Virus record (IMG/VR): IMGVR_UViG_3300032296_001361
Span: 1 to 33,912 of that record
Length of the DNA: 33,912 bases
From: a virus
Strand: one strand, 5' to 3'
Part shown: in pieces, positions 1 through 33,912 of the stretch
Layout of the letters: every line of letters starts with the position of its first letter
Position numbering within the stretch: position 1 is the first letter of the stretch
Notes under the pieces: generated by a model
The model's database searches: none
What the model saw: the letters and a program-made list of their open reading frames with translations, nothing else
Told to the model about the DNA's origin: nothing
Position numbers and translations under genes: made by a program

Positions 1-123
1 CGCATACTCACGCAACTGAGAAGCCGCACCCGACAAAATCAGGCCATCAGCCAACGCCGAATCAATCGTGTCAAAAATGTTGCTGAACGCATCAACAGCA
101 GCCTGCTCAAACGCACCCAGTTC
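1..123. repeat. Terminal overlap, left copy (circular closure)
   Basis: These 123 bases are identical to 33790-33912. The tape measure reading frame stays in phase when the two copies are merged (2232 nt, 744 codons including stop), so the copies are one genomic segment seen twice. This is the usual sign of a circular assembly graph. The phage DNA was therefore circular, concatemeric or circularly permuted when sequenced. A true terminal repeat inside a structural gene is unlikely. Confidence 0.9.
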
Positions 124-1386
124 CGGTGTGACCTTGAACATGTCACGGAAACCATCAACCATTTTGCGAGTCGCAGTCATAAACTCAGCAGCAGCCTCAG
201 CTGCCTTCATGTAAGCCTCAGCCTGCTCATTAGCAGTCTTAGTCGCAGACTTGATAGCCTCAGCAGCCGCCTTAGCAGCCGCAGCAATCTTTTTCTGAGC
301 CTCACTCATACCCTTATTCTTAGGATCTGGGTCAGGGTCGGGAACAAATTTTATAGGTGGAATGTAGCCACCCGTTCTAGGCCGACCAGGTTTTAGATTG
401 CCTGCAAGATAGGCCGAAATTGCATCGTTTATTTTTCTAGCAAGATCAGGCACTTCTTTTGAAATAACTTCCATGTCGTTCAAGAACGCTTTACGATTGT
501 TCACATATTTATCAACCCAACCTTCCATCACGCTGCTGTTGAGTTGGTCACCTATGCCACCAAAATCAAGTTTCGCAACCTTAGCCGCGATACCAAGAAA
601 TTCCGTCAGCAAATCAATGACACCGGTTTCGACAATCGAACCGGCCAAATCAAGCATCGCCTCGCTAATCTCGCCAACATCTTCCGCAAATTCTTTTAAT
701 GCCTGCTGACCAGCCTCTGAATTGAAGTAATCAGCCAACTGGTTGAGATAAGGAAGAAGCGCAACACCAATGTCTTCTTGCAGGTTGCCAAACACAATCT
801 GCAAACGCTGATAAGGGTCAAGGTTTGCAGCAGCTTCAGCAGAACCCCTAAACTGTTTCGCCAATTCACCTAGTGGATCGCTAACACCTTTGACATTCAC
901 ACCTAAACGGCTTAACGCAGTCGTGTTGCCGTTATAGGCGCGACCCAAAGCAATCGCAACAGCGTTGACATCACGGCCAGTGCCAGCCGCCACATTCAAC
1001 GCCAAATTGGTTAGTTCAGTAGCTTTGCCCACATCACCGGTGGCACGAGCCAACTGAGCAAACGCTGGTCGGATCTTGTCATCAGCAACAGCCGACATTG
1101 ACTCCATTTTGCTAATGGAATTCTCAACGCTGGCAATCTGAGCATTAGTAGCACCAACAGTATTACGCAACGCCTGAGCCAACAAGCCCTGCGACTTAGC
1201 ATCCTCAGCGGCGGCCTTGCCAGCAGCCTTCAACTGTGCAGTAATCGCACCAATGCTCAGACCAACACCAACAGCACCCAAAGCCGTTTTCAGCGACTTG
1301 CCCAGTTTCCCGAACTCAGCCTGAGTTTTCTTGATGCCCGAATTATCAAGAACCGTTTTCAGCGGAATAAAAATAGAACCAGCCAT
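1..1386 (-). CDS. Tape measure protein, N-terminal part (gene continues across the circular junction)
   Basis: The tape measure protein spans the tail lumen, sets tail length and is ejected with the DNA. The start is ATG at 1386 in a TGATG junction with the preceding gene. The N-terminus (MAGSIFIPLKTVLDNSGIKK) followed by long Ala/Lys/Glu-rich helices is typical. A proline/aspartate linker (FVPDPDPDPKNK, around 310-345) separates it from a strongly helical Ala-rich stretch. The frame is open to base 1 and continues at 33912, giving 743 residues in the circle. At the usual rule of about 1.5 angstrom per residue this suggests a tail near 110 nm. It sits, as expected, downstream of the tail chaperone and upstream of the minor tail genes. 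Confidence 0.9.
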   Translation of the reverse strand, partial: MAGSIFIPLKTVLDNSGIKKTQAEFGKLGKSLKTALGAVGVGLSIGAITAQLKAAGKAAAEDAKSQGLLAQALRNTVGATNAQIASVENSISKMESMSAVADDKIRPAFAQLARATGDVGKATELTNLALNVAAGTGRDVNAVAIALGRAYNGNTTALSRLGVNVKGVSDPLGELAKQFRGSAEAAANLDPYQRLQIVFGNLQEDIGVALLPYLNQLADYFNSEAGQQALKEFAEDVGEISEAMLDLAGSIVETGVIDLLTEFLGIAAKVAKLDFGGIGDQLNSSVMEGWVDKYVNNRKAFLNDMEVISKEVPDLARKINDAISAYLAGNLKPGRPRTGGYIPPIKFVPDPDPDPKNKGMSEAQKKIAAAAKAAAEAIKSATKTANEQAEAYMKAAEAAAEFMTATRKMVDGFRDMFKVTPELGAFEQAAVDAFSNIFDTIDSALADGLILSGAASQLREYA

Positions 1387-2012
1387 CACAACCCCTTCTG
1401 GTTTATACGGTCATACGCCTGGCGCAAAACCTGTTCAATAGCGACACGCACCGCATCGCGCGACTTCTCAGCAGCAGGCCAAGCCATACGCGAAGCACCC
1501 GACCCCAAAGCCCTGTTCAAAGACTCAATAAACTTCGCACCCTTCGCAGGCGAAGCATTACGCCGCTTCTCACTAGCCGAAGCGTTATCGTTCCTGCGAC
1601 CCTCACCAACAAACCTGCCAGAACGACCAGCCATGTCAGCCAACACAGTAGCCGGCGAAGACACCTTGACACGCACAAGCGAAGTAGTCAAAGACTTGCC
1701 ACCAGCCGAAGTCCTGAACTGAATAAGGGTCTTATTCGCTGGCACACCAACACCCCAACCCAAACGCCCACGATCCTTACCCATACCCGACAACGGCGCA
1801 ATGCTAGGGATGTTCGATTTGATGTCCGACTCCAACGGCCTAGCAATACGCTTCACATCACGCACCAGTTCGGTGCGCAAACGCGGCTCAATGGCCTTCA
1901 AACGCTTTTGCAGCTCACGAATGTCCTGCACACTGAAATCGCCTGCCCCAACCCCTGAACGCCCAACACCGCCGCTGAACTTAGCGATTATGAGTTTTAG
2001 TGGTTCGGCCAT
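1386..2012 (-). CDS. Putative HK97 gp10-like neck/tail-completion protein
   Basis: A 208-residue basic protein directly upstream of the tape measure gene (shared TGATG). The C-terminal half carries a pattern seen in gp10-like actinophage proteins: a DMAGRSG motif near 125, then GASRMAWPAAE near 175, then a terminal helix ending near YDRINQKGL. The N-terminal half has a charged helix (DIRELQKRLKAIEPRLRTE), as in proteins that sit at the head-tail joint. Genes of this type usually lie before the major tail protein, so its place after the chaperone is atypical. It is cut off from the upstream operon by a terminator and a reversed gene, so it probably has its own promoter around 2047-2052. The family call is inference from motifs; a minor tail protein is the main alternative. 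Confidence 0.5.
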   Translation of the reverse strand: MAEPLKLIIAKFSGGVGRSGVGAGDFSVQDIRELQKRLKAIEPRLRTELVRDVKRIARPLESDIKSNIPSIAPLSGMGKDRGRLGWGVGVPANKTLIQFRTSAGGKSLTTSLVRVKVSSPATVLADMAGRSGRFVGEGRRNDNASASEKRRNASPAKGAKFIESLNRALGSGASRMAWPAAEKSRDAVRVAIEQVLRQAYDRINQKGL

Positions 2013-2029
2013 AGGGTCAATTCTACCGC

Positions 2030-2098
2030 CCCGTTATCAAACCGTTATTTTAGAAACTTGCAAATGAACTTGCACACAGCTAGGCAAACGCCTAATGT
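2030..2098. promoter_or_regulatory. Divergent promoter/operator region
   Basis: This lies between the gp10-like gene (minus) and the unknown gene (plus). On the minus strand TAAAAT at 2052-2047 is a good -10 candidate. On the plus strand TTGCAC (2070-2075), 17 bp, then TAATGT (2093-2098) forms a weak sigma70-like pair. Two tandem direct repeats overlap these: CCGTTAT at 2031-2037 and 2042-2048 (11-bp period), and AACTTGCA at 2055-2062 and 2067-2074 (12-bp period). One-turn spacing suggests side-by-side protein binding. The -35 elements are poor, so the assignment is tentative. Confidence 0.4.
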
Positions 2099-2134
2099 TG
2101 AACCGCTGGCCAACAAACAGCACAAAGGGTAATC

Positions 2135-2545
2135 ATGGGAATCTATAAAGAAGCGCACACCGCTTATCAGGATGTTGTCGAACGCACCGCAGACATCATG
2201 CAAGCTGGCAGCAAGTTCAATCCCACCGGTGAAGACGAAATCTGGTCAGCCATCGGTCACCTTGACTATGACCTGGCAGATCAGTTGACAGATGTTTTCT
2301 ACTACGAGGCAGCACTTGTTTGCATTGAGCGTGGCAATCTGCCACTAGACAATCCAGCGTGGCAAGCACTCGTGGTGCGTTTGGCATACAACGCCATAAC
2401 CGATGCAGACAACTTCGCCTACATCATTGAACACTCACGATTTAGCGTGTCAGACATCCAGCGTATGTTAGACCTCGCCGCAGGTGCAGTGCTACAACAC
2501 CCGAACTTCCAACTCACAGGCTTCCAGCACATTTCCCCCAAATAG
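2135..2545 (+). CDS. Unknown protein, isolated plus-strand gene in the tail operon
   Basis: A 136-residue, acidic, predominantly helical protein with no family I recognise, no signal peptide and no membrane segment. The start ATG at 2135 follows a good ribosome binding site (AAAGGG, 6 nt upstream). The gene points against its neighbours and has its own weak promoter candidate and its own strong terminator just after the stop (2561-2594). It lies between the tail chaperone and the gp10-like gene, where colinear genes are the rule. That independent layout is the hallmark of a moron: a cargo gene expressed outside the lytic programme, often against rival phages or host defences. The moron role is inference; the independent unit is seen directly. 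Confidence 0.75.
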   Translation: MGIYKEAHTAYQDVVERTADIMQAGSKFNPTGEDEIWSAIGHLDYDLADQLTDVFYYEAALVCIERGNLPLDNPAWQALVVRLAYNAITDADNFAYIIEHSRFSVSDIQRMLDLAAGAVLQHPNFQLTGFQHISPK

Positions 2546-2552
2546 TCGCTGG

Positions 2553-2594
2553 AAATAAAGAAACCCTAAGATTTCGGTCTTAGGGTTTTCTTTT
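2553..2594. terminator. Bidirectional Rho-independent terminator
   Basis: A perfect 11-bp stem, AAACCCTAAGA (2561-2571) with TCTTAGGGTTT (2578-2588), and a 6-nt loop TTTCGG. It is followed by TTTTCTTTT on the plus strand and by TTTCTTTATTT on the minus strand. It ends the plus gene at 2545 and, from the other side, the capsid-distal tail transcript. The stop codon of the frameshifted chaperone (2595-2593) touches it. A second hairpin, TTCCAGC (2522-2528) with GCTGGAA (2548-2554), flanks the plus-gene stop. Confidence 0.85.
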
Positions 2595-2993
2595 ACCTCG
2601 CCTGATTCTTATGAATCAAATACCGTTGCAAAGTAAACAACATACGAGGCGTTTCTTGCATCAACAAACTTGGTGCAATACCTGTTTCAACAGCAAGGCC
2701 GGCGATGAGCCAATGAGCAGACTCATCGCCAAGCCCAACTATTTTGGGTCGGATTCACTCGCAGAAACCGCAGAAACCGTTTCAATGAAATCCTCAAAGC
2801 TCTTATCGGTCTGCTTAGTGCGACTCAACGAAGCCCAAGCCAAAAACACAATGTGTGTCAGTTTCTCAGACTTAGCCAAAGTGCCGACAGACAAATTGAA
2901 CTTCTCTTCAAATTTCAGCATGTCAGGCATAATTACCGGAATCGGGTCAATGGTTCTGCCATCCAAAAATTCGGCGCGTAGATTGAGTTTCAT
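2593..2993 (-). CDS. Tail assembly chaperone, -1 frameshift fusion (gpGT-like)
   Basis: Slippage by -1 at CCCAAAA (zero-frame codons C CCA AAA) lets translation pass the TAG at 2741 and continue in the new frame for 49 codons to TAA at 2595-2593, giving 133 residues. The added segment reads IVGLGDESAHWLIAGLAVE and then TGIAPSLLMQETPRMLFTLQ. That is dense, sensible coding with no ATG-plus-Shine-Dalgarno of its own. In lambda-type phages the GT fusion bridges tape measure protein and major tail protein. Coordinates span the fusion; the shift takes place at 2742. Confidence 0.82.
2701..2748 (-). promoter_or_regulatory. Programmed -1 ribosomal frameshift signal
   Basis: The slippery sequence CCCAAAA (X XXY YYZ in the correct phase) is at 2748-2742. 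After an 11-nt spacer comes a perfect 9-bp stem, GGCGATGAG (2730-2722) with CTCATCGCC (2709-2701), and a 12-nt loop. Inside it ATGAG and CTCAT can form a competing shorter hairpin. Slip site, spacer and stimulatory stem are all as in known tail-gene frameshifts. Confidence 0.8.
2739..2993 (-). CDS. Tail assembly chaperone, short form (gpG-like)
   Basis: An 84-residue protein between the major tail protein and the tape measure gene, the invariant place of the siphophage tail assembly chaperone. It keeps tape measure protein soluble while tail tube subunits assemble. The start ATG at 2993 has AAGGAAA about 8 nt upstream. Its last codons, PK then TAG, sit on the slippery heptamer CCCAAAA (2748-2742), so most ribosomes stop here and a minority make the longer form. 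Confidence 0.85.
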   Translation of the reverse strand: MKLNLRAEFLDGRTIDPIPVIMPDMLKFEEKFNLSVGTLAKSEKLTHIVFLAWASLSRTKQTDKSFEDFIETVSAVSASESDPK

Positions 2994-3023
2994 TTGGTTT
3001 CCTTTTTAGTTATTGGTGAAGAA

Positions 3024-3431
3024 TTAGGCTGTTGCGCGAGTGACTGTGCCGCTTGTTGGCCAGGTGACCGACAAAGTTGCGAGGTCGCCAACGGTTGAAG
3101 CAAACGGCTGGTATTGCGAAACAAGGCAAACAGCAGTGTATGAAGGGTTAGTTGATGACACGGTTGCGCTAGTTGGCGTAATGACAACAGTTGCAGCAGT
3201 GTTCAACAAAGGCCAAAGGGTTGCATCAACAGCAGCAGCACCAAAGTCCTGGTAGAAGTTCAGGGTCACTGAACCTGAGAGTAGGCCACCGGTAACGGTC
3301 TTGAAGTTGCCACCAAAAGTGGTTGTGTCAACTTCATCAGCCTGAATTGTTAGATCAACAGATTGAAGCGAGTTGCTGAGGTTGGTTCCGTTGATTGTTA
3401 TTTTGTGGTCTGTGGCGACAAATTTTGCCAT
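3024..3431 (-). CDS. Major tail (tube) protein
   Basis: A 135-residue beta-rich protein that would form the tail tube by stacking hexamers. It starts MAKFVATDHKITINGTNLSN and carries SVDLTIQADEVDTTTFGG, a pattern common to actinophage tube proteins (a first beta-hairpin, then a D/E-V-D-T-T loop). Polar Ser/Thr/Val content continues to the C-terminus TVTRATA. The start ATG at 3431 has a strong AAGGAG site 7 nt upstream, the best in the tail block, consistent with the high expression a tube protein needs. It lies between the tail terminator and the chaperone, the canonical order. Confidence 0.88.
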   Translation of the reverse strand: MAKFVATDHKITINGTNLSNSLQSVDLTIQADEVDTTTFGGNFKTVTGGLLSGSVTLNFYQDFGAAAVDATLWPLLNTAATVVITPTSATVSSTNPSYTAVCLVSQYQPFASTVGDLATLSVTWPTSGTVTRATA

Positions 3432-3445
3432 CCTGAATCTCCTTG

Positions 3446-3853
3446 TTAGTCTGCCTGCACAACTAAGTCAAACTCAGCTGCCAGGTATGTGTTATCTCCG
3501 AGTGAAATTGAGCCGTAGTTTCTCATCCCAGACACTATGCAGTCAAAAGCTTTACCACCGAGTGTCTTGTCTAATTCTACTGCCCCACGAATACTAGAAG
3601 AACCTGTTGGCGAACAGTAAGCATCCAACGAGTTCTGTGCCGTTCTCTCACTAGCCAAACCAACAACCAAAGTCACGGTGAAGTTGTATGTTGACAGGCC
3701 GTTGTAGAACGCTTTGTGATAGTCAACCGATGCCGGTGCAATGATCGCGAACGGTGGATTGACATTCGCAGGGATAGTCGAACCAGTGCGCAAACCAGTG
3801 ATGGTTGCCAGGTTCGTTGCGATGCCTTGTCTAAGGTCACTAATCTGTGCCAT
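3446..3853 (-). CDS. Tail terminator / tail completion protein
   Basis: A 135-residue protein starting MAQISDLRQGIATNLATITG, with the N-terminal helix and IPANVNPPFAIIAPAS strand typical of actinophage tail terminators. It contains FTVTLVVGLASERTAQNSLD and ends in FDLVVQAD. Tail terminators form a ring that caps the growing tube and docks it to the neck. The gene begins at a TAATG overlap with the head-tail adaptor (3853) and precedes the tube protein by 15 nt, the standard order. Assigned by position and general pattern, not by a catalytic motif. Confidence 0.75.
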   Translation of the reverse strand: MAQISDLRQGIATNLATITGLRTGSTIPANVNPPFAIIAPASVDYHKAFYNGLSTYNFTVTLVVGLASERTAQNSLDAYCSPTGSSSIRGAVELDKTLGGKAFDCIVSGMRNYGSISLGDNTYLAAEFDLVVQAD

Positions 3854-4458
3854 TACGCCATGAACCTTGCCAGGCGATACGGCTCAACAAGCTGCTGAAC
3901 ATCAGGGTCAAGTCTTGTGCCAACCCGAATGTAACCGAGGTCTGGTGCAGACAACACACCCAACGGTGAGTCAAGGCGTTTGAAGATTCGGCTGGCCTGA
4001 ATAATGGTCGCCTGTTTTACAGCCACCGGTGCAGCAGACCAACCCCAAGTGCCAGTCACACGCACACTGGCCTCACCAATGTTTGTGCCAAACACATAAT
4101 CGCCAACAGCCCTGATCCGTGTTGCAGGCCAACCAGTCAAACCATCAGCCCTACCGTTCAAAGGTTCAAGCTGGTAATCGGTGGCAGTCCAAGTCTGGTC
4201 AAACACGCCATCAAGGTCGGCGGACACCACAAGGCTGCTCAACGAAATCAAGTCGTCAATCTCGCAAACAATCGTGTCTTCTGGTGTGAAGAATCGGGTT
4301 GCTGTGCCATTCGGGTAAAAGTTGCGACCAGCGAAACCATCAACCAGGCGTGAAGCCGACTCAATAGCCGTTTCCAGCAAACTGTCATCAATGCTGTCTG
4401 TTATTCGCAACGCCGCTTTGACATCAGCCAAAGTCGCATAACCGTTAGTAATCGCCAC
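3853..4458 (-). CDS. Head-tail connector (gp6/gp15-like adaptor)
   Basis: A 201-residue protein with the N-terminal helical region of gp6-like adaptors: YATLADVKAALRITDSIDD, then LLETAIESASRLVDGFAGRN. A beta-rich half follows, with TRIRAVGDYVFG and the conserved-looking GTWGW. The helix VKQATIIQASRIFKRLDSPL and the C-terminal LVEPYRLARF are typical of the family. It would form the ring between portal and tail. The start is GTG at 4458 with AGGAG five nt upstream. A glycan cassette separates it from the capsid gene, which normally sits next to it. Confidence 0.8.
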   Translation of the reverse strand: MAITNGYATLADVKAALRITDSIDDSLLETAIESASRLVDGFAGRNFYPNGTATRFFTPEDTIVCEIDDLISLSSLVVSADLDGVFDQTWTATDYQLEPLNGRADGLTGWPATRIRAVGDYVFGTNIGEASVRVTGTWGWSAAPVAVKQATIIQASRIFKRLDSPLGVLSAPDLGYIRVGTRLDPDVQQLVEPYRLARFMA

Positions 4459-4486
4459 ACAAACTCCTAAAATCTATGGTTCTAGT

Positions 4487-4915
4487 TTAGCCGTTAGTCA
4501 ACCGTGCCTTTATAGCAGTCGTGCTGATGCCATCCGTGTAAGGCAGATAAACCAAACCGATGCCACGCTCATCCAACCAATCCTGGTCAAAACCCATCTG
4601 ATAGTAATAATCGCGCCGCGCCCAATCACTACCGATCACAACATAATCAGGTCGCACCTGCTCAATGGTCGGCTTAGAATCCGCACCACCCATGTTCGGC
4701 ACAACAGCTGCCACCCACTTACAACCCAACAAGGTTGCTTCGCGTTCACGGTAAGTCATCACCGGTGCTTTGCCCTTGTATTCGACAATGAACTCATCAG
4801 TGTTCAACGACACCACCACATCACCTATCTCGTGGCAGCGTTCCAGAAACGCCATGTGGCCTGGATGTAGCAGGTCGAATGTTCCGCCAGTGTAAACGGT
4901 TGGTCTTTTCAATCC
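4487..4915 (-). CDS. TagD-like cytidylyltransferase
   Basis: A nucleotidyltransferase of the glycerol-3-phosphate/ethanolamine-phosphate cytidylyltransferase family, which activates a phospho-substrate with CTP. The signature motifs are all present: GGTFDLLHPGH (the HxGH nucleotide site), LNTDEF, YREREATLLGCKWV, GSDW and the C-terminal GISTTAIKAR. The ATG at 4915 has AGAAGGG just upstream and overlaps the glycosyltransferase stop by 7 nt, giving 142 residues. A GTG at 4948 would add 11 residues but has no good site. It is the third gene of a glycan cassette inside the morphogenesis region. Likely products are CDP-glycerol or another CDP-activated unit; substrate unknown. Confidence 0.85.
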   Translation of the reverse strand, partial: GLKRPTVYTGGTFDLLHPGHMAFLERCHEIGDVVVSLNTDEFIVEYKGKAPVMTYREREATLLGCKWVAAVVPNMGGADSKPTIEQVRPDYVVIGSDWARRDYYYQMGFDQDWLDERGIGLVYLPYTDGISTTAIKARLTNG

Positions 4916-5556
4916 CATCGATTTGCCCTTCTTGTTTGTAATGTCCACGCATTTGCCTCTATACGGCCTTGTGCGGCTCTCTCAGCCGACAAAGTTTGGT
5001 TCCTGCTGTATGACAGCGAGTTCACATTTTGGAAGCCGCTATGAAGCGTAGAACTGTTATTATGACCCATTTTGCAGGCAATAGTTTTCTTTGCTACGGC
5101 AGCCAAATCAACGCGGCGTTCCAAGTCATTATCATCGAAATAAAGCGGATAAAAATTCTCGTCATACAAACCAACCTTCTCAACCATGCCCTCACCAAAC
5201 ACCACACCCGACCACTGTGGCACAATGTCCAAGAAGTTCAACGCCTGCGTGTCCACCTGATCGGGGATGTTCGCCATCTGACCAGGCTCAAACCAAGCAT
5301 CATCGTTCACCAAAACCCAGTAAGGCGCATACGGTGTGGCCTTCACAATCAGATTCCAAGCACCTACCAAACCAAGACCGAACGGAACTTCAATGTGCCA
5401 CAGGTGTTTGACCAGCTCAGGCTTTGTCGGTTGCCAGGTCTTAGTTCCCGAATTGTTGACCACGACTAGATGCTCAACAGGGTAATCAATGCTGGCAAGT
5501 AACCGGTCAGCCAGGTCAAAGCGTTTCAGAGTGCAAAACCCCAAAACAGGAATCAT
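4909..5556 (-). CDS. GT-A fold glycosyltransferase (family 2-like)
   Basis: A 215-residue protein starting MIPVLGFCTLKRFDLADRLL at an ATGA overlap with the preceding glycosyltransferase (5556). It has the GT2 layout: a first strand, then VEHLVVVNNSG, then GLVGAWNLIVKATPYAPYWV, and the acidic metal site VNDDAWF, a DxD-type motif. Later LYDENFYPLYFDDNDLERR matches the GT2 acceptor-side D/E motif. No membrane segment is seen, so it should act in the cytosol on a nucleotide-sugar donor. Together with the GT-B and cytidylyltransferase genes it forms a three-gene cassette that could glycosylate virion proteins, DNA or cell envelope. Confidence 0.8.
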   Translation of the reverse strand: MIPVLGFCTLKRFDLADRLLASIDYPVEHLVVVNNSGTKTWQPTKPELVKHLWHIEVPFGLGLVGAWNLIVKATPYAPYWVLVNDDAWFEPGQMANIPDQVDTQALNFLDIVPQWSGVVFGEGMVEKVGLYDENFYPLYFDDNDLERRVDLAAVAKKTIACKMGHNNSSTLHSGFQNVNSLSYSRNQTLSAERAAQGRIEANAWTLQTRRANRWD

Positions 5557-6734
5557 CGCAAAATCTTCTTCAACACAGGCTGCCAGTATTTGCGCCAAAC
5601 CTTCTCAGCACCAAAACCCTCAGCAAAATCAATCGCCTTCTGCGACTTGCCACGCGGCCTGTCATAAGCTGCCTGCAACGCCGCCACAGTCTGCGGAATG
5701 TTCGGCACACTAAACCAAGACTTCTGCGCCTCATCCCACAACGGCTGACACTCAATCAGCCAACCATCGCCACACAACTCGGTGCTGGCACAAATGTCCG
5801 ACACGATAACCGGTGTGCCACAAGCCTGCGCCTCAACAGTGCCAACCCCAAAACCTTCACCATAACTGATGCCCAGGTAAACATCCATAGCCGTATAAAA
5901 CGCCGCCAAATGTTCCTGAGAATAGCCATAACGGTAAGACACCTGATCGCAGAACATGACCTGATTGCGTGTCAAGCCACAGCTGGTCAACAACTGGTCT
6001 AACTTCCAACCACCAAACGACCCGAACATGTCTGTGTGCAAATACAGCACAGCATCGGGCTTATCCTTCGCGAACAGGCTGAACGCCAGAAACGCCTCAG
6101 CCACAGCCTTCCTATGAATCGCACCACTAGCCTTGTTAGCGAAATTCATACCCACCACAAAGTTGTCAGCAGTCAACCCCATGTAATCGCGAACAAGCTG
6201 ACCATCCACATCCCAAGTCGGTTTGAACACCGGCTCAACAGCATGAGGCACAAACTCAGCCTCAACACCAAACCTCGCCAACTGCGCCTGACCCCAACGA
6301 CTCATCGCAATCGGTGTCACATTAGGTCGCTTACACCACTCCAACACCAAAGGTGGAATCGGGTTATGGTCAATCGGAACCCACGAAGCAATGTTCAGGT
6401 CGGCATACTTATCGCCACGCAAAATCCAAACATCATAAAGAGTCACCAAAACATTCGGCAACTTACCCTTCTTCTTCTCAACGGCGGCAACATGATGCAG
6501 GTGATTCAGCGGCGTAACATCCTGCGAATACGGTTCAGCACCACGCGCATACTCAGGCACAACACCATAATCAGATTCCCAAGTGCCGTTCACACCCTCG
6601 CGACCATAGTTGCTCAACACAGCAACATCAAGGCCGTCACGAATCATACGGTTCAAGACCTGGTTCGACTGCATACCGTAACCAGTCGGCGCAGTAGGCG
6701 AATTAGAGAACCAAGAAACAATGCCTTTGAGCAT
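5553..6734 (-). CDS. GT-B fold glycosyltransferase (family 4/1-like)
   Basis: A 393-residue glycosyltransferase. The N-terminal acceptor domain has the short Gly-rich loop SPTAPTGYGMQSNQV. The C-terminal donor domain carries the EX7E-type motif SYGEGFGVGTVEAQACGTPV (about residues 298-317), followed by IVSDICASTELCG. This is diagnostic of retaining GT4-like enzymes using nucleotide sugars. The start ATG at 6734 has GAAAGGG seven nt upstream. It is the first gene of the cassette and follows a divergent intergenic region shared with the plus-strand HNH gene, so it may have its own promoter there. The acceptor is not evident. Confidence 0.88.
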   Translation of the reverse strand: MLKGIVSWFSNSPTAPTGYGMQSNQVLNRMIRDGLDVAVLSNYGREGVNGTWESDYGVVPEYARGAEPYSQDVTPLNHLHHVAAVEKKKGKLPNVLVTLYDVWILRGDKYADLNIASWVPIDHNPIPPLVLEWCKRPNVTPIAMSRWGQAQLARFGVEAEFVPHAVEPVFKPTWDVDGQLVRDYMGLTADNFVVGMNFANKASGAIHRKAVAEAFLAFSLFAKDKPDAVLYLHTDMFGSFGGWKLDQLLTSCGLTRNQVMFCDQVSYRYGYSQEHLAAFYTAMDVYLGISYGEGFGVGTVEAQACGTPVIVSDICASTELCGDGWLIECQPLWDEAQKSWFSVPNIPQTVAALQAAYDRPRGKSQKAIDFAEGFGAEKVWRKYWQPVLKKILR

Positions 6735-6844
6735 GGGAAACCCTTTCGTAGATGTAAACAGAATACAACAGAAACAGGGTAAAATAAGAGTGCGCCAGCG
6801 ATGTAATCAGCATCCTGGCGCGTGACCGAAATAGGAGTTTCGAT
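6735..6844. promoter_or_regulatory. Divergent intergenic region with an inverted repeat
   Basis: This separates the glycosyltransferase (minus) and HNH (plus) genes. It holds an imperfect inverted repeat, GCGCCAG (6792-6798) with CTGGCGC (6815-6821), extended by GATG/CATC around a one-base bulge. On the minus strand it is followed by TCTTATTTT, so it could act as a terminator or an operator. Plus-strand TAAAAT at 6780-6785 is a possible -10 without a good -35. The HNH ribosome site is TAGGAG, 8 nt before 6845. Confidence 0.4.
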
Positions 6845-7396
6845 ATGACCGATTCTAAGACTTGCAGCCGCTGTAAGCAAATCCTGCCACGCACAGACTT
6901 TGGCAAACACAGCAAAACACCTGATGGCCTTTACAGTCAATGCCAGCCGTGCCGCCGACTAGCTCGCGCTGACTATCGCAAACGACACGCAGACACAATC
7001 AAAGCCGAACAGAAAAGCAACTACGAACGCAACCGTGATAAGCGAATTGCTTATGCAAATCAGCGCATAAAAGACAACCCTGAACAGCACAAAATCAACA
7101 TGGCTAAATCTCGCAAAAAACGCCATTTAGAAGTTGCAGCTGACACTCGCAGGCGTAACGCCAGGCGAAAAGCCAATGGCATTTTTGCTATTAGTAAAAG
7201 TGAACTCAAACGCCTAAGCCAACAACCATGCTTCTACTGTGGCACAACCGAACGGCTAACCGTAGATCATGTCATAGCAGTTGCGCGAGGTGGTCGCGAC
7301 TCAATCGGCAACCTAGTGTCAGCCTGCAAAAGTTGCAACAGTCAAAAGCGTGAACTGACAATCATGGAATGGCGCAAAAAAAGAGAAGGCCGGTAA
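6845..7396 (+). CDS. HNH endonuclease with N-terminal zinc motif (putative homing type)
   Basis: A 183-residue basic protein. Residues 7-36 form a zinc motif (CSRCKQILPRTDFGKH, then CQPC). A long Lys/Arg-rich helix follows. The C-terminal HNH fold has CFYCGTTERLTVDHVIAVA, with the catalytic DH pair, then GNLVSACKSCNSQK. Free-standing HNH genes of this build are usually homing endonucleases or nickases. It is on the plus strand in a minus-strand operon, just past the capsid terminator. Its last codons and stop (7394-7396) are made from the stem of that terminator on the other strand, consistent with insertion beside the capsid gene. Confidence 0.85.
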   Translation: MTDSKTCSRCKQILPRTDFGKHSKTPDGLYSQCQPCRRLARADYRKRHADTIKAEQKSNYERNRDKRIAYANQRIKDNPEQHKINMAKSRKKRHLEVAADTRRRNARRKANGIFAISKSELKRLSQQPCFYCGTTERLTVDHVIAVARGGRDSIGNLVSACKSCNSQKRELTIMEWRKKREGR

Positions 7397-7420
7397 GTCT
7401 ACGCGCTTACCGACCTTCTC
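7376..7420 (-). terminator. Rho-independent terminator after the capsid gene
   Basis: A 15-position stem, 7420-7406 paired with 7397-7383, contains a single G-U pair on the minus strand and an 8-nt loop. It is followed by seven uridines (complement of 7376-7382). Two smaller perfect hairpins precede it: CTAGC/GCTAG around the capsid stop (7444-7459) and GCTTAG/CTAAGC (7422-7438). The trio could both end and stabilise the capsid mRNA. On the plus strand there is no U-run, so it acts mainly in the capsid direction. Confidence 0.85.
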
Positions 7421-7451
7421 AGCTTAGACTTTCTAAGCCAGAACTAGCTTC

Positions 7452-8603
7452 TTAGCTAGCCCCGCCCTTGAAAAATCCTATGTGTGTTGCGTGGGTTAGT
7501 GCACCGTCAACACGGATAAGACCACGGTAAGCAGTCACATCGGTGTTGAAGTTAAAGTCGGTTGACGATGCAACCTGCACGCCGCCGGCGACCCTGGCCT
7601 TAAATGACCCTAAGTGCCCGAAAAGCACGCTCTTCGCACCAGTAGCAACAGCAGGAATTGCAGGGTTCTCGTAAACAGGGTAACCAAGCAACGAAGCTGG
7701 CTGACCAACAACAGCGTTGTCAGTCCAGATGTAAGCACCTGAACCATCCTTCAACTTACGAGCAGCAGCAATACCAGACTTAGCCATCATAAAGCCGAGC
7801 CCGGGGAGAGTTCTAGCCCCCGATTCGATACCGTAGACCAAATCGATTAGGTTCTCGTAAGTAGCAGCACCTGAAACACCAGTTCCACCGGTAACAACAG
7901 AACCAGCAGCAGCAACCAACTTGTCAGTTAGCGCAGTGTTAGTCTGCACACCAAGCGAAGTTCCAAGCTGCTGTGCAATGTAACCAGTGATGTCGAAACC
8001 AGCGTCAGTTACCAACTCGTTAGCCAAGTTGACAATCGCACCATACTTGATCGCACCAAGAGTGATTGATGAGAAGGTTGGGTTTGACTCTGACACAGTT
8101 CCAGCAGCCGCAACTGAACCAGAAGTGCTGATTGCAGTAACGGTTGGCAAGATTAGGTTCTCACCTGATGCAGTGTTGAACACCTCTGAGGTGCTTAGGA
8201 TTGGCCCAACCTGGGTCGCAATCTGGAACACCTGGTCATAGAACGAGGTTGGAACGGTGTTGCTTGAAGGTGTTAGTGGTGCGCGTAGTTCACGCATGAA
8301 CTCGTGTGAACGAACCTCACCACGAGCAATCGCACGAAGAACATCAGCCTCAGAAGAAGCAGGTGCAACCTCTGGTGCGAACGAGCCAGCAGCCTGAGCA
8401 GCCTCAGCTGAACGCTGTGCCACCTTCTCAGCAGTAGCAATAGCAGCATCGCGCTGCGCAATGTCAGCCTCGATACGGTCAATCTTTTGTAGGTCTTCGG
8501 CAGTTAGTCCACGCTTCTCAGACTCAGCGATGTCCAAGACTTCGCGCATCTGTGCAACAAGGTTGTTGCGAACTTCTGCCTGACCCTTGATAAATTCAGA
8601 CAT
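7452..8603 (-). CDS. HK97-fold major capsid protein
   Basis: A 383-residue protein. Residues 1 to about 105 are a charged coiled-coil delta domain that would act as scaffold and be removed by the protease; a Pro/Ala-rich segment (FAPEVAPASSEAD) lies within it. The mature part starts around LRAPLTPSSN and has the HK97 core pattern, including VPTSFYDQVFQIA, GAIVNLANELVTDAG, LGYPVYENPAIP and the C-terminal YRGLIRVDGALTH. Ribosome site: GAGG, 6 nt before the ATG. It stands alone between two strong terminators, so it is probably transcribed as its own high-output message. Confidence 0.92.
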   Translation of the reverse strand: MSEFIKGQAEVRNNLVAQMREVLDIAESEKRGLTAEDLQKIDRIEADIAQRDAAIATAEKVAQRSAEAAQAAGSFAPEVAPASSEADVLRAIARGEVRSHEFMRELRAPLTPSSNTVPTSFYDQVFQIATQVGPILSTSEVFNTASGENLILPTVTAISTSGSVAAAGTVSESNPTFSSITLGAIKYGAIVNLANELVTDAGFDITGYIAQQLGTSLGVQTNTALTDKLVAAAGSVVTGGTGVSGAATYENLIDLVYGIESGARTLPGLGFMMAKSGIAAARKLKDGSGAYIWTDNAVVGQPASLLGYPVYENPAIPAVATGAKSVLFGHLGSFKARVAGGVQVASSTDFNFNTDVTAYRGLIRVDGALTHATHIGFFKGGAS

Positions 8604-8718
8604 AATGTCCTCTTTCAGTTTTAGGGATTAGGGAAACCTGCCGTGAATGACACAGAACAGAAACGGTGGCGCTAACGCTCAACCTGTGAATAAGTTTAGC
8701 CAACGCAATATAACAGCG
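8604..8718 (-). promoter_or_regulatory. Capsid gene leader; probable capsid promoter region
   Basis: This is the gap between the terminator at 8719-8763 and the capsid start. Because transcription should stop at that terminator, a promoter is expected here. TATATT and TAAACT occur early in the leader as possible -10 elements, but no convincing -35 partner is visible. A phage-specific or host alternative sigma promoter is possible. Confidence 0.3.
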
Positions 8719-8763
8719 TAAAAGAAAACCCCTGCCGGTAAAGGGTAAGAAAACCAGCAGGGG
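8719..8763 (-). terminator. Rho-independent terminator upstream of the capsid gene
   Basis: On the minus strand CCCCTGCTGG (8763-8754) pairs with CCGGCAGGGG (8738-8729) through one U-G wobble, with a 15-nt loop, followed by TTTTCTTTT. It ends the terminase-portal-protease transcript just after the 52-residue gene. Confidence 0.8.
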
Positions 8764-8777
8764 AAAAGAACTGCGAT

Positions 8778-8936
8778 CTAACGAGTTTCTTTTGCCTCAG
8801 TCACACGAACTTCTTTGGCCGGTGCTGATGCCGATGCAATGTCCTTCACCAGTTCGGCAATAACGCCGCTATCAGGTGAACCAGCAATTTCATTGATTAC
8901 CTTTATTGCAATCTCGTATTCTTCTTTCGTTGGCAT
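8778..8936 (-). CDS. Small hypothetical protein between protease and capsid
   Basis: A 52-residue protein, MPTKEEYEIAIKVINEIAGS and onward, ending VTEAKETR. The ATG at 8936 shares its A with the protease stop (TAATG), so it is translationally coupled to the protease. It is highly charged and helical, with no membrane segment or metal motif. Its place between protease and capsid would suit a scaffold-like or assembly accessory role, but that is a guess from position only. Confidence 0.7.
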   Translation of the reverse strand: MPTKEEYEIAIKVINEIAGSPDSGVIAELVKDIASASAPAKEVRVTEAKETR

Positions 8937-10444
8937 TAGATGTCCTTCATTAGCAGGTCTAGTTTCTTCTTCTTCAAGGCGAGAATGTCACCCTGAACTT
9001 CTTGCACTTCTTCGGTCTTAGTCAGTTTCGACACAACATCGGTTATGAGTGTTGCCTGTGTCGGGTCTAGGTCTTCGCCCGATTCCAAACGCATAAGCGC
9101 ATCAGCCAACTGGTCGGCATCAATGCCGGTGGTTGATCTGACTGCCACTGTGCCAGCCGTGCCTTCATAGGCCGGTGAGCTGACAATGCTGACCTCAAAC
9201 AAACGCACGGCTTGTAGGGTTCGCACATCGCCCGACCAAGAATCCTTTATCACCGAGAAACCAAACGACATAGAATCCACGGTCTTAGAACGGATAAGTT
9301 CGCTCACATCACGGCCACGAGTCGTATTAGCCAGGGTCGCTTCGACCTTCAAGCCACGCTCATCCTCAGTCAATTTCAGAGTGCCACCACGAACCGAAGC
9401 CAAAGGCTCACCAGCATCATGATTCCACAACAACTTGACCTCATTGCGCGACTGCAAAGAACGCTTAAACGCACCAGGTGCGATGCGCTCAATGAACGGC
9501 AACGGCACAGAATCGCTGTTGAACACGGCAGCGTAACCAGTGAAGGTCATGCCGGCAGGTGTTTCGCGAATCTCAAAATCTGTTACATTGACACGCTGCT
9601 CAGGCTCAGGCTTAGTGCGACCCTCAACCGTGCCACCCTCAATCTGCGCCTTGATTCTGTGAGCAACATCAACCCACTTAGAACGAACATCAACAGTCAT
9701 AGCATCTCTTTCTTGCTCTGCTTCAATTCTAGCAACCACCGATTCTGCATAAGCCATAGTGCGTTCAGCAGCTCTCTTACCTGGCCCACTGCCCCACAAC
9801 AAATGCGCAACAACACCAGCCGAAGGATAGTTGTCAGAAGAAGGGTCAGCATCAGGCGAATCCAAATCGCCCATGTGTCTAGCAATCCACGCAGCAATGC
9901 GAACCCACTTGTCATCGCTCACACGACCCTCAGCCATCTCACGCGCCTCACGCACAGTGCGATCCACAAGGCCGTCACCAGCCAAACCCTGCTCATAATA
10001 TTCAAGACCACGCCTCGCAGCTGCCCTCATGTATGCAGGTGCTTCCTGATTTATTGCACGGTCTTCATCCTGGTCTTCTTCATCAAAGACTTCTGGCTGG
10101 TCAATCTTGGTCAAATCTGCGACAGGCACAACACTTATCAAAACGGTTTCCACAAAGAAACCACCCATGTCGTCATAAATTTTGACCTGAGCCGTTTCAT
10201 CATCAACGGAATAAACCTCACCGGTCTTAGTTTCGCCATCAACATCCCAAGTGACATAATCGCCAACAGCGACAGACACGGCGCGTTCACCCTCAAACGG
10301 TTCTTCGGTGGCGATGCTCAAAGCCACAGCGTTATCAATCGCGCCCTGTTTGCTGTCGTGGCAGGCAACCAAGTCACCAGTGTCATCGACAACAGCCCAA
10401 CCCGACTCGCACCCGACACGGTTCTTAGCAATGAAATATGGCAT
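8936..10444 (-). CDS. HK97-family prohead protease with a long N-terminal extension
   Basis: A 502-residue protein. The C-terminal half is a peptidase U35 (HK97 gp4-type) domain: VFNSDSVPLPFIERIAPGAF, the catalytic His in LLWNHDAGEP (H342), the Ser in SMSFGFSV (S393) and an acidic partner in LFEVSIVSSP. It would cleave the capsid delta domain in the prohead. The first 250 residues are separate: a small beta-barrel-like segment (VAVGDYVTWDVDG, VYSVDDETAQVKIYDD, about 58-105) and a helical module near 135-240 (MRAAARRGLEYYEQG, NYPSAGVVAHLLWGSG). That module recurs in other actinophage proteins. The extension may recruit the protease or act in the prohead shell. Start at the TAATG junction with the upstream gene. 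Confidence 0.88.
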   Translation of the reverse strand: MPYFIAKNRVGCESGWAVVDDTGDLVACHDSKQGAIDNAVALSIATEEPFEGERAVSVAVGDYVTWDVDGETKTGEVYSVDDETAQVKIYDDMGGFFVETVLISVVPVADLTKIDQPEVFDEEDQDEDRAINQEAPAYMRAAARRGLEYYEQGLAGDGLVDRTVREAREMAEGRVSDDKWVRIAAWIARHMGDLDSPDADPSSDNYPSAGVVAHLLWGSGPGKRAAERTMAYAESVVARIEAEQERDAMTVDVRSKWVDVAHRIKAQIEGGTVEGRTKPEPEQRVNVTDFEIRETPAGMTFTGYAAVFNSDSVPLPFIERIAPGAFKRSLQSRNEVKLLWNHDAGEPLASVRGGTLKLTEDERGLKVEATLANTTRGRDVSELIRSKTVDSMSFGFSVIKDSWSGDVRTLQAVRLFEVSIVSSPAYEGTAGTVAVRSTTGIDADQLADALMRLESGEDLDPTQATLITDVVSKLTKTEEVQEVQGDILALKKKKLDLLMKDI

Positions 10445-10713
10445 TAGACAGGAATCCTTAGATAACTAACGGTGTGGCCTGATGTTTCCGACACAATCCA
10501 CAAAGACTGATTTGGGAAAATAAGAAAATCGTTCGTTTCCAACTTATTGATGCCGAAACCATTGAGAATCGAAACATCACTGCCGCCGATGTAAAGAGTT
10601 TTGTCGTTCGCCTCGTTGTGAACATAAAGGCGAATAGGCGAAACGCCAACACCATCAATCTGCACCGGTGTTGTGCCAACCGTTATACGACCAGACTCAA
10701 TCGGCAAAGCCAT
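10444..10713 (-). CDS. Small beta-rich structural protein (unknown)
   Basis: An 89-residue protein of short beta strands: MALPIESGRITVGTTPVQI, then PIRLYVHNEAND, then LETNDFLIFPNQSLWIVSE. Proteins like this often sit between portal and protease in actinophages and look like single beta-sandwich domains, possibly head decoration or fibre-base proteins. No catalytic motif is seen. It is coupled at both ends to its neighbours (shared stop/start bases at 10713 and 10444). Confidence 0.7.
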   Translation of the reverse strand: MALPIESGRITVGTTPVQIDGVGVSPIRLYVHNEANDKTLYIGGSDVSILNGFGINKLETNDFLIFPNQSLWIVSETSGHTVSYLRIPV

Positions 10714-12041
10714 TAGTAAACCGTGCCTGGTGCTGTCGGATCAATCTGTGCCACAGGTTGCAGCTGAGTGCTAGGAACGCCTGTGTGAGCGATAGGTGGC
10801 AAACCAAGACCAGCCAAAGTTTCGGCAGGGTCGAAACCAACCTGAATAAGCATCTGTGCCATCTTCACGCGCTTTTCTTCTTCCACCACAGCCGTCTGCG
10901 CAAGGTCAATGTTGGCGAGTGGCACACGGAACTGGTTGCCATCGTCAACAGGTGACAAGTCTTCCAACCTGCGCACATCGTTGACCGACATAAAACCAGC
11001 CTGAGTGCCAACCGAATAAGCAGTCATGCGTGTCTGCAAATCGCCACGAAGAAGCGCGTTGAAGTTGAACTTGATAAACGCCGCCGGTGTCGGCAACAGT
11101 CTGCTGTAACTCCACTCAATCTTTTCGAGGATAGGTCTTAGCGTGTGACTTATGAACTGTAAGTTGTTATTCTCAGAAGACGCGTAGCTGGATGCACCTG
11201 GCACATCCATCATGTGCAACGGAATGTTGAACGCACGAGCCATTTCTTCCACAGCGAACCTGCGTGAATCCAAGAACTGTGCCTGATCGTTAGGAACGCT
11301 GGTCGGCTTGTATTGTGCGCCACCAGACAACACACCGGTCTTGTGAGCTTTACGCCAACCACGGTGGCGCGAATCGAAACCGTCAACGAGGTTCTTAGCC
11401 TGTTCAGCAGTCAACGCACCAGGGAACTCAATAACACCCTGAGTGGTTGCACCCTGACCAAAGAACCTAGCCGCATACAACTGCAAAGCCGAAGCCACAC
11501 CCAACGCATCCTTCAACTTGGTGACGCGAGCAATACCAGTCAACGAACCAGGTTCAGCCAAATCAATGATGTGAATGACCTCATCGCTGGTCAAAGTCTT
11601 ATTCTCACCAGTCACCACAAAGGTTTTGCGACCAATGCTGTTGCGCTTCACCTCAACGGTGGTCGGGTCAAGAACCACAAGGTTCACAACCTCGCCATTA
11701 CGGTCACGGAATACGCGCGTGTAACTGTTGCCGTAAACCAGCAACGAAGTCACAAGTGCGCCATAGTGCGCCTGTCTAGTCGTGTCAACATCAGGCTGCT
11801 CAACCCAACTAGGCTTCGGCCTATACGGTTGACGGTCACCATCAACACGAATAAAGGCATCACAAGGCAAAGTGCTAATCGTGTCGCTGATAAGCGAAAC
11901 AGCTGAAAAGAACGCCACAATCTCAAAAGCGTTCTGCCCATTGATAGCAACACCAGCGTTCGACTCAATACCAGCCTCAATGCCAGAACCCCAAACGGTC
12001 TGAAACGAAACAGCCCTCTGCTCAAACAACTTATTCAGCAT
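10713..12041 (-). CDS. Portal protein (HK97 family)
   Basis: A 442-residue portal, the dodecameric ring at the DNA-entry vertex. Diagnostic segments include FEIVAFFSAVSLISDTISTL near the start, LLVYGNSYTRVFRDRNGEVV in the wing, VIHIIDLAEPGSLTG, and the helical crown region RRFAVEEMARAFNIPLHM with SYASSENNNLQF (typical of the family), then LRPILEKIEWSYSRLL. The C-terminal region after 380 is proline-rich and variable. The start is an ATG in a TAATG overlap with a 46-residue membrane protein gene. Confidence 0.92.
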   Translation of the reverse strand: MLNKLFEQRAVSFQTVWGSGIEAGIESNAGVAINGQNAFEIVAFFSAVSLISDTISTLPCDAFIRVDGDRQPYRPKPSWVEQPDVDTTRQAHYGALVTSLLVYGNSYTRVFRDRNGEVVNLVVLDPTTVEVKRNSIGRKTFVVTGENKTLTSDEVIHIIDLAEPGSLTGIARVTKLKDALGVASALQLYAARFFGQGATTQGVIEFPGALTAEQAKNLVDGFDSRHRGWRKAHKTGVLSGGAQYKPTSVPNDQAQFLDSRRFAVEEMARAFNIPLHMMDVPGASSYASSENNNLQFISHTLRPILEKIEWSYSRLLPTPAAFIKFNFNALLRGDLQTRMTAYSVGTQAGFMSVNDVRRLEDLSPVDDGNQFRVPLANIDLAQTAVVEEEKRVKMAQMLIQVGFDPAETLAGLGLPPIAHTGVPSTQLQPVAQIDPTAPGTVY

Positions 12042-12181
12042 TACTTCTGACCTCGCTCAATAGCCAAACCAAACAACAACACACCAACACCGGCAACAAC
12101 CACACCCAACGGTGGAAACACGACACCGACACCGATGGCGATTAGTGCTGCACCAGCAGCCTGAAAAATTGTGGCAATCAT
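12041..12181 (-). CDS. Small hydrophobic membrane protein
   Basis: A 46-residue protein beginning MIATIFQAAGAALIAIGVG, then VVFPPLGVVVAGVGVLLFGL, ending AIERGQK. It is almost entirely membrane-spanning, with a PP turn between two short hydrophobic helices. The ATG at 12181 has AAAGGCG, which overlaps the terminase stop, just upstream. The stop TAA shares a base with the portal ATG. Tight coupling on both sides shows the frame is used. Function unknown. Confidence 0.75.
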   Translation of the reverse strand: MIATIFQAAGAALIAIGVGVVFPPLGVVVAGVGVLLFGLAIERGQK

Positions 12182-12191
12182 CTACACGCCT

Positions 12192-13706
12192 TTACATAAA
12201 GAACTCAGGAACAACCTGTGCTTCTAGTTTAGCCGAGGCACGGTCATACGCAGCAATGGCGGCAACAGCACAGTCAATCCTGCGATTAGAGTTTCGGTTC
12301 TCTTTGACAATGCGCACACCCAGGTTGTCGGCCTTAGTCACTGCGTTAGTGAAATGGCGCGACACCATCGGGTCACCATCATTGCTCAGTCGCGATTCCG
12401 TGACCGCATCATAAAACTTCGCGCAAGCTGTAACCATGCGCCTAGCAGAAGTCGTAGGATATTCAACAATCGGCACTCCTTGATCTTGTAAAACTTCCAT
12501 AGAACGCTGCCACCTGAACGGGTCGCAGACAACTTCGCGCACTTTATACGCGGCACAGAACGCCAGAATCTCGTTCTCGGCTTCTTGAATCTCAACACGC
12601 CACGAGTCATCAGCACCCACAGGCTTTTCCCAAGCCTTCACCATGAACACATAAGCAGGTTTCTCAGCCGTTGGGATAGTGCAACCAATGATGGCCGTGG
12701 TGTCACCTGAGAACGAACCATCGAAACCCAACACATACTCGTCATCAGGGTCAAGTTCGCGAGGGTCAGCCAACCCTTCCCAAACACCTGACGGCAACCA
12801 AGACAGCTGCGAACTAACCCACTGATTCAAACGCTTAGTGCGGAACTCTGCTTCTGGTGTGCGCTTCACAGCAGACTCAAAATCGGCGCGGCTCACAATG
12901 TCATCAAAGCCAGGGTTCGCTGATTCCCAAGTTTCAGGCAACCGGTGATCTGCTTCTGGCGATGCTTCCCACCAAGCCATGAAGAAGTTAGGGTCAACGA
13001 TTTCCCCTGTGGCCACACGCTTCCCATACTGATAAAGCGAATAGGCGATTGAGTCCTGACCGGTGGCATCCGACTTCACACCAGCAGTCGTGATCGCAAC
13101 GAGCTGCCCAATCTTGCCACGGTTACCCATCGCCAACGAAAACACATCAAACAGTTCACGACTCTGGTGCGCGTGTAACTCATCCATAATCACACGGCTA
13201 GGGTTCAGACCTTCTTTGGAATACGCCTCAGCACTGACCACGCGAAACACGCTGTTAGTTTCAGGCACAAAGATTGAGTCCTTGTAAATCTGCACCATGT
13301 CTTTGAGTTCACTGCGCTCAACCATTCGCTTTGCTTCACCGAACACGATTCGCGCCTGTTCCTTCTCAGCCGCGACAGCGATAACCTCACCACCGTTGAT
13401 GCCCTCGCCCAGTAGCGAATACAGACCGATGGCTGCCGAAGACAACGCCGACTTGCCGTTCTTCCTAGGCATCCCAATAAGTGCAATCTGTGCTTCTAAG
13501 CCACCATCAGCATCTCGCGCATAAAGCCGTTTCAACAATTCCTTCTGCCAGTCGCGAAGGCGCAACGCATCACCAGCACGACCAGCAATGCCATCCTTGC
13601 CAACAGACCCAAAGGCCTCAGCAAACAGGCCAGCGAACTCGCCATCGCCACGGTCAATCGACGCATCGTCGACGGGTGTCAGCCAGGCTGGTGGCCAACT
13701 AGCCAC
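12192..13706 (-). CDS. Terminase large subunit
   Basis: A 504-residue packaging motor. The ATPase domain has Walker A GMPRKNGKS (78-86) and Walker B VIMDELHAH (D175, E176), with ITTAG as coupling motif III near 205. The nuclease domain has three acidic positions in GFDGSFSGD (D329), VCDPFRW (D395) and RRIDCAVA (D478). It drives DNA into the prohead and cuts the concatemer. It overlaps the small subunit gene by 8 nt. The sequence type is that of HK97-like cos phages rather than of headful T4-like terminases, but the packaging mode cannot be decided from this alone. Confidence 0.93.
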   Translation of the reverse strand: MASWPPAWLTPVDDASIDRGDGEFAGLFAEAFGSVGKDGIAGRAGDALRLRDWQKELLKRLYARDADGGLEAQIALIGMPRKNGKSALSSAAIGLYSLLGEGINGGEVIAVAAEKEQARIVFGEAKRMVERSELKDMVQIYKDSIFVPETNSVFRVVSAEAYSKEGLNPSRVIMDELHAHQSRELFDVFSLAMGNRGKIGQLVAITTAGVKSDATGQDSIAYSLYQYGKRVATGEIVDPNFFMAWWEASPEADHRLPETWESANPGFDDIVSRADFESAVKRTPEAEFRTKRLNQWVSSQLSWLPSGVWEGLADPRELDPDDEYVLGFDGSFSGDTTAIIGCTIPTAEKPAYVFMVKAWEKPVGADDSWRVEIQEAENEILAFCAAYKVREVVCDPFRWQRSMEVLQDQGVPIVEYPTTSARRMVTACAKFYDAVTESRLSNDGDPMVSRHFTNAVTKADNLGVRIVKENRNSNRRIDCAVAAIAAYDRASAKLEAQVVPEFFM

Positions 13707-14145
13707 TTTGCTTCTTAGCCTTCAACGCCATCAGTTCTTCCAACTTCGATTTAGTCTTCGTGCTGATAAGACCAAGCCTGGTTCGGTCAGCCGGTGTAAA
13801 CCCAAGCAGACTCAGGTTCTTCACAATCAACATCTCAACATCATTCAGCTGCTTAGTCATGTGCCACTCGTCAGGATGCGTAGCCACATAGTCACGCAAA
13901 GTTTCGCGCCGGTCAATCTGTTCAGCAATCAACTGAACCAGCTGCGTGTCAGTCTTAATGCTGATCCACAACTCACCAACACCAAACACCGAATCCCAAA
14001 ACTGTTTACCCTGCTCACCCAACGGCCTCAACGGCTCACGATAGCCATAATCCAAAGGCGCAATGCCATCATTCGTGCGAATAGGTCGCTTACCAGGATT
14101 GCCCTGCAACAGCCTCAATTCAGCCGGCTTAGGTTGATTAGCCAA
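13699..14145 (-). CDS. Terminase small subunit (P27 family)
   Basis: A 148-residue DNA-recognition subunit. The N-terminus ELRLLQGNPGKRPI is the hallmark of the P27 family. The middle part is helical (QFWDSVFGVGELW, LVQLIAEQIDRRETLRDY) and the end carries LGFTPADRTRLGL, a conserved C-terminal element in this family. It binds the packaging site and positions the large subunit. It is the first gene after a 174-bp non-coding stretch that probably contains the cos site. An AAAGGG site lies about 16 nt before the ATG. Confidence 0.9.
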   Translation of the reverse strand: MANQPKPAELRLLQGNPGKRPIRTNDGIAPLDYGYREPLRPLGEQGKQFWDSVFGVGELWISIKTDTQLVQLIAEQIDRRETLRDYVATHPDEWHMTKQLNDVEMLIVKNLSLLGFTPADRTRLGLISTKTKSKLEELMALKAKKQSG

Positions 14146-14319
14146 AACACACCATCCCTTTGCTCAAAGTCCGTCAGAACGCCACACAGCGCCATACAAG
14201 ACTAACCCAGAAACCACACAACTGCGTAGGTGTGCGCAAAAGTGAGGTCGGGGTGTTCTTCGCCACCTTGTCATAGGAATTGACCCATCCCCGATGTATG
14301 CCACCAGGGGTCTAGGGGT
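14146..14319. other. Non-coding stretch before the terminase genes; candidate cos/packaging region
   Basis: No open frame is convincing here. It contains a tandem octamer, GGGGTCTA twice (14307-14322), and G/C-rich blocks CCCC (14289-14292) and GGGG (14307-14310). In HK97-like actinophages the cos site usually lies just before the small terminase gene and close to an HNH gene, as here. No cohesive end can be fixed from a circularised sequence. Confidence 0.45.
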
Positions 14320-14649
14320 CTAGGTGAGTGGTTTGTTTCCGCGGCGTTCGTTGCAGCTACGGTGTGCTGGCGCTAATGGTGAGTTTCGGTCACCGGCAAT
14401 GATGTGGTCGGCTGTCCACGGATCGTTTATTCGTGCAGGGTCGCCGCAGATGTGGCAGTTGACAGCTGATTCGCGCACGGCTTTGGCGCGGCGTTTGTAG
14501 TCACCAGAATACTGACCTGTAAGTTTCTTGACCGTTGCTCTACGGTTCGCTGTCTGCGCATCTACCTGTGCCTGATGCACAACACAACGACTTTGACCTG
14601 GTTCAGTCAACAGCCCACAAGTCAGGCAAGGTCTACGGAAGCGGCTCAC
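14320..14649 (-). CDS. HNH endonuclease next to the terminase genes
   Basis: A 109-residue HNH protein with CLTCGLL near the start, CHICGDPARINDPWTADHII (zinc knuckle plus catalytic DH) and HRSCNERRGNK at the end. HNH proteins beside the terminase are common in HK97-like phages, where some are needed for cos cleavage together with the large terminase. The preferred start is GTG at 14649 in a GTGA overlap with the zinc-ribbon gene, with AAAGGC just upstream; an ATG at 14718 would overlap that gene by 73 nt and read an unlikely N-terminus. Confidence 0.85.
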   Translation of the reverse strand: MSRFRRPCLTCGLLTEPGQSRCVVHQAQVDAQTANRRATVKKLTGQYSGDYKRRAKAVRESAVNCHICGDPARINDPWTADHIIAGDRNSPLAPAHRSCNERRGNKPLT

Positions 14650-14828
14650 TTGCCTTTGTCTGTCGAATAGAAACCCGAACCTTTGAACGACACACCCACA
14701 CCACCCACCACCTGCCACATAGGTTCACCACACTCAGCGCATCGGATGTCTGTTGGTTCTTCGGCGTGGATGCTTCTTATTTCTTTTCTTATGTGGCCTG
14801 ATGCGCAGGTGTATTCATACAGCGGAAT
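14646..14828 (-). CDS. FmdB-like zinc-ribbon protein, probable ATT start
   Basis: A 60-residue protein reading (M)PLYEYTCASGH, then DIRCAECGEPMWQ, then VSFKGSGFYSTDKGK. This matches the FmdB-type small zinc-ribbon family (MPxYEYxC at the start, FKGSGFYxTD at the end), with the first knuckle reduced to one Cys and a His. The family Met is encoded by ATT (14828-14826). GAAGGG lies 6 nt before it, and the upstream stop ends 2 nt before it. An in-frame ATG at 14846 adds 6 residues but lacks a site and overlaps the upstream gene. Role unknown; possibly a small nucleic-acid or regulator-binding protein. Confidence 0.7.
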   Translation of the reverse strand: MPLYEYTCASGHIRKEIRSIHAEEPTDIRCAECGEPMWQVVGGVGVSFKGSGFYSTDKGK

Positions 14829-14830
14829 AG

Positions 14831-15289
14831 TTATCCCTTCTGGCATTGGCAGCCAAGACAATGCCTTTGAGCTTCTGCTCGAATAATGTTTTCTAACTGA
14901 GTAACCATTTCTAAGTGTTCAGGGTTTATGCAACTTTTGTTGCGACACACATGGTCAATAACTCTGCGATCCGTTATCGCGCCTTTGGTTAGGTGATAGG
15001 CAATTCGGTGAGCGCGATGGCTAGATTGCTGATAGTAAAAAATGCCATAACCAAATTGGTCTTTGCTTCCCTGCCAAATCCAGCACCCATTGACATCTAC
15101 CTTGTAGCGTTCAAAGACCTGTTCCAGTTTGTTGCCTGATTTGCTTGGCCTTGTCGGACAGTTCTTGCAATAGTTTCTTCGACCACCTTTCGGGTCGCGA
15201 TAGAAATAAAAGCCACTGTCAGGCCACTCAACTAAGCAGCGTTCACAAACTTTTCTTTGTTTAGTGGTGTTGTATGAAACTTCAAACAT
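14831..15289 (-). CDS. HNH endonuclease (HNH_3-like)
   Basis: A 152-residue protein. The N-terminal zinc motif is CERCLVEW with CKNC. The HNH_3-type core is CWIWQGSKDQFGYGIF, HRIAYHLTKG, VIDHVCRNKSCINPEHLE and a closing VTQLENIIRA. This layout is shared by freestanding phage homing endonucleases. The start ATG at 15289 has only a weak GGAAC site. TAGAAT 12 nt upstream could be a -10 element, so the gene might be transcribed on its own. Further evidence of homing would be a target site in related phages lacking it. Confidence 0.85.
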   Translation of the reverse strand: MFEVSYNTTKQRKVCERCLVEWPDSGFYFYRDPKGGRRNYCKNCPTRPSKSGNKLEQVFERYKVDVNGCWIWQGSKDQFGYGIFYYQQSSHRAHRIAYHLTKGAITDRRVIDHVCRNKSCINPEHLEMVTQLENIIRAEAQRHCLGCQCQKG

Positions 15290-15321
15290 GTTCCAATTCT
15301 ACACGGCTAGGGATAACGGCG

Positions 15322-15438
15322 TTACTTGTCTAGGCGTTCGATGAACTGTTTGATAGCCACCGCTTCACGATCAGCACCCAACTGATACAGCTCAACATAG
15401 TAAGCCTGTAACGCTGCTAACAATTCTTTGGCAGTCAA
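15322..15438 (-). CDS. Small helical protein, TTG start
   Basis: A 38-residue protein, TTG-initiated in a TTGA overlap with the methyltransferase stop (15438-15435), with AGGAAA about 8 nt upstream. It reads MTAKELLAALQAYYVELYQL, then GADREAVAIKQFIERLDK: a single amphipathic helix pair. It fills an otherwise empty gap, and coupling to the methyltransferase supports it. No function recognised. Confidence 0.6.
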   Translation of the reverse strand: MTAKELLAALQAYYVELYQLGADREAVAIKQFIERLDK

Positions 15439-16775
15439 AACAGTGTTTCCTGTTCTTTTGTTTCTTCTTCTGTGGCTTTTGCTGCATAGGTTTCGGCTGC
15501 GTGTTTTAGTCTGCCTTCGATGATTGGCAGATAGTCGGCTGTTAGTTCTATGCCGATGAACTTGAAGCCGTTTAGCAACGCTGCTTTGCCGGTGCTGCCT
15601 GACCCTGTGAACGGATCTAGCACTGTGCCGCCTGGTGGTGTTACCAGCTTCACAAGGTATTCCATTAGTGCTGTTGGTTTGACAGTCGGGTGAAAGTTCT
15701 GTTTTGCTTGGTTGGTTCGGTTTCTTGGGTTATCGCCACCAACGCCGTCAGCCGATTCACGGTCAGCATGGCGTTGCGCTTCTAAGTCTTCCAGCCCTTC
15801 GTTTCGGTCTTTCTTACTAGCCTTAGCAACATAAAAGAAACGACTAGCACCACCAACATCGCCAAAACCTGGATCGCCCTTTTCATACTTGCCCGATAAT
15901 CCGAAGTCGATGTTTGATGTTTCTTTTTTACCTATGCGGCCACCTGTGCTTTTGCTGATGCCGCTTTGTTCGTCCAGTAGCCCTGCCGTGTGTTCATCAA
16001 GAATAATGTTCGTAGGCCAACGACCAGCAGAATTGTGAAAACCAGAATCAGGTAAGTCAGTTATTGCTCTTAGATTGTCACCACCGACGCTGAATGAACT
16101 ACCGTGACCCTTGTGGTTTGCAGCATTCGGCCGATAATTCGGGTCTTGCGTTATGTCACTTTGGATGCGTGAGCCGTCAATGTTCAACCCACCAACACCC
16201 CACAACAAAACATTCGCAGCAACAGTCCCAACCAAAGGCTTACGAGCAACAACAACAGGTTCAAACGCTGGTTTCAACGCTGTTCCCCAACCCTGCCATT
16301 TCTTTGCTTCTTCTGTGGATTCGCCCACCTGACTTAGTTGGTTCAAGGTTGTGTTGTAGCCGTCATCCGTGCTGTTCATAAATCCAACACCGCTGGCTGG
16401 CTTTGCTTCAAACTCAACACCGGCTGATTTGTTTATTGCTTTGGCAATGTCCAACGACTTAGGAAACCCTGACCCATACAACCAAGCAATCGAATCACGC
16501 ACATCGAAACCAGCATCCTCAATCGCCACCGCAATACGATGCCAGGTGCGCGACCCACCGAACGCCAACAAGTGACCGCCAGGCTTCAACACCCTCAGAC
16601 ACTCCTGCCACAACTCCACCGAATAGGCGATGCCGCTGCTATCCCAACTCTTACCCATAAACCCAAGCTCATACGGTGGATCAGTAACAATCGCATCCAC
16701 ACTGTTATCAGGCAGGGTCGGCAACACATCAAGGTTGCTGCCGTGATAAACAACAGCGTTCTCTAACTCAATCAA
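15435..16775 (-). CDS. DNA N6-adenine/N4-cytosine methyltransferase (beta class)
   Basis: A 446-residue AdoMet-dependent DNA methyltransferase. Motif IV, VTDPPYELGF, is near residues 30-40; the AdoMet motif LDPFTGSGSTGKAALL (I) is near 386-402, giving the IV-before-I order of the beta class. LKPGGHLLAFGG and FHPTVKP are also typical. Between them lies a long variable region (about 100-300) that should hold target recognition. The start is taken as TTG at 16775 (TTGA overlap, GGAAGG 7 nt upstream). No cognate nuclease is evident nearby, so it is probably a solitary enzyme protecting phage DNA from host restriction. Confidence 0.88.
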   Translation of the reverse strand: MIELENAVVYHGSNLDVLPTLPDNSVDAIVTDPPYELGFMGKSWDSSGIAYSVELWQECLRVLKPGGHLLAFGGSRTWHRIAVAIEDAGFDVRDSIAWLYGSGFPKSLDIAKAINKSAGVEFEAKPASGVGFMNSTDDGYNTTLNQLSQVGESTEEAKKWQGWGTALKPAFEPVVVARKPLVGTVAANVLLWGVGGLNIDGSRIQSDITQDPNYRPNAANHKGHGSSFSVGGDNLRAITDLPDSGFHNSAGRWPTNIILDEHTAGLLDEQSGISKSTGGRIGKKETSNIDFGLSGKYEKGDPGFGDVGGASRFFYVAKASKKDRNEGLEDLEAQRHADRESADGVGGDNPRNRTNQAKQNFHPTVKPTALMEYLVKLVTPPGGTVLDPFTGSGSTGKAALLNGFKFIGIELTADYLPIIEGRLKHAAETYAAKATEEETKEQETLF

Positions 16776-17095
16776 CCAGCAGCCTTCCGCAACGCACGAC
16801 CAATACCCGAATCCAACCGGCAACCAGGGTCAAGAACCAAATGGTCAACAGCCACACAATCCCGATACCCACAAAGCCTAAGACCAGGCCGATACAAACG
16901 CCCAAACTTATCCAACGGATTATCGTCATCATCAAACAAACCCTGATGAGGTTGGCACAAACCATAAGCAGTCTTCACACGCGCCATCTGACCAGCCTTG
17001 CACTGCGCACAACCCCACAGGTCTTTGCCGCGCTTCTTCCGCGCCAACACCAGCACCTCAGACATCTCACAACCGCAACGCTCACACTGATACAT
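16772..17095 (-). CDS. HNH-derived zinc protein, paralog of the protein at 21774-22043
   Basis: A 107-residue protein. A first zinc motif, CERCGCEMSE, pairs with CAQC. A second block, CQPHQGLFDDDDNP and then PGLRLCGYRDCVAVDHLVLD, resembles the C-terminal half of HNH_3 domains (CxNxxCVNPDHL) without the usual catalytic DH core. The same block occurs in the 89-residue protein at 21774-22043. Start ATG at 17095 in a TGATG overlap with the NlpC/P60 gene. It may bind DNA without cutting; function unknown. Confidence 0.7.
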   Translation of the reverse strand: MYQCERCGCEMSEVLVLARKKRGKDLWGCAQCKAGQMARVKTAYGLCQPHQGLFDDDDNPLDKFGRLYRPGLRLCGYRDCVAVDHLVLDPGCRLDSGIGRALRKAAG

Positions 17096-17616
17096 CAACC
17101 AACCCTCACAAATCTCATCTTTGTATTCTTTACGCTGGCCGACTGCAAGTCAAGAACAGAAGTGGTCTGACCCTTCTTAAACCCTGCATGAATAACCTTG
17201 CCGTTGCCAATGTAGATGCTGGCATGGAAGAAGGTGTTCGTGCCTTTGTAACCAAACAGCACCAAGTCACCGATAGCCGGTGCAGACACCTTCACACCGG
17301 CACGAGCCTGCTTATTAGCTGAGTGGGGAAGGTCTATTCCGATCTGCTGATAAGCCCACCTAGTCATCCCTGAGCAATCCCAACCCGAAGGCGTAGAACC
17401 ACTGAACACATACCAGGTTTTGCCCACGCGCTTCTTCAAAGCCTTCACAACCTTAGCCATGCGGAACTCGGCAGCATCCTGCTTCACAAGGGTCATGAAA
17501 TCAGGGTTTGTTTTTACGATGGCCTGTGGCGCAGGTATTTGCGCAGCTGTTGCCGATGATGAGCAACCGGCAAGAATGACACCCAAAGTTGTGAGTGCGA
17601 TTAGTTGTTTCTTCAT
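17095..17616 (-). CDS. NlpC/P60 peptidoglycan hydrolase with a lipoprotein signal
   Basis: A 173-residue protein. The N-terminus MKKQLIALTTLGVILAGCSS is a lipoprotein signal with lipobox LAGC (C18). The NlpC/P60 domain follows: catalytic Cys in GWDCSGMTRWAY (C81), LPHSANKQ, IGDLVLFG, and His in FFHASIYIGNG (H131) with VIHAG (H143) nearby. Such enzymes cut D-Glu to diamino acid links in stem peptides. A phage hydrolase with a lipid anchor is odd for an endolysin. It could act on the outer face of the host membrane, for example in late lysis or in blocking superinfection. ATG at 17616, with AGGAAAGG upstream. Confidence 0.85.
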   Translation of the reverse strand: MKKQLIALTTLGVILAGCSSSATAAQIPAPQAIVKTNPDFMTLVKQDAAEFRMAKVVKALKKRVGKTWYVFSGSTPSGWDCSGMTRWAYQQIGIDLPHSANKQARAGVKVSAPAIGDLVLFGYKGTNTFFHASIYIGNGKVIHAGFKKGQTTSVLDLQSASVKNTKMRFVRVG

Positions 17617-17685
17617 TTAGCGCCTACCTTTCCTGGTTGAGAGTAATTTCTCGGCGTTTATTGTCGAACGATATTCAGTTATTAG

Positions 17686-17764
17686 TGGAGCGCCAGGAAG
17701 TCGAATCCTGCTCCTGCAATTACCCCAACAAGGTCTTGATTGCAGTCGAAACCACTTGCGCCCC
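17686..17764 (-). ncRNA. tmRNA-like small RNA: tRNA-like domain without the tag-coding domain
   Basis: A 79-nt sequence that folds as the tRNA-like half of tmRNA. The acceptor stem is GGGGCGC (17764-17758) with GCGCTCC (17693-17687), 7 pairs including G3-U70, then discriminator A (17686). The D-loop holds GGTTTCGAC, the most conserved motif at the 5' end of tmRNA, with no D-stem. A 7-bp stem CTGCAAT/ATTGCAG stands where tmRNA helix 2 begins, closed by 18 nt instead of the pseudoknots and tag frame. The T-arm is CAGGA-TTCGACT-TCCTG, a canonical T-loop. CCA is not encoded (CTAA follows). It begins 5 nt after the phosphoesterase stop. G3-U70 and A73 are the alanine identity signals. An attachment-site remnant is the main alternative. 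Confidence 0.65.
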
Positions 17765-17769
17765 AAGTC

Positions 17770-18939
17770 TTACAGTTTAAGCACCGCGCCTTGATAGTGC
17801 AAACCTTTGGTCAGTTCCAAACAGGTGATGCCAGGCACACTGTCTTCGCCCGACACACGCTTGAACCATGACGATCCGTTGTCGCTGGTCGTGGCCTGCA
17901 CCCAGAACCGTGAACCGCCATTGTGACTAGCACCAGCCTCAACAACTCTAAGGTGGTGAAAATGTGCTGTGAGCAGGATAGATGCCGCGCTGATCGTCTG
18001 ATTGCCAAAGGTGTTCTGCCGCCACCAAGTCACAGCGTTCTCAGGTCTGCTGAACTGGTGACCGTGAGCAATGCCGACAAGGTGGAAACCGTCACCGAAC
18101 GCATCAAAAATTAGTGATTCTTCCTGCTCATGTGGCACAAGGAAGTCAACAGGCAACCCGACCTCTACGGCTAGTCGGCGCAGCTGTTGCAGGATAACAA
18201 TGCCCCAGTCATCGCGCCCAGGTTTGCCAATCTGTTGACGGTTCACACGCCACTGACAATGGTTCGACCCGATGCTGGCATAAGTCACCGGCGCATACTT
18301 CGTTGCCATCTTCAAAAAATCCCAAACCAGCGAAGCAGCCAAATCAACCTGCTGCATCACAGACAGGTCGTTGGTCTGCAACTGTGTCATGCTGGCAGCG
18401 TTCTCAATGCCCTCAATGATGTCACCCAAATCCAACGCATAGATTCGCCCATACTTGCCGGCCTTCAACTGTGCTTCAATACGGTCATACGAAGCCAACA
18501 CGCGCTGAATCAGCTCTTTACTGCCCCCACGGTAATCAACCTTGCCAACCTGAAAATCTGCCAAACAAACAACAAACACCTTTTCATTCGCTGTGGCCTT
18601 CGGTGTGCGCGGCCTAGTCTTCTTAGCCTCAGCAAACAACAACGGCAAATCAGGGTTAGTGCCGGTGCGTTTCCTGAACCTGAAACGATAAGCCGTCAAC
18701 CACTGCGGATCTAACGGAAACGGTCTAGCCACCTGCCAACGGCTAGTGCGTGGTTCGCCCACAATCTCAATAAGCGCAGGGTCAAAACCAGCCTCAACCA
18801 AAAACTCATCAAAGTTCGGCTGCTCATCAGGTAAGAAGCCCCTGGTGGTTGCTTCGCCATTAGTGCCATCGAACTCAACAGCAGGCCGCCAACTGTTCGG
18901 CGCATCAAGTTTTGGTGCTGGTTGCAAGTCTTCTAGCAT
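17770..18939 (-). CDS. Metallophosphoesterase (calcineurin-like)
   Basis: A 389-residue protein with the five-block metallophosphatase signature after residue 125: LADFQVGKVD, LDLGDIIEG, IGSNHCQWR (GNH-type), GIAHGHQF and TAHFHHLRV. These bind two metal ions in Mre11/SbcD-like nucleases and related phosphoesterases. The N-terminal 120 residues hold basic and aromatic segments (WLTAYRFRFRKRTG) and may bind nucleic acid. It follows a small helix-turn-helix gene and closes the replication block just before the small RNA. A role in DNA processing or nucleotide metabolism is likely; the substrate cannot be read from sequence. Start ATG at 18939. Confidence 0.8.
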   Translation of the reverse strand: MLEDLQPAPKLDAPNSWRPAVEFDGTNGEATTRGFLPDEQPNFDEFLVEAGFDPALIEIVGEPRTSRWQVARPFPLDPQWLTAYRFRFRKRTGTNPDLPLLFAEAKKTRPRTPKATANEKVFVVCLADFQVGKVDYRGGSKELIQRVLASYDRIEAQLKAGKYGRIYALDLGDIIEGIENAASMTQLQTNDLSVMQQVDLAASLVWDFLKMATKYAPVTYASIGSNHCQWRVNRQQIGKPGRDDWGIVILQQLRRLAVEVGLPVDFLVPHEQEESLIFDAFGDGFHLVGIAHGHQFSRPENAVTWWRQNTFGNQTISAASILLTAHFHHLRVVEAGASHNGGSRFWVQATTSDNGSSWFKRVSGEDSVPGITCLELTKGLHYQGAVLKL

Positions 18940-19175
18940 CAGTCAATCTTCCCACATGAACACGCTTTTGAACGGTGATGAGTAACAGCGGAATCAGACA
19001 ACAACACGCCGCGCTGTCGAAGCGCAACACTCAGAGTCTTTGCAGGCCACAGATCAGGTGACTGCAACGCAGAAGCCAGAATGTCGGCATCCTTCTTATC
19101 AAGTTCAGCCAACAACGACCTGACACGACACGGCCTAGCCTTCTTGTGTGGTTCTAAATTGTCTAGTAAACCCAT
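18939..19175 (-). CDS. Small putative helix-turn-helix DNA-binding protein
   Basis: A 78-residue protein: a basic start (PHKKARPCRVRSLLAELDKK), then LWPAKTLSVALRQRGVLLSD, which looks like a helix-turn-helix, then SAVTHHRSKACSCGKID. The HR-x-x-x-C-x-C end is common in small actinophage DNA-binding proteins located beside the phosphoesterase. Start ATG at 19175 in a TGATG overlap. It may regulate the operon; inference only. Confidence 0.6.
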   Translation of the reverse strand: MGLLDNLEPHKKARPCRVRSLLAELDKKDADILASALQSPDLWPAKTLSVALRQRGVLLSDSAVTHHRSKACSCGKID

Positions 19176-19387
19176 CACCAGCCCCTGTTCAGTTTCTGCG
19201 CAACCATCAAAGCGTAACGGTTGGCGTGGTTTCCTTTGCGCGACTCATCAAGCAACCAGGCGGCCAAGTCTTTGCGGATACCCTCAAAGTCTTCATCCCA
19301 CACAAGGTTGTCATCATCAATCAGTTTCGATGCTGCACGAAGTTCAGCTGCGTTGCTTAGGAATAGTTTGACCTGATTGCGCATCAT
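19175..19387 (-). CDS. Small hypothetical protein
   Basis: A 70-residue protein, MMRNQVKLFLSNAAELRAAS and onward, ending ALMVAQKLNRGW. Charged and helical, no known motif. It starts at an ATGATG pair (19387/19384) that overlaps the stop of the 26-residue membrane peptide, so it is translationally coupled. Part of a run of micro-genes between 20695 and 18939. Confidence 0.6.
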   Translation of the reverse strand: MMRNQVKLFLSNAAELRAASKLIDDDNLVWDEDFEGIRKDLAAWLLDESRKGNHANRYALMVAQKLNRGW

Positions 19388-19464
19388 TCGTCACCGGCTC
19401 TCAGCCAGGCAACAATCGCTGTGCAGGCGATAATGATGCCGAAACCCACATACAAGACATCCAT
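19384..19464 (-). CDS. 26-residue single-pass membrane peptide
   Basis: MDVLYVGFGIIIACTAIVAW followed by LRAGDE: one transmembrane helix with a short charged tail. The ATG at 19464 shares a base with the upstream stop (TGATG) and the stop overlaps the next ATG by 4 nt, so it fits the operon seamlessly. Too short for homology; supported by coupling and by its clean membrane profile. Confidence 0.55.
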   Translation of the reverse strand: MDVLYVGFGIIIACTAIVAWLRAGDE

Positions 19465-19682
19465 CAGTTACCACCCTTGATTGCGCGAACATAAGCTGCG
19501 TGTCTAAACCAGGCTGCTTGACCCTGCTCATTGATTCTAGGCAACAACTTCTCAACATCGGCCAGAATGCGCTCACGCTCAAAAATCCTGCCAGCATAGA
19601 AGCCCTGCGTGTATTGCGATTGATTAGGCGCAGGCTCAAACCATTTAGGGTCGAACTCGCGTTCCAGTTCAGGATTACTCAT
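19464..19682 (-). CDS. Small hypothetical protein
   Basis: A 72-residue protein, MSNPELEREFDPKWFEPAPN and onward, with YTQGFYAGRIFERERILADV, a GxxxG/RERE helix shared in style with its neighbours (RERERIVELI in the next gene). ATG at 19682 in an ATGA overlap; the longer frame from 19745 would overlap coding sequence. Function unknown. Confidence 0.6.
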   Translation of the reverse strand: MSNPELEREFDPKWFEPAPNQSQYTQGFYAGRIFERERILADVEKLLPRINEQGQAAWFRHAAYVRAIKGGN

Positions 19683-19915
19683 TGTGACTCCAATCTTGCA
19701 ATTAGGTTCAACAGGTCTGTGCATTTGCCGCCATGATGAGCGCAACGGCCAACGATTTCAGGATGTGCCATGCGGAAAGTTTCCATCGCATCGTGGTCAG
19801 CCAAAGCATCGAAACACACCTGTCGTTTGATTAGCTCAACAATGCGCTCACGCTCACGAACCTCACCCTGTTTGCGATAGTTCTCGCGCACCGGTTCACC
19901 ATGCGGATCAATCAT
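19679..19915 (-). CDS. Small hypothetical protein
   Basis: A 78-residue protein with EVRERERIVELIKRQVCFDA near the middle and CAHHGGKCTDLLNLIARL near the end; two Cys and two His could bind a metal. The RERER-helix resembles that of the 72-residue neighbour (19464-19682), suggesting an old duplication. ATG at 19915 overlaps the upstream stop by 8 nt. Confidence 0.6.
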   Translation of the reverse strand: MIDPHGEPVRENYRKQGEVRERERIVELIKRQVCFDALADHDAMETFRMAHPEIVGRCAHHGGKCTDLLNLIARLESQ

Positions 19916-20138
19916 TTAGCACCTCGCCCTGGATAAGACCGATGCAGTGTTTGACCACACCAGCCTGCACAACGCAATCATGCTTCACAAGTTTCGTGTG
20001 ATAAAGCCCAAGCTCATAAACAATACGGTTCTCAGTGTTTTGCGCTGCACGGTCAGCATCAGTGTTCGCGCTAGTGCGACCGGCTTCAACACCCAACAGG
20101 TAAGCCTGTTTGATTTCAGGTTTAGTCAGATCAAGCAT
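19908..20138 (-). CDS. Small hypothetical protein
   Basis: A 76-residue protein, MLDLTKPEIKQAYLLGVEAG and onward. The pattern AYLLGVEAGRTSANTD is similar in form to the GFYAGRIFERE helix in the next genes. No known domain. ATG at 20138 overlaps the upstream stop by 8 nt. Confidence 0.6.
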   Translation of the reverse strand: MLDLTKPEIKQAYLLGVEAGRTSANTDADRAAQNTENRIVYELGLYHTKLVKHDCVVQAGVVKHCIGLIQGEVLND

Positions 20139-20325
20139 CGAAGTCACGCACCCTCTCAGCGACATACTCCAACGAAGGTGTCTTAGACGGATGTTGTGCC
20201 AACGACTGAATAAAGTCGGCAACCTTCACAACAGTTTCCATCTTGCCCATCTCATAGGCAGTGTTAGCTGCTTCACGCACAGCCAAAGAAACCTGCTCAA
20301 AAGTGTATTTTGCATCGGCGCTCAT
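20131..20325 (-). CDS. Small hypothetical protein
   Basis: A 64-residue helical protein, MSADAKYTFEQVSLAVREAA and onward, ending AERVRDFDA. ATG at 20325 forms an ATGA overlap with the 56-residue membrane protein stop. A longer frame from 20412 would run over that gene and is rejected. No function recognised. Confidence 0.6.
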   Translation of the reverse strand: MSADAKYTFEQVSLAVREAANTAYEMGKMETVVKVADFIQSLAQHPSKTPSLEYVAERVRDFDA

Positions 20326-20492
20326 TTGCGGCCTCGCTTCACACCTGGTCGGGTGTAGTAGTCGTAGAACATGCCACCAGCAAACACAAGTGAGAAGATT
20401 CCAACCATCCACAGTTCTAATCCAAACTCGTAGACATAATGCAGACCGAAGCCCAAAGCTGCACCGGCAGCTAATACCAAAAGAATTTTCAT
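20322..20492 (-). CDS. 56-residue two-pass membrane protein
   Basis: MKILLVLAAGAALGFGLHYV, then a short polar turn, then LWMVGIFSLVFAGGMFYDYY, then a basic tail TRPGVKRGRK. Two hydrophobic segments and a positive C-terminus. Its ATG (20492) shares a base with the upstream stop and its stop overlaps the next start, so it is firmly in the operon. Possibly an early membrane effector; unknown. Confidence 0.65.
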   Translation of the reverse strand: MKILLVLAAGAALGFGLHYVYEFGLELWMVGIFSLVFAGGMFYDYYTRPGVKRGRK

Positions 20493-20695
20493 TATGCGCT
20501 CACCTGCTCAGTTGCAAGTTCGTAGTTCGCCCACAAGTTCCACTCGCTGATTGCACGAACAGATTTCTCGCCGCGGCCATTAGTTACTTCTACTCGCACA
20601 ACCTTGCTAGTGCGCTTGCGATCGGCAATGCGAATAATGCGAATGGTTGTGTTGTTCTTCTTGCAGGTATAAACCTGTCCAGCTGTTGCGTTCAT
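20492..20695 (-). CDS. Small basic hypothetical protein
   Basis: A 67-residue protein: MNATAGQVYTCKKNNTTIRI, then IADRKRTSKVVRVEVTNGRG, a beta-barrel-like basic protein. ATG at 20695 follows GAAGGG and an A-rich spacer, a motif repeated before several early genes. A promoter candidate lies just upstream, so this may be the first gene of a micro-gene transcript. Could be a nucleic-acid binding protein; unproven. Confidence 0.65.
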   Translation of the reverse strand: MNATAGQVYTCKKNNTTIRIIRIADRKRTSKVVRVEVTNGRGEKSVRAISEWNLWANYELATEQVSA

Positions 20696-20733
20696 TTTTT
20701 TACCCTTCATCAGTTTGTTGGCCTGATAGGTCA

Positions 20734-20762
20734 ATAATGCCCCTGTTCGACTCTGATTTCAA
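20734..20762 (-). promoter_or_regulatory. Candidate sigma70-type promoter for the micro-gene cluster
   Basis: TTGAAA (20762-20757), 17-bp spacer, CATTAT (20739-20734): five and four of six matches to consensus. The expected start of transcription is near 20727, giving a leader of about 32 nt to the ATG at 20695. It lies in a gap between the RusA gene and the 67-residue gene. A TAACG-N6-TAACG direct repeat (20803-20788) lies upstream and might bind an activator. Confidence 0.45.
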
Positions 20763-20800
20763 GCACCGAAACGCCCATTTTGCGTGTCGTTATCAAACCG

Positions 20801-21289
20801 TTACAAACGCCACAATTCGATGGTTGCGCCAGGCTCAGGCCTTGTGTTTTCACCACACCAGACCTTTTCAGCCAGAATCTTGACTATCAAACTGTCATCC
20901 TTGACAAGTCCAGCGATTTTGAGTGCATCACCGCATCCGCGGATATAGTGATCCAAGTCGGGTTTTCCGCCTGGATAGTTCACGAACTTGGTGTTTGGTG
21001 GCCGTTCAAGATAGAAGGTCACTTTTAGTTTTACAGGGTCAACGAACATGCTGACATCCTGAGTGTCGTTGAACATCTGCTTGACTGCCAGAATGATGTC
21101 GTTGCGCCAAGCTGGTAAATGTTTGCTGGCCTCAACCATCACAGGTTTGCCGGCAATCACAAAAGCGTTCTTAGACCCTTGTGGTGCTGGTCTGCCATCA
21201 ACAAACAGCAAAGCGTGTTCGCGGCCTACTTCCGCAACCACACAGCCGCCATCGTGCCAACCTGAAACATAAACACAATCAAAGCCCAC
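20801..21289 (-). CDS. RusA-type Holliday junction resolvase
   Basis: RusA-like endonucleases cut branched DNA during replication and recombination. Diagnostic features: FVDGRPAPQGSKNAF at the start of the domain, KVTFYLERPPN in the core strand, then KPDLDHYIRGCGDALKIAG and GLVKDDSLIVKILAEKVW, the paired-Asp active site of the family. The start is uncertain: GTG at 21289 gives 162 residues but overlaps the preceding small gene by 64 nt; a TTG at 21211 would give 136 residues, close to the usual family length. It sits with the SSB-like and helicase genes. Confidence 0.85.
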   Translation of the reverse strand: MGFDCVYVSGWHDGGCVVAEVGREHALLFVDGRPAPQGSKNAFVIAGKPVMVEASKHLPAWRNDIILAVKQMFNDTQDVSMFVDPVKLKVTFYLERPPNTKFVNYPGGKPDLDHYIRGCGDALKIAGLVKDDSLIVKILAEKVWCGENTRPEPGATIELWRL

Positions 21290-21384
21290 AACCGCAACGG
21301 CACAGGCAACGCATCGCTGTCAACAGCCAGCCACGAAAACAGCGCACCCGACCCCAAAACAAAGAAGGTCACAAGTTTGTGCAT
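21226..21384 (-). CDS. 52-residue two-pass membrane protein
   Basis: MHKLVTFFVLGSGALFSWLA, a polar loop VDSDALPVPLR, then LWALIVFMFQVGTMAAVWLR and a terminal Lys. Two transmembrane helices. ATG at 21384 shares a base with the stop of the SSB-like gene (TAATG). It overlaps only the poorly supported N-terminal extension of the RusA frame, so its presence argues for the shorter RusA. Confidence 0.6.
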   Translation of the reverse strand: MHKLVTFFVLGSGALFSWLAVDSDALPVPLRLWALIVFMFQVGTMAAVWLRK

Positions 21385-21743
21385 TAGAACGGCGCAATCT
21401 CACTAGCACCAAACGCTTCAAGGTTCGTGCGACCAGCAGGGTTGCCTGGTTTCGCCAACGACCTGAAAACAGCCTTCGACACCCAGAACGAAACGATAAC
21501 CTCGCCCTTATCGTTCTGCCACTTACTGATCCGCAGCTCACCAGTGACCTCATAGAAGCCATCCTTCTCAACGCTGTGACCCGAATCGAGCGCAATGTTG
21601 AAATAGTGCTTCTCAACGGTTTCCCATTCACCAGCATCGGTTTTGCGAACCACCGGCACAGGCACAACCACATACTCGCCTGACTTGCCCTGCTTGATTT
21701 CGCCTGCATAACCAGTAATTGTTACAACTAGATTTTTAGCCAT
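21384..21743 (-). CDS. SSB-like OB-fold protein
   Basis: A 119-residue protein starting MAKNLVVTITGYAGEIKQGK, with VVVPVPVVRKTDAGEWETVE, YFNIALDSGHSV, YEVTGELRISKWQNDKGE and a C-terminal APF. Strand order and the GEL.ISKWQNDKG segment fit a single-strand DNA-binding OB fold that would coat exposed strands at the replication fork. The acidic tail ends EAFGASEIAPF, resembling the partner-binding tip of bacterial SSB. ATG at 21743 follows AGAAGGG. Neighbours are the helicase and the resolvase. Confidence 0.7.
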   Translation of the reverse strand: MAKNLVVTITGYAGEIKQGKSGEYVVVPVPVVRKTDAGEWETVEKHYFNIALDSGHSVEKDGFYEVTGELRISKWQNDKGEVIVSFWVSKAVFRSLAKPGNPAGRTNLEAFGASEIAPF

Positions 21744-21773
21744 TTTCTTACCCTTCTAATAGTTTGTTCGATT

Positions 21774-22043
21774 CTAAACACTGCCACTGACAATGTGTGC
21801 AGAAGCCACACAATCGGAATGACCACACATACGGTCACCAGGCATAAACCTAACGCCGCGAACCACAGGCCGATCCTCACGGTCAAAGTCACCATGCCAC
21901 GGAATACACGCCTCGCCATTGTATTTGACCTGCTTCGCTGGTTTAGCCCGACAACTCGCACAATACTGTGCTGTGTGTTTCTTCTTAGGAATAACGACCC
22001 AAATGAAACCGCATTTACGGCACTGAACCTGGTTGTCTTCCAC
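21774..22043 (-). CDS. HNH-derived zinc protein, paralog of the protein at 16772-17095
   Basis: An 89-residue protein with CRKCGFIWV and CASC as one zinc site, then CIPWHGDFDREDRP and PGDRMCGHSDCVASAHIV. This second block matches the 107-residue protein at 16772-17095 position by position (C-x-P-x-H/Q-G-x-F-D-x-x-D-x-P ... P-G-x-R-x-C-G-x-x-D-C-V-x-x-x-H). GTG start at 22043 with only a weak site. Likely a duplicated non-catalytic treble-clef protein; role unknown. Confidence 0.7.
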   Translation of the reverse strand: MEDNQVQCRKCGFIWVVIPKKKHTAQYCASCRAKPAKQVKYNGEACIPWHGDFDREDRPVVRGVRFMPGDRMCGHSDCVASAHIVSGSV

Positions 22044-22052
22044 ACCGCTAGA

Positions 22053-23294
22053 TTACTGGTTTTCAACGACACGAGCAAACACCCCTTCAAACCTAAGCGC
22101 AACATGGCCTGTCCTGCCGTGACGATTCTTCGCAATGTGCAACACCATCTTTGACCGGTCATCCTCACCGTCATCCAACGCGCGTTCACGATTCAACAAA
22201 ATCACCACATCGGCATCCTGCTCAATAGCACCGGAATCACGCAGATCAGACAGGTTCGGTGCTGAGTCTTTTCGACCCTCAACGGCACGGTTCAGCTGCG
22301 CCAAAGCAATCACCGGCACATCCAAGTCACGCGCCAAGATTTTCAGGCCGTTGCTGATAGCCGTCACAGACTCGTAACGAGAACGCCCACGCTCAGTGTC
22401 CTGCATCAGCTGTAAATAATCGACCACGATGGCAGCCAACTTCTGCTTCTTGCTGACCTGCCTCGCAAACGCACGAACATCCGTCAGTGTCTGCCCCGAC
22501 TTGTCAGCAATCGCAATCGGCCTAGACATCAACTCGCGACCCTTAGCAATGCGTTCCCAATCAAGTGCCGTCATCTTCCGCTGCTCAATGTGATCCATGC
22601 TCACCATGCACACACTCGCAAACAGGCGATTCACAATCTCACGCTTTGACATTTCCAAACTGTGAAAACTGACCGCACCAGTCGCAGCCAACTGAAAAGC
22701 CATGTTCACCGCAACCACAGACTTACCCACCGCCGGCCTTGCACCAATGATGTATAACGCACCAGGCCGAAATCCACCCAAAAAGTCGTTCAGTTTGCCC
22801 CACTGTGACGGCACAAAGTCAGGTGCGCTGTTCAAGTTATCAACCGCAGGCAGAATCAAGTCCTTCACAAACTCAACCTCAGACCGCAACCTGCCAACCG
22901 TGACCTGCTCAATCTTGTCGCCAGCACGATCCAACGCAACATCCACATCAGAATCAATGGCGTTACCGGCAGCCTGCAAATCGTGACCCACCTGCACCAA
23001 AGCCCAACGCGCGTTCCGGTCATGGATTAGTTGCTCATAAAAGTTTGCGTTCTGCCAGGCAGGTGTTTCCCCTGTGGCCTCATGCAAATACGCTGACAGC
23101 TCAGGAATCTTCGACCCCACCGTTACCGTGTCGATGCCTTCACCATCGCGGCGCATCTGCACCATCGTTGCAAAAATCTTTGAGTGCTTATCAGTTGAGA
23201 AGTCGCTGGCGATCAGGTGGCAATCATCCAGCACCGCGCCACCGCTGAGAAGGATTGCGCCTAGAAAGATTTTCTCGGCATTTTGCTCATACAT
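22053..23294 (-). CDS. DnaB-type replicative helicase
   Basis: A 413-residue hexameric helicase of the RecA-fold family. The N-terminal domain (1-140) resembles the DnaB collar (EKIFLGAILLSGGAVLDD, YLHEATGETPAWQNANFYEQ). The motor domain has Walker A GARPAVGKS (184-192), SLEMS, and Walker B AIVVDYLQLMQ (D292), then LAQLNR and SGAIEQDADVVILL, all DnaB signatures. ATG at 23294 in a TGATG junction with the initiator gene: the two are made as a pair, like lambda O and P or phage initiator/helicase sets. It would be loaded at the iteron origin just upstream. Confidence 0.93.
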   Translation of the reverse strand: MYEQNAEKIFLGAILLSGGAVLDDCHLIASDFSTDKHSKIFATMVQMRRDGEGIDTVTVGSKIPELSAYLHEATGETPAWQNANFYEQLIHDRNARWALVQVGHDLQAAGNAIDSDVDVALDRAGDKIEQVTVGRLRSEVEFVKDLILPAVDNLNSAPDFVPSQWGKLNDFLGGFRPGALYIIGARPAVGKSVVAVNMAFQLAATGAVSFHSLEMSKREIVNRLFASVCMVSMDHIEQRKMTALDWERIAKGRELMSRPIAIADKSGQTLTDVRAFARQVSKKQKLAAIVVDYLQLMQDTERGRSRYESVTAISNGLKILARDLDVPVIALAQLNRAVEGRKDSAPNLSDLRDSGAIEQDADVVILLNRERALDDGEDDRSKMVLHIAKNRHGRTGHVALRFEGVFARVVENQ

Positions 23295-23938
23295 CAGAAA
23301 TCGCCAACAATCTTGCGCACCTGGTCTTTTGGTTGTTTCTCAGCAGCCCAACCCTGAGCGCGATTCATCCAATTCTGATAAGCCAAACCCCAATCCACCA
23401 TCTTTGAGCCTTTTGCCATGTGATGCAGCTTGAACGCTTCGGTCTGTTCGCTCATGTTCAGTAAAGGCCATTTAGTGACAAACATTCCAATCAGCCGGTC
23501 ATCAGGTAACCATGTTTCATCCAGCAATTTTGGCTTCGTAGTTATATTAGGTTTCTGTAATAGTTCTATAAGGGTTAGTGCGCCAAGTGCTGTCACCCCT
23601 GACGGCGATTCTGTCACCCCTGAATCCAAATCTGTCACCCCTGAGCCTGTTTTTGTCACCCCTGACAATGACGGCAAAATCACCCAGTAAAGGTTCGATT
23701 TGTATTGGCCGCGGCTAGGTGCTTTTTGCACATGAACTTCCAGCTCACCCAAAGCAACAAGTTCTTGAATGTCGCGTTGCACTGACCGTTCGGATGCGTT
23801 GACCATTTTGGCGATGGTTTCGATTGACGGCCATGCGCCAATTTCGCCCTGGTGATCTGCGATGGCGAGTAGCACGAGCCTGGCTCTGCCGGTTGATTTG
23901 GATTCACGCCAAACTGCGTTTGAGATTTCAATGCTCAT
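23294..23938 (-). CDS. Replication initiator (winged-helix, lambda O-like organisation)
   Basis: A 214-residue protein. Residues 1-90 form a winged helix-turn-helix (ARLVLLAIADHQ, WPSIETIAKMVNASERSVQR, IQELVALGELEVH), as in phage replication initiators. Residues 92-118 are four exact heptads beginning SGVT, coded by the DNA iterons. The C-terminal part (about 120-214: LPDDRLIGMFVTKWPLL, WGLAYQNWMNRAQGW) is the expected helicase-contact domain. This order (DNA-binding domain, iteron-coded linker, partner domain), with the helicase gene next, is that of lambda O. ATG at 23938 has AAAAGGCAG upstream. Confidence 0.82.
   Translation of the reverse strand: MSIEISNAVWRESKSTGRARLVLLAIADHQGEIGAWPSIETIAKMVNASERSVQRDIQELVALGELEVHVQKAPSRGQYKSNLYWVILPSLSGVTKTGSGVTDLDSGVTESPSGVTALGALTLIELLQKPNITTKPKLLDETWLPDDRLIGMFVTKWPLLNMSEQTEAFKLHHMAKGSKMVDWGLAYQNWMNRAQGWAAEKQPKDQVRKIVGDF
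23591..23665. repeat. Four iterons, putative phage replication origin
   Basis: TGTCACCCCTGA occurs four times, at 23591, 23612, 23633 and 23654, with an exact 21-bp period (two helical turns). The 9-bp spacers differ completely. Within the initiator gene each copy uses the same four codons (TCA GGG GTG ACA), so the DNA word itself is conserved, not just the peptide SGVT. Next to it, 23535-23575 is about 70% A+T and would suit strand opening. Iterons plus AT-rich side inside the initiator gene is the lambda-type origin plan. Confidence 0.75.
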
Positions 23939-24010
23939 TTTTACTGCCTTTTCTACGGCAAACCTAGTATTCTAGGAACTGCCGATAGGTCGATTATCGG
24001 TGAAGGTCAT
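23939..24010 (-). promoter_or_regulatory. Leader of the initiator gene with stacked inverted repeats and a mini-ORF
   Basis: These 72 nt contain GAAGGCCACCAGC paired with GCTGATGACCTTC (13 bp with two G-U, around the preceding stop), CCGATA/TATCGG (23982-24000, 7-nt spacer), CCTAG/CTAGG (23963-23976) and TGCC/GGCA (23945-23960). TAGAAT, a good -10 candidate, lies inside the CCTAG palindrome. A 12-codon frame (MTFTDNRPIGSS, 24010-23972) starts in a TGATG junction. The density suggests operator or attenuation control of the initiator. Confidence 0.45.
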
Positions 24011-24993
24011 CAGCTCTCGCTGGTGGCCTTCTCTAATTCTACATCTTGCAAAAGATAGCGTAACGCTAACACGGCCTGCTGCGGCACAACACCATTACCA
24101 CACATCTTCAACTCATCATTACGCTTCAACCCATGACCAGTCACCCAACCAGCAGGCAAACCCATCATCCACTCCGTAAACAAGCTGCTCAAACGGTGGT
24201 TGCCATCCTTCCCATCAGGTTTCGTTGGTGCTGGTGCTGGCCTTGTGACGGCTTCCCAACGGCGAATCGCAGGCTCAAACTTACCCCAATTAGTTTGCTT
24301 GTCTTGCAAGTCAATGGCAACATTTGGCAAATCGACCTGCCGACCCGAATCCAACCGTTCCTGCGATGACTTCAAATTGCCCTTGACCCCATCCAAAGCC
24401 TTCGGTGTTGGCAAAACATTTACTTCTGCACGACTAACCTGCAAACCCTGACCAGCAACCAAATCCATGACCTGATCACGAATCCCAACAGAATTGCCAC
24501 GCTCTAACGCAACCTTTTCACCCAAAGCACCACCGACACCATCAGATGCTCGTGGTGTCCTTAGCAACTTGTCTTCATCAGCTAAGTCTTTGCGCTCAGA
24601 CCGTTCACAACCACAAATAAACTCATGCAACAAATCGCCACCATGATCACGACACTTGCCAGAGTTATCCTGAGTGCTTGGTGTTGGCAAAAGCCTGTCA
24701 TCGCCATCGACAATGGCCTTGACCAAAGTGCCTATCTGTGGCTGTGAACGGCGCAAACCAGCTTCATAACCCTCAGCCTGCGAATCCCTAGCCTTGACGG
24801 TTGGCAAGGATGAAAACTCGCTCTCGCCTATGAGGTGCGCCGGCATCTGAAGCTCGAACAGTGTCCCATCGACAGTCATACCCGATTTCGGCCAAACTTC
24901 CTGCCACAGCACCCATCGCTCTGAGAACAGGCTGTGATCCATCAAACCCCACACCTGCAACTTCGCATTCCAACTCGCTATGTGCTTTACCAC
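24010..24993 (-). CDS. Cytosine-5 DNA methyltransferase, C-terminal/target-recognition subunit
   Basis: A 327-residue protein that carries what the upstream methyltransferase lacks. The first 75 residues (IASWNAK, FSERWVLWQEVWPKSGMTVD, EFSSLPTVKARDSQ) match the W-P-x-S-G-M-T...L-P-T segment that follows motif VIII in many phage C5 enzymes. The middle holds repeats of LPTP-type blocks (RLLPTPSTQD, LLRTPRASDG, VLPTPKALDG) expected of a recognition domain. The end has LPAGWVTGHG (motif IX-like) and GNGVVPQQAVLALRYL (motif X). GTG at 24993 has AGGGG 8 nt upstream. Its first 206 nt are shared, in another frame, with the end of the catalytic gene. Confidence 0.75.
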   Translation of the reverse strand: MVKHIASWNAKLQVWGLMDHSLFSERWVLWQEVWPKSGMTVDGTLFELQMPAHLIGESEFSSLPTVKARDSQAEGYEAGLRRSQPQIGTLVKAIVDGDDRLLPTPSTQDNSGKCRDHGGDLLHEFICGCERSERKDLADEDKLLRTPRASDGVGGALGEKVALERGNSVGIRDQVMDLVAGQGLQVSRAEVNVLPTPKALDGVKGNLKSSQERLDSGRQVDLPNVAIDLQDKQTNWGKFEPAIRRWEAVTRPAPAPTKPDGKDGNHRLSSLFTEWMMGLPAGWVTGHGLKRNDELKMCGNGVVPQQAVLALRYLLQDVELEKATSES

Positions 24994-25345
24994 TCAACAA
25001 ACCCCTAACATTCTCAATCACAACAAACTTCGGTTGAAGTTCAACAATGGCACGATGAAACTCAAACCACAAATTAGACCGTGTGCCATCAGTCAACCCT
25101 TTACGCTTACCAGCAACCGACAAATCCTGACACGGAAACCCACCAGTCAAAATGTCAACACGCTCAACCTGTGTAAAATCCACTTTGGTCACATCACGAT
25201 AATTCGGCACACCAGGCCAATGAGCATCTAACACCTTAGAAGGCGCATCTTCCCACTCACAATGCCAAACCACCTGTGCGCCAAACACTTCCTGCACAGC
25301 CAAATCCAAGCCGCCGTAGCCGCTAAAAAGACTTCCGATTTTCAT
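24788..25345 (-). CDS. Cytosine-5 DNA methyltransferase, catalytic subunit (motifs I-VIII)
   Basis: A 185-residue protein with motif I LFSGYGGLDLAV, motif IV GGFPCQDLSVAG (nucleophile C72), motif VI VIENVRG (111-113) and motif VIII APHRRERVFILAN (170-182), then a stop. Motifs IX and X and the recognition domain are missing here but occur in the overlapping gene 24010-24993. Split C5 methyltransferases working as two subunits are known (M.EcoHK31I, M.AquI). Product expected: 5-methylcytosine in phage DNA, protection against restriction. ATG at 25345 overlaps the HNH gene by 23 nt. Confidence 0.85.
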   Translation of the reverse strand: MKIGSLFSGYGGLDLAVQEVFGAQVVWHCEWEDAPSKVLDAHWPGVPNYRDVTKVDFTQVERVDILTGGFPCQDLSVAGKRKGLTDGTRSNLWFEFHRAIVELQPKFVVIENVRGLLSGKAHSELECEVAGVGFDGSQPVLRAMGAVAGSLAEIGYDCRWDTVRASDAGAPHRRERVFILANRQG

Positions 25346-25706
25346 TCGTCAAATACCCTTTGCCGTAGTTATGCAAGTCCACCCTAGACCAGTCATCGCC
25401 CAAAATGCAATAAACAGCGTTCGGCAAATCATAAACCGGTGTCACAGACGGATCAGCCCAACGCGACAACTTCCAACCAAACAACCTGGCACGGTCAGCC
25501 CACACCGCATCCGACTCAATCAGCTGATTCGCCTCAGCACAAAAAACAATAAGATTCGATGCATTATTTAGCGCAGATTTGCGACCTGCACCACCAAAGC
25601 CACGATTAGCCCTGTGCTGCGGAATCAGCGTGTCATCGGTCTTGCCACAATGCAAACAATGCTTATCCCTAGCCAGCAGCTTGTCGAACTCGCGCCTATT
25701 CATCAT
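25323..25706 (-). CDS. HNH nuclease-like protein beside the methyltransferase
   Basis: A 127-residue protein, MMNRREFDKLLARDKHCLHC and onward. CLHCGKTDDTLIPQHRANRG is a zinc knuckle plus QHR in place of DH, then FGGAGRKSALNNASNLIVFC and WADRARLFGWKLSRWADP. This type accompanies recombination or methylase genes in actinophages. The replaced catalytic Asp (QH) is common in the subfamily, so activity is uncertain. Directly upstream of and overlapping the methyltransferase, which raises, weakly, the idea of a nuclease/methylase pair. Start at one of two ATGs (25706/25703). Confidence 0.75.
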   Translation of the reverse strand: MMNRREFDKLLARDKHCLHCGKTDDTLIPQHRANRGFGGAGRKSALNNASNLIVFCAEANQLIESDAVWADRARLFGWKLSRWADPSVTPVYDLPNAVYCILGDDWSRVDLHNYGKGYLTNENRKSF

Positions 25707-25926
25707 CCCAACCAGGCTTATCCGGCAACTCAATGTTCAACGACTTCATCTGAAACCCAATACGCTCAGTGGCCGTGTCAGCCGAAGTCATAATCGGTGT
25801 TTCAGTCACATCAGGCGTAGCCTCGCAACGATGACCCTGCACCCATTCACGCCACAAAGCCACCTCACGCGCGCCACTCACCTCAAACGATGAACCGCAA
25901 AAACCGCACTGCTGACTGATAGGCAT
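25696..25926 (-). CDS. Small zinc-finger-like hypothetical protein
   Basis: A 76-residue protein, MPISQQCGFCGSSFEVSGAR and onward. CGFC near the start and H-R-C near residue 33 (WVQGHRCEA) make a possible C2HC zinc site. The acidic tail is PDKPGWDDE. ATG at 25926 with a weak ribosome site; the stop overlaps the HNH start. Function unknown. Confidence 0.6.
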   Translation of the reverse strand: MPISQQCGFCGSSFEVSGAREVALWREWVQGHRCEATPDVTETPIMTSADTATERIGFQMKSLNIELPDKPGWDDE

Positions 25927-25935
25927 AGGTCAATG

Positions 25936-26274
25936 CTAGTGACCAGACCTGAAAAGCAACTCAACCTGCCGACCAATAGTGGCATTCAAAACACCAGCAT
26001 CAGCCAACTGCTTCGCCTTATTCCTAACCCTGTTCAACTCAGCCCTAGCAATGTCAGCATCCAGGCGCAACTGCCCTGTTTCCAACTTCGCCAACGCAGT
26101 GCGATCAGCCACAGTTCCCTCAGCGTTCATAAACGCCAAATTGAACCCACGCTCTAACGCAAACTCGGCCTCAGCCAACTTCTTCTCAGCATCAAATATC
26201 GCCGCCGGTGCTTTCGCCGCTTCCGTTGTCAATCTCTGCAATTCCTGAATCACCATGTCCGGTGTTATCAACAC
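25936..26274 (-). CDS. Coiled-coil protein of the recombination block
   Basis: A 112-residue, almost entirely helical protein: VIQELQRLTTEAAKAPAAIF, EKKLAEAEFALERGFNLAFM, AEGTVADRTALAKLETGQLR, IARAELNRVRNKAKQLADAG. The A-E-G-T-V-A-D-R segment is characteristic of small proteins next to exonuclease and annealing genes in actinophages. Start GTG at 26274 (then TTG), with GGAAAGG 7 nt upstream. Probably an accessory of the exonuclease/annealase pair, by context. Confidence 0.65.
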   Translation of the reverse strand: MLITPDMVIQELQRLTTEAAKAPAAIFDAEKKLAEAEFALERGFNLAFMNAEGTVADRTALAKLETGQLRLDADIARAELNRVRNKAKQLADAGVLNATIGRQVELLFRSGH

Positions 26275-26410
26275 GCTGCAACCTTTCCCTTTGAGTAATC
26301 AACAAAACTTCACAAGTGTCAGCAGACCCATGCCAAAATTCCCAAGCAATAGTTTCCTGCAACTCCACAATCGAAGCCAGCAGGATTTTACGGTTTAGCC
26401 GTTGATCCAT
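26192..26410 (-). CDS. Small hypothetical protein overlapping its neighbour
   Basis: A 72-residue frame: MDQRLNRKILLASIVELQET, then IAWEFWHGSADTCEVLLITQ, then an Asp/Gly-rich end. The first 45 residues fill a gap with no other gene and look like real coding; the last 27 overlap the coiled-coil gene in another frame and are low-complexity. ATG at 26410 overlaps the annealing gene stop, with AAAGG close upstream. Less certain than its neighbours. Confidence 0.45.
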   Translation of the reverse strand: MDQRLNRKILLASIVELQETIAWEFWHGSADTCEVLLITQRERLQRVDNTGHGDSGIAEIDNGSGESTGGDI

Positions 26411-26897
26411 ACGCCTTTATCTTTTCCAAGATTTCAGGCGCAACCTTAGCGGCCACCGCATCGGTGTATAACAAACGCAAACTGTCAACATCATAGGTCA
26501 ATGCTAGTTTGTCGGCCTCAGCCAACCAGTCGCGCTTCGATGGTGTCTTACCAGCAGCCACCTTCGACATTTCCTCACGACTAGCACCCTTAGAACCACC
26601 CAAAGCCCACCGCAAAGACCTGCCCAAAGCTGATGTGCATGCGTTCTCTAACGCACTGGTCTTATTAGCCAAACCAGCACCATCAATCTCAAACGCCCAC
26701 TCAGTAGCCTTCGGCAAATCAGCTGCCTGGTCTGCCGCGTTCAAATACACTCGCGCCTCAACCACCCACATCCCAACAGCACGGTCAGCCGGTGTTGTGT
26801 GATTGATGATGATGCTGCGCAGGTCAGGGAACTGTGCAATGACCCTGGCGTGGCGTTGCTCAACGGTTTCGTAATCGGCCAGATTGAACTGTGCCAT
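26388..26897 (-). CDS. Putative single-strand annealing protein
   Basis: A 169-residue protein, MAQFNLADYETVEQRHARVI and onward, with MWVVEARVYLNAADQAADLP and the motif NKTSALENACTSALGRSLRW (about 79-98). That T-S-A-L-E-N-x-x-T-S-A-x-G-R pattern is shared by a phage family found next to YqaJ-type exonucleases. It is reminiscent of Erf/Rad52-type annealases. With the exonuclease it would form a Red-like recombination pair. Position strongly supports the role; fold not proven. ATG at 26897 in a TAATG overlap. Confidence 0.55.
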   Translation of the reverse strand: MAQFNLADYETVEQRHARVIAQFPDLRSIIINHTTPADRAVGMWVVEARVYLNAADQAADLPKATEWAFEIDGAGLANKTSALENACTSALGRSLRWALGGSKGASREEMSKVAAGKTPSKRDWLAEADKLALTYDVDSLRLLYTDAVAAKVAPEILEKIKAYGSTAKP

Positions 26898-27103
26898 TAC
26901 ATCTCACCAATGTCACTCGCACGGTGCTTTGCCGTGGAGTCAGCTGGTGGTGTCGGCGCAGCCAACTTAGCCAACTCCTGCAACAACTCACCCTGGCGAA
27001 TAACCAAAGCAGTAACCGCAGACAACTGCTGATCCAACAACGCAATTCGCTTGTCGCAAATCTTGTTGATTTCCAGCTGTGATTCCCAAATGTTCTCAGA
27101 CAT
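26897..27103 (-). CDS. Small helical protein between exonuclease and annealase
   Basis: A 68-residue protein, MSENIWESQLEINKICDKRI and onward, with a long amphipathic helix (LDQQLSAVTALVIRQGELLQ) and a Pro-rich, charged tail (PTPPADSTAKHRASDIGEM). ATG at 27103 overlaps the exonuclease stop and follows GAAGGGTAAAA. Probably a coiled-coil accessory of the recombination pair; inference from place. Confidence 0.65.
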   Translation of the reverse strand: MSENIWESQLEINKICDKRIALLDQQLSAVTALVIRQGELLQELAKLAAPTPPADSTAKHRASDIGEM

Positions 27104-27968
27104 TTTTACCCTTCTTGATAGTAAGTGAAACAACACCATTGCGATTCACGCTTCTGGTGCAAACAACATACTGCTCACCACCGACATCAACGAAACCAGT
27201 TTTGGCCTCGCCCAAAGCATCGATAGTGCGCGACTTCAACTCTGTCAGCAACTCAGCCGCCTTGTCAAAGTCTGATTGTGCGTTCTGAACATGAACACCC
27301 AAATCGCCCAGGTCAACAGCCGTGTCAGCTGTGCCGGTGTTTATGGCCTTCACCGTTTCGAAGGTGCTGGCAGACCCATCCCAGTCGGGTTTGGTGTCGT
27401 TCAGCACACATTCGCGCCAACGCTCAACAGCGGCAAACATTGCATCAAATTCCCACTGGTCAAATTCGATGTCGAACTCGCGCAGATCGTTACCAGCAAA
27501 CAAGGCCACAAGTTTCGCCTTAGTCGCACCCATCACAAAGCAATACCAAAGCACCTGCGCCCGATAGTGTGGTGGCACTTCATCGAAGGGCACACGGCTG
27601 GTCTTGATTTCCAAAATGCCGCTAGTGCCGTCAGGGTAATTCAGCAAACCATCAGGATTCGCGCGCGCCCAATCAAACTCGTCATGCGCCCAAGTGCCAA
27701 CATCGCTGACAATCTCATAACCAGGATTCAGCTCAGACCAAACAAGTTTTATCGGGTCTTCAAACACCTGACCGAAGCGCATCGCCAACGACTGCTTCAC
27801 CTCATTAGGAATCTTGCCTGTGGCCTTCGCCCAAGCAGTAAACGCAGACTCCCACGGATTCAAACCCAAAATCTGCCCAACAAGAGTGCCGGTCACAACC
27901 GCCTCACCCTCACGCAACGCCAACCACTCAGCCGAACCCGACTCGTGCTTGCCCAAAAACTTTGCCAT
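27096..27968 (-). CDS. YqaJ/lambda-Exo-type recombination exonuclease
   Basis: A 290-residue nuclease. The PD-(D/E)xK core is visible as AMRFGQVFEDPIKLVWSE, then RANPDGLLNYPDG (catalytic Asp), then GILEIKTSR (E-x-K), and YRAQVLWYCFVMG, the conserved Q-helix. The N-terminus SAEWLALREG (W-L-x-x-R) is the usual YqaJ opening. It resects double-stranded ends for annealing. It is the first gene of the early minus-strand operon: ATG at 27968 with GAGAAGGG upstream and only 32 bp to the divergent whiB start, so the promoter must lie within or beside whiB. Confidence 0.85.
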   Translation of the reverse strand: MAKFLGKHESGSAEWLALREGEAVVTGTLVGQILGLNPWESAFTAWAKATGKIPNEVKQSLAMRFGQVFEDPIKLVWSELNPGYEIVSDVGTWAHDEFDWARANPDGLLNYPDGTSGILEIKTSRVPFDEVPPHYRAQVLWYCFVMGATKAKLVALFAGNDLREFDIEFDQWEFDAMFAAVERWRECVLNDTKPDWDGSASTFETVKAINTGTADTAVDLGDLGVHVQNAQSDFDKAAELLTELKSRTIDALGEAKTGFVDVGGEQYVVCTRSVNRNGVVSLTIKKGKNV

Positions 27969-28000
27969 AAAATACCCTTCTCGCAGTTAGGGTTTATGTT

Positions 28001-28288
28001 ATGGCCACCCACCGACAAACAGCAGACAACGCCTACAAACGGCTCATGGAACTGCAACGCGACAACGGCGGATCGCCATGCGAAGAACTACCACAAGTGT
28101 TCTACCCCGAAGAATTTGAAGACCCAGAAATGTATGACATGGCCGAAAAGGTCGCAAAGAACCTGTGCGCAGAATGTCCGTTACTGAAACCCTGCCGCGA
28201 TTGGGGATTGTTAGCAGCTGTGCCATACGGCATCATTGGTGGTTTGACGGTTCACGAACGACTGGCCACGCCCGAAACTATTTCTTAG
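28001..28288 (+). CDS. WhiB-family iron-sulfur transcription factor
   Basis: A 95-residue Wbl protein. Four cysteines are arranged C27, C56, C59, C65 (C-x28-C-x2-C-x5-C), which ligate a 4Fe-4S cluster. The G-I-I-G-G-L-T turn (77-83) contacts the principal sigma factor. WhiB proteins occur only in actinobacteria and their phages. Phage copies can act on host or phage promoters or confer superinfection exclusion, as with TM4 WhiB. It is divergent from the early operon with only 32 bp between starts, so it could control the early promoter directly, and its 3' end overlaps the holin-like gene by 11 nt. Start has TTAGGG upstream. Confidence 0.92.
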   Translation: MATHRQTADNAYKRLMELQRDNGGSPCEELPQVFYPEEFEDPEMYDMAEKVAKNLCAECPLLKPCRDWGLLAAVPYGIIGGLTVHERLATPETIS

Positions 28289-28565
28289 TTTCGTTGGCCT
28301 TCTGCACAGCATCCTGAGCAGCCTTAGCAACATCAGCCTCAGTGGCAGCACCGGTGGTTGCAATCGCATACCCGATAGCCCCAACCACACCCAACATCAA
28401 AGTCACCCAGGCGATCAGCACACCAACAACCCAGTCACCCACCACAACAGCACCAGTTCCAGCAGCCCCACCCAAAATAAACAGGAACAGCCCAAACCCA
28501 CGCCACACAATAGCCCCTAGAACGCCACCTACGGCGTTTAGACGGGTTTTTATCTTCTCACGCAT
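28278..28565 (-). CDS. Putative holin
   Basis: A 95-residue membrane protein. Hydrophobic segments lie near 10-35 (VLGAIVWRGFGLFLFILGGA) and 40-70 (WVVGVLIAWVTLMLGVVGAI), followed by a charged helical tail (EADVAKAAQDAVQKANETKK). Size, two to three transmembrane helices, charged C-terminus and place right after the endolysin gene all point to a holin that forms lesions in the inner membrane at the time of lysis. ATG at 28565 in a TGATG overlap with the endolysin stop. It is the last gene of the late unit and converges on whiB. Confidence 0.7.
   Translation of the reverse strand: MREKIKTRLNAVGGVLGAIVWRGFGLFLFILGGAAGTGAVVVGDWVVGVLIAWVTLMLGVVGAIGYAIATTGAATEADVAKAAQDAVQKANETKK
28517..28550 (+). 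terminator. Possible plus-strand terminator inside the holin-like gene
   Basis: AACGCC (28521-28526) and GGCGTT (28533-28538), extended by CTA/TAG around a bulged G, are followed by GACGGGTTTTTATC. It would stop whiB transcripts that run antisense into the lysis genes. The stem is short, and the sequence also codes on the minus strand. Confidence 0.35.
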
Positions 28566-29101
28566 CACTGACCCTCTGGATTCTGAATTAGTGGCTTAGA
28601 AGCCGTTGCAGCAGCCTTTTCAGCCCGTCTAACAGCCGTTGCCGCATCAATGTCTTTAAACAGGTCAACCAACTTATCCACAGGTGCTTCGTGCGGCACT
28701 CTGGCAAACGCCGAACTCATGTGCAAATGATTAGCCCCAGGCGAACCCATGTCACCCATCTGATTCAAAACCGTGTTATGAGTCACCATGTCACCAACCT
28801 TCAACTTGGTCGGGTGATTACTGTGGTTGTATTCATCGAAACGACCCTGGCACTTAGGATTCTGGCAACCCATGCGCTCAACAATCACGCTGTGGCCTAG
28901 CTCACCGGTCTTGATGACCCCAATCACCTTGCCTGCGTGAACCGCATAAAAGTCTTTGCCAGCCGAACCAGCACGGTCACCCCAGTCATTCCCACGGTGC
29001 GGCCTTTTACGCGGCTTCCCAGTGTCACCAATAGTGGCCTTGCCCAACTCATCACGGCGTTCACGGGTCTTCATCCTCAACGGCTCATACACGCACGACA
29101 T
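28565..29101 (-). CDS. Endolysin, M23 (LytM-type) metallopeptidase
   Basis: A 178-residue enzyme. The zinc site is made by H35 and D39 in RPHRGNDW, and H127 in ANHLHMS (H125 as catalytic partner). The beta core is clear: FYAVHAGKVIGVIKTGELGH, VIVERMG, then NHPTKLKVGDMVTHNTVLNQ and GSPGANHLH. An inserted C-x3-C pair (CQNPKC) is typical of phage M23 enzymes. It cuts peptidoglycan cross-bridges. No signal peptide, so release depends on the holin downstream. ATG at 29101 in a TGATG overlap. The C-terminal 40 residues are a charged helix, perhaps for wall binding. Confidence 0.85.
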   Translation of the reverse strand: MSCVYEPLRMKTRERRDELGKATIGDTGKPRKRPHRGNDWGDRAGSAGKDFYAVHAGKVIGVIKTGELGHSVIVERMGCQNPKCQGRFDEYNHSNHPTKLKVGDMVTHNTVLNQMGDMGSPGANHLHMSSAFARVPHEAPVDKLVDLFKDIDAATAVRRAEKAAATASKPLIQNPEGQ

Positions 29102-29307
29102 CACATCACAACCAAACGAATAATGATAGCAACAGCCGAACTGCTAACAGCAGCCGACAACAGGCCAGTAATCCAGGCAGACTTCCAACGCGCCTTTTCA
29201 AGCTCACGCACACGCAACTCAATGTCCGCATAGTTCTGCACCATCGCCTTCACCTCAGCGATGTCACGAACCAGTTGAATCAAAAGCTTGTCGTTACCGT
29301 TATCCAT
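29101..29307 (-). CDS. XhlA-like membrane lysis accessory
   Basis: A 68-residue protein with a charged coiled-coil half (LIQLVRDIAEVKAMVQNYAD, LRVRELEKARWK) and one C-terminal transmembrane helix (ITGLLSAAVSSSAVAIIIRL). This is the build of XhlA-like haemolysin/holin partners. First gene of the lysis cassette. ATG at 29307. Confidence 0.7.
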   Translation of the reverse strand: MDNGNDKLLIQLVRDIAEVKAMVQNYADIELRVRELEKARWKSAWITGLLSAAVSSSAVAIIIRLVVM

Positions 29308-29362
29308 TACGGCCTCTCACAATAAAACCGAGGCGTAGATTCGGTGCGTTTACAGGTCTAGT

Positions 29363-29593
29363 TTACCCGATGAGCAGTGATGCTTCTTCGGTGGTCAAAG
29401 GTTCACCGGCAACAAGTTTCGCTTTTGCTGATGTCTTCAACGCAGCCAGGCGCGATGCTTCCGCTTCGGCAGCTGCACGATCCAACTCAGCCTGTGCCTG
29501 AGCTGCTTCTATTTCTGCAACTTCTTCTGGTGTTAGTTCGATTTCTTCGGTCACACCGGTTTCACAGTTGACCACAATTTTCATTAGTGCCAT
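29363..29593 (-). CDS. Small acidic protein between appendage and lysis genes
   Basis: A 76-residue protein: MALMKIVVNCETGVTEEIEL, then TPEEVAEIEAAQAQAELDRA, a long Ala/Glu helix, and LVAGEPLTTEEASLLIG. Similar short helical proteins with a T-x-E-E-x-A motif often follow tail fibre genes. ATG at 29593 with AAAGGAA upstream. Possibly a fibre assembly helper; inference. The 55 bp after it have only a weak ACCGA/TCGGT hairpin with TTTTATT. Confidence 0.65.
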   Translation of the reverse strand: MALMKIVVNCETGVTEEIELTPEEVAEIEAAQAQAELDRAAAEAEASRLAALKTSAKAKLVAGEPLTTEEASLLIG

Positions 29594-29614
29594 TTTTATT
29601 CCTTTGATTAGTTG

Positions 29615-30121
29615 TTATGAAACGGTTGCGCCACCAGAACCCTTAAGGATTCCGTAAAGGTAGGCACTTGAATACTGCGCAAAATTTGCCAAACTTAAAG
29701 TCACCTGCGTGATAGCTGCACTGTCAGCCCTGATACCAGTAAAAATGTGTTCAGCCACAGCCCCTGCACCGTTGTTCTCTGTGACCGAATCAACACTGAA
29801 ATTTTTGTTTGCCGAACCAGCATAGTTGGGAATGTAAATTGACAGGTTGCCAAAAGTTGAAGCAGAGTGTGTGCTTATTGAAGCGTTGCCCACAAAGGTC
29901 GTTCCAGTAACCGATGAAACCCCAAAAGCCGAAACGCCTTCCAAGTAGATGTTAGTAAAAGAAGCAGACGACCCGTTGAACGCCACAGTTATTGTCGGCG
30001 TTGTGCTTGTCGCACGAGCAGACAAAACGAGCATTAGGTCTGTGAATGTGCCAGGAATTGATGTGAAGTCTATGGTGGCCGCACCAGCACCGCCAACGCT
30101 CACCGAGCTGATTAGTTGCAT
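29615..30121 (-). CDS. Tail appendage protein, paralog 3
   Basis: A 168-residue Ser/Thr/Ala/Gly-rich beta protein. It shares the pattern IDFTSIPGTFTDLMLVLSAR near the start and SSAYLYGILKGSGG at the end with the two proteins upstream. This domain type is common in tail fibres of phages from aquatic bacteria. It probably forms part of the host-recognition tip. Read directly after paralog 2 (shared bases at 30121). Confidence 0.65.
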   Translation of the reverse strand: MQLISSVSVGGAGAATIDFTSIPGTFTDLMLVLSARATSTTPTITVAFNGSSASFTNIYLEGVSAFGVSSVTGTTFVGNASISTHSASTFGNLSIYIPNYAGSANKNFSVDSVTENNGAGAVAEHIFTGIRADSAAITQVTLSLANFAQYSSAYLYGILKGSGGATVS

Positions 30122-30615
30122 TATGCACTCACCCCATACAATGCAAAAGTTGAACCAGTCGTGAAGTTAGTCGCATTGGAATTTAGTTGAATAGTTGCAA
30201 CAGCAGCAGTTGATGGCCAACGATTCACAACAGCGTGAACACCTCTGGCCGTATTACCTGCCCTGCTCAAAATGGTTTTGTGCTTATCGGTTGCCGTGTA
30301 ATCAAGAATGTCCATAGTTATCAAAAGGCCAGTGCTGTTATACCCAAGAATGTAGTTGTTGGCAAACGACCCATAATTGTTGCCGTTCCAAGCACTTGAA
30401 GCAGCAGAACCATTACCCTCAAGGGTTGTCCACAGATAAGTGCTAGCCGTGTCACCGTTTAGCACAAAAGTTGGATTGGCAGAACCTATTCCGCCAGCAA
30501 ACACAAGTCGCAAATCACGATAAGAACTGCTGATGCTTGAAAAGGTCACCGAAGCTGCCGGTGATGCAAGCGTTACATTCGCCAACGCTGTCCATGCTGA
30601 AACTCCTGCTGGCAT
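30121..30615 (-). CDS. Tail appendage protein, paralog 2
   Basis: A 164-residue protein with VTFSSISSSYRDLRLVFAG, MDILDYTATDKHKTILSRAG and TNFTTGSTFALYGVSA. The same blocks (S-I-x-x-x-Y-x-x-L, I-L-D-Y-x-x-x-x-K-x-K-T, F-x-x-x-S-x-F-x-L-Y-G) occur in paralog 1, and in weaker form in paralog 3. Likely a receptor-binding or fibre-tip domain. ATG at 30615 two nt after the paralog 1 stop. Confidence 0.65.
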   Translation of the reverse strand: MPAGVSAWTALANVTLASPAASVTFSSISSSYRDLRLVFAGGIGSANPTFVLNGDTASTYLWTTLEGNGSAASSAWNGNNYGSFANNYILGYNSTGLLITMDILDYTATDKHKTILSRAGNTARGVHAVVNRWPSTAAVATIQLNSNATNFTTGSTFALYGVSA

Positions 30616-30617
30616 TA

Positions 30618-31175
30618 TTACCCCTTTATTCCATAAAGTGAAAAGCGCGAAGCTGTCGAAAAGTTGTTACCAGAAGCAGTCAAGGTGACACGACTCACAA
30701 CAGTTGTGGATTCAAGAACGCCAGATGCCACATAAATTCTGCTAGTCGAATAAGCCTGAATCAAACCATACATGGCGCGCAAAGTCTTGTTCTTAGTTGA
30801 CTCCGAATAATCAAGAATGTCAATCACACCATTAGTAGTCACATTGGCTGTGGTGCTTGGTGCAACACCATCGATCAACGAAATGTTTGAAGCCGATGTT
30901 GCCGCTGCCGCCGCAGTTGAAACAGAGTTACCCACCATGTGATGCCTGGAATAACTAGCCGTAGTCACATTGTTGAATGTTATGTTCAAGTCTGCGCTAG
31001 TCGAAGTATTTTTTGCAGTGTAACGAATCTGCAAATGCTTATAGGTGGCAGGAATCGAAGTGAAATCAATGATGCCACTTGACCCTGTGCCATTTGCAGT
31101 TTGAATCAACTCAAACGCACCGGCAGCACCGCCACCGCCACCCTGGCTAAGAAGGCCAAGCGGAAGAAGCGACAT
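30618..31175 (-). CDS. Tail appendage protein, paralog 1
   Basis: A 185-residue protein. The N-terminus LLSQGGGGGAAGAFELIQTA has a polyglycine hinge. Then come IIDFTSIPATYKHLQIRYTA, VIDILDYSESTKNKTLRAMY and FSTASRFSLYGIKG. It is the longest of three tandem homologs. The glycine hinge is suited to joining a virion anchor to a receptor-binding domain. ATG at 31175 overlaps the upstream stop. Confidence 0.7.
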   Translation of the reverse strand: MSLLPLGLLSQGGGGGAAGAFELIQTANGTGSSGIIDFTSIPATYKHLQIRYTAKNTSTSADLNITFNNVTTASYSRHHMVGNSVSTAAAAATSASNISLIDGVAPSTTANVTTNGVIDILDYSESTKNKTLRAMYGLIQAYSTSRIYVASGVLESTTVVSRVTLTASGNNFSTASRFSLYGIKG

Positions 31176-31705
31176 TAGGCCACCGCACCAATAACACGGT
31201 AACTGTTAGCCGCAACCTTGATAACCGAAGCCGCCGAATACTGTGTTCCCATCGCAAACGACTTAGCCGTGCCAGCAGTTCCAGCACCAGCCCAAGTAGT
31301 CACACCAGTTCCAGCACTAATACTCACAGTGCCAGCACCGTCACGCACAACATCAAACCGTTCACCAATCTCAAACACATCCGGCACAACAATCGTCTGC
31401 GCAGCAGTCGAAGCCGAAACAAAAGTCCTGTTGTGATCCGCCGCAGTGACCGTGTAAGCCGAAACAGTTGAGTTAGTAATGCTAGTGTAGTTCAACCCAG
31501 TCCAACCAGCACCGTTGTAATAATCAAGCTGCGCACCAGTAGTCAAAAACGACACCATACCAGCACTAACAGCCGTGCCAAGCGCACTAGACCTAGCCGT
31601 GCTGTTCGCATAAACCTGCACAACCTGGTCTTGCAAATAATTCTGCACCTGCGCAGCAGTCAACACCGCACCAGATGTAAAAGTGCGAAAACCCAAACCA
31701 GCCAA
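31175..31705 (-). CDS. Minor tail / tail fibre-like protein
   Basis: A 176-residue protein starting MAGLGFRTFTSGAVLTAAQV, with VQNYLQDQVVQVYANSTARS, a short helical attachment region found at the N-terminus of many small phage fibre proteins. A beta-rich part follows (YTVTAADHNRTFVSASTAAQ, FEIGERFDVVRDGAGTVSIS, YRVIGAVA). That second part resembles fibre domains that end in a single beta-sandwich. It follows the hub-like protein and precedes the appendage paralogs. Confidence 0.65.
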   Translation of the reverse strand: MAGLGFRTFTSGAVLTAAQVQNYLQDQVVQVYANSTARSSALGTAVSAGMVSFLTTGAQLDYYNGAGWTGLNYTSITNSTVSAYTVTAADHNRTFVSASTAAQTIVVPDVFEIGERFDVVRDGAGTVSISAGTGVTTWAGAGTAGTAKSFAMGTQYSAASVIKVAANSYRVIGAVA

Positions 31706-31714
31706 AATAACTCC

Positions 31715-32944
31715 TTAGAACGCCAAAGTTCCTGTGTCAAGGATACCAAACGCCACATCATCCAACTGGAACAATGTTGCGTTCAGCGTTCCCAAACCAA
31801 GAACCACCTTATGATCAACCAACGAAGCCGTGTGGCTGATAGAAATAACCCTCGCAAACTTGGTGATAGCCGGTGCAATGCCATTAGGTGTGAACTGCAC
31901 CTGCACCGCGGAACCCAAATCCAAACCCAAAATCTTATTCTGGTCAGTCAAAGACAACTGCGACAAAATGATTTCCACCTGGTCAAAACGATACTCAGGC
32001 TCCGCATACAAAGTCACATAATAAGTGGCCAGCTCAACCAACGCATCATCAGTGTTCTGCAACAACCCATCCAAAGTCAGTGTTCGCACACCATAATCAG
32101 ACTGAGCCGACAAGTCATTAGCCTGCACAATAGTCGAAGAACCTTTGCGGCTCACCTCAGATTGTGTAAACAACAACTCAGAACCATAAACCACACGCAC
32201 CTGCGCATAAGTGATGCCTGTGTTGTCATCGGTCAGCAACGGCACTGCAGTCGAAGGGAAAGTTTTGTTACGGTCTTGGAACACAAGTTTGCCGTCACGA
32301 CCCACAAACAACTCACCAGGCTCAGAAGACTCAATGAGCTGCAAATACTGCAAAGCGTTATCGGCAGGTGTCACCGCATCGCCCTGCAAAGTCGCAGTGC
32401 CAGTGTCAATGCTTCTAGCACCAGCAGGCCACGCCACACCAGGGTCATCCAACACACGGCTCACACGCGCACCCGACAACTCAACAGGGTTAGTGCCAGT
32501 GGTCAAAGTCTGACCAGCTAAAAACGCGAAACCGTCAGCAGCCGAAACAGTCGCAGTCGAATCACCATTCGGCGCATAATCCAAATTCCAGTCCTCAGTC
32601 GTTCCCAAGAACACCAACTCACCATTAGCCGTAATGCGCACATCACGGCGAGGCACAATCTGACCATAAAACGGCGAAGCCAAATAAGTCGGGTCAAAAT
32701 ACCTGTTCCGGTTATTGAAAGTCACAGACACAACACCCGACTGGTAACGGTCTAGCGCACGGCTCTTACCACGGTTCACATTAATCTGTGTCACATAAGC
32801 CGACACATCGTAGAAGAACGACCCACCACCAAGCACATAACCAGGATTGTCTAACACACCCTGAACAGGGTCATCAAGAATAAAGAAGTTACCTGGCCCA
32901 TTTTCATCGAAACCAAGTTCAACCTTCTCAACAACGGCAGGCAT
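31715..32944 (-). CDS. Minor tail protein, putative baseplate hub component
   Basis: A 409-residue protein read straight after the tape measure gene (TGATG at 32944), where the distal tail/hub proteins stand. It has DVSAYVTQINVNRGKSRALD with YQSGVVSVTFNNRNRYFDPT, a pattern seen in actinophage minor tail proteins, then RRDVRITANG and DGFAFLAGQTLTTG. A long beta-rich C-terminal half includes LDLGSAVQVQFTPNG, FARVISISH and LGTLNATLFQLDDVAF. It should sit at the tail tip and carry the appendages. I cannot separate a distal tail protein from a hub protein on sequence alone. Confidence 0.75.
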   Translation of the reverse strand: MPAVVEKVELGFDENGPGNFFILDDPVQGVLDNPGYVLGGGSFFYDVSAYVTQINVNRGKSRALDRYQSGVVSVTFNNRNRYFDPTYLASPFYGQIVPRRDVRITANGELVFLGTTEDWNLDYAPNGDSTATVSAADGFAFLAGQTLTTGTNPVELSGARVSRVLDDPGVAWPAGARSIDTGTATLQGDAVTPADNALQYLQLIESSEPGELFVGRDGKLVFQDRNKTFPSTAVPLLTDDNTGITYAQVRVVYGSELLFTQSEVSRKGSSTIVQANDLSAQSDYGVRTLTLDGLLQNTDDALVELATYYVTLYAEPEYRFDQVEIILSQLSLTDQNKILGLDLGSAVQVQFTPNGIAPAITKFARVISISHTASLVDHKVVLGLGTLNATLFQLDDVAFGILDTGTLAF

Positions 32945-33912
32945 CAGGCAGCAACCCAAACCGAACCGTTGGCGCGTTCAAACTTCTTCACCGAATCAAT
33001 CACCGTTCTGGCCAAACCGTTCGGATCGGTGACAACACCGGCAGACACATTCACATTGAACACAGTCGCCCGACCCGATGAAGCCGTGTTAGTCATCAAC
33101 CCACGACCACCACCAGTGCCAGCCAAATTTACGGCAGCAACCTGGTCAACCAAACTCGTGCCAGTCGGCAACACCGCATCCACAGCCAACTGCAACTGTG
33201 TTGTGAAAGTGTCAGCAAACGCATCAGCCAAAGTCTGTGCAGCCCTCTGCAACTCCGAATCCTGCGACAAAAGACCCTCAATGAAACCGTTGCTCACAAC
33301 CTGCTGACCCACCTCATACAGCGTGTCAGTCGCATTAGCCGCAATGTCAGAAGCCGACAAAGCCAACTCATTGTAAAGACCATTCAACGCACTAATCGTG
33401 TCCGAACCACCAGCCACAATCGCCTCAGCCGTAGCGCCACCAGCATCAGCACCAGCCTGAACCAGCTGCGCAAACAACTGCTTATTCAAACCCAACTTCT
33501 TCAAAGCAACCAGGTTCTTAGCAAACGCCTTAGTCTTATCAACCAGTTTCTGGAAGTTATCCACCAGGCCACCAGACTCAACCACATCAAAAGTCTTAGT
33601 CACCGCAACATCAATGCCATTCACAATCGAACGCACAGTTTCAGTCACACTACGGCTAGAAGATTCCAACAAGTTAGTGATGCTCAACAAACCAGTAACA
33701 CCAGCCGTTATGGTTCTAGCCACATCAACCTTGCCAGCCAACACATCACGCTGCTTCGCAATCGCCTGCAAAGTCTTCCGCTCACTAGCCGCATACTCAC
33801 GCAACTGAGAAGCCGCACCCGACAAAATCAGGCCATCAGCCAACGCCGAATCAATCGTGTCAAAAATGTTGCTGAACGCATCAACAGCAGCCTGCTCAAA
33901 CGCACCCAGTTC
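32944..33912 (-). CDS. Tape measure protein, C-terminal part (continues from base 1)
   Basis: This is the remainder of the 743-residue tape measure protein; the first 123 bases of this stretch (33912-33790) repeat 1-123. It is rich in Ala, Val and Leu helices, with long stretches of alternating small residues (for example GADAGGATAEAIVAGG), and ends in SVWVAA. The stop TGA overlaps the ATG of the next minor tail gene (TGATG at 32944). An internal ATG at 33843 is not the real start, because the frame is open upstream and joins the N-terminal part exactly. Confidence 0.88.
   Translation of the reverse strand, partial: ELGAFEQAAVDAFSNIFDTIDSALADGLILSGAASQLREYAASERKTLQAIAKQRDVLAGKVDVARTITAGVTGLLSITNLLESSSRSVTETVRSIVNGIDVAVTKTFDVVESGGLVDNFQKLVDKTKAFAKNLVALKKLGLNKQLFAQLVQAGADAGGATAEAIVAGGSDTISALNGLYNELALSASDIAANATDTLYEVGQQVVSNGFIEGLLSQDSELQRAAQTLADAFADTFTTQLQLAVDAVLPTGTSLVDQVAAVNLAGTGGGRGLMTNTASSGRATVFNVNVSAGVVTDPNGLARTVIDSVKKFERANGSVWVAA
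33790..33912. repeat. Terminal overlap, right copy (circular closure)
   Basis: Exact copy of bases 1-123. Removing one copy gives a circle of 33,789 bp. The repeat encodes an internal part of the tape measure protein, not a packaging site. Confidence 0.9.

Follow-up and report, generated by a model that had tools for sequence, protein, structure and literature searches.

In tmRNA, the G3-U70 pair together with A73 directs alanylation, and the elbow of the tRNA-like domain (TLD) and the D-loop are bound by SmpB (PMC3968760). A TLD-only tmRNA is known from Mycobacterium phage DS6A (Mao et al. 2009; listed in PMC11915505 and PMC4131195). PMC4131195, citing Mao et al. 2009, reports strong inhibition of tmRNA in E. 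coli by a TLD-only RNA, whether or not it can be charged, and names titration of SmpB as a possible cause. The DS6A form inhibited the endogenous tmRNA in E. coli (PMC11915505). In addition, a CDS-less tmRNA of about 65 bp occurs in Mallomonadaceae plastids (PMC11915505). A 2025 tmRNA database paper rejected truncated forms during curation, and its text names no phage case besides DS6A. In the accessible tmRNA literature, DS6A was likewise the only phage TLD-only tmRNA, and more cases may exist. A sequence-only reading of the DNA analyzed here knew of no described phage RNA of this kind, but that of DS6A had been published earlier. The kind is thus already known from one phage and two plastid sequences, and the 79-nt RNA described below is an added member, whereas novelty seems to lie in the size of the family and in its universal alanine identity.

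The window, i.e., the whole 33,912-base stretch of DNA analyzed, is positions 1 to 33,912 of virus record IMGVR_UViG_3300032296_001361. A 123-base terminal direct repeat indicates that the record is a complete genome, and a WhiB gene (PF02467) points to an actinobacterial host. No tRNA genes were found in this 33.9-kb genome by ARAGORN. A DNA methyltransferase at 24010-25345 appears as two overlapping reading frames, perhaps through a frameshift.

The 79-nt RNA runs from 17764 to 17686 on the minus strand, which is also the strand of the adjoining phage genes (Table 1). As the sequence-only reading had stated, it begins 5 nt (GACTT) after a TAA stop codon and lies upstream of a hydrolase gene, here identified as an NlpC/P60 peptidase. 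The same reading had described an acceptor GGGGCGC/GCGCTCC with G3-U70 and A73, a GGUUUCGAC D-loop without a D-stem, a 7-bp CTGCAAT/ATTGCAG helix (H2), and a TTCGACT T-loop on a 5-bp stem, in the right order. All of these parts were borne out by the minus-strand sequence, where the T stem is CAGGA/TCCTG and the order is acceptor 5', D, H2, H2', T, acceptor 3'. AAGT precedes GGTTTCGAC, and A73 is followed by CT, CCA being unencoded. The claim that 18 nt replace the message part was also exact, since precisely this number is enclosed by the H2 strands; within it, a hairpin (ACCTT/GGGGT) was found that covaries too.

Table 1. Coordinates of the TLD-only tmRNA, its parts, and the neighboring genes in the window
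Feature	Position	Strand	Evidence
TLD-only tmRNA, whole RNA	17686..17764	-	R1 match 59.5 bits, E 6e-14; RF00023 45.7 bits, model 1-374
Acceptor stem, 5' strand GGGGCGC; G3 = 17762	17758..17764	-	Partner 17687-17693; 7/7 pairs kept in 7 relatives, 4 with both-side changes
Acceptor stem, 3' strand GCGCTCC; U70 = 17689	17687..17693	-	G3-U70 in 7/7 relatives and 79/80 family members
Discriminator A73	17686..17686	-	A73 in all re-registered family members; fixed by no family-wide scan
D-loop motif GGTTTCGAC, no D-stem; equals SmpB-binding region of tmRNA	17745..17753	-	Kept in syntenic relatives with typical RNA; lost in L010
H2 helix, 5' strand CTGCAAT, first base common to D-loop motif	17739..17745	-	Both-side changes in 7/7 pairs
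Inner hairpin ACCTT-GTT-GGGGT in place of message domain	17722..17734	-	First pair A-U, U-A, G-C; relatives 100% paired
H2 helix, 3' strand ATTGCAG	17714..17720	-	Same covariation set as 5' strand
T arm CAGGA-TTCGACT-TCCTG	17694..17710	-	5/5 pairs kept, 2 with both-side changes
Upstream gene, metallophosphoesterase / phage exonuclease (phrog_284), same operon	17770..18939	-	PHROGs E 6.5e-51
Downstream gene, NlpC/P60 peptidase	17095..17616	-	PF00877 E 9.5e-21

The architecture was searched for as a GGWTTCGA motif combined with a T stem of 5 bp and an acceptor of 7 bp, both perfectly paired; it occurred once in the 33,912-base window and in none of 1000 dinucleotide shuffles. The fold energy of the RNA was modestly unusual by itself (z -2.2). 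ARAGORN and default Rfam scans missed the RNA. The full RF00023 search later matched it over the whole model span with a score of 45.7 bits, below the cut-off of 47, and an E value of 8e-19; the default Rfam negatives were therefore filter losses. This cut-off was passed by 37 of the 47 records searched. Family members cover the model from its first to its last position in about 80 nt, with roughly 300 model positions absent. An independent covariance model, R1, was built from 13 unrelated phage RNAs. A MAFFT alignment (A2) misplaced the 5' acceptor, owing to the varying D-loop spacer, and a subset with equal spacing was taken for the model. The 79-nt RNA was the sole match of R1 in the window (E 6e-14). 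Together with the covariation described below, the Rfam and R1 matches strongly support the identity predicted by the sequence-only reading, namely a tmRNA TLD without its message and with alanine identity.

The RNA shares with tmRNA/ssrA (RF00023) the acceptor with G3-U70, A73, the stemless D-loop, H2, and the T arm, but it is missing the tag frame, the resume codon, the stop, and pseudoknots PK1-PK4. Compared by description, DS6A has a similar phage-encoded tmRNA with little beyond the TLD and no tag frame; the 79-nt RNA differs in the covarying hairpin on H2 and in its place in an operon of a 33.9-kb phage. The Mallomonadaceae RNA, also compared by description, is likewise without a message domain, but it belongs to a plastid and not to a phage. 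A two-piece (permuted) tmRNA is excluded by the part order, in which the 3' part of the TLD does not precede the 5' part. A tRNA-Ala was also rejected, since the D-stem and the 7-nt anticodon loop are absent and ARAGORN calls no tRNA.

Syntenic relatives, gathered via the flanking genes, carry the RNA at the same site between the metallophosphoesterase and NlpC/P60 genes. Three types are found there, with acceptors GGGGCGC/GCGCTCC, GGGGTGC/GCACTCC, and GGGTCAT/ATGATCC. In a plain MAFFT alignment of the seven distinct syntenic sequences, 98.2% of pairs were kept, 15 of 24 pairs showed changes on both sides, and G3-U70 was invariant. When partners were slid by 1-3 columns, the paired fraction fell to 39-51%. 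The last base of the D-loop motif is C or T and changes together with its H2 partner. The compensatory changes that the sequence-only reading had proposed to look for were thus present, and relatives did not keep the sequence at the expense of the pairing. At the orthologous site of a single genome (L010:4177-4237), a 61-nt RNA consists of an acceptor that retains G3-U70 and A73, a hairpin of 9 bp, and an arm resembling the T arm; the tmRNA D-loop motif is missing. No such RNA was present between the same two genes in L018, where a CCCCTAA/TTAGGGG hairpin follows position 4167.

Beyond these relatives, environmental viral contigs were scanned by pattern and the matches filtered for pairing in the acceptor and the T stem, which yielded at least 126 distinct TLD-only tmRNAs of phages (a lower bound), nearly all unannotated, compared with the one sequence of DS6A. 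The scans fixed the D-loop and T-arm cores, so that conservation of the D-loop is not countable from them; one scan also fixed U70, and two left the acceptor free. Among the matches listed from the acceptor-free scans, G3-U70 with A73 occurred in 108 of 112; three of the four exceptions fitted once their register had been adjusted by eye, and the remaining one was a non-member. The matches of R1 (83, representing 80 distinct family members) were 97.2% paired, with both-side changes in 19 of 22 pairs and a covariation score of 0.709 versus 0.127 when shuffled, although these counts lean towards the model to which the alignment was fitted. G3-U70 was present in 79 of the 80, although each of the four Watson-Crick types occurs at pairs 4 to 7 of the acceptor. 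As G3-U70 and A73 are essentially universal in the acceptor-free scans, alanine charging is probably under selection.

Isolates carrying the RNA include Streptomyces phages LuckySocke, GiJojo, Alone3, pSt2308, and BRock and Stenotrophomonas virus Jojan60, with diverged forms in Streptomyces phages Wofford and CeilingFan, Microbacterium phage Armstrong, and Vibrio phage D239. It is annotated as a TLD-only tmRNA in none of these named isolates. In GiJojo, the RNA is covered by gene 44 (hypothetical protein; L223:2999-3241), the annotation of which is probably spurious. Pseudomonas phage PA_L9, S-CRM01, and PSonyx, which gave BLAST matches to the 3' end, failed as family members on inspection. 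Two of 297 actinobacterial genomes carry the RNA; one copy adjoins phage-type exonuclease and nucleotide-kinase genes, and no recognized phage family was found near the other.

The neighbors of the RNA vary, and its strand is kept. Among the matches listed, about a dozen RNAs separate the head protease gene from that of the major capsid protein, about ten have a phrog_284 exonuclease/phosphoesterase gene directly before or near them, the arrangement seen in the window, and 25 of 126 have a tRNA within 1.5 kb, with 157 of the 158 such tRNAs on the same strand as the RNA. The RNA therefore occupies different operons yet stays sense to its main neighbors. In Streptomyces phages, it is located within tRNA arrays near RNA-ligase genes. 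Wofford and CeilingFan (L224 and L300 = NC_048722; L301 = PV165877) have a full annotated tmRNA as well as an unannotated, diverged TLD-only RNA in the tRNA array. No SmpB gene was found in any of the 47 carrier phage records searched, and an SmpB partner would thus be that of the host. In L013, L014, L015, L016, and L247, the RNA starts on the final base of the stop codon of the upstream gene; in L013-L016, this codon is TAG. There, 5' processing would leave the mRNA of the upstream gene non-stop, a possible feedback akin to that of the smpB/ssrA overlap described for Carsonella.

Since the RNA holds no message, it would neither tag proteins nor supply a stop codon, and the published inhibition of tmRNA by TLD-only RNAs makes interference with host trans-translation its most likely role. 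The best explanation, which we consider reasonably probable, is a charged decoy that draws SmpB, EF-Tu, and stalled ribosomes from host trans-translation; a decoy was one of the two roles suggested by the sequence-only reading, and it agrees with the published inhibition. We infer its expression, processing, charging, SmpB binding, and effect on the host along the following lines. Transcription of the phage operon would yield the RNA, the ends of which would be trimmed in tRNA fashion; a host enzyme would add CCA, and host AlaRS would charge it with alanine. The charged RNA would then bind host SmpB and EF-Tu and compete with host tmRNA for stalled ribosomes, and host trans-translation would be blunted during infection. 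As an outcome, unfinished phage proteins might be spared degradation, or rescue might be moved to other pathways. Against a decoy, the L010 RNA has lost the tmRNA D-loop motif while its acceptor with G3-U70 and A73 remains, and in Wofford and CeilingFan a decoy should hamper the full tmRNA of the phage itself. In addition, the published inhibition was independent of charging (PMC4131195), but alanine identity is near-invariant, a pattern that simple SmpB titration fails to explain. The near-invariant charging determinants and the two phages with both forms suggest an action on the ribosome, where the charged RNA would be a dead-end competitor or, instead, take part in message-free rescue.

The latter is possible, if doubtful: alanyl-TLD with SmpB would take the nascent chain on the stalled ribosome and free the ribosome without a degradation mark, by drop-off or by repeated template-free alanine addition, so that the phage would keep ribosomes running and its proteins intact. 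This would explain the near-invariant G3-U70 and A73 as well as the D-loop, and a TLD fragment with SmpB does make poly-alanine template-free in vitro (PMC3929946). The tRNA-array sites near RNA-ligase genes in the Streptomyces phages suit a pro-translation role, and a full tmRNA alongside is easier to accept. However, the sole in vivo result on such RNAs is inhibition of tmRNA (PMC11915505 and PMC4131195), and with no stop codon, release would require another factor. Because simple inhibition does not need charging, one may nevertheless tentatively see in the alanine identity the trace of a phage-run rescue by charged TLD-only RNAs and host SmpB, possibly with an alanine tail and without a degradation tag, although we think this unlikely.

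Other readings take the RNA out of ribosome rescue. Its position between operon genes (5 nt past a stop codon in the window, at the head protease/major capsid junction at about a dozen other loci among the matches listed, and overlapping the upstream stop codon in some relatives) could mean that its tRNA-like fold prompts an RNase P/Z cut of the operon transcript between genes. This is improbable, as the least variable parts of the RNA, namely G3-U70, A73, and the tmRNA D-loop, are not required for such cleavage, and an extra cut would be superfluous inside tRNA arrays. The L010 form, with alanine identity and no D-loop, and the downstream peptidase, from a family acting on the cell wall, would fit a role outside translation, as a donor of alanine or a ligand of AlaRS, e.g., in cell-wall or lipid modification; but most other phages have another neighbor there and the SmpB-type D-loop is otherwise retained, and we give this little chance. 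An attachment-site remnant or decaying host ssrA copy, the explanation that the sequence-only reading had set against its own, can draw on ssrA-like 3' ends beside integrases in some phages, such as Gordonia phage Yeezy, where a tmRNA-like 3' end (L292:2487-2532) adjoins a tyrosine integrase and is probably an attP site in ssrA. At the present locus, however, the whole TLD is there, both acceptor halves covary, three unlike versions share one site with conserved flanks, and no integrase was found among the 20 proteins of the virus genome scanned in PHROGs; this explanation was rejected as very improbable.

The RNAs thus form a widespread phage family that ARAGORN misses and that mostly goes without annotation, and in which alanine identity is strongly selected. 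If the decoy reading is true, many phages attack host ribosome rescue by means of an RNA. Since isolates with culturable hosts (Streptomyces and Stenotrophomonas) carry the RNA, this reading is testable.

A shorter class of 63-64 nt (L103, L111, L114, L137, and L151) was also observed, in which H2 ends in a GCAA or related tetraloop and CCA is encoded. A TLD fragment made in the laboratory, with UUCG as its closing loop (PDB 2CZJ, Bessho 2007; PMC3929946), likewise has H2 capped by a short loop, and the natural RNAs of L103, L111, and L114 resemble it, although that fragment was designed. One phage contig bearing a TLD-only RNA also contains an abiF RNA (RF03085; L155:1078-1114).
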